Origin: an uncultured cyanobacterium
GTDB taxonomy: Bacteria > Cyanobacteriota > Cyanobacteriia > PCC-6307 > Cyanobiaceae
DNA: 64,000 nucleotides
Assembly: GCA_903871775.1 (NCBI GenBank)
Contig: CAIQIA010000026.1
Span: 186,001-250,000, forward strand
Direction of reading: 5' to 3'
The notes beneath the pieces are model-generated. The model was not told where the DNA came from and did no database searches. It worked only from the letters and a program-made list of their open reading frames with translations. Shown here one piece after another: positions 1 through 64,000 of this stretch. Every line of letters begins with the position of its first letter. Within the stretch, counting starts at the first letter, position 1. A program made the position numbers and the translations under genes.

Positions 1-919
1 CCCGCTCGGCCCGGTCGATGGCGCTGTGGTGCAGGGCCAACCGGTCGTCCATCTCGGGGCAGGCCCAACGCAGGCACTGATGCCACTGTTCGGCCTGGTT
101 GCGGGTGTTGGTGAAGATCAGGGTCGACACCGCCGGATCGAGGGCCCCCACCAGCCGGTCGTGCATCCGCAGGCCCAGGTGGCCGGCCCAGGGAAAGCCA
201 TCGATGCTGTCGGGCAGCAGGGTGCGGATGGCCAGGGGCCGCTGCAGCGGGGCCTGCACCAGGGTGAAGGGGCGCCCCTCCCCCACCGCCGTGGCGGCGG
301 CCTCCTCGGGGTTGCCGAGGCTGGCGCTCACGGCCCAGGTGCGCAGCCCGGGGGAAAGGGCCCGCAGCCAGCTGAGGCAGAGCTCGGTCTGGGTGCCGCG
401 CTTGCTGCCCATCAGTTCATGCCATTCGTCGATCACCACCGCCCGCAGCCGCGCGAACAGGGCCGGCGCATCGGGGGAGGCCAGCAGCACCGCCAGCGAC
501 TCGGGTGTGGTGATCAGGATCTCAGGGGGGCGTCGCTTCTGGCGGGCCCGCTCGCCGGCCGTGGTGTCGCCGGTGCGCAGGCCCACCCGCAGGGGCCAGC
601 CCATGGCGGTGATGGGCTCCTGCAGGGCCACGGCCAGGTCGCGGCTGAGGGCCCGCAGGGGCGTCAGCAGCAGCAGCTGCAGGGCCGGCTCCTCGGACGG
701 GGGGGCCGCCAGCATCTGCGCCATCGGGCCCATCACCGCGGCATAGGTCTTGCCCGAGCCGGTGGGCACCTGGATCAGGCCGTCCTCGCCCGCCAGGTAC
801 GCCTGCCAGCAACGGCGCTGGAACGGCAGGGGCCGCCAGCCCCGCCGGCGGAACCAGGCCTCCACCGGCGCCAGCCGCGGGTCCCGGCGAGACCGGGGGG
901 AAGCGGCATCAGCCGGCAT
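1..919 (-). CDS. Ligase-associated DEXH-box helicase (Lhr-Core type), partial, 3' end beyond window
   Basis: My translation from ATG at 919: MPADAASPRSRRDPRLAPVEAWFRRRGW...IQVPTGSGKTYA (Walker A)...VVIDEWHELMGSKRGTQTEL (Lhr-type DEWH motif). Frame is open to the window edge, so absent from ORF track. Start overlaps the ligase stop. Confidence 0.9.
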   Translation of the reverse strand, partial: MPADAASPRSRRDPRLAPVEAWFRRRGWRPLPFQRRCWQAYLAGEDGLIQVPTGSGKTYAAVMGPMAQMLAAPPSEEPALQLLLLTPLRALSRDLAVALQEPITAMGWPLRVGLRTGDTTAGERARQKRRPPEILITTPESLAVLLASPDAPALFARLRAVVIDEWHELMGSKRGTQTELCLSWLRALSPGLRTWAVSASLGNPEEAAATAVGEGRPFTLVQAPLQRPLAIRTLLPDSIDGFPWAGHLGLRMHDRLVGALDPAVSTLIFTNTRNQAEQWHQCLRWACPEMDDRLALHHSAIDRAER

Positions 920-2609
920 CGGGGCTGACCTCCAGCAGCGCCCTGGCGCTGGCCAGGCTGTCGGCTTCGGCGGCGGGTTTGTCGCGGCGCCAGCGGGCGA
1001 TGCGGGGGAAGCGCACGGCGATGCCGCTCCGGTGGCGGCTGGAGGGCTGCAATCCCTCGAAGGCCAGCTCGAACACCTGCAGCGGTTCCACCGCCCGCAC
1101 GGGCCCGAAGCGTTCGCGGGTGTGCCGGCGGATCCAGCGGTCCAGCTCGCGGATCTCGCCGTCGTCGAGGCCCGAATAGGCCTTGGCGAAGGGCACCAGC
1201 TGGGGACCGCCGTCGGCGGCCGGGTCCCCGTCCCAGAGGCCGAAGGTGTAGTCGGTGTAGAGGTTGGCGCGCCGGCCGCTGCCGGCCTGGGCATAGAGCA
1301 GCACGGCATCCAGGGTGTGCGGCTCGCGCTTGTGCTTCCACCAGCTGCCCCGGCGGCGACCGGCCCGATAGGGGGAGCCAAGGTCCTTGAGCATCAGCCC
1401 CTCGGCACCGGCGGCGGCGGCCTGGCGGCGCAGGCACTCCAGGTCGTCCCAAAATGCCAGGGCAAGGGCGGGCGACAGGCGCAACCGGCAACCAGGGCCG
1501 TCCGTCGTCTCCGCCGCTGCCGCCGGCAGCAGCGCCTCCAGGCCGGCCCGCCGCTGGCCCAGAGGACGCTCACGCCAGTCGTCGCCGTCCATCTCCAGCA
1601 GGTCGTAGGCGACGAACACCGCCGGGCAGTCGGCCAGCAGCCGCGCCCCTGGCGCCTTCCGACCCAGGCGCCGCTGCAGCTGGTGAAAGGGGGCCGGCTG
1701 GGTCGCCCCCGCAGGCCACACGAGCACCTCCCCATCCAGCACGGTGCCGGCCGGCAGGTGGGCGGCCGCGGCAGCGACCAGCTCGGGGAAGGCCGGATTG
1801 ATCAGCTCCTCCCCGCGGCTCCAGAGAAACGTCTGGCCGGCGCGATGGATCAGCTGACCACGGATGCCGTCCCATTTCCACTCCACGAGCCAGCCATCAG
1901 GGGATCCCGGCAGGGGGGCGCCGCCGGCAGCGGGCGAGGGCAGCGGTGAGGCCAGAAAGAACGGATAGGGGCTGCTGGCGGCGGACCCGCCGGCCCCGGC
2001 GGGGGCCAGCAGGTCGCGCCAGGCCATGGATGAGGGCACGAAGCCCCCCATCAGCCGATGCTGCAGCAGCGACACCTCGAGGCCGCTGAAGGCCGCCAGG
2101 GCCTGCAGCACCAGCCCGGGCCCCACCCCCACGCGGAAGCCGCCAGTGAGCAGCTTGTTCACCACCAGCAACTCGGCCGGCGCCAGCTCGCACCAGAGGT
2201 CATGGACGGCAGCCGCCTGGGACGGGCCCTCCCCCTGGTCCCCCCTGGCGACGGTCGCCAGGGGGGGAAGGATCTGCTCCATCCAGACGTGCAGCGGCAG
2301 GGCGGCGCGGCTCGCGGTGGGATCGGGCCGCTGACGGTTCCAGAGCAGGGCCACGGTCTCGGCCGAATCACCCACCTGGGCATGGCAGTCGTCGACCAGC
2401 CAGGCCGGCAGCCCGCACCCCTCCAGACAGATCTCCCGCAGGCGGCGACCGGTGATCAGACGCCGGCGCTGGCGGCCCAGCAGGCAGTGCAGCGCCCAGG
2501 CGGCATCGACCGGTGCCGCAGCGGCGAAATAGGCCGTCAGCAGCCGCACCCGACCGCCCGTGGCGGTCGTGCAGTCCAGCTGTTCATACAACCGGCAGAA
2601 GGTCTGCAT
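909..2609 (-). CDS. ATP-dependent DNA ligase (ligase-associated repair cassette)
   Basis: ORF 909..2756; likely start MQTFCRLYEQLD at 2609. Contains nucleotidyl-transfer motif EWKWDGIRGQ, LDGEVLVW, EGLMLKD, SWWKHKREP. Confidence 0.93.
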   Translation of the reverse strand: MQTFCRLYEQLDCTTATGGRVRLLTAYFAAAAPVDAAWALHCLLGRQRRRLITGRRLREICLEGCGLPAWLVDDCHAQVGDSAETVALLWNRQRPDPTASRAALPLHVWMEQILPPLATVARGDQGEGPSQAAAVHDLWCELAPAELLVVNKLLTGGFRVGVGPGLVLQALAAFSGLEVSLLQHRLMGGFVPSSMAWRDLLAPAGAGGSAASSPYPFFLASPLPSPAAGGAPLPGSPDGWLVEWKWDGIRGQLIHRAGQTFLWSRGEELINPAFPELVAAAAAHLPAGTVLDGEVLVWPAGATQPAPFHQLQRRLGRKAPGARLLADCPAVFVAYDLLEMDGDDWRERPLGQRRAGLEALLPAAAAETTDGPGCRLRLSPALALAFWDDLECLRRQAAAAGAEGLMLKDLGSPYRAGRRRGSWWKHKREPHTLDAVLLYAQAGSGRRANLYTDYTFGLWDGDPAADGGPQLVPFAKAYSGLDDGEIRELDRWIRRHTRERFGPVRAVEPLQVFELAFEGLQPSSRHRSGIAVRFPRIARWRRDKPAAEADSLASARALLEVSPDAG

Positions 2610-3669
2610 TGCCCGCGTCTCCGTGGTCGGCATCGGCCCGATCTGCATCGCCCCGTTCGACATCGCCCCGTTCGACGACGAAATCGCCCTCGAGGGCCTC
2701 GGCCGCCACCCCCTCGTGCTCCCGCAGATAACGGCTGAGGCTGTCGCTCTGGCCATGGGTCACATAGACCTGGCGGGCGCCGGTCTCCCGCACCGTCTGC
2801 AGCAGCCCCGGCCAGTCGGCATGGTCCGACAGCACGAAGCCGCGTTCGACGCCACGGCGGCGGCGGGCGCCGCGCACGGCCATCCAGCCGCTCACGAAGG
2901 CGGTCTGGGGGCGGCGGAAGCGCTGCATCCACGGCGAGTGCTGGGCCGCGGGCGGGGCGATCACCAACCGACCCGCCAGGGACTCGCCCCGCGCCACGGA
3001 CGTGAGCGGGCGGGTGGGGGGGAGCTGCACACCGGCTTCGCGGTACGGGTCCATCAGGGCTTCGACCGCCCCGTGCAGCAGGATCTCGTCAGCGACGCCC
3101 AGCAACGCCAGTTCAGCCAGCAGCCGCTGGGCCTTGCCGAAGGCATAGGCGAACAGCAGTGAGGGGCGATCAGGGGCCGACCGCCACCAGGCCAGCACCT
3201 CGGCCGCCACCTCCCGCCCCGGCCGCCATCGGTAGATCGGCAGGGCGAAGGTGGCCTCGGTGATGCACACATCCGCCGTCACCGGGGCAAAGGCTTCGCA
3301 GCTCGGGTCGGCGCAGCGCTTGTAGTCACCGCTCACCAGCCAGCGCTCGCCGCCGGCCTCCACCAGGATCTGGGCGCTGCCGAGCACATGGCCGGCGCTG
3401 TGGAACGACACCCGCGCCCCGCCGATGCGCAGCCGCTGGCCGTACTCCACCGGCAGCAACGCGATGCCGCTGCCGAGCCGTCGCCGCAGGATGCCCTCGC
3501 TGCTGGCCACGGCCCAGTACCGGCCGCTGCCCGGGCGCGCATGGTCGGCGTGGGCGTGGGTGAGCAGCGCCCGGGGGACCGGACGCCAGGGATCGATCCA
3601 GGCCTCGGCGGCGGGGCAATACAGGCCCTGGGGGGTGAGCGTCAGCAGGCCGTCGGGGGGCAGGGGCAT
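2584..3669 (-). CDS. Ligase-associated DNA exonuclease (metallo-beta-lactamase fold)
   Basis: MPLPPDGLLTLTPQGLYCPAAEAWIDPWRPVPRALLTHAHADHARPG (HxHxDH), SAGHVLGSAQILVE, VSGDYKR; start overlaps none, 3' end overlaps ligase. Confidence 0.92.
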   Translation of the reverse strand: MPLPPDGLLTLTPQGLYCPAAEAWIDPWRPVPRALLTHAHADHARPGSGRYWAVASSEGILRRRLGSGIALLPVEYGQRLRIGGARVSFHSAGHVLGSAQILVEAGGERWLVSGDYKRCADPSCEAFAPVTADVCITEATFALPIYRWRPGREVAAEVLAWWRSAPDRPSLLFAYAFGKAQRLLAELALLGVADEILLHGAVEALMDPYREAGVQLPPTRPLTSVARGESLAGRLVIAPPAAQHSPWMQRFRRPQTAFVSGWMAVRGARRRRGVERGFVLSDHADWPGLLQTVRETGARQVYVTHGQSDSLSRYLREHEGVAAEALEGDFVVERGDVERGDADRADADHGDAGNADLLPVV

Positions 3670-3767
3670 CCAGAACGCGGCCAGCGGCCGTCTTCTAGCC
3701 GATCGGCTGGGGCGTTGACGATTGCAGGGCCCATGGTTAGCCCTTGGCAGTCACCGTGCCGACCGCC

Positions 3768-4856
3768 ATGGCCCTGGACCAGTTCCGCGACGACCTCGAA
3801 GCCACCGCCGCGGCCCTGGCGGCTCCGGGCAGCGGTCTGCTGGCCGCCGACGAATCGACCGGCACCATCGGCAAGCGCTTCGCGGCCATCGACCTCGAGA
3901 ACAACGAGGCGAACCGCCGCGCCTACCGCAGCCTGCTGGCCAGCTGCGACGGCCTCGAGCAGCACATCAGCGGCGTGATCCTCTACGAAGAGACCCTGGT
4001 CCAGACCAGCGTCAACGCCGACGGCAGCGACGGTCCGCCGATCGTCCAGCTGTTCCGGGAGCGGGGCATCGTGCCCGGCATCAAGGTCGACCTCGGCGTC
4101 GAGCCCCTGGCGGGGGGTCTGGCCGGCGAGACCTGGTGCACCGGCCTGCGGGGGCTGGCCGAACGGGCAGCCCGGTATTACGAGCAGGGGGCACGGTTCG
4201 CCAAATGGCGGGCCGTCCTGCGCATCAGCGGCGACGGCTGCCCCAGTGAACTGGCGGTGCGTGAGAACGCCTGGGGGCTGGCCCGCTACGCCCGCACCGT
4301 GCAGGAGCAGGGGCTGGTGCCGATCGTCGAACCCGAGATCCTGATGGACGGGGACCACGACATCGCCACCACGGCCTCGGTGCAGGAGTGGGTGCTGCGC
4401 ACGGTCTACGAGGCCCTGGGGCTCAACGGTGTGCACCTCGAGGGCAGCCTGCTCAAACCGTCGATGACCACCGCCGGCGCCGACTGCCCCCAGCAACCCA
4501 GTGCCGACGAGGTGGGTGAGTTCACCGTGCGCACCCTCAGCCGCACGGTGCCGGCGGCGGTGCCGGCGATCCTGTTCCTCTCCGGCGGCCTCAGCGAAGA
4601 GGACGCAAGCCTCTGCCTCAACGCGATCAATGGGGCCGCCGCCCTGGGGGCGGCCCCGTGGCACCTGGGGTTCTCCTTCGGCCGGGCCCTGCAGCATTCG
4701 TGCCTCAAGCACTGGGGGGGCCACGACCGGTCCGCCGGCCAGGCCGCCCTGCTCGCCCGGGCCCGGGCCAACGGTGCCGCCAGCCGCGGGGCCTACACCG
4801 CCGGCAGCGAACCCTCCGACGACAGCAGCCTCTTCGTGGCCAACTACAGCTACTGA
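3768..4856 (+). CDS. Class I fructose-bisphosphate aldolase
   Basis: MALDQFRDDLEATAAALAAPGSGLLAADESTGTIGKRF...VPIVEPEILMDGDHDI...HLEGSLLKPSM; in-frame upstream ATG at 3744 also possible. Confidence 0.95.
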   Translation: MALDQFRDDLEATAAALAAPGSGLLAADESTGTIGKRFAAIDLENNEANRRAYRSLLASCDGLEQHISGVILYEETLVQTSVNADGSDGPPIVQLFRERGIVPGIKVDLGVEPLAGGLAGETWCTGLRGLAERAARYYEQGARFAKWRAVLRISGDGCPSELAVRENAWGLARYARTVQEQGLVPIVEPEILMDGDHDIATTASVQEWVLRTVYEALGLNGVHLEGSLLKPSMTTAGADCPQQPSADEVGEFTVRTLSRTVPAAVPAILFLSGGLSEEDASLCLNAINGAAALGAAPWHLGFSFGRALQHSCLKHWGGHDRSAGQAALLARARANGAASRGAYTAGSEPSDDSSLFVANYSY

Positions 4857-4869
4857 TCCGGACCCGGGC

Positions 4870-5811
<942 letters not shown>

Positions 5812-5870
5812 GCGACGGACCGAGGCGCGGGAGGATGATCACACCCTAGGAACTCCGCCTTCCCTGCCCA

Positions 5871-6722
5871 GTGCTGCGAGTGGCCATCGCCGGTGATCTG
5901 CACGGTCAGTGGGACGACCACGACGAGGCCGTGCTGCGCCGCCTGCAACCGGACGCCCTGCTGCTCGTGGGCGACCTGGCCGATGGCGATGGCCGCCTCG
6001 GCCGGCGCCTGGCCTCCCTGCCCCTGCCGGCGGCCTGCATCCTCGGCAACCATGACGCCGGGCGCGACGCCAGCGGCCGCACCATGGCCCGCATGGACCA
6101 GGCCCTGGGGGACCTGCACTGCCCCTGGTCCCTGCGCTGGCTGGACCCTCCGGGGCTGGCGGTGGTGGGGGGACGACCCGGCAGCGCCGGTGGTGGCTTC
6201 AATCTGTCCCAGGCGGTGCAGGCCCACTGGGGGCCCCTCGATCTGCTGCAGTCCGCCGAGCGCATCAGCACGGCGGCCCTGGCGGCCCCGGAGGGTCGGC
6301 CCCTGATCCTGCTGGCCCACTGCGGCCCCAGCGGCCTGGGCAGTGCTGCCAGCGACCCCTGCGGCCGCGACTGGAAGCGACCGGCCCTCGACTGGGGCGA
6401 TCTGGATCTGCGGGAGGCGTTGCAGCGCATCCGCCGCCAGCGACCTGTGCCGCTCGTGGTCTTCGGGCACATGCACCATCGGCTGCGCAGCGGCGGCTCC
6501 CGACGGCGGCTGCTGCGCGACGGCCAGGGAACCATCTTCTTCAATGCGGCCTGTGTTCCCCGCCACGGCCACGATGACGGCGGCCGACCGGTGCGGCAGT
6601 TCAGCTGGGTCGACCTGAACGACGCCGGCGGCGTCGAGGCCGTGAGGCTCTGCTGGCACGACACCGAGGGGGTGGTCAGGGCCCAGGATGACCTGCTGAG
6701 CAGCGAGCCGGTCGCATGCTGA
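5871..6722 (+). CDS. Metallophosphoesterase (cyanobacterial TIGR04168-like)
   Basis: MLRVAIAGDLHGQWDDHDEAVLRRLQPDALLLVGDLADGD...ILGNHDAG...LLAHCGPSG...VFGHMHH; GTG start. Confidence 0.85.
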   Translation: MLRVAIAGDLHGQWDDHDEAVLRRLQPDALLLVGDLADGDGRLGRRLASLPLPAACILGNHDAGRDASGRTMARMDQALGDLHCPWSLRWLDPPGLAVVGGRPGSAGGGFNLSQAVQAHWGPLDLLQSAERISTAALAAPEGRPLILLAHCGPSGLGSAASDPCGRDWKRPALDWGDLDLREALQRIRRQRPVPLVVFGHMHHRLRSGGSRRRLLRDGQGTIFFNAACVPRHGHDDGGRPVRQFSWVDLNDAGGVEAVRLCWHDTEGVVRAQDDLLSSEPVAC

Positions 6723-7798
6723 TCGTCGCCTGCATCAGCAGCCATGGCTTTGGCCATGGTGCCCGCATGGCCGCCCTGCTGCGCGCTCTGCTGCACCGCC
6801 GCCACGACATTGAGCTGGTGCTTTCGACCGGACTGCCGGCCCCGCTGCTGCAGCAGAACCTCGGCGACCTGCCCTGGCTGCATCGCCCCTGCGTCTGGGA
6901 TGTGGGCGTGCGTCAGGCCGATGCCCTGGGCAGCGACCCCGCGGCCACCCTGGCCGCCCTGGTCGAACTGGAGAGGGCCCTGCCGGCGCAGCTGGAACAG
7001 GAACGGGCCTGGCTGGCCCCCCGCCTCGCCGCCCATGGTGGCCGCGGCCTGGTGATCGCCGACATCCCGCCGGCGGCGGTGCTGCTGGCCGAGTCTTTGG
7101 GGATCCCGCTGGTCTGGCACGGCAATTTCGGCTGGGATGCCATCTATGCCGACCTCGGCGGCGCCTTTGCCCCCTGGGTCAAGCACGTCCGGCGGCTCTA
7201 CCGCCGGGGCCAGGCGCTGATCCGCTGTCCGTTTTCCCTGGCCATGGACTGGGATCTGCCGTTTCTGGCCATCGGTGGTGAGAGCGGCACCCCCCGCTTC
7301 AGCAGGGGCGAGCTGCAGGAGCGGCTGGGGCACCACCATCCCCGGGAGCGCACGGCACTGCTGAGCTTCGGAGGCCTGGGCCTGGCCCTGGATCCGGCCC
7401 TGCCGGCCCGCTGGCCCGACTGGCGGTTCCTGGTCTGCGACCGACGGCTCCCGGGAGCCGCCAACCTGGTCCCGGTGCCGGACGACCTGCGCCCACTGGA
7501 CGTGCTGCCCCTCTGCCAGCTGGTGATCACCAAGCCTGGGTACAGCACCTTCTGCGAAGCCCTCGCCCAGGACGTGGGCATCGTGGCGGTGGAACGGGCC
7601 CAGTTCGCCGAGGCGGCCGTGCTGCTTGAAGGCCTGCAACGCCATGGACGACATCGGATCCTCAGCCGCGAGCGGTTCAGCAGCGGCGCCTGGGGGCTTG
7701 ACCGCCCCCTGGCGCCACCCATGGGGCAGCCCCTGGCCAGCAATGGCGCCGACCAGGCCGCAGCCTGGCTGGCCACCCACTGGTGCCCGTTGCCCTGA
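6716..7798 (+). CDS. Glycosyltransferase-like (GT-B/MurG-like) protein
   Basis: MLIVACISSHGFGHGARMAALLRALLHRRHDIELVLSTGLP...GIPLVWHGNFGWDAIYADLG...ITKPGYSTFCEALAQDVGIVAVERAQFAEA; overlaps upstream gene by 7 bp. Confidence 0.7.
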   Translation: MLIVACISSHGFGHGARMAALLRALLHRRHDIELVLSTGLPAPLLQQNLGDLPWLHRPCVWDVGVRQADALGSDPAATLAALVELERALPAQLEQERAWLAPRLAAHGGRGLVIADIPPAAVLLAESLGIPLVWHGNFGWDAIYADLGGAFAPWVKHVRRLYRRGQALIRCPFSLAMDWDLPFLAIGGESGTPRFSRGELQERLGHHHPRERTALLSFGGLGLALDPALPARWPDWRFLVCDRRLPGAANLVPVPDDLRPLDVLPLCQLVITKPGYSTFCEALAQDVGIVAVERAQFAEAAVLLEGLQRHGRHRILSRERFSSGAWGLDRPLAPPMGQPLASNGADQAAAWLATHWCPLP

Positions 7799-8307
7799 GA
7801 CAGACGACACAGCCTGTGGCGTCCAACAGCTGATAATCCGGCACAGGTGCGCTGGACAACACACCCTGGCAGCCCCACGAACAGCGATTCACGTCTTGCC
7901 AGGCAACACACCAGGAAGGGCGACCGCACGCAACAGCAGCGCTCTGACTGACAGCGATCATCGAAAAAGCGATTGACGACCAAAAGGGATTGAGCCGCCG
8001 ATTCAGCAGGCGCAATCACCAGAACACCTGTGGCGCAACGCCTGACATCCCCAGGACAGACATCTGGACCCGATTGTCACAATCAACACCATTCACGGAA
8101 TCGAATACAGATTCAAGCAAGAGTGAAGGAACCAGGCATTGCTGAAACCAGCAAATAAGAGGCAGTCACATCCCTCCCTGTGGCGGTCAATGGACAGTGG
8201 ACAATTTTTTATCTGTCTAATTTATTTTCTCGCTGGTCCCATTGATGGGCATATTTGTGCCGTCCGTTTCAGGAGAAATCGTGAGCGGCTTTTTTTGTGC
8301 TCTGCGT

Positions 8308-9087
8308 ATGACGTCGAAGGTTCCGTTCCTGATTCGTTCCTTCCGAGACCGCACCCACCAAGTTCTTTCCATCGCCCTCTGCGGCTCTGCTCTGCTCGCC
8401 GCCTCCCCAGCCCTGCAGGTCCGGGCCAGCGAAGGTCCGACGACCACCACCGCCGATGCCTCCCGTGTGGATGGTCGCTCTGTGGCGCAGCTGAGCCTGC
8501 CGAGGCTCACCTTCCCGGGTTTTCCGGCGATGCCCCGCTACTTCGCCATCACCCCTGAGCGCCGGGCTCTGCTCAACACTATTCGTTATGCCGAAGGCAC
8601 CTGGAAGGAAGGCACCGACCTCGGCTATCGGGTGATGTTCGGCGGCGGCTTGATGTCCAGCCTCGACCGCCACCCCGACCGGGTCAACTACACCTCTGGT
8701 TACGCCAGCGCCGCCGCCGGTGCCTACCAGTTCATGCCCGCCACGTGGGGGCTGGTCACCCGTGCCATGAATCTGGTGGGGTTCGGCCCGCAGGTGCAGG
8801 ACCAGGCAGCGCTGTATCTGGTCGCCCGCCGGGGAGCGCTTCCCCTGGCCGACCGGGGTGAGCTCAACGCCGAACTGGCCGCCCTGCTGGCCCCCGAATG
8901 GGCCTCCTTCCCGACCCTGCGCGGCAGCAGCTACTACGGCCAGCCTGTCAGACGGCTCGAAGAACTGCAGCGCTTCTACCAGGCCAACCTGGTGCGGCTG
9001 CGCAACCGCCTGCCCCTGGCCAAGGTGACCGACACCTGCCAGGACGGGAGCCTCGACTGCGCCCTGAAGGGCGTTCAGGACAACTGA
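8308..9087 (+). CDS. Secreted lysozyme-like muramidase (GH104-like)
   Basis: Signal-peptide-like N-terminus MTSKVPFLIRSFRDRTHQVLSIALCGSALLAASPALQVRA, then RALLNTIRYAEGTWKEGTDLGYRVMFGG...YTSGYASAAAGAYQFMPATWGLV. Alternative in-frame start at 8242. Confidence 0.75.
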   Translation: MTSKVPFLIRSFRDRTHQVLSIALCGSALLAASPALQVRASEGPTTTTADASRVDGRSVAQLSLPRLTFPGFPAMPRYFAITPERRALLNTIRYAEGTWKEGTDLGYRVMFGGGLMSSLDRHPDRVNYTSGYASAAAGAYQFMPATWGLVTRAMNLVGFGPQVQDQAALYLVARRGALPLADRGELNAELAALLAPEWASFPTLRGSSYYGQPVRRLEELQRFYQANLVRLRNRLPLAKVTDTCQDGSLDCALKGVQDN

Positions 9088-9110
9088 ACCCGTCCCTCAC
9101 CCGTCCCTCC

Positions 9111-9908
9111 TCAGGCGTTTCCATCTCCCTGTTCCCGAGGCAGCAGGCGCCACTGGGCGAGCAGATAGGCCCCAACGGCGCTGACCAGAAAACCGAGCCC
9201 ATTGCGGGCCAATGGCAGCCAATCGTGGGTGCGGGTCACCACCGGAGCGATGCCGAACACCCCGAACAGCATCAACCACAGGGGTGAGAGCAGCAGCACC
9301 CAGCCCCAGGCGATCAGCCGATCAGGCTGACGCGGATACGCCACCACTCCAACGATCAGGCCACCCAGGATCGAGCTGCAGAGGGTCAACAACCACTGCT
9401 CCTGGGGCAGGCCGGGCACGACCTGACAGCCCCCACGCTCCAGGCAGGTCTCGACGGCACCAAGGGCCGCCAGGATGGCCCCATCCTCACCATGGTCACG
9501 AACGTAATACTGATTGCCGTAACGGGTCTGCAGCTCCACCCAGTAGGTGCGCGGCATCAGGGCGAACAGGGCATCGCCGACGTTGAAATTGAGCAGATTG
9601 CCGCCGCGGGGATCAGCCACCAGCAGAAGGCTCCGCTCATCCAGCTGCCAGAAGTCACGCACGGCCTTGCCGGGGGTGCGGTCGTACTGGGTCAGCACCC
9701 GCAGCTTCCAGCCACTGCGATCCTCGAAGTCCTGGAGCTGTCCCTCCAGCTGCGCCCGCTGGGGGTCGGTGAGGGCCCGGGCCAGGTCGATGACCGGCGT
9801 GGGGTGATCGGGCAGCAGGTCGGGATTGTCGTAGGCCGCTGCCGGCGCCGGCCAGAGGGTCTGCAACCCCAGCAGAAGGGCCGACAGCACCAGCAGGCGA
9901 CGCAACAT
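9111..9908 (-). CDS. TPM-domain membrane protein (Psb32-like)
   Basis: MLRRLLVLSALLLGLQTLWPAPAAAYDNPDLLPDHPTPVIDLARALTDPQRAQLEGQLQDFEDRSGWKLRVLTQYDRTPGKAVRDFW; C-terminal TM segments. Confidence 0.8.
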   Translation of the reverse strand: MLRRLLVLSALLLGLQTLWPAPAAAYDNPDLLPDHPTPVIDLARALTDPQRAQLEGQLQDFEDRSGWKLRVLTQYDRTPGKAVRDFWQLDERSLLLVADPRGGNLLNFNVGDALFALMPRTYWVELQTRYGNQYYVRDHGEDGAILAALGAVETCLERGGCQVVPGLPQEQWLLTLCSSILGGLIVGVVAYPRQPDRLIAWGWVLLLSPLWLMLFGVFGIAPVVTRTHDWLPLARNGLGFLVSAVGAYLLAQWRLLPREQGDGNA

Positions 9909-9937
9909 GGACGGCAGGGGCAACACGCAAGGATGCA

Positions 9938-11122
9938 TTGTCACCGATTCGCGATGCGCCCGTGACCCGCCCCTGCGCCGACGGCTGGTTAGAGCAGCGA
10001 CTGCGGCGGCGTGGGCGTCCCGTGGGCTGGCCCCAGCTGCTGCAGTGGCTGCTGCATGACCCCGAACAGGGATACTACGGCGCCGGGCATGTGCGTTTTG
10101 GAACCGACGGTGACTTCGTCACATCACCGACCCTCGGAACAGCCTTCGCCGGCCTGCTCGCCCGGCAGCTGCTGCCGCTGTTCGACGGCCTCGCCGCCGA
10201 AGACGCCGGCCCCCTGGCCCTGATCGAGTGGGGACCGGGGGAGGGGGACCTGGCGGTCCAGCTGCGGGGTGCGCTGGAACAGCTTGATCCCCCATGGCTC
10301 GAGCGGCTGACCCTGGTGCTGCAGGAGGCCAGTCCCGCCCTGCGCCGGCGGCAGCACCAACGGCTTAAGGCTGCCGGCTGGCCCTTGGTGACAGCCGCGG
10401 CGGCGGCCCCCCGCCGGGGCGTGGTGCTGGCCAACGAACTCTTCGATGCCCTGCCGGTGGAGCGCTTCCAGTTGGCTGACGATGGCTGGCGGCAGCTGCA
10501 GGTGGACCTCGATGCCGAGGGCGGTCTGCAGGAGGTGCCCGGTCCGCCCCTCTCGGCCAGCCTGCTGCGACAGCTCGCCGCCCTGGGCCTGCCGGCCGAT
10601 GGCGGTGGCCGTCGCGTGGGCTGGACCAGCGAATGGTGTCCGGCCCTGGCCCCCTGCCTGCGGCGCATGCGGCGGGGGCTGGACCGGGGCTGGCTGCTGG
10701 CCATCGACTACGCCCTCACGGCCGACCGGCTCTATGCGCCCTGGCGGGATGGCGGCACCCTGGTGGCGGTGCAGGGCCAGCGGGCGGGGGCGGATCTGCT
10801 GCGCGACCCCGGCCGGCAGGACCTGACCGCCCATGTCTGTCTCGACGCGATGGCCCTGGCGGCCGGCCGCAGCGGCTGGCACTGGCATGGCTCGGCCCTG
10901 CAGGGGGAAGCCCTGCTGGGCCTGGGGCTGGCGGGGGAACTGTCGGCCCTGTCCGGCGCCGAGGCCGGTTCCCTGGCCAAGCGGCTGCAGCGACGGGAGG
11001 AACTGCTCCGGCTGGTGGATCCCCACCTGCTGGGGGGCTTCCACTGGATGCTGATGCAGACCGAACCGGCGGAGGCCCTGGCGGGCGAATCGATCAGGAT
11101 CTGGCCGGGGTGGTCTGCATGA
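9938..11122 (+). CDS. SAM-dependent methyltransferase, MidA/NDUFAF7 family
   Basis: [49 protein letters not shown]...[13 protein letters not shown]...[16 protein letters not shown]. Confidence 0.88.
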
Positions 11123-12221
11123 GCGCCGACAGGGCCGCCTCGAGGGGCACGTCATCGCGCAGCTCGACGGCACCGATCCGGGTCGGCAACACGAACCGGA
11201 CGCGGCCATCACGCACCTTCTTGTCGCGCAGGAGGCACTCGCGCACAGCCTCGGCCTCCAGGGGCGGTGCCTCCAGGGGCAGGCCCGTCCTGGCGATCAG
11301 CTGCCGCTGACGCGCCTCCTCGGCGGCGGTCCAGAGGCCCAGCTCACGGCTGAGGATGCCGGCGGCCACCATGCCGATCGCCACCGCCTCCCCGTGCAGG
11401 TAGCGGCGGTAGCCGGTGAGCGTCTCGACCACATGGCCGAGGGTGTGGCCGTAGTTGAGGATCGCCCGCAGGCTGCCCTCCCGCTCGTCCGCCGCCACCA
11501 CCCGTGCCTTGGCCGTGGCCGAGCGGCGCAGGATCCGGTCCAGCAGAGCCGGGCCCAGATCGCCGAGGCCGGCCAGGGAGCCGTGGCCCTCGAGGGCCTC
11601 GAACAGCACCGGATCGGCGATGACGCCGTACTTGATCACCTCCGCCATCCCGGCCTGCAGCTCCCGTGGCGGCAGGGTCTCGAGGGTGCAGGGATCCACC
11701 AGCACCAGCGACGGCTGATGGAAGGCCCCGATCAGGTTCTTGCCGCCCGGGTGGTTGACCCCCGTCTTGCCCCCGATGGCGGCGTCGACCATGGCCAGCA
11801 GGGTGGTGGGCACCTGCACCACGGCGATGCCCCGGAGCCAGGTGGCGGCCGCAAAACCCGCCATGTCGCCCACCACACCGCCCCCGAGGGCCACGATCAG
11901 CGAGCCGCGCTCGAGCTGAAGGTCGTAGGCCGCCTGGTGAATGCGGCTGACCGTCGCCGGGGTCTTCTGGTCCTCACCGGCCTCGAGCACCAGCCGCTCG
12001 CTGCGGAACCCCGCCTGCGCCAGGGAACGGCATGCCCGGTCGCCGTAGGGACCGTCAACGTCTGGATTGGTGACCACCAGCACCCGCACCCCCGGCCGGA
12101 ACCCGCGGGCCAGGATCTCCTCCCCCAGCAGGCCGAGGGCCCCCGGGCCGATGCGCACCGGATAGGCCTTGGGCCCCAGATCCACCGGCACGGTGGTGAG
12201 GGAGGGAGGGGTCTCGATCAC
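11094..12221 (-). CDS. aroB: 3-dehydroquinate synthase
   Basis: [29 protein letters not shown]...[60 protein letters not shown]; likely GTG start at 12221, ORF N-terminal extension spurious. Confidence 0.96.
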
Positions 12222-12300
12222 GGCGGCGGCCAGAGGGGGGGCAGACCCACCGAATGTATGGCGAGGGGACCGGGTCACGCACAATGCTGGCGATCCCGCC

Positions 12301-13197
12301 ATGCCCACCGTGTTGCGATCCCGCCTGCTGCCATGGCTGTTCCTGGCGCCGGCCCTGCTGATCCTGCTGCTCACGGTGCTGGGGCCGGCGTTGATGGCCC
12401 TCGGGCTGAGCCTCACCCGCACAGGTCTCGATCTCTCGGAACCACCGGTGTTCATCGGCCTCGCCAACGGGCGCCGGCTGCTCGAGGATCCCCTGTTCCG
12501 GCGGGTGTCGATCACCACGGCGCTCTACCTCTGCGGGGTGGTTCCCCCGATCGTGCTGGGGTCGCTGGGGCTGGCCCTGCTGGTGAACCGTGCCCTGCCC
12601 GGCATCCACTGGATCCGCGGCGCGCTGTACACCCCGGTGCTGGTCTCGATCGTCGTGGCGGCGATCGCCTTCCGCTGGCTCTATGCCGAGAACGGTCTGA
12701 TCAACGGCTGGCTCGGCAGCCTCAGCGGCGGCAGCCTCCCACCCCTGGGTTTTCTCACCGATCCACGCCTGGCCCTGCCGGCCGTGATGGTCGTGACCCT
12801 CTGGAAAGGCCTCGGCTACTACATGGTGATCTTTCTCGGTGGCCTGCAGGGCATCCCGGGGGACCTCTACGAAGCGGCCGAACTCGATGGCAGCCGCGGC
12901 TGGCGACGGCACGTCGACATCACCCTGCCGCTGCTGATGCCCTACGTGGTGCTGGTGGCGGTCATGTCGGCGATCGCCGCCACCAAGACCTTCGAGGAGG
13001 TCTTCCTGATGACCCAGGGGGGACCGGCGGATGCCACCCGCACGGTTGTGTACTACGTCTATGACCTGGCCTTCCAGGAACTGGAGATCAGCTATGCCTG
13101 CACGGCAGGCCTGGCCCTGTTCCTGCTCGTGCTGGCCCTCGGTGTGGTGCAGCAGCTGCTGCGGGGGACCGGGCAGCTGTCACGATTGACGTCGTAA
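12301..13197 (+). CDS. Carbohydrate-type ABC transporter permease (MalF/UgpA-like)
   Basis: [39 protein letters not shown]...[27 protein letters not shown] (EAA motif). Confidence 0.88.
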
Positions 13198-13210
13198 CGG
13201 GGGCGCACGC

Positions 13211-14356
13211 TTGGAGCGGCTCGGGATCGTCGGCAGCGGGCAGCTGGCGGCCATGCTGGTGGAGGCTTCCCACGGCCTCGGGCTGTCCCTCGAGCTCCTG
13301 GCTGCCGACCCTGCCGACCCTGCCGTGGCCACCGCCGGTGGGGCCGTGATCGGCGGAGCCAGCGATCCTGAGGCCCTGCGCCGGCTCGCGGCCCGCTGCG
13401 ACCGCATCGCCTTCGAGAACGAATGGGTTGATCTGGCCGCCCTGCAGCAGCTGGAGCAGGAGGGCGTGCAGTTCCAGCCCGGAGCCGCCGTCATGGCCCG
13501 TCTGGTGGACAAACGGCGGCAGCGGCAGCTGATGGACGAGCTGCTGCTGCCCTGCCCCCGCTGGCGGGATCTGGCGGAAGTGGTCGGTGACGGCGGCGAT
13601 CCCGGGCCGCTGGAACTGCCGCTGATGGCCAAGGCCACCTGCGGCGGCTACGACGGCCGCGGCACCGAACGGCTGCAGCACCGGGCCTCCCTCGAGGCCC
13701 TGCTGATGCGGGTCGATCCCAGGGACTGGATTCTCGAGGAACTGGTGCCCTTCGAACGGGAGCTGGCCCTCACCGTGGCCCGTGCCGCCGACGGCACGGT
13801 CACCCACTTTCCCCTGGTCGAGACCCACCAGCATCGCCAGATCTGCGACTGGGTGCTGGCCCCGGCCCATGTGCCCCAGGCCGTCAGGGCCAGGGCCCAT
13901 GCGGTGGCCGCCTCCCTGGTGACCGCCCTCGATTACGTCGGGGTGCTGGCGATCGAGTTCTTTCTCTCCCCCCGTGGACTGCAGATCAACGAGGTGGCGC
14001 CGCGCACCCACAACTCGGGGCACTACAGCATCGAAGCCTGCCGCACCAGCCAGTTCCAGCAGCAGCTGCTGCTGCTGGCGGGCCGCCCCGCCGGATCCAC
14101 CGAACTGCTGGTGCCCGGCGCCCTGATGGTGAACCTGGTGGGCATCGACAGCGTCGACCAGGACCACGACAACGAACGGGCGCAGCTGGCCCGCCTGGCC
14201 GATGCCCACCTCCACTGGTATGACAAGCGCGGTTCGCGGCCGGGCCGCAAGCTCGGCCACATCACCCTGCTGCTCTCGGCCCGGGATCCCGCCCTGCGCC
14301 GCCGTGAGGCGATGGAACGGCTGGCGGAGGTGCGGGCCATCTGGCCGCTGCCCTGA
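13211..14356 (+). CDS. purK: 5-(carboxyamino)imidazole ribonucleotide synthase
   Basis: LGIVGSGQLAAMLVEASHGLGLSLELLAADPADPA...AKATCGGYDGRGTERL...NEVAPRTHNSGHYSIEAC; TTG start. Confidence 0.95.
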   Translation: MERLGIVGSGQLAAMLVEASHGLGLSLELLAADPADPAVATAGGAVIGGASDPEALRRLAARCDRIAFENEWVDLAALQQLEQEGVQFQPGAAVMARLVDKRRQRQLMDELLLPCPRWRDLAEVVGDGGDPGPLELPLMAKATCGGYDGRGTERLQHRASLEALLMRVDPRDWILEELVPFERELALTVARAADGTVTHFPLVETHQHRQICDWVLAPAHVPQAVRARAHAVAASLVTALDYVGVLAIEFFLSPRGLQINEVAPRTHNSGHYSIEACRTSQFQQQLLLLAGRPAGSTELLVPGALMVNLVGIDSVDQDHDNERAQLARLADAHLHWYDKRGSRPGRKLGHITLLLSARDPALRRREAMERLAEVRAIWPLP

Positions 14357-14365
14357 GTTCCGACC

Positions 14366-14371
14366 TAAAGT
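14366..14371 (+). promoter_or_regulatory. Candidate -10 element (TAAAGT) for the 6S RNA
   Basis: TAAAGT lies 10 bp before the 5' arm of the 6S closing stem and 9 bp after the purK stop. Confidence 0.5.
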
Positions 14372-14379
14372 CGCGGCGG

Positions 14380-14555
14380 ACTGCCGTGTTGGTTTCTGCC
14401 CTGCCCAGTGTTCTGATCTGACTCCCTTTTCGACATGGGAGGGGTGTCGCGACGGTGACGTAGGCCGGCCTCGAAGCCGGAAACGAAGCCCCGCTTTCTC
14501 CTCCCTTCTGGTTCCACCAGGTCGAAGACTGCGGGGAGCACGGCACAGCGGTCCA
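14380..14555 (+). ncRNA. ssaA: 6S RNA
   Basis: Directly downstream of purK, as in other cyanobacteria. 5' arm tgccgtgtt (14382-14390) pairs with agcacggca (14537-14545) with one G-U. Contains GGCCGGCCTCGAAGCCGG and CUCCCUUUUCGACAUGGGAG-type hairpins. No plausible CDS. Confidence 0.82.
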
Positions 14556-14586
14556 CCCTTTCCCCCGATCGGCCTGTACCGACGGC

Positions 14587-14859
14587 TCAGCGCAGGCCAT
14601 CCAGGCGGCTCTGGAGGTCCTCACGGCCAAGATCCGTGACGACGAACACCTCCTGAACGCTGCCGCCACGGCGAGCCACCAGCTTGTGGCCACCGCGGAT
14701 CGGCGCCGAAATCCGCAGCCGCAGCCCCTCACTGCGGCCACGCACCCGCCCGATCACCGCAGGGGTGACCGTATCGATGGCGGGGTCGGCGGCCAGTTTC
14801 TGGAGCAGGGGGATGAGCCCCTCGAGATAGGTGCTGTGGGTGACGACCAGACGGCCCAT
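14587..14859 (-). CDS. DUF2103 domain protein
   Basis: MGRLVVTHSTYLEGLIPLLQKLAADPAIDTVTPAVIGRVRGRSEGLRLRISAPIRGGHKLVARRGGSVQEVFVVTD. Confidence 0.8.
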   Translation of the reverse strand: MGRLVVTHSTYLEGLIPLLQKLAADPAIDTVTPAVIGRVRGRSEGLRLRISAPIRGGHKLVARRGGSVQEVFVVTDLGREDLQSRLDGLR

Positions 14860-14877
14860 CGATGGGATCAGTTGGGA

Positions 14878-15192
14878 TCAGTTCCGTTCCAGAGGTGCCA
14901 TGGTCAGGCCCTCCCCCCCCAGCTGCATGTGATACAGCTCAGCCTGCTCCTGGGGCCCCACCCAGACCACGGCGCTGCCCTCGCCATCGATGCGCTGGGC
15001 CAGCGACCAGGCGCGATCGGGGGTCATCGCGGGGATGTACTTCACAAGACAGTCGACCACATGCTGAAAGGTGTTGACGTCGTCATTGAGCACCACGACC
15101 CGGTAGTTGGGATACGGCGCCCGATCGAGCACCGTGGCTCCAGACGGACTGATCTGGGGAGAGCTGCTGGTCACCGGCACTCCACTGTTCAT
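14878..15192 (-). CDS. clpS: ATP-dependent Clp protease adaptor ClpS
   Basis: MNSGVPVTSSSPQISPSGATVLDRAPYPNYRVVVLNDDVNTFQHVVDCLVKYIPAMTPDRAWSLAQRIDGEGSAVVWVGPQEQAELYHMQL; in-frame within ORF 14878..15855. Confidence 0.92.
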   Translation of the reverse strand: MNSGVPVTSSSPQISPSGATVLDRAPYPNYRVVVLNDDVNTFQHVVDCLVKYIPAMTPDRAWSLAQRIDGEGSAVVWVGPQEQAELYHMQLGGEGLTMAPLERN

Positions 15193-15225
15193 GACCATTG
15201 TGGGCCGTCGCGGGCGTTCCTTCGG

Positions 15226-15231
15226 TAAAGT
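15226..15231 (+). promoter_or_regulatory. Candidate -10 element (TAAAGT) for petN
   Basis: ggTAAAGTcacc, 24 bp before the petN GTG start; same hexamer as before 6S RNA and argC. Confidence 0.4.
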
Positions 15232-15255
15232 CACCACACCTTTCGTCCGATCACC

Positions 15256-15357
15256 GTGCTGATCACCCTTGGCTGGGCTGCCCTGGCGGCGACCTTCACC
15301 TTCTCGATCGCCATGGTGGTGTGGGGACGCAACGGCGACGGCTCCATCAATTTCTGA
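15256..15357 (+). CDS. petN: Cytochrome b6f complex subunit PetN (33 aa, GTG start)
   Basis: My translation: (M/V)[32 protein letters not shown]. Matches the PetN pattern ([21 protein letters not shown]). Too short for the ORF track. Confidence 0.95.
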
Positions 15358-15366
15358 TCCTCGGCC

Positions 15367-15498
15367 GTGCCGGGCGACCTTTCCCTGAATGCCGTGCTGG
15401 CGGCTGTGGCGGCCCTCCTGCTGGTTGCCGTCAGTGGGGGCATGATTTATCTCAGTGCAGTGGACTGGCGTGACCGACGGCGCCGACACCGTTCCTGA
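15367..15498 (+). CDS. Small putative single-TM membrane protein (43 aa, GTG start)
   Basis: My translation: (M/V)PGDLSLNAVLAAVAALLLVAVSGGMIYLSAVDWRDRRRRHRS*. One hydrophobic segment plus positive-inside tail, starts 9 bp after petN stop. Confidence 0.55.
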   Translation: MPGDLSLNAVLAAVAALLLVAVSGGMIYLSAVDWRDRRRRHRS

Positions 15499-15508
15499 CG
15501 GGCCTGCC

Positions 15509-16807
15509 ATGGGCGCAGCCGCCTGGCGGAGACCCTGCAGTGTGGTGTTCACGGCCCTGCCCTTTGCCATCGGGGCCTGGCTGATCCGCACCACCCCTGC
15601 TGATCCGGCCGGGAGCCTGCAGCCGCTGCTGCCGTCGGTGGTCATGCTCCAGACCTTCCCCCCCCCGGGCCGGGGAGGCATTGTGCCGTCCCTGTGGCGT
15701 GAGCGGCTTCCGCCGGTCCTCACGGAGCGCCTGCAACGGCAATCGTCTTCCCCCTGGGCCCAGGCCTGGAGCACCCACAGCGGCACTCCGCCGTTCCTGA
15801 TCGTGCGCGATCTCCCTGGACGTTTTCCCCTGCGCCACAGCTTCCGGTGGGGCACTTACACGATCATCGCCGCCGATCCCCTGTCGCTGCAGACCCTGCG
15901 GGCTGACCTGAAACGACCGCTGGCTGCAGGCCATCGCCGCCGCTGTCCCCCGGTCGATGGCCCCCCTCCGGCCCTCTTCTGGTCGAGCGATGCCCTGGCC
16001 AGCCTCGCCGGCCCCCTTGCCCCGCTGCTGCAGCCCTGGCAGGAAGGATGCCTGGCCCTGGATGGCACAGGCGGCCCCGATCGGCGCCTGCGCTGGAGCG
16101 GGCAGGTGACCAGTCAGCCACCGCTCAACGGAGCCCCGGAAATGAGCAGCGACCAGACGCCGCCAATACCCACCATCGGTGGCCTCAACCAGACCCTGCT
16201 GACGATGGAGGGCAACAGCCTTGAACCGCTGATCGGCGGTCTGCTGCGGCCGGGCCCCCTCTTGAACGAACTGCGGCAGAACCATGGCCTCTCGGCCCCC
16301 CTCGAGCGCCAGCTGCTGGCTTCGCCGTTTCGTCTGAGCCTGCGAGCCAACCGCGCCGATGCCCCCTACCGGGTGACGCTGCTGCTTGCCCTGCCCACAC
16401 AGCCTGGGTCGCCGGCTCCGACCCGCACACTGGCGCCGCTGCTGGCGGCCCTGGGCCGGGACCTGCCCGACGACCTGCGATTGCTGCAGGAAGCAGACGT
16501 CAGCCGGGTGGTAGACGGTTCAGACCAGGTGCGCGGTGGCTGGTTGCAGAACGACCGGGGCGTGGTGCTCAGCCTTGGGGGCCCTCCCGACAAGACAACG
16601 CTGGCAGCTGGGCCCGTGAGGCAGGCGAAGGGGTTGCACCTCGATGCGTTGCCGGCGGCCCTGGAGGGCCTGCAGCTGCTGCCGCCGGCCCTACCGGAGA
16701 CCCTGCGACGTTCACCTCGGCTTCAGGCTGTATGGAGCCCTGAGAACACAGGATCGGGGGCGGCTCAGTTCTGGGGCTGGCTGACGCCTGCGGCGGGCTC
16801 CCCCTGA
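15509..16807 (+). CDS. Hypothetical secreted/membrane-anchored protein
   Basis: MGAAAWRRPCSVVFTALPFAIGAWLIRTTPADPAGSLQPLLPSVVMLQTFPP...; single open frame, N-terminal hydrophobic segment; family not recognised with confidence. Confidence 0.7.
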   Translation: MGAAAWRRPCSVVFTALPFAIGAWLIRTTPADPAGSLQPLLPSVVMLQTFPPPGRGGIVPSLWRERLPPVLTERLQRQSSSPWAQAWSTHSGTPPFLIVRDLPGRFPLRHSFRWGTYTIIAADPLSLQTLRADLKRPLAAGHRRRCPPVDGPPPALFWSSDALASLAGPLAPLLQPWQEGCLALDGTGGPDRRLRWSGQVTSQPPLNGAPEMSSDQTPPIPTIGGLNQTLLTMEGNSLEPLIGGLLRPGPLLNELRQNHGLSAPLERQLLASPFRLSLRANRADAPYRVTLLLALPTQPGSPAPTRTLAPLLAALGRDLPDDLRLLQEADVSRVVDGSDQVRGGWLQNDRGVVLSLGGPPDKTTLAAGPVRQAKGLHLDALPAALEGLQLLPPALPETLRRSPRLQAVWSPENTGSGAAQFWGWLTPAAGSP

Positions 16808-17493
16808 ACCGGAGCATCGGTCTCTGGGTCGAGGCGCCGTTCGCGCTTGCGGCGCTCGGCGGCGACCGTTTCCTCCATGAGTTCCACGGCCTGGGCCATC
16901 TTCTCGAGGTTGCTCACATAGAGGCCCATGTCCTTCTCAAGCTTGTCCTGCTGCAGACCCAGCTGCAGGCCGACCTCCCGGGCCCGGCGGCGCAAGGCCT
17001 CGGGATCCTGGTCGTCCCCTCCGGTCAGCTCCTGCAGCATCGCCATCAGGCCCACGGCATGGAGGCGTGAATAGTGGAAGTCCTGGCGACCGGCCTCCTG
17101 CAACACGGCCTGCAGGGGCTCCGGAGCGCCGTCTCCACGCTGGTCCAGCCAGCCCTTCAGCTGCTCTTCAGAGGCCTGACCGATCGTCTCCCGCAGGCGC
17201 GATGCCTGCTGCCGCAGGGCGGCGGCATCCAGGTCGTTGGCACTGCAGAGGGCAGCCAGCAGCACCTCCCGCTGGTCGGCCGGCTCAAAGCCGCGCGTGA
17301 AGTTGTCGAAGACCTGGCCGAGGCCGGTGGCGAAGAGGGCATCGGGCCGAAAACCCTGCTGGTGACGGAGCAGGTGCAGCTCCACCAGCAGTTCATCGAT
17401 CACCCGTCGGTACAGCCCCGGGATCACCCGCCGGTAGCCGGCATAGAAACGGCGCTTGCTGTCCGCCACCGTCTGAACGTCGCCCACCGTCAC
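16765..17493 (-). CDS. thf1: Thylakoid formation protein Thf1/Psb29
   Basis: [87 protein letters not shown]. Confidence 0.94.
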
Positions 17494-17568
17494 TCCTCGG
17501 CCGCAGCCGACCTTAGCGCTCGGTGCCCTGGTTTCGTCTGTAGGATCCGTCCAGCGACGTCGACCCCT

Positions 17569-18162
17569 GTGATCCCCATCGTCATCGAGGAATCGGGCCG
17601 TGGCGAGAGGGCATTCGACATTTATTCACGACTGCTGCGAGAGCGGATCATCTTTCTCGGTGAACCTGTGACCGCCGAGTCGGCCAACCGGATCGTGGCC
17701 CAGCTGCTCTTCCTCGAAGCCGAGGATCCCGACAAGGACATCTTCCTGTACATCAATTCGCCGGGGGGATCGGTCTACGACGGCCTGGGCATCTTCGACA
17801 CCATGCAGCACGTCAAGCCTGACGTGCAGACGGTCTGTGTCGGCCTCGCCGCCAGCATGGGGGCTTTTCTGCTGGCTGCCGGTGCCCCCGGCAAACGCAG
17901 CAGCCTGCAGCATTCGCGGATCATGATCCACCAGCCCCTCGGCGGTGCCAGGGGTCAGGCCAGTGACATCCGCATCCAGGCCGACGAGATTCTGTTTCTC
18001 AAAAAGCGCCTGAACGAAGAACTGGCGCAACGGTCAGGGCAGCCCCTGGAACGGGTCGAGGCCGACACCGACCGCGACTTCTTCATGTCGCCCCACGAGG
18101 CTGTGACCTACGGCCTGATCGACAAAGTGATCGACCAACGGCCGATTCACGTCATTGAGTGA
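17569..18162 (+). CDS. clpP: ATP-dependent Clp protease proteolytic subunit
   Basis: [33 protein letters not shown]...[54 protein letters not shown] start 17569 within longer ORF. Confidence 0.95.
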
Positions 18163-18166
18163 TGGA

Positions 18167-18439
18167 TCAGCCGTTCTCGAGAAGGCTTTCCCTGCTGGTC
18201 TGTAGCTGCTTCCAGATCTGACGGATTTCGTCGAAAGCTTCCTCCTGGCTGATCTTGCCGTTCCCCTGAAGGGCCACGATCAGACCAACACGCTCGGCGA
18301 ACTGCTCGAGATTCTGGTGAAACACCAAGCGTTCCGGGCTCCAGTCTTCCCCTCGATAGCTCGAATGAGCTTCGAGGGGTGACCGGGTGCCTCCCTCCCA
18401 GGCCATGGCATCTTCGAAGGACGAAGCCTGATCACGCAT
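18167..18439 (-). CDS. Conserved cyanobacterial small protein (DUF7219-like)
   Basis: MRDQASSFEDAMAWEGGTRSPLEAHSSYRGEDWSPERLVFHQNLEQFAERVGLIVALQGNGKISQEEAFDEIRQIWKQLQ. Confidence 0.65.
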   Translation of the reverse strand: MRDQASSFEDAMAWEGGTRSPLEAHSSYRGEDWSPERLVFHQNLEQFAERVGLIVALQGNGKISQEEAFDEIRQIWKQLQTSRESLLENG

Positions 18440-18479
18440 GAAACAACGTTGATCCGTATGCCATTAGGGTAGTCACCGC

Positions 18480-20399
18480 TCAGCCGTTGGCGGGCAGCAA
18501 CGGGCGGAAACGCTCCTTCTCAGGGACTTCGGTGAATTCTGCGACGACGGAACGGAAGGCATCGCCGTCGATGCTCTCCTGCTCGATCAGCAGCTCCACG
18601 AGGCGATCCATGCAGGGCCGCTGGTTCTCGAGCAATTGCAGGGTATCGGCGTAGCAGCGGTCGACGATGCTGCGAACGGCCTCGTCGATGCGTGTTGCGA
18701 TCGACTCGGACACATCGCTGCGGGTCATGAGGTCGCGGCCGAGGAACACCTCCTGGTTACCAGCCTCCAGGGAGATGGGTCCGAGTTCGCTCATGCCGAA
18801 ACGGGTGACCATCTGTCGGGCCAGGCCGGCCACCTGCTGGATGTCACCCGCTGCGCCGGTGGTCACCTCGGCATGGCCGAAGACGATGGCCTCAGCGGCC
18901 CGTCCCCCCAGGGCCCCCATGATCCGCGCCCGCAGCTGGGCACGGCTCACCAGCATCTGTTCCTCATCCGGGGCAAACCAGGTGAGTCCCTGGGCCTGGC
19001 CACGGGGAATGAGGGTCACCTTCTGGACGGGGTCGTGCTCCCGCACCAGGGTGCCGATCAGGGCATGGCCCACCTCGTGGTAAGCGATCAGGCGCTTGCT
19101 GCGGCCGTCGGTGAGGGGGGTTCCCTCCATGCCGGCGATGACCCGGTCAACGGCGTCATCGATTTCTGCCAGGGTCGTGGCGGGCTTGCGGCGTCGGGCC
19201 GTGAGGATCGCGGCCTCGTTGAGCAGGTTGGCCAGATCGGCGCCGGTGAAGCCGGGGGTGCGCCTGGCGATGGCCTCGAGGGATACCCCTTCGGCGAGGG
19301 TCTTGTTGCGGGAATGGACCTCAAGAATGGCCAGACGACCTTTGATGTCCGGGGCATCGACGGTCACCTGACGGTCGAAACGTCCGGGACGCATCAGCGC
19401 TGAATCGAGCACGTCGGGCCGGTTGGTGGCGGCCAGAATGATGATGCCGTTGTTGCCCTCGAAACCGTCCATTTCGGTGAGCAACTGGTTGAGGGTCTGC
19501 TCACGTTCATCGTTGCCACCGCCGATGCCCGCACCACGCTGGCGGCCGACGGCATCGATCTCATCAATGAAGATCAGGCAGGGGGCGTTCTCCTTGGCCC
19601 GCTTGAAGAGATCACGGACGCGACTGGCGCCGACGCCCACGAACATTTCTACAAACTCAGAACCCGACAGGGAGAAGAAGGGCACTCCGGCCTCGCCGGC
19701 GATGGCCTTGGCCAGCAGGGTCTTGCCGGTGCCGGGAGGGCCAACGAGCAGCACACCCCTCGGGATGGTGGCACCCACAGCCGTGAAACGTTCGGGCTGC
19801 TTGAGGAAGGTGACCACTTCCTGCAGGTCTTCCTTGGCTTCTTCCACGCCGGCCACATCGGCGAAACAGACACCGGTCTCGGCCTCCATCAGGAAGCGGG
19901 CCTTGCTCTTGCCGAACTGCATGGCCTGGCCGGGCCCCCCGGGCATGGAGGAGGAACGGCGGGCGAGAAACACCAGCGAACCGATCAGCAGCAGGGGGAA
20001 GAGCAGGTTGCCGAGCAGACCCAGGGCCGGCGGTGCCGTGCGCGGTGGATGGATGTCGAAGCTGATGCCCTGCTCCTTCAGGCGGTTGATCAGTTCGGGG
20101 GCGACGCCGGGCATGTCGACTCGGAGACGCTGCACGCGGTTGTCCAGGTCGGGGTCGACGGCCTCGACGACGGCGCTGCGTCCGCCGTCAAAGATGTCGA
20201 CCGCCGTCACGCGGCCGGCGTCCACGTAATCCAGGAAGCGGCCGTAGGTCATCCGGGCCACGGCGCTGTTGCGGGGGGCCACGGTCGGGGCGTTCACCAC
20301 CTGAGCGGGACCACCCCGCAGCACCACCTGCCAGAGCAGGAAGAGCCCGATGACGATCGGCAGAGCCCAGAGAAGGACCAGACGCCAGCGTTGGTTCAT
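18480..20399 (-). CDS. ftsH: ATP-dependent zinc metalloprotease FtsH
   Basis: [48 protein letters not shown] (Walker A, SRH) and HEVGHAL (HExxH). Confidence 0.97.
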
Positions 20400-20440
20400 G
20401 GGCCCTGCTGCAGAAAAATGTTTCGCGATTGTAAAGACCT

Positions 20441-20902
20441 CTAGCCCCCCGTGGAGGCCGCCGGGGGGGTTCGTTGCAGCCGCTGAACCGCCAGCTGCAG
20501 GGAAGGGGCCAGGGGACGGGCCTCTCCCAGCCGGGGGCTGAGCACCTGGCCGCCCTCCAGCTCCTGAAGGGAGGCGAGGGTGAGGTCCTGGCCCTCCATC
20601 AGGCGCAGATCCGCCAGTGGTGCGTCCAGCTGCCCACGGAAGAAGTGGGCACTGCGCAGGGAATCGTGGTGGTCAAACCAGGGCTCCAGGGGGCCGGCGG
20701 TCCAGCCGATCTCCTCGACCAGCTCACGCCGCAGGGCCCCTTCGGGGGTCTCGCCCGGATCCAGGTGACCACCGAAGAGGCCCCAGGTGCCGGGATGCAC
20801 GATCCCGGGCACATCGTCCCGCAGCTGCAGCAGCCAGAGACCGTCGCGTTCGAGCATCGCCAGGGCGACCGCGAACCGGGACGGGGATAGTGGGGAGCTC
20901 AC
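20441..20902 (-). CDS. NUDIX hydrolase
   Basis: [30 protein letters not shown] (Nudix box GX5EX7REUXEEXGU). Confidence 0.92.
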
Positions 20903-22128
20903 AGGCGGCGGAGGGCAACGATGGGATCGAGCTGGGCGGCCCGGCGGGCGGGCACCACGCCGAAGAAGAGGCCGATGGACCCCGACAGGGCCAGGGTGGT
21001 GATGACGCTCGACGTGCCGATGGCGGCCGGCAGGGGAGTGACGGCGGCCACCACCAAGATGGCCCCCATGCCCATCAGGCTGCCCACGAGGCCCCCGAGG
21101 CTCGAGACCATGAGCGCCTCGATCAGGAACTGCAGCATCACATCATCGCTGCGGGCGCCGATGGCCTTGCGCAGACCGATTTCCTGGGTCCGCTCACTCA
21201 CCGACACCAGCATGATGTTCATGATGCCGATGCCACCCACCAACAGGGAGATGGCACCAATGGCCGCCAGCATGAGCGTCAGGCCACCGGTGATGGTGCC
21301 GACGATCGAGAGAGCATCTTTCTGGGAGCGGACGGCGAAATCGTCTTCTCGAAGGATCTTGTGCCGCAGTCGCAGCAGATTGGTGATCTGAAACTTGGCA
21401 GCCCCAAGGGTGTCGGCATCCCTGGCCTCGACACTGATGAACGACAGTGAGATGCCGTAGGTGGGATCCCGACCGCTGAGGCGGCTCACCATCGTCGTCA
21501 GGGGGATGTAGACGGCATCATCCTGGTTCTGGCCCAGAAAGGCCCCCTTGGAGGCCATGATGCCGACCACCGCAAACGTCTGATCGCGGATGCGCACCTC
21601 CTGGCCAAGGGGTGAAGACCCCGGCAGGATGCGCCGCGCCAGATCGGGCCCCAGCACAGCCACGTGCCGGGCGCCCTCCAGGTCTTCGGGCGAGAAGAAC
21701 CGTCCCTGGGCCATCTCAAAGCGGCGCACCGCCAGAAAATCGGCCGTGACGCCATTGACGGTGGCCGTGGCACTGAGGCTGCGGGCACGCACCGTCTCGC
21801 TGAGGGTGATCTGCGGTGCCACCCGCCGAACACTGGGCACCTGGGCGGCAATGGCCTGGGAATCTTCCAGCACCAGGGTCTTGGGGGTGTCGATGCCGCG
21901 GCGACGGGTGTCGTTGTTGCCAGGCACCACGAACAGCACATTGGCGCCGAGGGAGCCCAGCTGGTTTTCGGCCAGGTTCTGCGCACCCTTGCCGATGCCC
22001 ACCAGGGTGATCACCGAGGCATTGCCGATGATGATCCCGAGCATGGTCAGGGTCGTGCGCAGCCGGTTCGCCAGCAGCGATTCGACCGCCATGCCGATGG
22101 TGTCCCGCAGCGGCAGCCGGGGGCTCAC
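20899..22128 (-). CDS. MacB-like ABC transporter permease
   Basis: ESLLANRLRTTLTMLGIIIGNASVITLVGIGKGAQNLAENQLGSLGANVLFVVPG...GGIGIMNIMLVSVSERTQEIGLRKAIGARSDDVMLQFLIEAL. Confidence 0.9.
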   Translation of the reverse strand: MSPRLPLRDTIGMAVESLLANRLRTTLTMLGIIIGNASVITLVGIGKGAQNLAENQLGSLGANVLFVVPGNNDTRRRGIDTPKTLVLEDSQAIAAQVPSVRRVAPQITLSETVRARSLSATATVNGVTADFLAVRRFEMAQGRFFSPEDLEGARHVAVLGPDLARRILPGSSPLGQEVRIRDQTFAVVGIMASKGAFLGQNQDDAVYIPLTTMVSRLSGRDPTYGISLSFISVEARDADTLGAAKFQITNLLRLRHKILREDDFAVRSQKDALSIVGTITGGLTLMLAAIGAISLLVGGIGIMNIMLVSVSERTQEIGLRKAIGARSDDVMLQFLIEALMVSSLGGLVGSLMGMGAILVVAAVTPLPAAIGTSSVITTLALSGSIGLFFGVVPARRAAQLDPIVALRRL

Positions 22129-22134
22129 GGGAGA

Positions 22135-23937
22135 TCAGCGCGAAGAGTCGACACTGTAGGGATCGAGAACGTGGGTGCCGCGGTGCACGACCCCCTGCCG
22201 CACATCGAGGGTCACCACCTCTCCGTCGCGCACATCACGGGTGACATCGATCACCCCCACGATCACCGGGATCCCCAGGCGCTGGGCGATGACGGCAGCA
22301 TGGCTCTGGCTGCCCGGTTCCTCGGTGATGAGTCCGCCGGCACGCCGGATGGCCTCGAGGTAGGGGGCACTGGTCTGGGACACCACGAGAATCTCGCCGG
22401 ATTCGATCCGGGCGGCTTCCTCGGGTGAGGTTGCCAGGCGCACCTGGCCGCAGACCGATCGGGTGCCGAAGCCGACGCCACGCCCCAGAACCGCCGAGAC
22501 GATGCCCACCTTGACCAGGTCGGTGGAACCGCTGACGCCGGTGAGGGTGCCGGCGGTCTGCACCACCAGATCCCCTTCCCGCAGGAGCCCCTCCTGCTGG
22601 GCGACCCCCATGGCCAGGGTGAAGGTGCGGCTGGTGGACGACTGGTTGCCGATCAGCAGCGGGGTCACCCCCCACACGAGCTGCAGCTGCCGCGCTACCT
22701 GCACATCGGCGGTGATCGCCAGGATCGGGGTCGAGGGGCGGAACTTGCTGACATTGCGGGCGGTGGCACCGCTCTTGGTCAGGGGAAGGATCGCGGCGGC
22801 ATCAAGCTGGTTGGCGATGCTGCTCACCGCCTGGCTGATGGCGTTGGGGATGGTGCTGGCCAGCTGGGTCTCGAGCTGACGGTTGGGGTAGTCCTGCTCG
22901 ATGCGCCGGGCGATGCGGGCCATGGTGGCGACCGCCTCGACCGGGTGCTGGCCCACGGCCGTCTCGTTGGAGAGCATCACGGCGTCGGTGCCGTCGAGAA
23001 TTGCATTGGCGACATCGCTGACCTCGGCCCTGGTGGGGCGCGGGTTGGTGGCCATGCTGTCCAGCATCTGGGTGGCCGTGATGATGGGAATTCCCATCGA
23101 GTTGGCCTTGCGGATCAGCTCCTTCTGGAGCAGGGGCACCTCTTCAGCAGGCATCTCGACGCCCAGGTCCCCCCGCGCCACCATCACCCCGTCGCACAGG
23201 GGCAGGATCGCGTCGATCTGATCGATGGCCTCGAACTTCTCGATCTTGGCCACCACCGGGGTTGCATAGCCGAGGCTGCGGATCAGCTCGCGGATCTCCT
23301 GCATGTCGGAGGGATTGCGCACAAAACTGAGGGCCACCCAGTCCACCCCGAGCTGCAGCCCGAAGGCGAGGTCGTGGCGGTCCTTGGCGGTGAGCGCCCG
23401 GATCGACAGCTGCACGTCGGGGAAGTTGACCCCCTTGTTGTTGGAGAGAACGCCGCCGACGGTGACCTTGCAGTGGAGGGTCTGATCGGCCTGGTCGACC
23501 CAGTCGACCTCCATCTCCACCTTGCCGTCGTCGAGCATGATCCGGCTGCCGGGGGAGACCTCGTCGGCCAGGCGGTCGTAGGTGACCGTGGCGATCTGGT
23601 GGTCGCAGGCCACCTCACGGCTGGTGAGGGCGAAGCTGGCCCCCTGGGCCAGGGTCACCGGGCCGCCGGCGAACCGCCCCAGACGGATCTTGGGGCCCTG
23701 CAGGTCCTGCAGGATGCCGACATGCACCCCCATCTGGTGGGCCACCTGGCGGATGGTGCCGGCCCGCTGGGCGTGCTCGTCGTGGTCTCCGTGCGAGAAG
23801 TTCAGCCGGAAGGTGGTGGCGCCGGCCAGGATGAGTTCACGGATGCGTTCAGGCGATTCCGTGGCGGGACCGATGGTGGCGACAATCTTGGTGCGTCGCT
23901 TCAGATCGGGCAGGGCCATCAACGGAGCCGGAACCAT
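22135..23937 (-). CDS. pyk: Pyruvate kinase with C-terminal PEP-utilising (swivelling) domain
   Basis: LKRRTKIVATIGPATESPERIRELILAGATTFRLNFSHG...GVMVARGDLGVEMPAEEVPLLQKELI; C-term EILVVSQTSAPYLEAIRRAGGLITEEPGSQSHAAVIAQRLGIPVIVGV. Start 23937 or 23919. Confidence 0.95.
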   Translation of the reverse strand: MVPAPLMALPDLKRRTKIVATIGPATESPERIRELILAGATTFRLNFSHGDHDEHAQRAGTIRQVAHQMGVHVGILQDLQGPKIRLGRFAGGPVTLAQGASFALTSREVACDHQIATVTYDRLADEVSPGSRIMLDDGKVEMEVDWVDQADQTLHCKVTVGGVLSNNKGVNFPDVQLSIRALTAKDRHDLAFGLQLGVDWVALSFVRNPSDMQEIRELIRSLGYATPVVAKIEKFEAIDQIDAILPLCDGVMVARGDLGVEMPAEEVPLLQKELIRKANSMGIPIITATQMLDSMATNPRPTRAEVSDVANAILDGTDAVMLSNETAVGQHPVEAVATMARIARRIEQDYPNRQLETQLASTIPNAISQAVSSIANQLDAAAILPLTKSGATARNVSKFRPSTPILAITADVQVARQLQLVWGVTPLLIGNQSSTSRTFTLAMGVAQQEGLLREGDLVVQTAGTLTGVSGSTDLVKVGIVSAVLGRGVGFGTRSVCGQVRLATSPEEAARIESGEILVVSQTSAPYLEAIRRAGGLITEEPGSQSHAAVIAQRLGIPVIVGVIDVTRDVRDGEVVTLDVRQGVVHRGTHVLDPYSVDSSR

Positions 23938-23967
23938 CGCGGAAGCTACCACCCTGACCCCTGCCCG

Positions 23968-24297
23968 ATGGATCTCAACGCCTACCAACAGGCCGCCGGA
24001 CGCACGGCGCTCTACCCCGACCGGGGCCGGAACCCCCTCTATCCGACACTGGGGCTCTGCGGCGAGGCAGGGGAAGTGGCCGACAAAGTCAAGAAGGTGC
24101 TGCGTGACGACGGCGGGGTGTTCTCGCCGGAGCGATGCCAGGCCATCGCCCTGGAACTGGGGGATGTGCTCTGGTACGTGGCCCAGCTGGCCCACGAACT
24201 CGGCCTGAGCCTGGAGGAGATCGCCGGCGCCAACCTGGCCAAGCTGGCCGACCGGGCCGAGCGCAACGTCCTCGGTGGCTCGGGGGACCGGCGATGA
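23968..24297 (+). CDS. MazG-like nucleotide pyrophosphohydrolase
   Basis: MDLNAYQQAAGRTALYPDRGRNPLYPTLGLCGEAGEVADKVKKVLRDDGG...ALELGDVLWYVAQLAHELGLSLEEIAGANLAKL. Confidence 0.9.
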   Translation: MDLNAYQQAAGRTALYPDRGRNPLYPTLGLCGEAGEVADKVKKVLRDDGGVFSPERCQAIALELGDVLWYVAQLAHELGLSLEEIAGANLAKLADRAERNVLGGSGDRR

Positions 24298-24791
24298 CGG
24301 CCATCGGGATCAGCCCACGGCGGCTGCTGGGGCTCCTGGCGGCCCTGGCCCTGGGGCTGGCCTCCCTGTTGGCCCCAGGGCCGGCCTGGGCGGCGGAGCT
24401 GCAGGTGACCCTGATCAGCCTTGAGCCATGCCCGGCGGCCGATGCCGCCGCCCAGAGCGACCTGCGGCGCCCCCTGGGCGCCAGCTGCTGGGCCCTGCGG
24501 GCCGCGGTCAACAACCCCGGACGTCAGGCCGTGGTGGACACCGACATGTTCGGGCGGGTGGTCGACGCCAGCGGCGAACCGGTGCTGCCCAACCGCACGC
24601 GGCTGGGATCAATCGGGGATGTGGCCCCGGGGGGCTCGGAGGTGGCCCTGCGCCTGTCGGTGCCCGCCGGCACGGCGGGACCGCTGCAGGTGGGTCAGCT
24701 GCGGGCACGGGGGTTCAAGGCGCCGGTGCGGGCGCGGGTCGGGGACGACCAGGAGCGGCTGCCCCTGGAACAGGCCCTGGAGGGCCTCTGA
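24294..24791 (+). CDS. Hypothetical exported protein
   Basis: MTAIGISPRRLLGLLAALALGLASLLAPGPAWAAELQVTLISLEPCPAADAAAQ... Signal peptide with AWA-A cleavage; 4-bp ATGA overlap with mazG-like gene. Confidence 0.75.
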   Translation: MTAIGISPRRLLGLLAALALGLASLLAPGPAWAAELQVTLISLEPCPAADAAAQSDLRRPLGASCWALRAAVNNPGRQAVVDTDMFGRVVDASGEPVLPNRTRLGSIGDVAPGGSEVALRLSVPAGTAGPLQVGQLRARGFKAPVRARVGDDQERLPLEQALEGL

Positions 24792-24792
24792 A

Positions 24793-25083
24793 TCACCAGC
24801 CGGCGAGGGACGACCCGGACGCCACGGCCAGCTGCTCGAGCAGGGTTCCCGACAGCTGCAGGGCCAGCAGGGCCACAAGCGGTGACAGGTCAAGACCACC
24901 CAATGGCGGGATCAGGCCACGGAAGATGTTGAGGTAGGGGTCACAGATGGCGCTCACGGCCGAGAGAACGGGGTTCTCCCAGGGCAGGTTGGGAAACCAG
25001 GTGAGCACCAGCCGCACCACCAGGATGAGGCTGTAGATGCTGAGGGTCTGGGCCAGCACCGAGAACAGGTAGCTCAGGGACAT
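24793..25083 (-). CDS. YggT family membrane protein
   Basis: MSLSYLFSVLAQTLSIYSLILVVRLVLTWFPNLPWENPVLSAVSAICDPYLNIFRGLIPPLGGLDLSPLVALLALQLSG. Confidence 0.9.
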   Translation of the reverse strand: MSLSYLFSVLAQTLSIYSLILVVRLVLTWFPNLPWENPVLSAVSAICDPYLNIFRGLIPPLGGLDLSPLVALLALQLSGTLLEQLAVASGSSLAGW

Positions 25084-25123
25084 GGGTGGCGGTGGCGCAG
25101 GGACGGACATCGACCCGCCGACT

Positions 25124-25657
25124 CTATTCAGCGGGATCGTCTGCGGCCGGAAGAGGGGCGGGGGGCAGCGGGGCGGCGGGCTTGCCGACGGCGAAGGTGC
25201 GGTGAAATTTCTCGGTGAGGCTGATCCAGAAGGAGCGGCCGTCGCTCTGCCGTCTGCGCTCGATGAACCCCTGCTCGAGCAGTTCACGGATGTGGTCGTA
25301 GGCGCCGCTGCCGCGCAGCTCCACCAGTTCCGACTGCAGCAGGCGCCCCTTGAGCGCCACCGTGGCCAGGGTGCGCAGAGTGGCCGTTCCCAGATCCACC
25401 GGCACCAGCTCGTGGACCAGATCGGCCAGGTCGGCCCGCAGCTGCAGGCTGTACCCCGACGGGTCCTGACGGATCTCGAGGGCCGTGTCGCGGTGGGCGT
25501 AATCCGCCATCAGGGTGAGCAGACCCAGTTCCGCCTGGTCGGGGCTGCAGCGGGCCAGGCTGCTGAGCTCGCCTAGGGCGAGGCTGCGGCCCTTGAGGTA
25601 GAGGATCGCCTCCAGCCGCGCCGGCAGGGAGAGATCAGGTGCATCCATGGACGGCAC
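25124..25657 (-). CDS. scpB: Segregation and condensation protein B
   Basis: LPARLEAILYLKGRSLALGELSSLARCSPDQAELGLLTLMADYAHRDTALEIRQDPSGYSLQLRADLADLV...LKGRLLQSELVELRGSGAYDHIRELLEQGFIERRR. Confidence 0.92.
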   Translation of the reverse strand: MPSMDAPDLSLPARLEAILYLKGRSLALGELSSLARCSPDQAELGLLTLMADYAHRDTALEIRQDPSGYSLQLRADLADLVHELVPVDLGTATLRTLATVALKGRLLQSELVELRGSGAYDHIRELLEQGFIERRRQSDGRSFWISLTEKFHRTFAVGKPAAPLPPAPLPAADDPAE

Positions 25658-25686
25658 CGTAGCGGCCGCCGGCCGTCCAGGCGACG

Positions 25687-27237
25687 TCAGGCGAGGAACA
25701 GCCGGTAGGCCGGATTGGCGGTCTCCTCCCGCCAGGGGAAGCCCAGCTCGGTCAGCACCGTCTCCCAGGCCCGGCCATCGGCCTCGGGCACCTCGACCCC
25801 CACGACGATGCGGCCGACATCGGAACCGTGGTTGCGGTAGTGAAAGATGCTGATCGTCCAGGCGGGATGGAGGGCGTTGACGAAATCAAGCAGGGCCCCC
25901 GGCCGCTCGGGAAACTCGAACCGGTAGAGCCGCTCCTGCACGGCACCGGCGGCGCCGTCGCGGGGGCGGCGCCCCCCCACCATGTGGCGCAGGTGCAGCT
26001 TGGCCAGCTCGTCGTCACTGAGGTCGACACAGGGAAAGCCCGCCGCCCTGAGGGTCTCGAGCAGCTCACGCCGGTCGTGGCGATCCTCGATGCGCACGCC
26101 CACAAAGATATGGGCCCGGGGGCCGTCGGCACGGCGATAGCTGAATTCGGTGAGGCTGCGCCCGCCGAGATGGCGGCAGAACCGCCGCAGGCTGCCCGGT
26201 TGCTCGGGAATCTCGACCGCCAGCATGGCCTCCCGCTGCTCCCCCAGCTCGGCCCGTTCGGCGACGAACCGCAGCCGCTCGAAGTTCATGTTGGCGCCGC
26301 AGGCCACCGCCACCAGCAGCTGGCCAGGGGCCCGCTGGCCGGCCTCGGCCTTCAGGCCCGCCAGCGCCAGGGCGCCGGCGGGCTCGAGGATCGAGCGGGT
26401 GTCCTCAAACACATCCTTGATGGCGGCACAGATGGCATCGGTGTCGACGGTGACCATCCGATCGACCAGCTGCCGGCACAGCCGGAAGGTCTCGACCCCC
26501 ACCTCACGGACGGCCACCCCATCGGCGAACAGGCCCACCCGGTCCAGCCGCACCCGTTCACCGGCGGCGAGGGAGCGGGTCATGGCATCGGCCTCCACCG
26601 GTTCGACGCCGATGATCTCGACCTGGGGCCAGAGGGCCTTGACATAGGCTCCGACCCCGGCGATGAGCCCGCCGCCGCCCACCGCCAGGTAGATGGCGTC
26701 GGGAGGGTGGGGGCACTGGCGCAGGATCTCCATGCCGATCGTCCCCTGGCCGGCGATGACCTCGGGGTCGTCGAAGGGATGGATGAAGGTCAGGCCCCTC
26801 TCGGCCTCCAGCACCCGGGCCCGCTCCTGGGCCTCGTCGTAGGTGTCGCCATGGAGCTCCACGTCAGCTCCCAGACGGCGCACCGCTGCCACCTTGGTCT
26901 CGGGGGTGGTGCGCGGCATCACGATCACCGCCGGACAACCGAGGCTGCCCGCCGCCAGGGCCACCCCCTGGGCGTGGTTGCCTGCGCTGGCGGCGATCAC
27001 GCCGCAGGCCCGCTGATCGGTGCTCAGCCGCACCATGCGGTTGTAGGCACCGCGCAGCTTGAACGAGAAGACCGGTTGCAGGTCCTCCCGCTTGAGCAGC
27101 ACGCGCTGACCGAGGCGATCCGACAGGCGCTTGGCCGGTTCCAGGGGGGATTCGATCGCCACGTCATAGACCCTGGCCCGCAGGATCCGCTCCAGGTAGC
27201 CCGCTGCCATCACCCAGGGTCGCCGTGCTGGTTCCAT
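25687..27237 (-). CDS. ilvA: Threonine ammonia-lyase, biosynthetic
   Basis: YLERILRARVYDVAIESPLEPAKRLSDRLGQRVLLKREDLQPVFSFKLRGAYNRM...ASAGNHAQGVALAA; two C-terminal regulatory ACT-like domains. Start 27237. Confidence 0.95.
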   Translation of the reverse strand: MEPARRPWVMAAGYLERILRARVYDVAIESPLEPAKRLSDRLGQRVLLKREDLQPVFSFKLRGAYNRMVRLSTDQRACGVIAASAGNHAQGVALAAGSLGCPAVIVMPRTTPETKVAAVRRLGADVELHGDTYDEAQERARVLEAERGLTFIHPFDDPEVIAGQGTIGMEILRQCPHPPDAIYLAVGGGGLIAGVGAYVKALWPQVEIIGVEPVEADAMTRSLAAGERVRLDRVGLFADGVAVREVGVETFRLCRQLVDRMVTVDTDAICAAIKDVFEDTRSILEPAGALALAGLKAEAGQRAPGQLLVAVACGANMNFERLRFVAERAELGEQREAMLAVEIPEQPGSLRRFCRHLGGRSLTEFSYRRADGPRAHIFVGVRIEDRHDRRELLETLRAAGFPCVDLSDDELAKLHLRHMVGGRRPRDGAAGAVQERLYRFEFPERPGALLDFVNALHPAWTISIFHYRNHGSDVGRIVVGVEVPEADGRAWETVLTELGFPWREETANPAYRLFLA

Positions 27238-27346
27238 CCTCGGCCCCGGGGTGATCGCCCCCCCGGTGGGATCGCCCCCCGGTGTGATCGGCGGCACCGG
27301 GGGCGGAGGGGGGGTTCTAGATTCGGCCCGCCGGTGAACCGAGCGC

Positions 27347-29272
27347 ATGCATCTCAGCGAGCTGAGCCATCCCAACCAGCTGCACGGTCTCAGCACCGCG
27401 GAACTCGAAGCGATCGCCCGGCAGATCCGCGAGAAGCATCTCGAAACCGTGGCCACCAGCGGCGGTCACCTCGGCCCCGGCCTCGGGGTGGTCGAGCTCA
27501 CCCTGGCGCTCTACCAGACCCTTGACCTCGACAAGGATCGGGTCGTCTGGGACGTGGGTCACCAGGCCTATCCCCACAAGTTGATCACCGGCCGCTACGG
27601 CCGCTTCCACACCCTGCGACAGCGGGGGGGCATCGCCGGGTACCTCAAGCGCTGCGAGAGCCGCTTCGATCATTTCGGCGCCGGCCATGCGTCCACGAGC
27701 ATCTCAGCGGCCCTGGGCATGGCCCTGGCCCGGGACCGCCTCGGCCAGAACCACAAATGCGTCGCGGTCATCGGTGACGGGGCCCTCACCGGCGGCATGG
27801 CCCTCGAAGCCATCAACCATGCGGGCCACCTGCCCCACACCCGCCTGCTGGTGGTGCTGAACGACAACGACATGTCGATCTCGCCGCCGGTGGGGGCCCT
27901 CTCCAACCATCTGAACCGCATGCGGCTGAGCCCGCCGGTGCAGTTCCTCTCCGACAGCGCCGAGGAAGCGGTGCGGCACCTGCCTTTCCTGCACGGCCAG
28001 ATCCCCTCCGAACTGAGCCGTCTCAAGGAGGGCATGCGCCGGCTGGCGGTGCCGAAGGTGGGGGCGGTGTTCGAGGAACTGGGCTTCACCTACATGGGTC
28101 CCGTCGACGGCCACGACATCGCGGCCATGGTGCGCACCTTCCAGGAGGCCCATCGCAGTGAGGGGCCGGTGCTGGTGCACGTGGCCACCACCAAAGGCAA
28201 GGGTTACCCCTATGCCGAGGCCGATCAGGTGGGCTACCACGCCCAGTCACCCTTTGACCTGGCCACCGGCAAGGCCTTCCCCGCCAAGCGTCCCAAACCC
28301 CCCAGCTACAGCAAGGTCTTCGGGGAAACGTTGGTCAAGCTCTGCGAACAGGACCGGCGGGTGGTGGGCATCACGGCGGCCATGGCGACCGGCACCGGCC
28401 TTGACCTGCTGCAGAAGGCCGTGCCTGACCAGTGCATCGACGTGGGCATCGCCGAACAGCACGCCGTCACCCTGGCGGCCGGGATGGCCTGCGACGGCCT
28501 TCGGCCGGTGGTCGCGATCTACAGCACGTTTCTGCAGCGGGCCTACGACCAGCTGATCCACGACGTCGGCATCCAGAACCTGCCCGTCACCTTCGTGCTG
28601 GACCGGGCCGGGGTCGTCGGGGCCGACGGCCCCACCCACCAGGGCCAGTACGACATCAGCTACCTGCGCTGCGTCCCCAACTTCACCGTGATGGCCCCGA
28701 AGGACGAGGCCGAACTGCAGCGCATGCTGGTCACCTGCCTGCAGCATGACGGCCCCACCGCCCTCCGCATCCCCCGGGGCGAAGGGGTGGGGGTGCCCCT
28801 GGTGGAAGACGGCTGGGAGCCCCTCGAGATCGGCCGGGCAGAACAACTGGCCGAAGGGGATGACCTGCTGCTGGTGGCCTACGGCGCCATGGTGGAGCCG
28901 GCGATGGCCACGGCGGGCCTGCTGCAGGAGCAGGGGGTGCGTGCAGCGGTGGTCAATGCCCGCTTCCTGCGCCCCCTCGACGAGACCCTGCTGCTGCCGA
29001 TGGCCCGGCGGATCGGGCGGGTGGTGACCTTCGAGGAGGGCTGCCTGGCCGGTGGCTTCGGGGCAGCCCTGCTCGAAGCCTTCAGCGACCACGACCTGCG
29101 GGTGCCGATGCTGCGGCTGGGCATCCCCGACCAGCTTGTGGACCACGCCAGCCCCGACGAGTCGAAGGAGAGCCTCGGCCTGACGCCACCGCAGATGGCC
29201 CGGCGGATCCTTGATCGGTTCGCCGCCGACCTGGGGGTGACCGCCACGGCGGTGACGGCGGTGCCGATCTGA
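27347..29272 (+). CDS. dxs: 1-deoxy-D-xylulose-5-phosphate synthase
   Basis: [83 protein letters not shown]. Confidence 0.97.
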
Positions 29273-29287
29273 ACCGAAACGCCACCT

Positions 29288-29396
29288 GACCGGTCAGAGG
29301 AGTGCGACCCGCCAGAGGGGTCCAACCATCCAGAGGAATCCGACCATCCAGAGGGATCCGACCGGTCGGATGGCGTCCGACCGGTCGGATCCAGGG
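29288..29396. repeat. Degenerate 18-bp tandem repeat, about 6 units
   Basis: gaccggtcagaggagtgc / gacccgccagaggggtcc / aaccatccagaggaatcc / gaccatccagagggatcc / gaccggtcggatggcgtcc / gaccggtcggatccagg. Confidence 0.85.
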
Positions 29397-29401
29397 AACC
29401 C

Positions 29402-29677
29402 TCAGAGCAATCCCTGGGCGGCCAGGCCCTGGATGGCGCCGATGCCGAGGATGTGCCCCAGGCTGGTGGTGGCGAGCATCGCCCCATGGCCGAAGCCACC
29501 GAAGAAGCTGTTGTTGGGCAGCGCCAGGCCCTCATTGGGCTTCTGGATCGTCGCCTTGCCGATGGCAATGGCGATGACGTTGGCGAGCACCATCACCAGA
29601 CCCACCTTGGGGGTCCAGGACACGGCGGCGGGGGTGAGGGCCAGCACGGGGCTGATCAGGGAAGGAAGCACGGTCAT
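29402..29677 (-). CDS. psaK: Photosystem I reaction center subunit PsaK
   Basis: MTVLPSLISPVLALTPAAVSWTPKVGLVMVLANVIAIAIGKATIQKPNEGLALPNNSFFGGFGHGAMLATTSLGHILGIGAIQGLA. Confidence 0.93.
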   Translation of the reverse strand: MTVLPSLISPVLALTPAAVSWTPKVGLVMVLANVIAIAIGKATIQKPNEGLALPNNSFFGGFGHGAMLATTSLGHILGIGAIQGLAAQGLL

Positions 29678-29750
29678 CGGGGAAGGGGGCCTGGAGCCTG
29701 CCTGATCATCCGTGCAGGCACCGGCCATCGCGGCAGGCCGTAAGAGTTGT

Positions 29751-30059
29751 TCACCCGGCCGGTCCGCCCTCGCCGTCCCGCGGTCGCCCGGAGTCGGCGG
29801 CGAAACCGAGCAGCAGCACCAGGTTGCTGAGGCTGAGGAACGCCTCGGCACCGCCGTGCAGCGCATCCACATCCGCCAGCTCGGCCCCGAAGCGCACCCT
29901 GGCGACCACGGCAGCGGCGATGGTCACCAGCACAAAGAGCAGGGTCAGGGCGAAGCCGGCCAGGGCCAGGGGGGGGAAACGGCCGCTGCGCCGGGCGAAC
30001 CAGAGAAAGGCCAGGTATGGGGCCAGGGAGGCGGCGAACAGGGCCGGAGCGGGGTCCAT
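29751..30059 (-). CDS. DUF3593 membrane protein
   Basis: MDPAPALFAASLAPYLAFLWFARRSGRFPPLALAGFALTLLFVLVTIAAAVVARVRFGAELADVDALHGGAEAFLSLSNLVLLLGF. Confidence 0.8.
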   Translation of the reverse strand: MDPAPALFAASLAPYLAFLWFARRSGRFPPLALAGFALTLLFVLVTIAAAVVARVRFGAELADVDALHGGAEAFLSLSNLVLLLGFAADSGRPRDGEGGPAG

Positions 30060-30064
30060 CGGGA

Positions 30065-30373
30065 TCACGGCCTGGGGAGTGGGGTGCGCCGGCGCCAAAG
30101 ATGCCAGGCGGCGACGGCCAGGGCCGTGTTGCCCACCAGGGTGAGGGCGGCCTGCAGGGTCACCAGGCCATGGAGGTCAGGGTCGTTGTCATAGAGGTGC
30201 CAGGTGCAGGCACAGAGGGCGCTGGCCAGGGCCGGCAGCATCGCCAGGGCAAGCCAGCGCCACTCGGGCTCGTGCCTGAGCCGGCCCCAGCTCACGACGG
30301 CACCGATGGCCAGCAGCCACTCGAGCACCGAGCTCACATGGATGACCCAGGTGTGAAACGAGAGGGCGTGCAT
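30065..30373 (-). CDS. DUF2499 membrane protein
   Basis: MHALSFHTWVIHVSSVLEWLLAIGAVVSWGRLRHEPEWRWLALAMLPALASALCACTWHLYDNDPDLHGLVTLQAALTLVGN. Confidence 0.83.
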   Translation of the reverse strand: MHALSFHTWVIHVSSVLEWLLAIGAVVSWGRLRHEPEWRWLALAMLPALASALCACTWHLYDNDPDLHGLVTLQAALTLVGNTALAVAAWHLWRRRTPLPRP

Positions 30374-30392
30374 CGGCCGCCGCACGGGGGTG

Positions 30393-31304
30393 TCACCCTA
30401 GGCCCAGCACCAGCCGCTGCAGCCGGAATCGCCCGGCCGGGTCGCTCAGGCGTGCCGCCAGCTGCTGCCAGCGCTGCCAGTGGCGGCGCCGGTTGTCCTC
30501 CAGCAGGGCGGCCAGGGCGGGCATCCGCGTCCAGCGCAGGCGGACCGGGGGCCGGCCGAGGGTGCGATGGAGCACCGCCAGATCCTGCAGGGCCCCGAGG
30601 TGATCCTGGGCCTGGCGCAGCTCCTGTACCCAGTCCTGCAGGGGCGGCGGTGACCAGGCCTCGAGATGTTCCAGGCCGTAGCGCACACCCTTGAGGCGCT
30701 TGCGCAGGTCATGGAGCCGCGGTGACGCCGGGTCGTCGGCCCACCATCCCGGCAGCAGGAAGAGATCGGCCACCAGCGCCAGGCGCCAGTCCCCGAGCCA
30801 GGGCTCGAGGGGCTGCTCCCCCAGCGGCGTGAACGAAGGCTGCTCAAGCCAGCGCCCAAGCTGCTGCCGCTGCCGACCGAAGGCGGGCCGCTCCAGGGCG
30901 CGGCACAGATCGGCGAAGGCGCGACGCCTGGCCCGGCCGATGGGCTCCAGGGCCCCCTGCAGGCGCTGGCGTTCGTCCTCCGGCAGCAGCGGCAACAGGT
31001 CGTCGCGCAGCCGGGCCTGCAGCACGTCGAGGTCGCGGGTGCGGCCGGTGCGACGGGCCACGGCGGCGATGGGGCGGGGACCGAGGCCGGCGGGCAGCAC
31101 CAGGGCCGGTGCGAACTGGTCCAGGGCCGTGCGCAGGCGTCGCAGGCAGACCCGCAGCTGATGCAGGTCTTCTGAATCACGGTCGTGGAGCACCCGCGGG
31201 GTCAGGTGCTCCAGACGGCGGGCGTGCCGCTCGATGAGAGACCGGGCATGGGGGCCGCATCCGCTGGGTAGCCCGGGCGCCTCCTCCTCGGTCAGGGGCT
31301 CCAT
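30393..31304 (-). CDS. CHAD domain protein
   Basis: DLHQLRVCLRRLRTALDQFAPAL...RRTGRTRDLDVLQARLRDDLLPLL...RLHDLRKRLKGVRYGLEHLEAW...LRQAQDHLGALQDLAVLH; HxLRxxxRRxR pattern. Confidence 0.85.
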   Translation of the reverse strand: MEPLTEEEAPGLPSGCGPHARSLIERHARRLEHLTPRVLHDRDSEDLHQLRVCLRRLRTALDQFAPALVLPAGLGPRPIAAVARRTGRTRDLDVLQARLRDDLLPLLPEDERQRLQGALEPIGRARRRAFADLCRALERPAFGRQRQQLGRWLEQPSFTPLGEQPLEPWLGDWRLALVADLFLLPGWWADDPASPRLHDLRKRLKGVRYGLEHLEAWSPPPLQDWVQELRQAQDHLGALQDLAVLHRTLGRPPVRLRWTRMPALAALLEDNRRRHWQRWQQLAARLSDPAGRFRLQRLVLGLG

Positions 31305-31415
31305 GGCACCTCAGCGGCTGCTTCCACTCTGGTGGCCCGGGCCATGGATCGCCACGGTGGCGGCGGGGGTGCCATCCTGTGGTGCTGCTGTCGGGCACCG
31401 GTGACCAGGGCGTCA

Positions 31416-32483
31416 ATGGGTCGGCGGCGGCCCCTGATCGTGGGGTACTACGGCGAGCACAACCTGGGCGATGACGCCCTGCTGACGGCCCTGCTCGCGC
31501 AGCTCCCCGAGCCCGCCCGGGCGGGGGCGGTCGTCACCGCCGCCGATGCAGCCGCCGTCGCGGCCATGGCCCCGGTGGCCACGGTGCCTCGGCGCTCCCT
31601 GGGCGAGGTGCGCCGGGCCCTGTCAGCCGCCGATGTCCTGGTGTTCGGCGGTGGCAGCCTGCTGCAGGACAGCACCAGCCTGCGAAGCCTGGTGTACTAC
31701 GCGGTGCTGATCGTGCAGGCGCGGCTGCAGGGCACCCCGGTGCTGTTCTGGGGCCAGGGGCTCGGCCCCCTGCACCATCGCCGCAGCCGCTGGCTGGTGG
31801 CCCGCCTCCTGCCCCTGGTGAGCGCCGCCGCCTGGCGCGATCAGCCGTCGGCGACCCTGGCCCGTCGACTGGGTCGTCCGGCGGGCGATCCTGTGGGAGC
31901 CGACCCGGTCTGGACCGCGCCGGCGCCGGAATGGCGTGGCTCCGGCGGGCCGATCGTGCTGGCCTGGCGCCCCACGCCGCTGCTCGATGCCCGCGGCTGG
32001 CAGACGCTGCTCGACGCGGTGGAGACCCTGGCCGTCGAGGCCGGTCGGGAGGTGCTGTGGCTGCCGTTCCACGGTGACCAGGACCGGGAGCTGCCAGCAC
32101 AGCTGGGCAGCCGCTGGCGGCAGGTGCCCTGCCCCACCGTGGAGGCGGCCCTGACCCAGTTGGCCGGCGCCGGCCTCGTGCTGGCCATGCGCCTGCATGC
32201 CCTGATCCTGGCGATCCGCTGCGGCGCCCCGTCAGCAGCCCTGGCCTATGACCCCAAGGTGAGCGCCGCCGCCGATGCCGCCGGCTGCCCCTGCACCGAT
32301 CTGCAGCAGACCCCGACCATGGAGTGCTTGCTGCAGAGCTGGCGCCCCCTGCTGGACCGGCCGGGGCCAGCGGAGCGGATCGCCACCCTGCAGGGGCGGG
32401 CCGCGGTGCATCGCGACCTGCTGCTGGCGTGGTTCAGCCCACCGACGGCCGGGGCCAGGGTTGACCCTGCTGCAGGGCCGTGA
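31416..32483 (+). CDS. csaB: Polysaccharide pyruvyl transferase CsaB
   Basis: MGRRRPLIVGYYGEHNLGDDALLTALLAQLPE...DVLVFGGGSLLQDSTSLRSLVYYAVLIVQARLQGTPVLFWGQGLGPL. Confidence 0.9.
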   Translation: MGRRRPLIVGYYGEHNLGDDALLTALLAQLPEPARAGAVVTAADAAAVAAMAPVATVPRRSLGEVRRALSAADVLVFGGGSLLQDSTSLRSLVYYAVLIVQARLQGTPVLFWGQGLGPLHHRRSRWLVARLLPLVSAAAWRDQPSATLARRLGRPAGDPVGADPVWTAPAPEWRGSGGPIVLAWRPTPLLDARGWQTLLDAVETLAVEAGREVLWLPFHGDQDRELPAQLGSRWRQVPCPTVEAALTQLAGAGLVLAMRLHALILAIRCGAPSAALAYDPKVSAAADAAGCPCTDLQQTPTMECLLQSWRPLLDRPGPAERIATLQGRAAVHRDLLLAWFSPPTAGARVDPAAGP

Positions 32484-33045
32484 GGGCGGCAAGCACCTCG
32501 CGGCTGTGGCCGGCGGGGCGCACGGCGACCCAGCGGGCGCGCAGCACCCCCTGGGGATCAATCAGAAACGTGTGGCGCTGGCTGAAGGGGGGAATCCAGG
32601 AGCCGTAGCTGCGGCTCACCGCCCCACCGGGATCCGACAGCAGGGGGTAGGCCAGGCCCTCGCTGCTGCAGAAGGAGGCATGCTCCTCGAGGCCATCGGC
32701 ACTGACGCCGACCACGGCGGCATCCAGGCTGGCGAAGCTGGCCAGATCACACTGAAAGCCCCGGGCCTCCAGGGTGCAGCCGCTGGTGAAATCGCGGGGA
32801 TAGAAATACAGCACCAGCCAGTGGCCGGCGAAGCTCTGCAGATCCAGGGGGGCCCCGGCAGGGCCGTCGGCCCCGGCCGCCTGCAGGCTGAAGGGGGGGG
32901 CCGGGCGATCCAGCTCCGGCAGCTGACCCCCCAGGGCCTCGGCCCGCCGGGGCAGACCTAAGGGCACCGCGAGGAGGGGAACAGCCAGGAGGGGCACGGC
33001 CCGCAACCCCCGGCCCAGCAAGCCCAGAACCTCAGCCCGACGCAT
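32434..33045 (-). CDS. Peroxiredoxin (PrxQ/BCP type), exported
   Basis: LVLYFYPRDFTSGCTLEARGFQCDLASFASLDAAVVGVSADGLEEHASFCSSEGLAYPLLSDPGGAVSRSYGSW; N-terminal hydrophobic signal. Confidence 0.9.
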   Translation of the reverse strand: MRRAEVLGLLGRGLRAVPLLAVPLLAVPLGLPRRAEALGGQLPELDRPAPPFSLQAAGADGPAGAPLDLQSFAGHWLVLYFYPRDFTSGCTLEARGFQCDLASFASLDAAVVGVSADGLEEHASFCSSEGLAYPLLSDPGGAVSRSYGSWIPPFSQRHTFLIDPQGVLRARWVAVRPAGHSREVLAALTALQQGQPWPRPSVG

Positions 33046-33047
33046 GG

Positions 33048-33284
33048 TCAGCGGCGGGACAGGTCGATGCCCTGCTCACGGGCGAAGGCGCCGAGGCCCT
33101 TCTTCTGAACGGTGCGCAGGGCGCGGGTCGACAGGCGCAGCCTCACCCAGCGGTTGCCCTCGGCCCACCAGAGGCGGCGGTCCTGCAGGTTCACCTGCTG
33201 CAGCTTGTGGGTGCGCACGTGGGAATGGCTGACCGCCATGCCGTTGTTGGCGCGCTGGCCGGTGAGTTCACAGACGCGGGACAT
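33048..33284 (-). CDS. rpmB: 50S ribosomal protein L28
   Basis: [64 protein letters not shown]. Confidence 0.96.
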
Positions 33285-33338
33285 GACGGTCGCCCTGCTG
33301 GGCACAAACACTTGGGTTGACCAGGTTAGCAAAGGGGT

Positions 33339-35237
33339 TCAGAGTCCCCGCTCCATCAACCGCCCCATCAGGTTGCAGCTGCGCTGCTGGAAACCCGCCA
33401 GCTGGTCGGCGGCCAGCCCTCCCACCGCCAGCCGGGCGGTGTCGTAAAGGTGACGACCGAGGTCTTCGGCCAGCTCCTGGCTCGGGGACTGGCCGGTGCC
33501 GGTGATGACGGCCCCCGCCTGGAGCCGGAGCAGGCCCTCCACCAACGGATGGCGACGGTTCACCAGCAAGACGTGATGGTCGGGCAGGCCCGGCAACCGC
33601 TGGTCCATCAGGGCCCCCATGTCATTGAGGCGGCGCATCTGCTCGGGCAGCAGGATCAGCGCCGCTGGGGCCTCGTCGCCCTTGAGGGCCTGAACCTGCA
33701 CGGTGACGCGCTCATCGCCGAGGGCCGTGCGGAACAGATCCCGCAGCTTCTCGGAGGCGTCCTTGCCGTCGGCATCACTGAGGCTGCCCTCACTCTCCTG
33801 GAGGGAGCTGTCGAGTTCACTGTCCACCCGCTGGAAACGCAGGTCCTGGTGGCGGGCCTCAAGCCAGGGGATGAACTGGGTGTCGATGAGGCTGTCGGCC
33901 AGCAGCACCTCGGCGCCCTGGCCGCGCCAGAGGGCCAGGGCGCCCGCCTGCCCCGCTTCATCGGTGCAGTACAGAACACGCTTGTCGTGGTCGGCCGGCA
34001 GGCGCGAGCGGTAGCCGGCCAGGGTGGTGAAGCGCCGCTCACCGCTCGCAATCGGATCGGGCTGGTCGCCCTCACCGGCGGCCGCCGTGGTGCCGAACAA
34101 CACCAGCTCGGCCACCTGATCGGCGAATTTGTCGTCCTCCAGGGCGCCGATCTTGATGAACGGTGCCAGGGACTCCCAGATCTCGGCATAGCGAGCCGGT
34201 TCCTCCCGCTGCAGCTCGCGCAGGCGGTCGGCCACTTTCTTGGCGACGAACCCGCCGATCGAGCGCACCCGCCGGTCGGTCTGCAGGGCCGAACGGCTCA
34301 CATTGAGGGGGATATCGGGGGAATCGAGCACCCCTCGCAGGGGCAGGAGGTAGCGGGGAACGACCTCCTTGATCGAGTCACTGACAAACACCTGATTGCA
34401 GTACAACCGGATCTCGCCCTTCTCCCAGTCCCCCCGTCCCGAGAGCTTCGGGAAGTACAGAATGCCCTGGAGGGTGTAGGGGTAATCGGTGTTCAGATGG
34501 ACCCACAGCAGCGGATCACCCTGGAACGGATAGAGATAGCGGTAGAGCTCGATGTAGTCATCATTGCTGAGCTCCCGCGGACTGCGGCGCCAGGGGGCCT
34601 GCCGGCGGTTGACCGTTTCGCCTTCAAGCTGAACCTCAACCGGCAGAAAATCGCAATAGGTGGTGATCAGGGTGCGGATTCTGGAGGGCTCGATGTATTC
34701 CTTTTCGTCGTCGAGCAGATGCAGAATCACATCGGTGCCCGGCTCCTGCCGCTCGGCCGCCTCCAGGGTGAAGCGGGGCGAGCCATCGCAGGTCCAGCGC
34801 ACGGCTTCGGCACCCTCGCGGGCACTGCGGGTCAGCAGTTCGACCTGACGGGCGACCATGAAACTGGAGTAGAAGCCGAGGCCGAAGTGGCCGATGATGG
34901 CATCGTCTTCGCTCTTGTATTTCTCGAGAAACTCTTCGGCGCTGGAGAAGGCCACCTGATTGATGTAGCGCTTCACCTCATCGGCGGTCATGCCGATGCC
35001 GTTGTCGCTGATGGTGAGGGTGCCGGCCTCGCGGTCGATGCGGATGCTGATCTGACCTTCGGGGCCCTCGCTGCAGTCCCCGGCCATGGCCGCCATCCGC
35101 CGTTTGCTGATGGCATCGACACCGTTGCTGACCAGCTCCCGCAGAAAGACCTCGTGACCGCTGTAAACGGCCTTCTTGATGATCGGGAAGATGTTCTCGG
35201 TATGAATCTGGATCTGGCCTTCGTCCAGCACCGGCAT
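33339..35237 (-). CDS. htpG: Molecular chaperone HtpG (Hsp90)
   Basis: EGQIQIHTENIFPIIKKAVYSGHEVFLRELVSNGVDAISKRRM...LTISDNGIGMTADEVKRYINQVAFSSAEEFLEKY. Confidence 0.97.
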   Translation of the reverse strand: MPVLDEGQIQIHTENIFPIIKKAVYSGHEVFLRELVSNGVDAISKRRMAAMAGDCSEGPEGQISIRIDREAGTLTISDNGIGMTADEVKRYINQVAFSSAEEFLEKYKSEDDAIIGHFGLGFYSSFMVARQVELLTRSAREGAEAVRWTCDGSPRFTLEAAERQEPGTDVILHLLDDEKEYIEPSRIRTLITTYCDFLPVEVQLEGETVNRRQAPWRRSPRELSNDDYIELYRYLYPFQGDPLLWVHLNTDYPYTLQGILYFPKLSGRGDWEKGEIRLYCNQVFVSDSIKEVVPRYLLPLRGVLDSPDIPLNVSRSALQTDRRVRSIGGFVAKKVADRLRELQREEPARYAEIWESLAPFIKIGALEDDKFADQVAELVLFGTTAAAGEGDQPDPIASGERRFTTLAGYRSRLPADHDKRVLYCTDEAGQAGALALWRGQGAEVLLADSLIDTQFIPWLEARHQDLRFQRVDSELDSSLQESEGSLSDADGKDASEKLRDLFRTALGDERVTVQVQALKGDEAPAALILLPEQMRRLNDMGALMDQRLPGLPDHHVLLVNRRHPLVEGLLRLQAGAVITGTGQSPSQELAEDLGRHLYDTARLAVGGLAADQLAGFQQRSCNLMGRLMERGL

Positions 35238-35329
35238 GGGTCAGGGGGAAACTCTCCGGACCCTAGGCAGATCCCGAGGCAATCCTCAAGCGCCGGTCGG
35301 GGGCGATGACCGAACAAGCCCCCGGCCCA

Positions 35330-35554
35330 TCAGGAGCGGCGCTGCAGCTCGGCGCGTTCCTCGGGCACGATCGCCCCTTCCACGGGGCAGACCTGCAGGC
35401 AGATGCCGCAGTCGATGCAGGTGTCGAAATCAATCCAGAAGAAGCCCGTGCCCTTGCTGTTGGCCCCCCGGCCTGGGTGGATGCAGGCCACGGGACAGGC
35501 ATCGACACAGTCGGCAATGCCCTCGCACACATTGGTGACGATGGTGTGGGCCAT
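35330..35554 (-). CDS. 2[4Fe-4S]/7Fe-type ferredoxin
   Basis: MAHTIVTNVCEGIADCVDACPVACIHPGRGANSKGTGFFWIDFDTCIDCGICLQVCPVEGAIVPEERAELQRRS; cysteine clusters CxxxCPVxC and CIDCGICxxVCP. Confidence 0.9.
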   Translation of the reverse strand: MAHTIVTNVCEGIADCVDACPVACIHPGRGANSKGTGFFWIDFDTCIDCGICLQVCPVEGAIVPEERAELQRRS

Positions 35555-35579
35555 GGCTTCGGACAGCAGAACCGGGATC

Positions 35580-36785
35580 CTAGGCAGGGCCCCCCATGAC
35601 CGGCCCCAGCCATTCGCAGCGGTCGAGCCCCCGCTCCCGGGCGATGGCGCCGGCGGCCTCGGCATCGGGGCAGGGGGTCGGCCAGAGTTCGGCCCGCACG
35701 CCCTGCCGGTGCAGCTGCTGCAGACGATCCAGAGCCGCCTCCAGGGTCCCCGGCCGACCGAAGGCCACCAGAGAGGCGGCCGCAGGCTGGTCGCCATCGC
35801 CCGGCCAGCCGCCGGCCTCGCTCAGCAGCTGCCGCACCTCCTCGATCGCGAAACAGAAGCCCACCCCCGTGGCTCCGGCCTCCCCAGGGGAGAAGCGGCG
35901 CACAAGGCCGTCGTAGCGGCCACCCGAGGCGATCACCACCGGGGCATGCAGCCCGCGGCAGGCCAGCTCCAGCACCAGGCCGTCGTAGAGAGCGAAGGGC
36001 GGCTGGAAGGTGGGGTCGAGCTGCAGACGGATCTCCAGGGCTGCGGCCTGGCCCTGCACCGAGGTGACGAGGCGCCGGAGATCGGCGGTCACGGGACTGT
36101 CCAGGTCACGGCTCAGATGGTCGAGCACCGCCAGGGGTTCCCCCCGCAGCTGCAGCAGATCGTCAAGCCGGCGAAGCAAAGACCCGTCGAGCCCGAGCAA
36201 AGCCAGACCCAGCCGATCGAAGCGGGCGAGGGCCTCGCGCACCGACCGCTGCAGGGGGGCCGCCAGGGGAGCCAGCAGGGGCTGCAGCAGTCCCTGGTGA
36301 CCGATCAGCAGAGTGGGGGCCTGGGCGGCCCCCAGCGGCAGGTGACCGGCGGCATCGAGCAGCAGGCGCAGAAGTTCGGCGTCGCCGGCCAGGGACGGAG
36401 CCCCCATCAGCTCCACGCCACTCTGGAGGTCCTCGCGGATGCGCGGCGGTTCGCCCTCCCGGCGTTCGGCCAGAAACCGTGATCCCCGGTAGTGCAGCCG
36501 CAGGGGTCGGGGCTGGGCGGCCAGGCGGCTGCCGGCGGCCCTGGCGATCGAGGCCGTCAGTTCAGGACGCAGGCCCAGGGGCTCGTCGGCCACCACCCGC
36601 AGCACCTCGCCACCGTCAATCGCACCGCCGGCCTCAAGGGTGTCCAGCCGCTCGATGCTCGGGGGCATCACTTCGGCGTAGCCCCAGCGCTGATAGACCT
36701 CGGCGAGCCTGTCGGCGATCCAGCGGTTCGCTTCGACATCCCGTGGCAGCAGATCGCGGGCACCGGCAGCAGGTTGCAGAGCCAT
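35580..36785 (-). CDS. hisZ: ATP phosphoribosyltransferase regulatory subunit
   Basis: MALQPAAGARDLLPRDVEANRWIADRLAEVYQRWGYAEVMPPSIERLDTLEAGG...LGLRPELTASIARAAGSRL...GGRYDGLVRRFS; HisRS-like. Confidence 0.88.
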   Translation of the reverse strand: MALQPAAGARDLLPRDVEANRWIADRLAEVYQRWGYAEVMPPSIERLDTLEAGGAIDGGEVLRVVADEPLGLRPELTASIARAAGSRLAAQPRPLRLHYRGSRFLAERREGEPPRIREDLQSGVELMGAPSLAGDAELLRLLLDAAGHLPLGAAQAPTLLIGHQGLLQPLLAPLAAPLQRSVREALARFDRLGLALLGLDGSLLRRLDDLLQLRGEPLAVLDHLSRDLDSPVTADLRRLVTSVQGQAAALEIRLQLDPTFQPPFALYDGLVLELACRGLHAPVVIASGGRYDGLVRRFSPGEAGATGVGFCFAIEEVRQLLSEAGGWPGDGDQPAAASLVAFGRPGTLEAALDRLQQLHRQGVRAELWPTPCPDAEAAGAIARERGLDRCEWLGPVMGGPA

Positions 36786-36816
36786 GGACCGGCGCGGACA
36801 GCAAGCAGGCGGAATC

Positions 36817-37662
36817 CTATGGAGCGACGGGGAGATAGGTGGCCGGTGGCAGCGGGCGGCACTGGGCCAGGCCGTCCAGCAGTGGCTGCCGCAGGGCCGG
36901 GGTGACGGCCACGATGCGGCCATCCGTCAGGTCGAGGGGCCCACCGTCGTAGGCGCAGACCTCACCACCGGCCGCCAGCACCAGCGCCACACCGGCCGCC
37001 AGGTCCCAGGGCTGCAACCCCCGTTCCCAGTAGCCATCCAGGCGACCGGCCGCCACGAAGGCCAGGTCGAGGGCCGCCGACCCACCACGACGGACGCCTC
37101 GGGTGCGATGGGTGAAATGACAGAACTCGGCGTAATTGTTGTCGTCACGCTCGCAGCGGTCGTAGGCGAACCCGGTGACCAGCAGAGCATCCGCGAGGCT
37201 GCGGCAGTCGGAGACCTGCAGGTCGTCGTCGTTGCAGCGGACTCCGAGACCGGGGCCGCCGAGGTAGTGATCGTTCAGGGCCGGGGCGTCAATGGCCCCC
37301 AGCACCGGCAGGCCATCCCGCAGCAGGCCGACCGAGCAGGAGAACAGGGGATAGCCATGGGCGTAGTTGGTGGTGCCGTCGAGGGGATCAACGCACCACT
37401 GCAGGGAGCCGTCCGCAGGGCCGATGCGGCCTCCCTCCTCGGCCAGCACGCCGATCTCGGGGGTCGAGGCCCGCAACACGGCCAGCACAGCGGCCTCAGC
37501 CGCCAGGTCAGCCTCGGTGACCAGATCCCCCGGCCGTCCCTTGGAGCGGATGTCCCGCAGGCGTCCCCAGTGCTGGCGCAGCACATCACCGCCGGCCCGG
37601 GCGGCCCGGGAGGCCACGGCGAGCAGGAACGCATCGTCGTGCGAGGGAAGCGTGGTCGCCAT
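36817..37662 (-). CDS. Inositol monophosphatase family protein
   Basis: KGRPGDLVTEADLAAEAAVLAVL...GVLAEEGG...WCVDPLDGTTNYAHGYPLFSCSVGLL. Confidence 0.92.
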   Translation of the reverse strand: MATTLPSHDDAFLLAVASRAARAGGDVLRQHWGRLRDIRSKGRPGDLVTEADLAAEAAVLAVLRASTPEIGVLAEEGGRIGPADGSLQWCVDPLDGTTNYAHGYPLFSCSVGLLRDGLPVLGAIDAPALNDHYLGGPGLGVRCNDDDLQVSDCRSLADALLVTGFAYDRCERDDNNYAEFCHFTHRTRGVRRGGSAALDLAFVAAGRLDGYWERGLQPWDLAAGVALVLAAGGEVCAYDGGPLDLTDGRIVAVTPALRQPLLDGLAQCRPLPPATYLPVAP

Positions 37663-37717
37663 GGATGGTCACTCAGAGAACAGGAGCAGACAGGGAAACG
37701 GACGGAGCGGGAACGGG

Positions 37718-38086
37718 TCAGTCGTCGTCCAGCGGCAGCCCCGGGCGCAGACGCCCCCGGGCGAAGGCATGGCCGAACTGGAGCATGTAGACCTCATCTT
37801 CGTCCTGGGTCTCGGCCTCGAGCGGCCCCTCGACCCGGGCGACACAGAGCAGGGCATACCCCTGCTGGCGCAGGGCCGGCGACAAACCGAGGGCCTCGCG
37901 CTGGTCCACCGTGCCGTGGAGCAGCCGCACCGCACAGGCTGTGCAGCAGCCGTTGCGACAGCTGAAGGGGAGGTTGAACCCCACGGCCTCGAGACCCTGC
38001 AGAACCAATTCCCCCTCCCGCAGGTCGGCACTGTGACTCACCCCCTGCTGGCGGTCATGGATGGTGACGCGATGGAACGGGGCCAC
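37718..38086 (-). CDS. 2Fe-2S plant-type ferredoxin
   Basis: VGFNLPFSCRNGCCTACAVRLLHGTVDQREALGLSPALRQQGYALLCVARVEGPLEAE (CxxxxCCxxC...C pattern). Confidence 0.88.
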   Translation of the reverse strand: MAPFHRVTIHDRQQGVSHSADLREGELVLQGLEAVGFNLPFSCRNGCCTACAVRLLHGTVDQREALGLSPALRQQGYALLCVARVEGPLEAETQDEDEVYMLQFGHAFARGRLRPGLPLDDD

Positions 38087-38142
38087 GGCAAGGCAGGCGG
38101 GCTGTGCTGCTAGGTTGCCATCTGCACGGTTGGTCCGTGCCT

Positions 38143-38229
38143 GGAGAGGTGGCCGAGTGGTCGAAGGCGCAGCACTGGAAATGCTGTATAGGGGTGACTC
38201 TATCGAGGGTTCGAATCCCTCCCTCTCCG
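38143..38229 (+). tRNA. tRNA-Ser (anticodon GGA)
   Basis: ggagagg...cactggaaatgctg...long variable arm...ggttcgaatccctccctctccg; GGAGAGG/CCTCTCC acceptor pairing, 87 nt, CCA not encoded. Confidence 0.95.
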
Positions 38230-38317
38230 TTTCCCCTCTCAGGGTCCCCCCATCGTGTCTCGTGCTTCACGGTTCCACTTGAGGGCGGCCGGGTGGGCGT
38301 TCTTAAAGCAGCCAAAA

Positions 38318-38337
38318 TGTATGGAAGTGAACATACA
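38318..38337. promoter_or_regulatory. Inverted repeat TGTATG-N8-CATACA upstream of pstS/sphX-like gene
   Basis: tgtatggaagtgaacataca; perfect 6-bp arms, ending 20 bp before the ATG. Confidence 0.4.
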
Positions 38338-38357
38338 GAGATCTGCTGATCCGTCCC

Positions 38358-39404
38358 ATGCCGACAAAGCTGCTGTTCAAGACGGTGCTGGTGCTGGGCA
38401 CCGCCGTCGGAGTGTCTCTGCTGGCCGAGGGGCTGAGGGCCCAGACGGGGGCACCGGCCATTGCCATCAGCGGCTCCAGCACCGTGTCGCCGATCACCGA
38501 ACTGGCGGTGAAGGGATTCCAGGCCACCGCTGCCGGCCGGGGCGCGAGCATCGGGCCGGTCGTTGAAAACGGCACCAGCGCCGGCTTCCGGGACTTCTGC
38601 GCAGGGCGCACCAGCATCAGCAACGCCTCGAGGCCGATCAGCACCAAGGAGCTGAAGGCCTGCGACACCGCCGGCGTCCGCTTCTACGAATTGCCGGTCG
38701 CCTTCGATGCGATCACGGTGGTGGTGAACCCGGCCAACACCTGGGCGCGGTCGATGTCGATCGCCGATCTCAAGCGCCTCTGGAGCCCAGCCGCCCAGGG
38801 CAAGGTGACCCGCTGGAATCAGGTGCGCAGCGACTGGCCCGACAAGCCGATCCGCCTCTTCGGTCCTGGCAAGGACTCGGGAACTTTTGACTACTTCAAC
38901 AAGGCGGTGAACGGCGACGCGGACGAGTCTCGGAGTGACTATGTCGCCAGCGAGGATGACAACGTGCTCGTCAAGGGTGTCGCCGGCGACTACAACGCTC
39001 TTGGCTACTTTGGTTTTGCCTATTACAAGGCCAACCAGAACAAGCTGAAGCCCATCGCGATCGCTGGCCCCCGCGGAGCCATTCTTCCTTCGGTTCAGAC
39101 CGTTCAAGATGAGGTCTACCAGCCCCTGTCGCGTCCTGTGTTCATCTATGTGAACGAAAAAGCCTACGGCAGCAGCCCCGTGCTGAGGGCCTTTGTCAAT
39201 CACTACCTCAGCAACGCTGGTCAGATTGTGGCCCGTGAAGGCTCGGTCCCCCTCTCCAACCGACAGTACGAACTCGTCAAAACAAAACTGCTTCGCCAGA
39301 TCAGTGGATCTGCCTTCAGCGGAGATCTGCCGGTGGGCATGACGCTTGGTCAACTGCTGAACCGCAGCATCGATCAGATCAAACGGCCCGAGTTTCGCAG
39401 CTGA
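38358..39404 (+). CDS. Phosphate ABC transporter substrate-binding protein (SphX-like PstS)
   Basis: AIAISGSSTVSPITELAVKGFQATAAGRGASIGPVVENGTSAGFRDFCAGRTSISNASRPISTKELKAC...GKDSGTFDYFNKAVNG; signal peptide. Confidence 0.9.
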   Translation: MPTKLLFKTVLVLGTAVGVSLLAEGLRAQTGAPAIAISGSSTVSPITELAVKGFQATAAGRGASIGPVVENGTSAGFRDFCAGRTSISNASRPISTKELKACDTAGVRFYELPVAFDAITVVVNPANTWARSMSIADLKRLWSPAAQGKVTRWNQVRSDWPDKPIRLFGPGKDSGTFDYFNKAVNGDADESRSDYVASEDDNVLVKGVAGDYNALGYFGFAYYKANQNKLKPIAIAGPRGAILPSVQTVQDEVYQPLSRPVFIYVNEKAYGSSPVLRAFVNHYLSNAGQIVAREGSVPLSNRQYELVKTKLLRQISGSAFSGDLPVGMTLGQLLNRSIDQIKRPEFRS

Positions 39405-39441
39405 GGTCCACTGGCCTGCTATCCAGCAGACTTGCCCATGA

Positions 39442-39482
39442 AAAAGCGGCCACCGTTTGCAACAGTGGCCGCTTTTGTTTTT
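39442..39482. terminator. Bidirectional intrinsic terminator between sphX-like gene and pstB
   Basis: aaaagcggccac (39442-39453) / gtggccgctttt (39465-39476), perfect 12-bp stem, T-rich on the + side (tgttttt) and T-tract on the - strand. Confidence 0.88.
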
Positions 39483-39524
39483 GGTCAGCCTGAGCCGGAT
39501 TCCCAGCCGGCATCAGCGCACCCA

Positions 39525-40340
39525 TCAACCGAAACGACCGCTTACATATTCTTGGGTGGCCTGCTGACGGGGGTTATTGAAGATGTTGGCAGTTTCATCA
39601 AACTCAACCAGATAGCCAACCTTGCCCGTTCCACCTTCAACGGCGACAGCGTTGTAGAAAGCGGTCATGTCAGAGACCCGCACAGCCTGCTGCATGTTGT
39701 GGGTCACGATGACAATCGTGAAGTCTTTCTTGAGCTCATGCATGGTTTCTTCCACCTTCAGAGTGGAGATGGGATCGAGGGCCGAGCAGGGCTCGTCCAT
39801 CAGGATCACATCCGGCTGGGTGGCAATGGTGCGTGCAATGCAGAGGCGTTGCTGCTGCCCCCCAGAGAGGGAGTAGCCACTCTCCTGAAGCTTGTCTTTG
39901 CATTCGTCCCAGACGGCAGCCCTGCGCAGGGAGCGTTCGACCAGCTCATCCATATCGCCCGTGTAGCCATTGATCCGGGCACCAAAAGCAATGTTTTCGT
40001 AAATGCTCTTGGGGAAGGGGTTGGGACGCTGGAAGACCATCCCAATGCGACGGCGCACCTCAACAGGGTCAACAGCCTTGGCGTAGAGATCCTGACCTTC
40101 GTAAATGATCCGCCCCTTCAGACTGAAGCTGGGGATCAGGTCATTCATGCGATTGAAGCAGCGCAGCACCGTGCTCTTGCCGCAGCCGGAAGGGCCGATG
40201 AAAGCCGTGACCTTACCGCGAGGCACCTCAAGGAAGACACTCTTGACAGCCTCAAAGGCGCCGTAACTGATGGTGACGTCTTCGCAGGTGATAGCCACCT
40301 GCTCATCAGGAACATCGGTGATGTGGGTGGAGAAGGTCAT
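39525..40340 (-). CDS. pstB: Phosphate ABC transporter ATP-binding protein
   Basis: [43 protein letters not shown]...[41 protein letters not shown]. Confidence 0.97.
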
Positions 40341-40384
40341 GGCTGGAATGGGTGCACGTAGGAAGGTGAGACGGAAGGAATGAC

Positions 40385-41287
40385 CTAGCGCTTGGCCAAG
40401 CCGGAAATCCAGCGGGCGACCAGGTTCATGCCGAGGATCATGAACACCAGCACGAACGAGGCGGCCCAGGCCAGGGTGATCTGGGCCTCGTAGGGCATGA
40501 TCGCGAAGTTGAAGACGAGCACCGACATGGTGGCGATCGGCTTGAAGATTCCTTCGGGCCAGAACGGTGAAAAGAGCGCCGTGAAGATCAGCGGGGCGGT
40601 TTCACCGGCTGAGCGCGCAATCGCCAGAACAATGCCGGTGGCGATCGGTGCCACCGCCGAAGGCAGAACCACCTTCATGGTGGTGACGAACTTGGAGGCC
40701 CCCACCCCCAGGGAGCCCCAGCGGAGCTCCTGAGGCACCAGCTTGAGGCCTTCGTCGGTGGTCTTGATGATGGTCGGCAGCATCAGCACAGCCAGGGCCA
40801 GACCGCCGGCCACGGCTGAATAACTGTTACCGAACAGAAGCCGGGTGGCCACCACCAGGCCATAGATGAAGACACCGGCGATGATCGACGGAACGCCGGC
40901 CAGAACGTTGGTGCCGAAGCGGATGAAGTCTGAGAAGCGGTTGCCGGCCCCGTACTCCGCCAGGTAGATGCCGCCGCCGATCCCCACAGGGATGGAGAAC
41001 AGACAGGAAAGGGCGGTGACGATGATCGTCCCCAGGAAGGCGTTGGCGATGCCGCCCCCTTCCATCCCCGGGGCGGGAGGCAGTTCGAAGAACATCTGTG
41101 GTCGGATCACCGCGATGCCCTTGATCAGCACGTAGGCAATAACGCAGAACAGCGGGATCAGGACGATCACTGCACACAGGCAGGAGATGATCGTGAGCAG
41201 CTGGTTGCCGCGATTGCGCAGAAGCCCAGGCCGGAAGAACAGATCTGCCGACGGGGAAGGCATGGACGGGGGGGGCAGGGTGGTCAT
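40385..41287 (-). CDS. pstA: Phosphate ABC transporter permease PstA
   Basis: [66 protein letters not shown]; start likely 41287. Confidence 0.95.
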
Positions 41288-41291
41288 CGTT

Positions 41292-42257
41292 TCAGGAGTA
41301 CTTGAGGCTGAGACGTTTGACAATCCACTGGGCGAGAACGTTCACAATGAACGTGATGATCATCAGCACAAGAGCTGCATACATCAGCGCGTGAACCTGC
41401 AGTCCGTCAGCTTCGCCGAACTGATTCGCCAGCAATGCCGAGATTGTGTTGCCAGGAGCAAACCATGAGAGAGTGAAATTGTTCGAGTTGCCGATGATCA
41501 TCGTCACGGCCATGGTTTCACCCAGAGCGCGACCCAGGGCGAGCATGACCCCACCGATGATGCCCGAAATGGCCGCCGGCAGAAGCACCTTGAAGATCGA
41601 GGTCCAGCGGGTGGCCCCCACCCCATAGGCCGCCTGGCGAAGATCTGGAGGGACCTGATTGAGGGAATCGCGGCTGATGGCGGTGATGATCGGCAGAACC
41701 ATGATCACCAGAATCAGCACCGCCGGCATCACACCGGGGCCGGTGGGCATTGTGCTGAAGAAGGGGATCCAGCCCAGCAGCCGGTGAATCAGCTGCAGCA
41801 AGGGCCTCAGCACGGGCTCGAGCACAAAGATGGCCCAGAGGCCAAGCACCACCGAAGGAATGGCGGCCAGCAGCTCGACCAGGTTGCCGATGATGGTGCG
41901 ATACCTGGAGGGAATGAAGTTTTCAGTGAGGAAAATGGCGGTGCCGACGCCGAGGGGGATGGCCAGGAGCAGCGCCAGGGCGGAGGTGAGCAGGGTGCCG
42001 TAGATGGCGGTGAAGGCCCCGAAGTTTTCGGTGCTGGGGTTCCAGGTGGAGTTGACCAGAAAGCCAAGGCCGAACTTGGCGATGGCCTCCCGGGCGTCGA
42101 GGGTGACGACAAGGAAGATGGCGAAGAGAATGATCGCCACCAGAGCCGCCAGGGCGGTCACCAGAAAGCGGAACGATTGATCGACCAGCTTGTCGCTGGG
42201 AGGGCGGTGCCTCAGGGTGTAGAGCCCCTCGGAGCCAGAGGACGCCATGAATCCCAT
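41292..42257 (-). CDS. pstC: Phosphate ABC transporter permease PstC
   Basis: KFGLGFLVNSTWNPSTENFGAFTAIYGTLLTSALALLLAIPLGVGTAIFLTE...IPSVVLGLWAIFVL. Confidence 0.95.
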   Translation of the reverse strand: MGFMASSGSEGLYTLRHRPPSDKLVDQSFRFLVTALAALVAIILFAIFLVVTLDAREAIAKFGLGFLVNSTWNPSTENFGAFTAIYGTLLTSALALLLAIPLGVGTAIFLTENFIPSRYRTIIGNLVELLAAIPSVVLGLWAIFVLEPVLRPLLQLIHRLLGWIPFFSTMPTGPGVMPAVLILVIMVLPIITAISRDSLNQVPPDLRQAAYGVGATRWTSIFKVLLPAAISGIIGGVMLALGRALGETMAVTMIIGNSNNFTLSWFAPGNTISALLANQFGEADGLQVHALMYAALVLMIITFIVNVLAQWIVKRLSLKYS

Positions 42258-42352
42258 GCCGTTGTATTGGCACTCTAAACGGGCACGTTTGTGGAGTCGT
42301 TAACCCGAGGGCACTCCCACTGCAGGTGTTGCGCCACCGTCAAACCCCCGGA

Positions 42353-42381
42353 CAAAAAAAAGGAGGGCCGCAGCCCTCCTT
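42353..42381 (-). terminator. Intrinsic terminator between pstS and pstC (minus strand)
   Basis: Minus strand AAGGAGGGCTGCGGCCCTCCTTTTTTTTG: 9-bp stem followed by T8. Confidence 0.85.
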
Positions 42382-42442
42382 CATCCCTTGCTGGGTGGAA
42401 TGCCGTGCCGGCAGCGCCTTCAGTCAGGCAGCCGGCGCAGCC

Positions 42443-43429
42443 TCATTTGCCGACCTGCTTGACGGCGGCCAGGGCACGGGCCTGGATGCCGGCAGGCAGG
42501 GGAACATAGCCGAGGTTATCGGCCTGGTCCTGGGCAGGCTTGCTCAGCATGAAGCTGAAGGTCTTCTGCAGGTCGTCGGTCTTCTCGGCGTTGCCGGATT
42601 TGTAGGCCAGCACCCAGGTGAGGGTCACCAGGGGATAGGCGTTCTTGTCGGTGGGGTTGGTGGTCTCACCGGCGTTGTTGGCGTCGAGCTTGATGTGCGA
42701 CAGGCCAGCGGCACCGCTGGCAGCCGTGGGCTTGACGAACTGACCGGCCTTGTTCTGCACGGCGGCAGCCTTGAGGGCGCCCTTCACGAAGGCCTGGTTG
42801 ACATAACCGATGGACCCTTCGGAGTTCTGCAGCACCGAGGCAACGCCGTCATTGCCCTTGCCGCCGCTGCCGGTGGGCCACTGGACGCTCTTGCCGGTTC
42901 CCACTTTCGTCTTGAACTCGTTCGACCAGTCGCTCAGGGCGTTGGTGAAGGCGTAGGTGGTGCCGGACCCGTCAGAGCGATAGGCCACGGAGATGGGGCC
43001 TGCAGGGCACTTGAGTTCCTTCCAGTCCTTGATCTCGCCCATGAAGACGAGGGCGACCTGCTTCTGGGTCAGCTTGAGATCACAGCCGGGCTTGTTGTAG
43101 GCCACGGCGATGGAGCCCCCCACCATGGGGATCTGCACGACGCCCTTGGACACCTTGGCGGCCTCGGCGGGATCGATCGGGTCGTCGGTGGCGCCGAAGT
43201 CAACGGTGCCGGCCTGGAACTGGCGGATGCCGGCGCCGGAACCCACGGCCTGGTAGTTGACCCGGGGGCCCTTCTTGGCCGCGAGGTCAGCGAACCACTT
43301 CTGATAGATGGGGGCCGGGAAGGTGGCGCCGGCGCCGTTCAGCGTGGTCTGGGCGAGGGCAGGGAGCACCGCGGCAGCGCCCAGGCTGGCGAGGAGGCCG
43401 AGGGCGACGGCTTTGGAGACGGGAGGCAT
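42443..43429 (-). CDS. pstS: Phosphate ABC transporter substrate-binding protein PstS
   Basis: TTLNGAGATFPAPIYQKWFADLAAKKGPRVNYQAVGSGAGIRQFQAGTVDFGATDDPIDP...YRSDGSGTTYAFTNALS. Confidence 0.96.
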   Translation of the reverse strand: MPPVSKAVALGLLASLGAAAVLPALAQTTLNGAGATFPAPIYQKWFADLAAKKGPRVNYQAVGSGAGIRQFQAGTVDFGATDDPIDPAEAAKVSKGVVQIPMVGGSIAVAYNKPGCDLKLTQKQVALVFMGEIKDWKELKCPAGPISVAYRSDGSGTTYAFTNALSDWSNEFKTKVGTGKSVQWPTGSGGKGNDGVASVLQNSEGSIGYVNQAFVKGALKAAAVQNKAGQFVKPTAASGAAGLSHIKLDANNAGETTNPTDKNAYPLVTLTWVLAYKSGNAEKTDDLQKTFSFMLSKPAQDQADNLGYVPLPAGIQARALAAVKQVGK

Positions 43430-43564
43430 GGGAGCCAGGACAAAATGCTCTTCACCCTCCTAGGCATCATTTCTTAAGGGGGCTTTATGACCACCGCACC
43501 CGGGGCCCGGGCCAACGGACCGGCGACCCAGGCCCGGTAAGGTAAGTGCCATTCCTGGGCACCG

Positions 43565-45562
43565 ATGGGGAGGATCGTCGGCATCGATCTGGGCACCACC
43601 AACTCGGTGCTGGCCGTGCTCGAGGCCGGTCGACCGGTGGTGGTGGCCAACGCCGAAGGCCAGCGCACGACCCCGTCGGTGGTGGGCTTCAGCCGCGATC
43701 AGGAGTTGCTGGTGGGGCAGGCAGCCAGGCGCCAGCTCGTGCTCAACCCCCGCAACACCTTTGCCAACCTGAAGCGCCTGATCGGCCGCCTCTGGCAGGA
43801 CCTGGACGAGGCGAGCCAGGCCGTGCCCTACACCATCCGCGCCAACGACCTGGACCAGGTGCGGGTGCTCTGCCCGGCCACCGAACGGGAGTATGCCCCT
43901 GAAGAGCTGGTGGCCTCGCTGCTGCGCAAGCTGGTGGACGATGCCGCCGTGTACCTGGGGGAGCCGGTGGAAGCGGCGGTGATCACGGTGCCTGCCTACT
44001 TCGACGATGCCCAGCGCCAGGCCACCCGGGACGCCGGTCGACTCGCCGGCCTGCGGGTCGAACGCATCCTCAACGAGCCCACGGCGGCCGCCCTCGCCTA
44101 CGGCCTCGATCGCCAGCGCTCGCAGCTGGTGCTCGTCTTCGACCTCGGCGGTGGGACCTTCGACGTCTCGATCCTGCGCATCGCCAGCGGGGTCTTCGAT
44201 GTCAAGGCCACCAGCGGCGACACCCAGCTGGGGGGCAACGACTTCGATCAGCGGATCGTCGACTGGCTCGCCGAGGGCTTCCAGCAGACCCACGGCCTGG
44301 ACCTGCGCCGGGACCGGCAGGCACTGCAGCGGCTGCTCGATGCCGCCGAAAAGGCCAAGCAGGAACTTTCGGGCACCCAGCAGACCCTGATCTCGCTGCC
44401 GTTCATCGCCACCGGTGCGGCCGGGCCGCTGCACCTCGAGACCAGCCTCGACCGCAGCACCTTCGAAGGGCTCTGCCCCGACCTGCTGGACCGGCTGCTG
44501 CGGCCGGTCCAGGCCGCCCTGCGCGATGCCGGCCTCGCCCCCGAGGACATCGACGAGGTGGTGATGGTGGGCGGTTCGAGCCGCATGCCGATGGTGCAGC
44601 AGCTCGTGCGGACGCTGGTGCCCCGCGACCCCTGTCAGAGCGTCAACCCGGACGAGGTGGTGGCGATCGGTGCCGCCGTGCAGGCCGGGATTCTCACCGG
44701 CGAGCTGCGGGATCTGATGCTCAATGACGTCACCCCCCTGTCGGTGGGCCTCGAGACCATCGGCGGCGTGATGAAGGTGATCATTCCCCGCAACACGCCC
44801 ATCCCCGTCCGCCGTTCCGACACCTTCAGCACCTCGGAGCCGAACCAGTCGTCGGTGGAGATTCACGTGCTCCAGGGCGAGCGGCAGATGGCCGCCGACA
44901 ACAAATCCCTGGGCCGCTTCCGCCTGGCCGGCATCCCGCCGGCGCCCCGGGGGGTGCCCCAGGTGCAGGTGTCCTTCGACGTCGATGCCAACGGCATCCT
45001 GCAGGTGTCGGCCATGGATCGCACCACCGGCCGCCGGCAGAGCGTCACCGTGCAGGGCAGTTCGAACCTCTCGCAGGACGAGATCGACAAGCTGCTGGCG
45101 GAGGCGGCCAGCAAGGCCGAGGACGACCGCCGCCGCCGGCTGCTGGTGGACCGCCGCAACCGCGCCCAGACCCTGCTGGCCCAGGGGGAGCGGCGGCTGC
45201 GGGACGCCTCCCTCGAACTTGGCCCCTACGGAGCCGAACGGCAGCAGCGGGCGGTGGAGACCGCCATGGCTGACCTCAGGGACAGCATCGAGGAGGGCGA
45301 TGACCGGTCGATCGAGCGCTATGCCGGCCAGCTGGAGGAGGCGCTCTACGGATTGAACCGCCGCCTCAGCGCCGAACGCCGGGGCAACGACGGCAATGGC
45401 CCCCTGGGGGCCCCCCTGCAGGGGCTGCGCAACACCCTGGGAACCCTGCGGGACGAGCTGTTCGCCGAGGATGACTGGGAGGACGACTGGGATCGCCCCG
45501 CCGCCCAGGAGCGTGGGCGCCGCCGGGAGCGGCCTGCCGATGATCCCTGGGGCCGCTTCTGA
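43565..45562 (+). CDS. dnaK: Hsp70 chaperone DnaK (DnaK1-like)
   Basis: MGRIVGIDLGTTNSVLAVLEAGRPVVVANAEGQRTTPSVVGFSRDQELLVGQAARRQLVLNPRNTFANLKRLIGR...LVFDLGGGTFDVSIL. Confidence 0.95.
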   Translation: MGRIVGIDLGTTNSVLAVLEAGRPVVVANAEGQRTTPSVVGFSRDQELLVGQAARRQLVLNPRNTFANLKRLIGRLWQDLDEASQAVPYTIRANDLDQVRVLCPATEREYAPEELVASLLRKLVDDAAVYLGEPVEAAVITVPAYFDDAQRQATRDAGRLAGLRVERILNEPTAAALAYGLDRQRSQLVLVFDLGGGTFDVSILRIASGVFDVKATSGDTQLGGNDFDQRIVDWLAEGFQQTHGLDLRRDRQALQRLLDAAEKAKQELSGTQQTLISLPFIATGAAGPLHLETSLDRSTFEGLCPDLLDRLLRPVQAALRDAGLAPEDIDEVVMVGGSSRMPMVQQLVRTLVPRDPCQSVNPDEVVAIGAAVQAGILTGELRDLMLNDVTPLSVGLETIGGVMKVIIPRNTPIPVRRSDTFSTSEPNQSSVEIHVLQGERQMAADNKSLGRFRLAGIPPAPRGVPQVQVSFDVDANGILQVSAMDRTTGRRQSVTVQGSSNLSQDEIDKLLAEAASKAEDDRRRRLLVDRRNRAQTLLAQGERRLRDASLELGPYGAERQQRAVETAMADLRDSIEEGDDRSIERYAGQLEEALYGLNRRLSAERRGNDGNGPLGAPLQGLRNTLGTLRDELFAEDDWEDDWDRPAAQERGRRRERPADDPWGRF

Positions 45563-45570
45563 CCGTTCCC

Positions 45571-46479
45571 ATGGCCCCCACCTCCCTGGCGGATCACTGG
45601 GCTGCCCTGGGGCTTGAGCCCGGGGCTGACGCCGAAACGCTCAAACAGGCCTTCCGGCGGCAGGCCCGTCGCTGGCATCCCGACCTCAACGGCAACGACC
45701 CCGTGGCCGAGGAGCGGTTCAAGCGCATCAACGAGGCCTATGCCGTGCTGTCGGATCCGCGGCGGCGGCAGGCCTGGGAAGCGGGCGATGGGCGACGGGA
45801 CTCGGATGACGATCCGTTCGCCAGCGGATTCCCCAGCTTTGAGACCTACCTCGACCAGCTGCTCGGCCGGCGGACGCCCGAGGAACGGAGCTCGCCGCAG
45901 GAACGGCCTGCCCCGGATGAACGGCCGACCACCACCGCTGCGGCGCCGCCACCGGTGTCCCGTGCCGGTGACCGGGAGACCCTGGTGCGGCTGACGCCCC
46001 AGCAGGCCCTGGAGGGCACCGTCGTGACCCTGACCCTGGCGGATGGCCTGCAGGTGGAGGTGCCCACGCCGCCCGGCTGCGGGGATGGCTGGCGGCTGCG
46101 GCTCGAAGGGGTGGCCCCCGGGGGCCACGACCATTTTTTGCAGGTGGAGGTGCGGACAGACGACGGGTTGCGCATCGACGGTCTGCGGGTTCTCTACCGG
46201 CTGGATGTGGCTGCGCCGGCGGCGGCCCTGGGGTGCCAGGCCGTGGTGCCGACCCTGGCCGGACCGGTGCGGCTGCGGATTCCACCCGGGACCTCGAGCG
46301 GCCGGCTGCTGCGCCTGCGGGGCCGGGGCCTCGAGCGGGACGGCCAGCGGGGCGACCAGATCGTGGAGGTGAGGCTGACGCTGCCCGAGCGGCTGAGCGA
46401 CGCCGAAGAAGCCCTCTACCGCCGCCTGCTGGACCTGGCGGACGGTGACACAATGCCCCTATCCGAGGATCTGAGGTGA
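45571..46479 (+). CDS. DnaJ domain (Hsp40) chaperone
   Basis: SLADHWAALGLEPGADAETLKQAFRRQARRWHPDLNGNDPVAEERFKRINEAYAVLSDPRRR (HPD motif) plus C-terminal domains; no zinc-finger cysteines seen. Confidence 0.93.
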   Translation: MAPTSLADHWAALGLEPGADAETLKQAFRRQARRWHPDLNGNDPVAEERFKRINEAYAVLSDPRRRQAWEAGDGRRDSDDDPFASGFPSFETYLDQLLGRRTPEERSSPQERPAPDERPTTTAAAPPPVSRAGDRETLVRLTPQQALEGTVVTLTLADGLQVEVPTPPGCGDGWRLRLEGVAPGGHDHFLQVEVRTDDGLRIDGLRVLYRLDVAAPAAALGCQAVVPTLAGPVRLRIPPGTSSGRLLRLRGRGLERDGQRGDQIVEVRLTLPERLSDAEEALYRRLLDLADGDTMPLSEDLR

Positions 46480-46895
46480 GCGAACGGGTTCACGTGCTGC
46501 TCTTCGATGCCGGCACCGACAGTGAAGGGATCCATTCCCTTGAGCTCTCGGGCCACACCGTGGTGCTGCTGTTCGAGGACGAGGACGACGCCCTTCGCTA
46601 CGCCGGCCTGCTCGAAGCCCAGGACTTTCCGGCGGCCACGGTGGAGGCGATCACCAGAGACGAGATGGAGACCTTCTGCGCCTCGGCCGGCTATGAGGCC
46701 CGACTCGTGCCGGCGGGGTTCGTGCCCGGCACCGCCGAGGAGCGGCTCCTGCTGGCGCCCCCGGAGCGCAACCTCGACCTGAGCCACTGGAAGGAGCAGG
46801 ACGAACCCTCCGTCGCCAGAGACGGGGACGGGGATGAGGAGAGCCTCGATCCACAGCTGGAAGCATTCCGCCGTTCGCTGGAGGGCCTGCTGTGA
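46476..46895 (+). CDS. DUF3110 domain protein
   Basis: MSERVHVLLFDAGTDSEGIHSLELSGHTVVLLFEDEDDALRYAGLLEAQDFPAATVEAITRDEMETFCASAGYEARLVPAG; 4-bp overlap with dnaJ-like gene. Confidence 0.85.
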   Translation: MSERVHVLLFDAGTDSEGIHSLELSGHTVVLLFEDEDDALRYAGLLEAQDFPAATVEAITRDEMETFCASAGYEARLVPAGFVPGTAEERLLLAPPERNLDLSHWKEQDEPSVARDGDGDEESLDPQLEAFRRSLEGLL

Positions 46896-47821
46896 GCAAC
46901 ACCGACCGGGGCCATCTGCTCACCGAACAGGCCAATCCGGCCAGCGAGGCGCTGGATCAGCTGCCCACCCTCGAGCTGGTGGAACTCTTCGCTGCCGAAG
47001 ATCGCCGTCCCCAGGAGGCGGTGGCGGCCGCCGCCACCGACCTCGCCAGAGCCGTCGATGCCATCGCCGAGCGGTTGCGGCGGGGGGGGCGCCTGTTCTA
47101 CCTGGGGGCCGGCACGTCGGGGCGCCTGGGGGTCCTCGACGCCGCCGAATGCCCGCCCACCTTCTGCAGCGATCCGAACCTGGTGCAGGGGGTGCTGGCC
47201 GGTGGGGCCGCGGCCCTGCTGCGCAGCTCCGAAGGGCTCGAGGATCTGCACGACGCCGGCCGCGATGACCTGCAGGCCCGGGGTTTCGGCGCCGCCGATG
47301 CCCTGGTGGGCATCGCCGCCGGGGGCACCACCCCCTACGTGCTTGGCGGCCTCGGCCATGCCTGCTCCCTCGGGGCCCTGGCCGTGGCCATGGCCTGCGT
47401 GCCCGCCAGCCAGGCGCCGATGCCCTGTGACATCGACATCCGCCTGCTGACGGGCCCCGAACTGCTCACCGGATCGACCCGCCTCAAGGCCGGCACGGCC
47501 ACCAAGATGGCGCTCAACATCCTCAGCACCGGCGTGATGGTGCGGCTGGGCAAGGTGCACGGCAACCGCATGGTCGATGTGGCCGTCACCAACACCAAGC
47601 TCGAGGACCGGGCCCTGCGCATCCTGCGGGACCTGGCCGGGGTCAGCCGCGCCGATGGTGGTGCGCTGCTCCAGCAGGCCGGTGGGTCGGTCAAGCTGGC
47701 CCTGCTGATGGCCGCCGGTGGTCTCCCGGCCGAGGCGGCTGCCGCCGGGCTGCAGGCCGCCGGCGGCGACCTGCGCCAGGCCCTTGCCGCGGCCGGTGCT
47801 CAGCTGCAGGGGCCCCAGTAG
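46892..47821 (+). CDS. murQ: N-acetylmuramic acid 6-phosphate etherase
   Basis: LLTEQANPASEALDQLPTLELVELFAAEDRRPQEAV...GGRLFYLGAGTSGRLGVLDAAECPPTF...GTATKMALNILSTGVMVRLGKVHGNRMVDV. Confidence 0.95.
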   Translation: MSNTDRGHLLTEQANPASEALDQLPTLELVELFAAEDRRPQEAVAAAATDLARAVDAIAERLRRGGRLFYLGAGTSGRLGVLDAAECPPTFCSDPNLVQGVLAGGAAALLRSSEGLEDLHDAGRDDLQARGFGAADALVGIAAGGTTPYVLGGLGHACSLGALAVAMACVPASQAPMPCDIDIRLLTGPELLTGSTRLKAGTATKMALNILSTGVMVRLGKVHGNRMVDVAVTNTKLEDRALRILRDLAGVSRADGGALLQQAGGSVKLALLMAAGGLPAEAAAAGLQAAGGDLRQALAAAGAQLQGPQ

Positions 47822-48714
47822 GGGCGGGTGAACAGATCGAGGCGCCGGCGGGTGGCGGCAGGCACCTGATCGGGGGCGGTCATCAGGGCCGTCGCCAGGG
47901 CCCCGTGGGCGGGCGACAGGGGCCGTTGATCGTTGAGCGCCTCCACCGCCCGGGCCACCACCCCCTGGGCCGTGCGCGCGTTGGCGTGCAGGTTGGCGAT
48001 CACCATCTCCACGGTGACGGCGTCGTGGTCGGCGTGCCAGCAGTCGTAGTCGGTGACCATCGCCAGGGTGGCGTAGGCGATCTCGGCCTCGCGGGCGAGG
48101 CGGGCTTCGGTGTGGTTGGTCATGCCGATGACGCTGCAACCCCAGCGGCGGTACAGCTCTGACTCGGCCCGGGTGGAGAAGGCCGGGCCCTCCATGCACA
48201 GGTAGGTGCCGCCCCGGTGCAGGTGGCGGTCGGCGGGCAGCTCGGCGATGGCGGCATCGGCCAGCACGGTCGAGACCACGGGGCAGAGGGGGTCCCCGAA
48301 GGCCACATGGGCGACGGCCCCCTCGCCGAAGAACGAGGCCGGCCGCCCCTGGGTGCGGTCGATGAACTGATCCGGCACCACCAGGTCCAGGGGGCGCAGG
48401 TCCTCCTGCAGGGAACCCACCGCCGAGCAGGAGAGGATCCAGCGCACCCCAAGGGAGCGCAGGGCCCAGATGTTGGCCCTGTAGGGAACCTCCGAGGGCA
48501 GAAAGGTGTGGTGGCGACCATGGCGGGCCAGAAAGACCACTGTCGCGTCACCGAGGCGGCCCCGTCGCAGCCGGTCCGAGGGGGCGCCCCAGGGGGTCTC
48601 GACGACCACCTCTTCGACGTCGCGCAGGCCCTCCATCGCATAGAGGCCGCTGCCGCCGAGCACACCGATGCAGGCGGAGGCGAGATCAGCCGGGGGTTGG
48701 AGGTCGGAGGCCAT
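47800..48714 (-). CDS. mtnP: S-methyl-5'-thioadenosine phosphorylase
   Basis: [36 protein letters not shown]...[30 protein letters not shown]...[54 protein letters not shown]. Confidence 0.93.
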
Positions 48715-48756
48715 CGCTGTGCCAGGGTTCAGAGGCACCACTCTGCCCCCGCCCTG

Positions 48757-49200
48757 ATGACCCGAGCCGTGATGGACACCGATGCCGGCCAGCTGGTGAT
48801 CGAGCTGTTCGACGCCGACGCCCCCGCCACGGTGGCCAACTTCGTGAAGCTGGCCCGGGAAGGCTTCTATGACGGGCTGGCGTTCCACCGCGTGATCGAG
48901 GGCTTCATGGCCCAGGGGGGATGCCCCAACACCCGCGAGGGCTCCCGCGGCATGGCCGGCACCGGTGGGCCCGGTTACACCATCAAGTGCGAGATCAACC
49001 CGCGCCTCCACGAGGCCGGCACCCTCTCGATGGCCCACGCCGGACCCAACACCGGCGGCAGTCAGTTCTTCCTCTGCCACGACGCCCAACCCCACCTCGA
49101 TGGTGTCCACACCGTCTTCGGCAGGACCGCCGACCTGCCGGTGGTGATGGCGATCGTCAAGGGCACGCGGATCAACAGCGTCACGATCGAGGAGAGCTGA
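48757..49200 (+). CDS. Cyclophilin-type peptidyl-prolyl cis-trans isomerase
   Basis: [62 protein letters not shown]...[36 protein letters not shown]. Confidence 0.95.
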
Positions 49201-50839
49201 GCCAGCAGCGCAGCACGCTGCCGACGGGCCCCTGGTCACCCCCGTCGGCAAGGGAGGCCAGCTGCCCTTCCCAGACAGGCAGCTGCGCCGGGGGATGGTC
49301 GCTGCGCTGGCGGTCGGGGGCCAGCAGCAACTGCAGGCGGCGGGTGTCGGTCCGCCGGGCCAGACCGGCCAGCAACGCCAGGCTGCCCCGCTCGAGGGTC
49401 TCCTGGTCGTCGGCGCTGGCCACCATCGCCAGACCGGGCCCCCCCAGCACCGCCAGCACCCGGTTGTGGCGCTCGGGTTCGAGGCTCAGCCCGAAACCGA
49501 TGGCGGCCGCCTCCAGACCCCGCCGCAGCTCGTGGAGGGCCGCCGCCGGGGGGGGCACGGCCCCTTCCCAGGCGATCACCGCGGTGGGCCCCTGGAGCAG
49601 GTGCCCCAGGCGGGTGGCCTTGGTGGAGAGATAAGCGGCGTTGTGCTCCCCCGGATCCATCACCAGGGGCACCCGGTCGACGACCTCCAGGCCGTAGCCC
49701 CCGAGGCCGGCGATCTTGCGGGGGTTGTTGGTGATCAGCCGCAGCCGGTGCACCCCCAGATCACTGAGGATCTGCGCCCCGACGCCGTAGTTGCGGAGGT
49801 CAGCGGCGAATCCGAGCCGCTCGTTGGCCTCCACCGTGTCGAGGCCCTGGTCCTGGAGGCCGTAGGCCTTGAGCTTGTTGAGCAGACCGATGCCGCGGCC
49901 CTCCTGGCGCAGGTAGACCACCACCCCACAGCCCTCGGCCTCGATCATCCGCAGGGCGGCCTCGAGCTGCGGACGGCAGTCGCAACGCAGGGAGCCGAAG
50001 GCATCGCCCGTGAGGCATTCGGAATGGACCCGCACCATCACCGGTTCGCCGGGGGGCCGGGGCAGCCCCTTGACGAGGGCCACGTGTTCCGTGCCGTCAA
50101 GGGTGTTGCGATAGCCGATGGCCTCGAAGCTGCCGAAGAGACTCGGCAGGGTCGCCCGCGCCTCACGGACCACGAACCGCTCGTTGTCGAGGCGATAGCG
50201 GATCAGATCAGCGATGCTGATCAGACAGAGGCCATGGCGATCGGCGTAGGTGCGCAGCTGCGGCAACCGGGCCATGGAGCCGTCGGCGTTCTGGATCTCG
50301 CAGATCACCCCGGCGGGGTTGAGGCCGGCCAGACGGGCCAGATCGACGGCGGCCTCGGTGTGGCCGGCCCGCTTGAGCACGCCCCCCTCGCGGGCCCGCA
50401 GGGGAAAGATGTGCCCGGGCCGCCGCAGATCATCCGGGCGGGTGGCCGGATGCAGAGCCACCTGGATCGTGCGGGCCCGGTCCTCGGCCGAGATGCCGCT
50501 GCCGACACCGTGTTCTGGACCGGCATCGATGCTCACGGTGAAGGCCGTCTGGTTGTGGTCGGTGTTCTGGTCGACCATCAGCGGCAGCTGGAGGGCATCG
50601 AGCCGCTCCCCCTCGAGGGCCAGGCAGATCAGCCCCCGGGCCTCGGTGGCCATGACATTGATCTGATGGGGGGTGGCGAACTGGGCGGCGCAGATCAGGT
50701 CGCCTTCGTTCTCCCGGTTCTCGTCATCGACGACGACGACACAGGCGCCGTCACGGATGGCCGCCAGCGCCCGCTCGATCGAATCGAAGGCCGTCGTGCC
50801 GACCCGCTCCTCCAGGCTCATGGCACACAGGGCAAACAT
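49181..50839 (-). CDS. ribBA: Bifunctional 3,4-DHBP synthase / GTP cyclohydrolase II
   Basis: [43 protein letters not shown]...[28 protein letters not shown]...[31 protein letters not shown]. Confidence 0.96.
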
Positions 50840-50892
50840 CGGTTATAGGTCCAGCCCCCCCGGGGGCCGTCGGTGTCGGCCCCCCGCATCCC

Positions 50893-50898
50893 TAAAGT
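50893..50898 (+). promoter_or_regulatory. Candidate -10 element (TAAAGT) for argC
   Basis: ccTAAAGTccggg, 22 bp before the argC ATG. Confidence 0.4.
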
Positions 50899-50920
50899 CC
50901 GGGACCCATCCGCCCCTGGC

Positions 50921-52000
50921 ATGGCCGGTGCTTCCCCATCCCCCCAGCGCGTGGCCGTCATCGGCGCCAGCGGCTACGGGGGACTGCAGATCCTGCGCCT
51001 GCTGCAGGACCACCCCGGCTTCAGGGTGACCTTTCTCGGGGGCAGCGGCAGCGTCGGCCAGCACTGGAACGACCGTGCCCCGTTTCTGCCGTTGCCCGGC
51101 AACCCGGCGATCGAGGAGCCCAGCCCCGAGGCCATCGCCGCCGCCGCCGACGTGGCGGTGCTGAGCCTGCCCAACGGCCTGGCCAGCGGCCTGGCGCCGG
51201 CGCTGCTGCGGGCCGGCGTGCGGGTGGTCGACCTTTCGGCCGACTACCGCTTCCCGACCGTGGCCCAGTGGGCCGCCACCTACACGGGCGAAGCCGAACG
51301 GCATCCGCGCCACGACGACGATCTCTGCGCCGAAGCCGTCTACGGCCTGGTGGAGTGGGCCGGTGACCGGCTGGCGTCGGCACGGCTGGTGGGGGCGCCG
51401 GGATGCTTCCCCACCGCCAGCCTGCTGGCCCTCATGCCGCTGCTGCAGCAGGGGCTGATCGAAGGCGAGGGGATCGTCATCGACGCCAAGACCGGCACCT
51501 CCGGCGGTGGCCGTGCCGCCAAGGAACATCTGCTGCTGGCCGAGGCCGACGGCGGCGTGGCTCCCTACGGCGTGGTGGGGCACCGCCACACGGCCGAGAT
51601 CGAGCTGCAGGCCAGCAAGGCGGCGGGCCGGGCCATCCAGCTGCAGTTCACCCCCCACCTGCTGCCGATGGTGCGGGGCATCCTGGCCACCGTCTACGGC
51701 CGGCTGCGGGATCCAGGACTGACCGCCGAAGACCTCACGACCCTGTTCCAGGTGACCTACCGCGACCACCCCTGCGTCGCCGTGCTGCCGGTGGGCACCT
51801 ACCCCTCGACGAAGTGGGTGCGGCAGACCAACCGGGCGCTGCTGTCGGTGGCGGTCGACAAGCGCACCAGCCAGGTGGTGGTGATGAGTGCGATCGACAA
51901 CCTGCTGAAGGGCCAGGCGGGCCAGGCGGTGCAATGCCTCAACGTCATGACCGGCCAGCGGCCGGAGACAGGACTGCCGCTGCTCCCCTTCTATCCCTGA
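50921..52000 (+). CDS. argC: N-acetyl-gamma-glutamyl-phosphate reductase
   Basis: RVAVIGASGYGGLQILRLLQDHPGFRVTFLGG...VGAPGCFPTASLLALMPL...DAKTGTSGGGRAAKEHLLLAEADGGVAPYGVVGHRHTAEIE. Confidence 0.96.
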   Translation: MAGASPSPQRVAVIGASGYGGLQILRLLQDHPGFRVTFLGGSGSVGQHWNDRAPFLPLPGNPAIEEPSPEAIAAAADVAVLSLPNGLASGLAPALLRAGVRVVDLSADYRFPTVAQWAATYTGEAERHPRHDDDLCAEAVYGLVEWAGDRLASARLVGAPGCFPTASLLALMPLLQQGLIEGEGIVIDAKTGTSGGGRAAKEHLLLAEADGGVAPYGVVGHRHTAEIELQASKAAGRAIQLQFTPHLLPMVRGILATVYGRLRDPGLTAEDLTTLFQVTYRDHPCVAVLPVGTYPSTKWVRQTNRALLSVAVDKRTSQVVVMSAIDNLLKGQAGQAVQCLNVMTGQRPETGLPLLPFYP

Positions 52001-52653
52001 CCGACCCCGCCCTGACCGGCCCCGCAGCGCAGCAGCCCGGCCCGGGCCAGCACGGCCTCCGGCAGGATGCGGTGTTCCTCGCGGTGAATACGCTGTTCCA
52101 GCGATTCCCGTGATTCGCCAGGCAGCACGGAGACCACCGCCTGGGCCAGCACCGGTCCGGCATCGACCTCCTCGACCACCTCGTGGACGGTGCATCCGGT
52201 TTCGCTGACCCCGGCGGCCAGGGCCTGGCCGATGGCGTCGAGCCCGCGGAAGGCCGGCAGCAGGCTGGGGTGGAGATTGAGCAGACGTCCTGGAAAGGCC
52301 TGGATCAGGCGGCTGGTGACGATCCGCATCCAGCCGGCCATCACCACCAGTTCCACGGCGTCCTGCTGCAACCGGGCGACCAGGGCCTCGTCCAGCTCCT
52401 CGCGGCTGGCGAACCGGCGGTGGTCCAGCAGGCAGGTGGGCACCCCCAGGCGATCGGCCCTGGCGAGGGCCCCCGCCGCCGGCCGGTTCACGATCAACCG
52501 CACCACCTCCGCCCGGCGGTGCCCGTCGGCGCGGCAGGCCTGCACCAGGGCCTCGAAGTTGCTGCCACCGCCGGAGGCCAGCACGGCCACGCGCACGCGA
52601 CCATCGCTAGGGTCGGGCAGTTCGGGTCCGTCGGAGCTGAGGCTGTGTCCCAT
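51991..52653 (-). CDS. purN: Phosphoribosylglycinamide formyltransferase
   Basis: VRVAVLASGGGSNFEALVQACRADGHRRAEVVRLIVNRPAAGALARADRLGVP...MAGWMRIVTSRLIQAFPGRLLNLHPSLLPAFRGLDAIGQALAAGVSETGCTVHEVVEEVDAGPVLAQ. Confidence 0.95.
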   Translation of the reverse strand: MGHSLSSDGPELPDPSDGRVRVAVLASGGGSNFEALVQACRADGHRRAEVVRLIVNRPAAGALARADRLGVPTCLLDHRRFASREELDEALVARLQQDAVELVVMAGWMRIVTSRLIQAFPGRLLNLHPSLLPAFRGLDAIGQALAAGVSETGCTVHEVVEEVDAGPVLAQAVVSVLPGESRESLEQRIHREEHRILPEAVLARAGLLRCGAGQGGVGQG

Positions 52654-52983
52654 CTCTCCATCCTGCCCACGGTGCTGGCCGATGCCCATCTGCTCGCCGC
52701 CAGCCTCGAGGCCCTCGGGGCCGAGGTCCGCTGGGGCGGCGCCCTGAGCCTCGTCGGCCACGAAGAACCCTGCCTGTTGCAGGCCCGCTTCGACGACGGT
52801 GTCCAGCTGGGCTGGCGACGGGCCGACGACGGCTCCCTCGAGCTGATGGTGGATCTGCAGCGGGCCGCCCTGGGGGGCGCCGGCCAGCGCCACCTGACGG
52901 AGGTGGGCCGCGCCTACGCCGCCCGCGAGGCCCTGCAGCAGGCGGCGACCCTGCCTGGCGCCCGCGTGCAGCTGGGCCGCTGA
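52645..52983 (+). CDS. DUF1257 (Ycf35-like) protein
   Basis: (V/M)SHLSILPTVLADAHLLAASLEALGAEVRWGGALSLVGHEEPCLLQARFDDGVQLGWRRADDGSLELMVDLQ; GTG start, overlaps purN start by 9 bp divergently. Confidence 0.8.
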   Translation: MSHLSILPTVLADAHLLAASLEALGAEVRWGGALSLVGHEEPCLLQARFDDGVQLGWRRADDGSLELMVDLQRAALGGAGQRHLTEVGRAYAAREALQQAATLPGARVQLGR

Positions 52984-52995
52984 CCCGCCTGGCCC

Positions 52996-54693
52996 GTGCC
53001 GTTGTTCATCCTTGACCTGAGCCAGCCCCACGGGCACCGCATCGGGATCACCCTGCGCTTCGTGCCGCAGACCCCCACCCAGGACATGCTGCTGCCCGCC
53101 TGGACGCCGGGCAGCTACCTCGAGCGCGAGTACGTGCGCCATCTGGATCGGCTCGAGGTGCTGCAGGGGGGCAGCGCCGTGACCCCCCGGCGGCTCGAGC
53201 GCCATCGCTGGCGCCTGGCGGTCACCCCCGGCCAGGAGGTGGAGGTGCGCTATGGGGTGCTGGGGGTGGAGCGCTCGGTGCGCACCAACTGGCTGGACGG
53301 CGACGGCGCCTTTCTGACCGCCGCCGCCTGGGCCCTGCTGGTGGAGGGCCAGCGCTGGCAGCCCCAGCGGTTGCAGCTGCTGCTGCCGGAGGGCTGGCAG
53401 GCGGCCTGTTCCCTGCCCAGGGAGGGGCCCGGCTACGAGGCCCGCGACTTCGACGCCCTCGTGGATGCACCCATCGGCTGCGGCGAGCTGCGGCAGCTGA
53501 CCTTCGACGTGGCCGGCCATCCCCACCACTGGGTGTGGCAGGGGCTGACCCACCCGGCACCGGAAGGGCGCTGGCGGCAGGCCCTGCCGGCCCTGGCGGA
53601 GGCGGCCTGCCGGCTGATGGGGGAGACGGCTCCGGCGGCGGCGGTTTACCACCTGCTGGTGCGGTTCTGCGGGGAGGGGTACGGCGGGCTTGAGCACGAC
53701 GACGGCTGCGCCCTGCTCTACAGCCGGCGGGAGCTGAACCACACCGACGGCCAGCGGCGTCTGTACCAGCTGGTGGCCCACGAATACCTGCACCAGTGGA
53801 ACGTGCGACGGCTGCGGCCGCGGGAATTGCAGCCCTACGACTACGGCGGGGCGACGATCGTGCCGACCCTGTGGTTTGCCGAAGGGGTGACCAGCTACTT
53901 CGACGGGCTGGTGGTGCTGCGGGCGGGCCTCTGCAGCGAGGACGAGCTGCTGCGGGACTGGAGCGATGACATCAGCCGCTACCTCACCACCCCCGGCCGG
54001 GCCGTCCAGACCCTTGAAGCCAGCAGTGAGGAGGCCTGGGTGAAGCTCTACCGGCCCGACGCCCACAGCGCCGGGCACCAGATCAGCTACTACCTCAAAG
54101 GCCAGCTGGTGGCCCTGCTGCTGGACCTGCACCTGCTGGCCGCCGGGGACAGCCTGCAGGGGGTGCTGCAACGGCTCTGGCGGCAGTTCGGCCGTTGCGG
54201 CAGGGGCTACGGGCAGGAGGATCTGTTCGCCGTGATCGGTGCGGCGGCGCCGGATCTGCCAGGGTCCCTGGACCGTTGGCTCAGATCCCTGGACGATTTA
54301 CCTCTCGATGGCTACTTAAAGAGTGTGGGCCTCGAGCTGCTGGCCGAACCGGCCACCACCCCGTCCACCGGACTCCGCCTCGAGACGGCGTCCGGCCTGC
54401 TGCAGGTGCAGCGGGTGGACCGGGCCAGCCCAGCGGAAGCCGCCGGCCTGGCCCCCGGGGACGAGCTGATCGCCGGCGACGGCGAGCGGCTGCGCACCCC
54501 GGACCAGCTGGACGCCTGCCTCCGTCAGGACCAGCCCGTCGAACTGCTGATCAGCCGCGACGGTCGCGTCCGCACCCTCCACCTCACCGCCGCCGCCCCG
54601 ACCCCGGTTCGCTGGCGACTCGCCCCCGACCCCTCCGCCGGCCCCGCCCCATGTCTCCTCCGTCACCGGTGGCTCCACGGCAGGGAGCCTTGA
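52996..54693 (+). CDS. M61-family glycyl aminopeptidase-like protease with PDZ domain
   Basis: DMLLPAWTPGSYLEREYVRHL...YGGLEHDDGCALLYSRRELN...LVAHEYLHQWNVRRLRPREL (HExxH)...WFAEGVTSYFDGL; C-term DRASPAEAAGLAPGDELIAGDG. Confidence 0.92.
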   Translation: MPLFILDLSQPHGHRIGITLRFVPQTPTQDMLLPAWTPGSYLEREYVRHLDRLEVLQGGSAVTPRRLERHRWRLAVTPGQEVEVRYGVLGVERSVRTNWLDGDGAFLTAAAWALLVEGQRWQPQRLQLLLPEGWQAACSLPREGPGYEARDFDALVDAPIGCGELRQLTFDVAGHPHHWVWQGLTHPAPEGRWRQALPALAEAACRLMGETAPAAAVYHLLVRFCGEGYGGLEHDDGCALLYSRRELNHTDGQRRLYQLVAHEYLHQWNVRRLRPRELQPYDYGGATIVPTLWFAEGVTSYFDGLVVLRAGLCSEDELLRDWSDDISRYLTTPGRAVQTLEASSEEAWVKLYRPDAHSAGHQISYYLKGQLVALLLDLHLLAAGDSLQGVLQRLWRQFGRCGRGYGQEDLFAVIGAAAPDLPGSLDRWLRSLDDLPLDGYLKSVGLELLAEPATTPSTGLRLETASGLLQVQRVDRASPAEAAGLAPGDELIAGDGERLRTPDQLDACLRQDQPVELLISRDGRVRTLHLTAAAPTPVRWRLAPDPSAGPAPCLLRHRWLHGREP

Positions 54694-55556
54694 GCCACCA
54701 TCCCCGATCCCCCCGCGCCCTGCTGCTGGCCCTCGCGGTGGGCACGGCGGTGAGTGTGGGACTGGCGGCGGTAGTGGTGTCTGGGCTGCGGCGGGAGCCT
54801 GACGCGGGCGACCTGCTGCTGCGACGGCCCGGCCTCGGCTGGATCCGGGATGCTGCCAGAACCCCCAGCGAGCAGCGGGACCGCACCCCGGCGCCACCGA
54901 GCCAGCCCCGCTGGGTCTCGCCGCTGACCAGGGCCTGCCCGGTCGCCGATCCGACGCTGCGGCAGCACCTGAGCCAGATGCGGCTGCAGATCACCAAGGT
55001 GCGGCCGGATCCCACGAACTACGCCAACCGCCGCACCCGGGACGCCTTTGGGCAGGCCATCGACCCCACCCCGTCGGTGATCGTGCTGCACGAGACGGTC
55101 TACGGCCTCCAGTCCGCCGTGAACTCGGTGACCACCCCCCATGCCAACGACGACGACCAGGCCAGTTACCACACCCTGGTGGGCCTCGATGGCCGGATCG
55201 TGCAGACGGTGGACCCGGCCCAGCGGGCCTATGGAGCGGGCTTTTCGGCCTTCGACGGCCGCTGGGTGTTCACCAACCGCCGCTTCAGCGGCTCCCTGAA
55301 CAACTTCGCGCTGCACGTGAGCCTTGAGACTCCGGAGGACGGCGAGAACGCGGGGCCGAACCACAGCGGCTACACACCGGCCCAGTACGACGCCCTGGCG
55401 CGGGTGATCGCCGACTGGATGGTGCGTTACGGCATCCGGCCGGAGGCGATCACCACCCATCGCCATGTGGACCTGGGCGGCGAACGGGCCGATCCCCGCA
55501 GCTTCGACTGGACCGAGCTGCAGCGGCGGCTCACGGCCCTCGGCCTGGTCTGCTGA
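54651..55556 (+). CDS. N-acetylmuramoyl-L-alanine amidase (Amidase_2)
   Basis: PSVIVLHETVYGLQSAVNSVTTPHANDDDQASYHTLVGLDGRIVQTVDPAQRAYGAG...NNFALHVSLETPEDGENAGPNHSGYTPAQYDALARVIADWMVRYGI...ITTHRHVDLGGERADPRSFDW; N-terminal TM. Confidence 0.9.
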   Translation: MSPPSPVAPRQGALSHHPRSPRALLLALAVGTAVSVGLAAVVVSGLRREPDAGDLLLRRPGLGWIRDAARTPSEQRDRTPAPPSQPRWVSPLTRACPVADPTLRQHLSQMRLQITKVRPDPTNYANRRTRDAFGQAIDPTPSVIVLHETVYGLQSAVNSVTTPHANDDDQASYHTLVGLDGRIVQTVDPAQRAYGAGFSAFDGRWVFTNRRFSGSLNNFALHVSLETPEDGENAGPNHSGYTPAQYDALARVIADWMVRYGIRPEAITTHRHVDLGGERADPRSFDWTELQRRLTALGLVC

Positions 55557-55570
55557 GGGGGGGGCTCTGC

Positions 55571-56389
55571 TCAGATGAGCGGGGGCTCGACGGTGCGGCG
55601 ACCGCCGTAGATCAGCGCATGCAGGGCAGGATCCTGCATATAGCGGAGGATCCGGGCCGGATAGTCGAGCTTGCCGTTGTGGAGATAGGCGAGGGTGGCC
55701 AGGCGGTGGGCATCGCGGGGGCTGTTACTGGCCTCGAGGAGCTCGGTGGTCGAGTACCCGAGGGCTCGGCTCAGGCGGGAGAGCAGCCCCGCCAGCAGTT
55801 CCACGTTGCGCTCGGGGTCGAGCAACTGGTCGCGGGCCTCCGCCAGCTGGGCGGGGGTGGGGTCAGCGGGCAGCAGCTTCTGGTGGATCAGTTCATCCAC
55901 GCTCAGCTGGGCGGGACCATGGGTGCGGAACAGGCCGGAGTGAACGGCCAGGGGCGTGTTCTCACCGGGCTTGGCGTGCTTGATCTCGTCGTAAAGAATC
56001 GCCGCCACCAGCATCGGGTTGAGGTTGTGGCGCCGGGCTTCACGGCGGACCACGGGCACCAGCGGCTCCAGCTGATCAAGGGTGTGGCTGCGCAGCGGTG
56101 CCCAGTGCTCGAGGCCGTCGGTGAACAGCTGGGCCAGGGCCGTCTGGGGGCCATGGACCCCGAAACGCCTCTGCAGGTCCCGCAGCTCTTCGGTGGTGAA
56201 GTCGGCGGGATCGGGCCGTTGTCCCTCGACCACCAGCCCGGGGGTGGTGTCGACGGGGGCTGTTGCCGAGGGCAGGGGGGAGGGGCGCCAGAGACGACTG
56301 CCGGACAGCAGGAGGGCCAGGGTCAGGACCGGAAGGAGAATCCGCCGGGCAGACCCCAGGGACCGCTGATGCAGCTGCCGTTCCGGCAA
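55571..56389 (-). CDS. Membrane-anchored lysozyme-like/DUF1402-like protein
   Basis: LLPVLTLALLLSGSRLW...RREARRHNLNPMLVAAILYDEIKHAKPGENTPLAVHSGLFRTHGPAQLSVDELIHQKLLP...ERNVELLAGLLSRLSRALGYSTTELLEASNSPRDAHRLATLAYLHNGKLDYPARILRYM. Start uncertain (TTG at 56389). Confidence 0.65.
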   Translation of the reverse strand: MPERQLHQRSLGSARRILLPVLTLALLLSGSRLWRPSPLPSATAPVDTTPGLVVEGQRPDPADFTTEELRDLQRRFGVHGPQTALAQLFTDGLEHWAPLRSHTLDQLEPLVPVVRREARRHNLNPMLVAAILYDEIKHAKPGENTPLAVHSGLFRTHGPAQLSVDELIHQKLLPADPTPAQLAEARDQLLDPERNVELLAGLLSRLSRALGYSTTELLEASNSPRDAHRLATLAYLHNGKLDYPARILRYMQDPALHALIYGGRRTVEPPLI

Positions 56390-56530
56390 AGCCTCAATCC
56401 ATAACTCTACCCAGAAGCTTAAGTCCCCCTGCAGAGTTCGCCCACGGCAACGCCCACCACAAAGGGTTGACCGTCTCTTCACCCATTCCGGCCCTCCTCT
56501 GCATAAGTTGCCGTTAGGACCGCACCGCGC

Positions 56531-58159
56531 TTGAGCATGACCTCCGTCAGCATGGCGACCGATCTCCCCGATCTCGACCGCTCCAGCGCCGGGGCGCAAT
56601 GGTCACGCTTCTGCGATCTCCTCTGGCACCACGACCCCCTCGGCCTCTGGGTCGACGTGAGCCGCATGGCCCTCACGGCGGCCGAGATGCAGAACCTGCA
56701 GGCCCCCCTGGCCCAGGCCTTTGAAGCCATGGAGGCCCTGGAGAAGGGCGCCATCGCCAACCCCGATGAAGGGCGTCAGGTGGGCCACTACTGGCTGCGC
56801 CAGCCCGATCTGGCCCCGGACAGGAGCGTGGCCGAGCACATCGCCGCCGAGGTGCGCCGGCTGCAGACCTTCGGCCAGGACGTGCTGGGCGGCAGCCTCA
56901 CGGCCCCAGGGGGCCAGCCCTTCAGCGATGTGCTCTGGATCGGCATCGGCGGTTCGGGCCTCGGTCCGATGCTGATGATCAGGTCGTTGCAGGAGAACCG
57001 CCGCGGCCTGAGCTTCCATTTCCTCGACAACGTCGATCCCGCCGGCATGAGCCGGCTCTTCGATGCGCTGGGTGACCGGCTCCTCACCACCCTGGTGGTG
57101 GTGGTGAGCAAATCGGGCGGCACCCCCGAACCCCATCTGGGCATGCTGCAGGCCCGCGAACGGCTGCAGCAGCTGGGGGGCCAGTGGAACCGCCAGGCGG
57201 TGGCGATCACCATGCTCGACAGCCAGCTCGACCGCACCGCCGCAGCCGAAACCTGGCTCAACCGCTTCGACATGTTCGACTGGGTGGGTGGTCGCACTTC
57301 GATCACCAGCGCCGTCGGGCTGCTGCCGGCGGTGCTGGCAGGGATCGACGCCGACGCCTTCCTGCAGGGCGCCGCTGTGATGGACACCGCCACCCGCCGG
57401 CCTGACCTGCGCAGCAATCCGGCGGCCCTGATGGCGGCCTCGTGGTACGCCGCCGGCGAAGGCCGCGGTTGCCGCGACATGGTGGTGCTGCCCTACCGCG
57501 ACCGGCTCGAGGTCTTCAGCCGCTACCTGCAGCAGCTGGTGATGGAATCCCTCGGCAAGCGGCTCGACCGCCAGGGTCGGGTGGTGAACCAGGGCATCGC
57601 CGTCTACGGCAACAAAGGATCCACCGACCAGCACGCCTACGTGCAGCAGCTGCGTGATGGCATCGACAACTTCTTCGTCACCTTCATCGAGGTGCTGGAA
57701 GATCCGACCGACATTCCCTGCCTCGACGGTGCCCTGCCGGGCGACTACCTCGACGGCTTCCTGCAGGGCACCCGGGCGGCCCTGTTCGAAGGCGGCCGCC
57801 AGAGCATGACCCTGACCCTGCGGCGCTTCGATGCCCGGGCCCTGGGGGCGCTGATCGCCCTCTTCGAGCGGGCGGTGGGTCTCTATGGCGAACTGATCGA
57901 CATCAATGCCTACCACCAGCCGGGGGTCGAGGCCGGCAAGAAGGCCGCCGCCCAGGTGCTCGAGCTGCAGGGCCAGGTCGAGTCGCTCCTGGCCGACGGC
58001 CGTGAGCGGGGCATCGAGGAGATCGCCGCTGACCTCAACCGCGCCGAAGACTGCGAATCGATCTTCTTCATCGTGCGACACCTCTGCGGCAACCCCAGGG
58101 GCTACAGCAGCAACGGCAGCTGGAGTGATCCCCGCGGTCTGCGGGTGCGTCGGGGGTGA
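56531..58159 (+). CDS. pgi: Glucose-6-phosphate isomerase
   Basis: DVLWIGIGGSGLGPMLMIRSLQENRRGLSFHFLDNVDPAGMSRL...VVVVSKSGGTPEP...YGNKGSTDQHAYVQQLRDGIDNFFVTFIEV. Start may be an internal ATG. Confidence 0.96.
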   Translation: MSMTSVSMATDLPDLDRSSAGAQWSRFCDLLWHHDPLGLWVDVSRMALTAAEMQNLQAPLAQAFEAMEALEKGAIANPDEGRQVGHYWLRQPDLAPDRSVAEHIAAEVRRLQTFGQDVLGGSLTAPGGQPFSDVLWIGIGGSGLGPMLMIRSLQENRRGLSFHFLDNVDPAGMSRLFDALGDRLLTTLVVVVSKSGGTPEPHLGMLQARERLQQLGGQWNRQAVAITMLDSQLDRTAAAETWLNRFDMFDWVGGRTSITSAVGLLPAVLAGIDADAFLQGAAVMDTATRRPDLRSNPAALMAASWYAAGEGRGCRDMVVLPYRDRLEVFSRYLQQLVMESLGKRLDRQGRVVNQGIAVYGNKGSTDQHAYVQQLRDGIDNFFVTFIEVLEDPTDIPCLDGALPGDYLDGFLQGTRAALFEGGRQSMTLTLRRFDARALGALIALFERAVGLYGELIDINAYHQPGVEAGKKAAAQVLELQGQVESLLADGRERGIEEIAADLNRAEDCESIFFIVRHLCGNPRGYSSNGSWSDPRGLRVRRG

Positions 58160-58181
58160 TGACCGGCCCGACCATCCCCCG

Positions 58182-58829
58182 TCAGAGGGGCACGGCGGCC
58201 AGGTTCGGGAGCATCACGGTGCCCGCGGGGTAGTCGGCGGCCCCCAGCCCGGGCGGCGGGAGCACGAAGACCCGGCAACCCGCCGCCCGGGCGGCCACGG
58301 CCCCGGCCGGCGAATCCTCGAAAGCCCAGCAGGCCCCCGCCTCGACCCCGAGCCGACGGGCCGCCACCAGAAACAGGTCCGGGGCCGGCTTGCCGCTGCC
58401 CACCTCCGGGTCATCGCCACACACCTGCACCCCGACGGCATCGAGCCAGGGATGGAAGCTCTGCTTCCAGCGCACGGCCTCGCGGCTGCTGCTGGTGGCG
58501 ATCGCCGTGGGAATCCCGGCCCGCCGGCAGCGCTCGAGCAGATCGCCGGCGCCGGGGATGGGCCTGGAACGGGCCATCAGGTTGCGGGACAGGGGCTGCT
58601 GCACCGCCAGCAGCTGCTCGACGGTGACCGCCAGCCCCAGCTGCTCGATCACCGTTGCGGCGTTGTCGAAGCGGTTGCGCCCCCGCAACCGCAGGAGCAG
58701 CGGCGGTGGCAGCTCTGAGCCGAAGTGGGCGGCCGCCTGGGTCCAGGCTTCGCTGTGGAGCGGCTCGGTGTCGAGCAGCAGCCCGTCGAGGTCGAACAGG
58801 CAACCCCGGGGACGGTCGGCAGGGGGCAT
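58182..58829 (-). CDS. HAD-superfamily phosphatase (beta-PGM/DOG-like)
   Basis: RPRGCLFDLDGLLLDTEPLHSEAWTQAA...AGIPTAIATSSSREAVRWK...GSGKPAPDLFLVAARRLGVEAGACWAFEDSPAGAVAARAAGCRVF. Confidence 0.93.
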   Translation of the reverse strand: MPPADRPRGCLFDLDGLLLDTEPLHSEAWTQAAAHFGSELPPPLLLRLRGRNRFDNAATVIEQLGLAVTVEQLLAVQQPLSRNLMARSRPIPGAGDLLERCRRAGIPTAIATSSSREAVRWKQSFHPWLDAVGVQVCGDDPEVGSGKPAPDLFLVAARRLGVEAGACWAFEDSPAGAVAARAAGCRVFVLPPPGLGAADYPAGTVMLPNLAAVPL

Positions 58830-58927
58830 GGCGACGGGGCGCTGCGTGAACGAGCGTTTCAGCCTGCCGCAACGGGGCCCCGCCGGGCGATTCAATGCCC
58901 GACGAGACCCCAGCCTTCGGCGGCCCC

Positions 58928-60910
<1,983 letters not shown>

Positions 60911-60948
60911 GATTTGCGGGGTAGGTTGGCATCGGTCAGCCCCCATTC

Positions 60949-63651
60949 ATGACCTCTTCAGCCCCGGTCGCCCCTGACAAGCCCGCCCCGACGGCGTGGC
61001 ACACCCTGACCACCGACGCCGTCCCGGGGGTGCTGCAGGTCGATCCGAGCCAGGGCCTCGCTGAAGGGGTCCGTCAATCAAGGCTCGAACGCCACGGCCC
61101 CAACCAGCTGCCCAGCCGCGGTGGTCGCAGCAACCTGCGGATCCTGATCGACCAGTTCGTCAACGTGATGCTGCTGCTGCTGATCGCGGTGGCGGTGGTC
61201 TCGGCCGCGATGGATCTGCAGACCGGTCAGTTTCCCAAGGACGCCGTGGCCATCGGCGTGATCGTGCTGCTCAACGCCCTGCTGGGCTACGTGCAGGAAA
61301 GCCGGGCGGAAAAGGCCCTCGAAGCCCTGCAGGCCATGGCGACGCCGATGGTCAAGGTGCGGATGCAGGGCCATCAGCACACGATCCCGGCCCACGACCT
61401 GGTGCCCGGCGATGTGGTGCTGCTGGAGGCCGGGGATCGGGTGCCCGCCGACCTGCGGCTGCTCGAGGGGGCCCGGCTGGCCGTGCAGGAGGCGGCCCTC
61501 ACCGGCGAATCCCTGCCGGTCGACAAGGACGCCGACGTGGTGCTGGAGGCCGACACCGGCCTGCCCGAACGCATCAACTGCCTCTATCAGGGCACCGAGG
61601 TGGTGCACGGTCGCGGCACGGCCCTCGTGGTCGCCACCGGTGCCGCCACCGAACTGGGACGCATCGCCAGCCTGCTGCAGAGCAGCACCCCGGCCCCCAC
61701 GCCGCTGCAGGAACGCCTCGACCAGCTGGCCAAGATTCTGGTGGGGTCGGCCATGGCCCTCGTGGCGGTGGTGGTGGCGGCGGGGGCCCTGCTCGGCCAT
61801 CCGGTGGCCGAACTGCTGGAGGTGTCGCTGAGCATGGCGGTGGCGATCGTGCCCGAGGGGCTGCCGGCGGTGATCACCGTCTGCCTCGCCATGGGCACCG
61901 TGCGCATGGCCCAGCGGCGCGCCCTCATCCGTCGCCTGCCCGCCGTCGAGACCCTCGGCTCGGTGACCACCATCTGCAGCGACAAGACCGGCACTCTCAC
62001 CGCCAATGCGATGACCGTGCAGCTGCTGGAACCAGCGGACGGAGTGACGCCTGCCGCCGGTACCCTCTCGCCGCTGCTGCGCTGCGCGGTGCTCTGCAAC
62101 GACGGCCAGCAGCCCGAACAGGAGGGGGATCCTCCGGCCCAGGGGGACCCGACCGAAACCGCCCTCCTGGCTGCGGCTGTGGCCGCCGGCCTCTCGCCCC
62201 GGCAGGAGCGCCGCCAACGGGAGCGGCTGGCGGAGCTTCCCTTCAGTTCCGAACGCCAGCGGATGTCAGTGCTGGTGCAGTCAGGCCAGGGCGACCCCTC
62301 GCCCCTGCTGCTGATGAAGGGATCGCCGGAACGGGTGCTGGAGCACTGCAGCACGATCGCCACCGCCGATGGTGTGCGGTCCCTCAGTGACAACGACCGT
62401 GACCAGCTGCACAGGCGCTTCCATGCCCTCGCCGACGATGGCCTGCGGCTGCTGGGCTTCGCCGAGCGCCCCTGGACCGAACGGCTGCCCGCCGCCCTCG
62501 AAGCCGGCGACGAACAGGGTTTGTGCTGGCTCGGGCTGATCGGCTCGATGGATCCTCCCCGTCCGGAGGCCATCAAGGCCATCGGCCTCTGCCGCTCGGC
62601 CGGGGTGCGCACGGTGATGATCACCGGCGACCATCCCCGCACCGCCCTGGCCATCGGCCGTCAGGTGGGTCTGGTGGAACCCGGCGACCGGGAGGCGGTG
62701 CTCACCGGCCGGGACCTCGAGACGCTTGATCCAGTGGCCCTTGAAGAGGCCATCAGCCACACGTCGGTCTTCGCCCGGGTGCTGCCCGAACAGAAGCTCG
62801 ACCTGGTGCGGGCCCTGCAGCGGCGCCAGCAGGTGGTGGCGATGACGGGCGATGGGGTGAACGATGCGCCGGCCCTGCGCCAGAGCGACATCGGCGTCGC
62901 CATGGGCATCACAGGCACCGACGTCAGCCGGGAGGCGGCCGACATGGTGCTTCTGGATGACAACTTCGCCACCATCGTGGCGGCCGTCGAGGAGGGGCGG
63001 CTGGTGTACGAGAACGTGCGCCGCTTCATCCGCTACATCCTCGGCAGCAATGTCGGCGAACTGATCACGATCGCCCTGGCCCCGATCCTCGGCCTGCCGG
63101 TGCCCCTCTCACCGATGCAGATCCTCTGGATGAACCTGGTCACCGACGGCCTGCCGGCCCTGGCCCTCGCCGTTGAATCGTCAGACGCCGACCTGATGCA
63201 GCGCCGGCCGGCCGGTCGCAACGAAACGATCTTCGCCCGGGGTCTTGGGCGCTACATCCTCGAGGTGGGCATCGTCTTCGCGGCGATCGCGGTGCTGCTG
63301 ATGTGGCTGGTGGCTCGCCATCCCCTGCCGGCCGATCCCGGCCTGGCGCCCGAACGCTGGAAGACGGTGGTGTTCACCACCCTCTGCCTGGCCCAGATGG
63401 GCCACGCCCTCTCGGCCCGCTCCCAGCGCCCCCTGTGGCAGCTGCCGCCCCTGGGCAACCCCTGGCTGGTGCTGTCGGTGGTGGTGACCAGCCTGCTGCA
63501 GCTGGCGCTGGTGTACGTGCCCCCGCTGCAGGCGTTCTTCGGCACCTATGCCATCAGCCTGGCGGAGCTGGGCCTCTGCGTGGCCTTCTCGCTGCTGCTG
63601 CTGGTGTACCTCGAGCTGCGCAAGCTCGTCAGGATGCGGCAGGTCAGCTGA
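60949..63651 (+). CDS. Cation-transporting P-type ATPase (type II, Ca2+/PacL/PMA1-like)
   Basis: LTGESLPVDKDADV...AIVPEGLPAVITVCLAMGTVRMAQRRALIRRLPAVETLGSVTTICSDKTGTLTANAMTV...MTGDGVNDAPALRQSDIGVAMGITGTDVSREAADMVLLDDNF. Confidence 0.95.
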   Translation: MTSSAPVAPDKPAPTAWHTLTTDAVPGVLQVDPSQGLAEGVRQSRLERHGPNQLPSRGGRSNLRILIDQFVNVMLLLLIAVAVVSAAMDLQTGQFPKDAVAIGVIVLLNALLGYVQESRAEKALEALQAMATPMVKVRMQGHQHTIPAHDLVPGDVVLLEAGDRVPADLRLLEGARLAVQEAALTGESLPVDKDADVVLEADTGLPERINCLYQGTEVVHGRGTALVVATGAATELGRIASLLQSSTPAPTPLQERLDQLAKILVGSAMALVAVVVAAGALLGHPVAELLEVSLSMAVAIVPEGLPAVITVCLAMGTVRMAQRRALIRRLPAVETLGSVTTICSDKTGTLTANAMTVQLLEPADGVTPAAGTLSPLLRCAVLCNDGQQPEQEGDPPAQGDPTETALLAAAVAAGLSPRQERRQRERLAELPFSSERQRMSVLVQSGQGDPSPLLLMKGSPERVLEHCSTIATADGVRSLSDNDRDQLHRRFHALADDGLRLLGFAERPWTERLPAALEAGDEQGLCWLGLIGSMDPPRPEAIKAIGLCRSAGVRTVMITGDHPRTALAIGRQVGLVEPGDREAVLTGRDLETLDPVALEEAISHTSVFARVLPEQKLDLVRALQRRQQVVAMTGDGVNDAPALRQSDIGVAMGITGTDVSREAADMVLLDDNFATIVAAVEEGRLVYENVRRFIRYILGSNVGELITIALAPILGLPVPLSPMQILWMNLVTDGLPALALAVESSDADLMQRRPAGRNETIFARGLGRYILEVGIVFAAIAVLLMWLVARHPLPADPGLAPERWKTVVFTTLCLAQMGHALSARSQRPLWQLPPLGNPWLVLSVVVTSLLQLALVYVPPLQAFFGTYAISLAELGLCVAFSLLLLVYLELRKLVRMRQVS

Positions 63652-64000
63652 GCCCCAGCCACCAGCCGTCGATGGCGGCGGCGATGGCCTCGATCTGCCG
63701 CTGGCGGCCGCCGTCGCCCGCCCCCCCCAGCCACTGCTGCCTGAGGCCCGCGCTGGCCGGGGCCAGATGGTCTCCCGGCAGCTCCTGCAGCACGCTCGCG
63801 TCCTGGGGGCGCGATGCCAGGGTCGCCAGCAGTTCGGGGCTCTGGTCAATGCCGTCGTCGCGGAAGCGCAGCAGCAGGTTGTCGGGGGGGCCGTGGCCCT
63901 CACGCACGCAGGCCAACGTGCGGGCGGGCGACGGACTGAACTCGCTGCGGACCCCCAGCCGCGGGCCCAGCTCGGCCAGCAGCGGAACCGAGCGTTCGGC
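63644..64000 (-). CDS. DUF1350 family protein, partial (5' end beyond window)
   Basis: Frame open to the edge: AERSVPLLAELGPRLGVRSEFSPSPARTLACVREGHGPPDNLLLRFRDDGIDQSPELLATLASRPQDASVLQELPGDHLAPASAG. Confidence 0.72.
   Translation of the reverse strand, partial: AERSVPLLAELGPRLGVRSEFSPSPARTLACVREGHGPPDNLLLRFRDDGIDQSPELLATLASRPQDASVLQELPGDHLAPASAGLRQQWLGGAGDGGRQRQIEAIAAAIDGWWLGLS

Follow-up and report, generated by a model that had tools for sequence, protein, structure and literature searches.

Gene layout at the locus

The window, i.e., the whole stretch of 64,000 nucleotides that was analysed, corresponds to C26:186001-250000 and is part of a 2.57-Mb assembly. Its left end carries three genes of a cluster which continues beyond the window edge. 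Positions are those of the window unless given for contig C26; a wider stretch (L002) is numbered such that an L002 position equals the window position plus 8000.

3669-2584, minus strand: EXO, 361 aa, first gene of the predicted operon
2609-909, minus strand: LIG, 566 aa
2584-2609, minus strand: EXO/LIG overlap, 26 bp
1..919, minus strand: 5' part of HEL, which starts at 919 and runs past the left edge of the window
909-919, minus strand: LIG/HEL overlap, 11 bp
C26:184442-186919, minus strand: complete HEL, 825 aa, with ~1559 more bases leftward of the window
C26:183699-184445, minus strand: PdeM (MPE), 248 aa, fourth gene, outside the window on its left side
3670..3764: short gap between EXO and its neighbour, a divergent class I aldolase-type gene on the plus strand

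The initial annotation had described three genes on the same strand with overlapping ends, and its coordinates hold for all of them. It had further suspected a fourth gene, a metallophosphoesterase of the PdeM type, to the left of position 1. Leftward extension of the contig uncovered exactly such a gene, a member of TIGR04123. HEL and PdeM overlap by 4 bp, the start of PdeM being located within the stop codon of HEL (ATGA). Thus, all four genes are clustered on one strand with overlaps of 26, 11 and 4 bp. To judge from this layout, the overlapping ends make co-expression likely. The operon promoter should then reside in 3670..3764 or within the start of the aldolase-type gene (start at 3744 or 3765). 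Control by LexA/SOS was considered and rejected: matches to a cyanobacterial-type LexA pattern were not above chance, and no LexA-like site of this pattern was found within 6 kb of the operon.

The open frame of LIG reaches up to 2756. The start was set at the ATG at 2609 because the family profiles begin there (NF006701 covers residues 1-560, from profile position 1). The plus strand carries long antisense ORFs, e.g., a 743-aa frame opposite HEL, which result from the high G+C content.

Two observations concern the surroundings. The end of PdeM overlaps the start of the next ORF on the same strand by up to 148 bp (C26:183699-183846; L002 5699-5846). This ORF of 523 aa has no NCBIfam or Pfam match, and the overlap takes in the C-terminal ~37 residues of PdeM, which are Pro/Arg-rich and outside the profile. 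A second calcineurin-like phosphoesterase, at 5871-6722 on the plus strand of the window, is a member of TIGR04168; it was excluded as the fourth gene and does not belong to the cassette.

Protein families and the proposed repair function

Families were assigned by NCBIfam profile bits against the curated cut-offs, domain architectures by Pfam. The profile search places EXO, LIG and HEL in ligase-associated families, as initially proposed, all above the cut-offs. The motifs that had been read by eye, HAHADH, KWDGIR, GSGKT and DEWHEL, are all present in the translations. Motifs and family scores of these three proteins are far beyond chance.

EXO scores 452.8 bits with TIGR04122 (cut-off 325). 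HAHADH represents the HxHxDH metal site, and SAGHVLGS and SGDYKR are further motifs. EXO is predicted to be a ligase-associated exonuclease of the metallo-beta-lactamase fold; its similarity to PDB entries is distant and limited to beta-CASP nucleases (CPSF3, RNase TTHA0252). A 15-bp tandem repeat of 3.3 copies (2627-2676), just before the LIG overlap, encodes an acidic C-terminal tail, GDVERGDADRADADHGDAGNADL, which is outside the family profile.

By its profiles and domains LIG is an ATP-dependent DNA ligase of the LigB/cisplatin damage response type. It reaches 556.2 bits with TIGR04120 (cut-off 400) and 657.4 bits with NF006701 (cut-off 543), and has the full LigB architecture (DNA_ligase_A_N/A_M/A_C) with EWKWDGIR as motif I. 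Its structural relatives are ATP-dependent DNA ligases of the archaeal and human type. The score with the LigD profile, 95.2 bits, is below the cut-off of 373.2, and no match to Ku (PF02735) was obtained in the window's own genome, which is ~96% complete; thus the two components of Ku-LigD end joining are not seen. The same genome encodes an NAD-dependent LigA. With LigA present and no Ku match, LIG is regarded as an accessory enzyme, and there is no indication of NHEJ.

HEL, a predicted DEXH helicase, scores 1024.2 bits with TIGR04121 (cut-off 850) and displays the full Lhr-Core set of RecA1, RecA2, winged helix and domain 4 (in Pfam: DEAD, Helicase_C, WH_Lhr, DEAD_assoc); the long C-terminal domain is missing. 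It contains GSGKT and DEWHEL and resembles the Mycobacterium smegmatis Lhr structure 5V9X (E 1.4e-61). PdeM scores 179.8 bits with TIGR04123 (cut-off 150). Its residues 11-211 resemble the Pseudomonas putida nuclease MPE structures 6NVO/6NVP (6NVO, E 3.9e-23).

What was observed directly is which genes are present, their order and overlaps, the families and key motifs of the proteins, and how the genes co-occur in relatives. These observations identify the locus, with very little room for doubt, as a ligase-associated DNA-repair operon that is complete with its four genes, EXO-LIG-HEL(Lhr-Core)-MPE(PdeM), the gene ends overlapping. The activities of the individual proteins presumably follow those of their homologues. 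In P. putida, Lhr-Core acts as a translocase and helicase with 3'-to-5' polarity (PMC8301817), and MPE is, according to a title in the reference list of that paper, a manganese-dependent single-strand DNA endonuclease.

We further infer co-transcription, a lesion and an order of action. In the most probable order, MPE would act first and nick DNA that is single-stranded or distorted at a lesion. Lhr-Core would then load on a 3' tail, move 3' to 5' and unwind the damaged stretch, whereupon EXO would trim the ends. The gap would be filled by a host polymerase from outside the cassette, and LIG would seal the nick at the expense of ATP, operating alongside LigA, the NAD-dependent housekeeping ligase. 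As to the class of lesion, bulky adducts or crosslinks are favoured by the name of the NCBI family (cisplatin damage response).

That the four genes, as one operon, process nucleic acids for a purpose other than the repair of DNA, such as the removal of RNA or RNA:DNA hybrids, is a reading we consider very unlikely. It draws on EXO, whose PDB relatives by sequence are solely RNA-cutting, CPSF-like beta-CASP enzymes, and on the fact that Lhr helicases also unwind RNA:DNA, M. smegmatis Lhr even preferring RNA:DNA duplexes (PMC8301817). P. putida Lhr-Core, unlike the M. smegmatis enzyme, has no such preference (PMC8301817). Further, LIG belongs to a type of DNA ligase that carries a DNA-binding domain at the N terminus, and the MPE homologue was published, by the title cited in PMC8301817, as a single-strand DNA endonuclease.

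The system itself is known and the locus in the window is an ordinary member. The operon is described in the literature as widespread in bacteria, its damage target being stated as unknown (PMC10140301); mutants of the cluster were not found in the open-access literature. The P. putida EXO-LIG-Lhr-Core-MPE cluster (Ejaz and Shuman 2018, 2019, as referred to in PMC10140301 and PMC8301817) comprises, according to these references, the same four families in the same cluster arrangement. The differences here, a cyanobacterial host and the repeat-derived tail of EXO, are at the level of sequence only. Actinobacterial Lhr from M. smegmatis, which goes with Nei2, shares the Lhr-Core helicase domains, whereas HEL has no long C-terminal domain and is accompanied by LIG, EXO and MPE rather than Nei2 (PMC11323726). 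The order EXO-LIG-HEL-MPE is also present in loci of Lysobacter, Achromobacter, Corallococcus, Pseudomonas and Gemmatimonadota. The initial annotation had raised a possible role under light or UV stress in a phototroph; members of the cassette occur in many non-phototrophic phyla and are thus not confined to phototrophs.

Co-retention and joint loss in the family

The sample comprised 150 genomes from the same order, which all belong to one family. All four genes are present in 115. LIG and HEL occur in an identical set of 117 genomes; EXO is found in those 117 and as a fragment in one more (G131). PdeM, in 115 genomes, has two exceptions among the 117. In G147 HEL is cut short at an apparent contig end; in G043, a case that speaks against the four-gene reading, EXO, LIG and HEL are present, and PdeM was not found even at loose thresholds. 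With the thresholds used, 32 of the 150 genomes gave no hit for any of the four genes.

The genes are frequently far apart. In genus g10 PdeM is 222-698 kb away from HEL in every genome that has both on one contig (15/15), and in genus g8 the distance is ~91-112 kb in most such genomes. All four genes are packed together, i.e., with gaps of <100 bases between profile matches, only in the window's genome and in genus g2. Genus g2 adjoins named Prochlorococcus loci in the trees and is, on this ground, identified as Prochlorococcus; g5 and g10 are presumably marine Synechococcus. Outside Prochlorococcus PdeM is non-adjacent in most of the family, a point against the operon reading: function does not depend on a shared transcript. 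A recurrent LIG-HEL spacer of ~3.8 kb in relatives was inspected as the site of a fifth cassette gene, and this candidate was dropped. In the one spacer viewed (L042) no sign of a repair function was seen; by eye its genes, which are on the opposite strand, seem to encode a membrane protein resembling spermidine synthase and a protein of the DUF4178 kind.

Thus, with near-perfect regularity a genome has all four genes or none, even when they are not neighbours. This, together with the complete packed operon, is what the present analysis adds. That unlinked genes are retained together is an independent argument for joint action of the four proteins.

The set is missing within genera which otherwise possess it: in G001, G023, G036, G068 and G131 (g2), in G004 (g5) and in G032 (g11). 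At loose thresholds none of these seven genomes has a full copy of LIG or EXO. In the Prochlorococcus genome G131 residues 1 to ~192 of EXO run straight into the final third of PdeM (L049 8017-8746, equivalent to G131:C1:146016-146745). LIG, HEL and the remainder between EXO and PdeM are missing, and EXO is frameshifted. We read this junction as the deletion that removed the cassette, a snapshot of its loss. G068 retains a PdeM remnant with stops, G004 a possible PdeM fragment of 48 residues (E 1.3e-5). Since many relatives of G004 carry an unlinked PdeM, joint loss in G004 probably took more than one deletion. That all four genes are lost together also speaks against the RNA-directed role discussed above.

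Patchy loss in the family and a rare, scattered presence in the rest of the phylum (the ligase was found in four of the sampled non-family genomes, one of them split) are accessory-like features and would fit a mobile cassette, or one for phage defence, in place of chromosomal repair. We consider this explanation hardly credible. The protein families were built and named as DNA damage response, the neighbouring genes are housekeeping-like in appearance, and the helicase and exonuclease trees group the genes of the family against those of other bacteria, which denotes long inheritance within the family. Picocyanobacteria constitute a natural experiment, close relatives with four genes or none, packed or scattered, and supply matched strains for finding which damage matters.

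Prochlorococcus and the ancestry of the cassette

The cassette was reported earlier from Prochlorococcus (ligB cassette; PMC7368042; PMC10140301), and in the Prochlorococcus genomes examined here the same four genes are positioned end to end on one strand. Its proteins are divergent, the ligase being 40% identical to that of the window, and are on long branches. In the helicase and exonuclease trees the family including Prochlorococcus is separated from other bacteria with 100 and 98% SH-aLRT, respectively, and the window proteins are positioned well inside the family group. An origin of the Prochlorococcus cassette from non-cyanobacterial bacteria was rejected on account of these two groupings. 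The ligase tree places Prochlorococcus beside Leptolyngbyaceae, a placement which, with a branch length of 1.9 and a biased composition, is not trusted. Because of very long branches and biased composition the tree position of Prochlorococcus is generally unsure.

A loss of the ATP-dependent ligase has been reconstructed for the stem branch of Prochlorococcus as a whole (PMC3940434, Table 6). This conflicts with the full four-gene cassettes which are common in Prochlorococcus (L029-L032, L093, L110); MED4 has an annotated ligB, PMM1679 (PMC7368042). Either Prochlorococcus regained the cassette, or the ortholog set of PMC3940434 missed a divergent copy. An AU test rejects a grouping of the Prochlorococcus helicases with the sampled g5/g10 helicases (p 0.0005), subject to the long-branch caveat. 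The test leans to a regain, a suggestion which shares the long-branch problem. One may speculate further that the four proteins are an indivisible unit, kept or discarded whole by selection despite dispersal over hundreds of kilobases, and that Prochlorococcus lost the set and then regained a packed cassette; we regard this as possible, though rather doubtful.

Prochlorococcus genomes devoid of the cassette contain a frame of 444 aa that weakly resembles the catalytic domain of the ligase (~36 bits), in the regions G001:C5:560430-561017 and G131:C1:1108653-1109240 and their equivalents.
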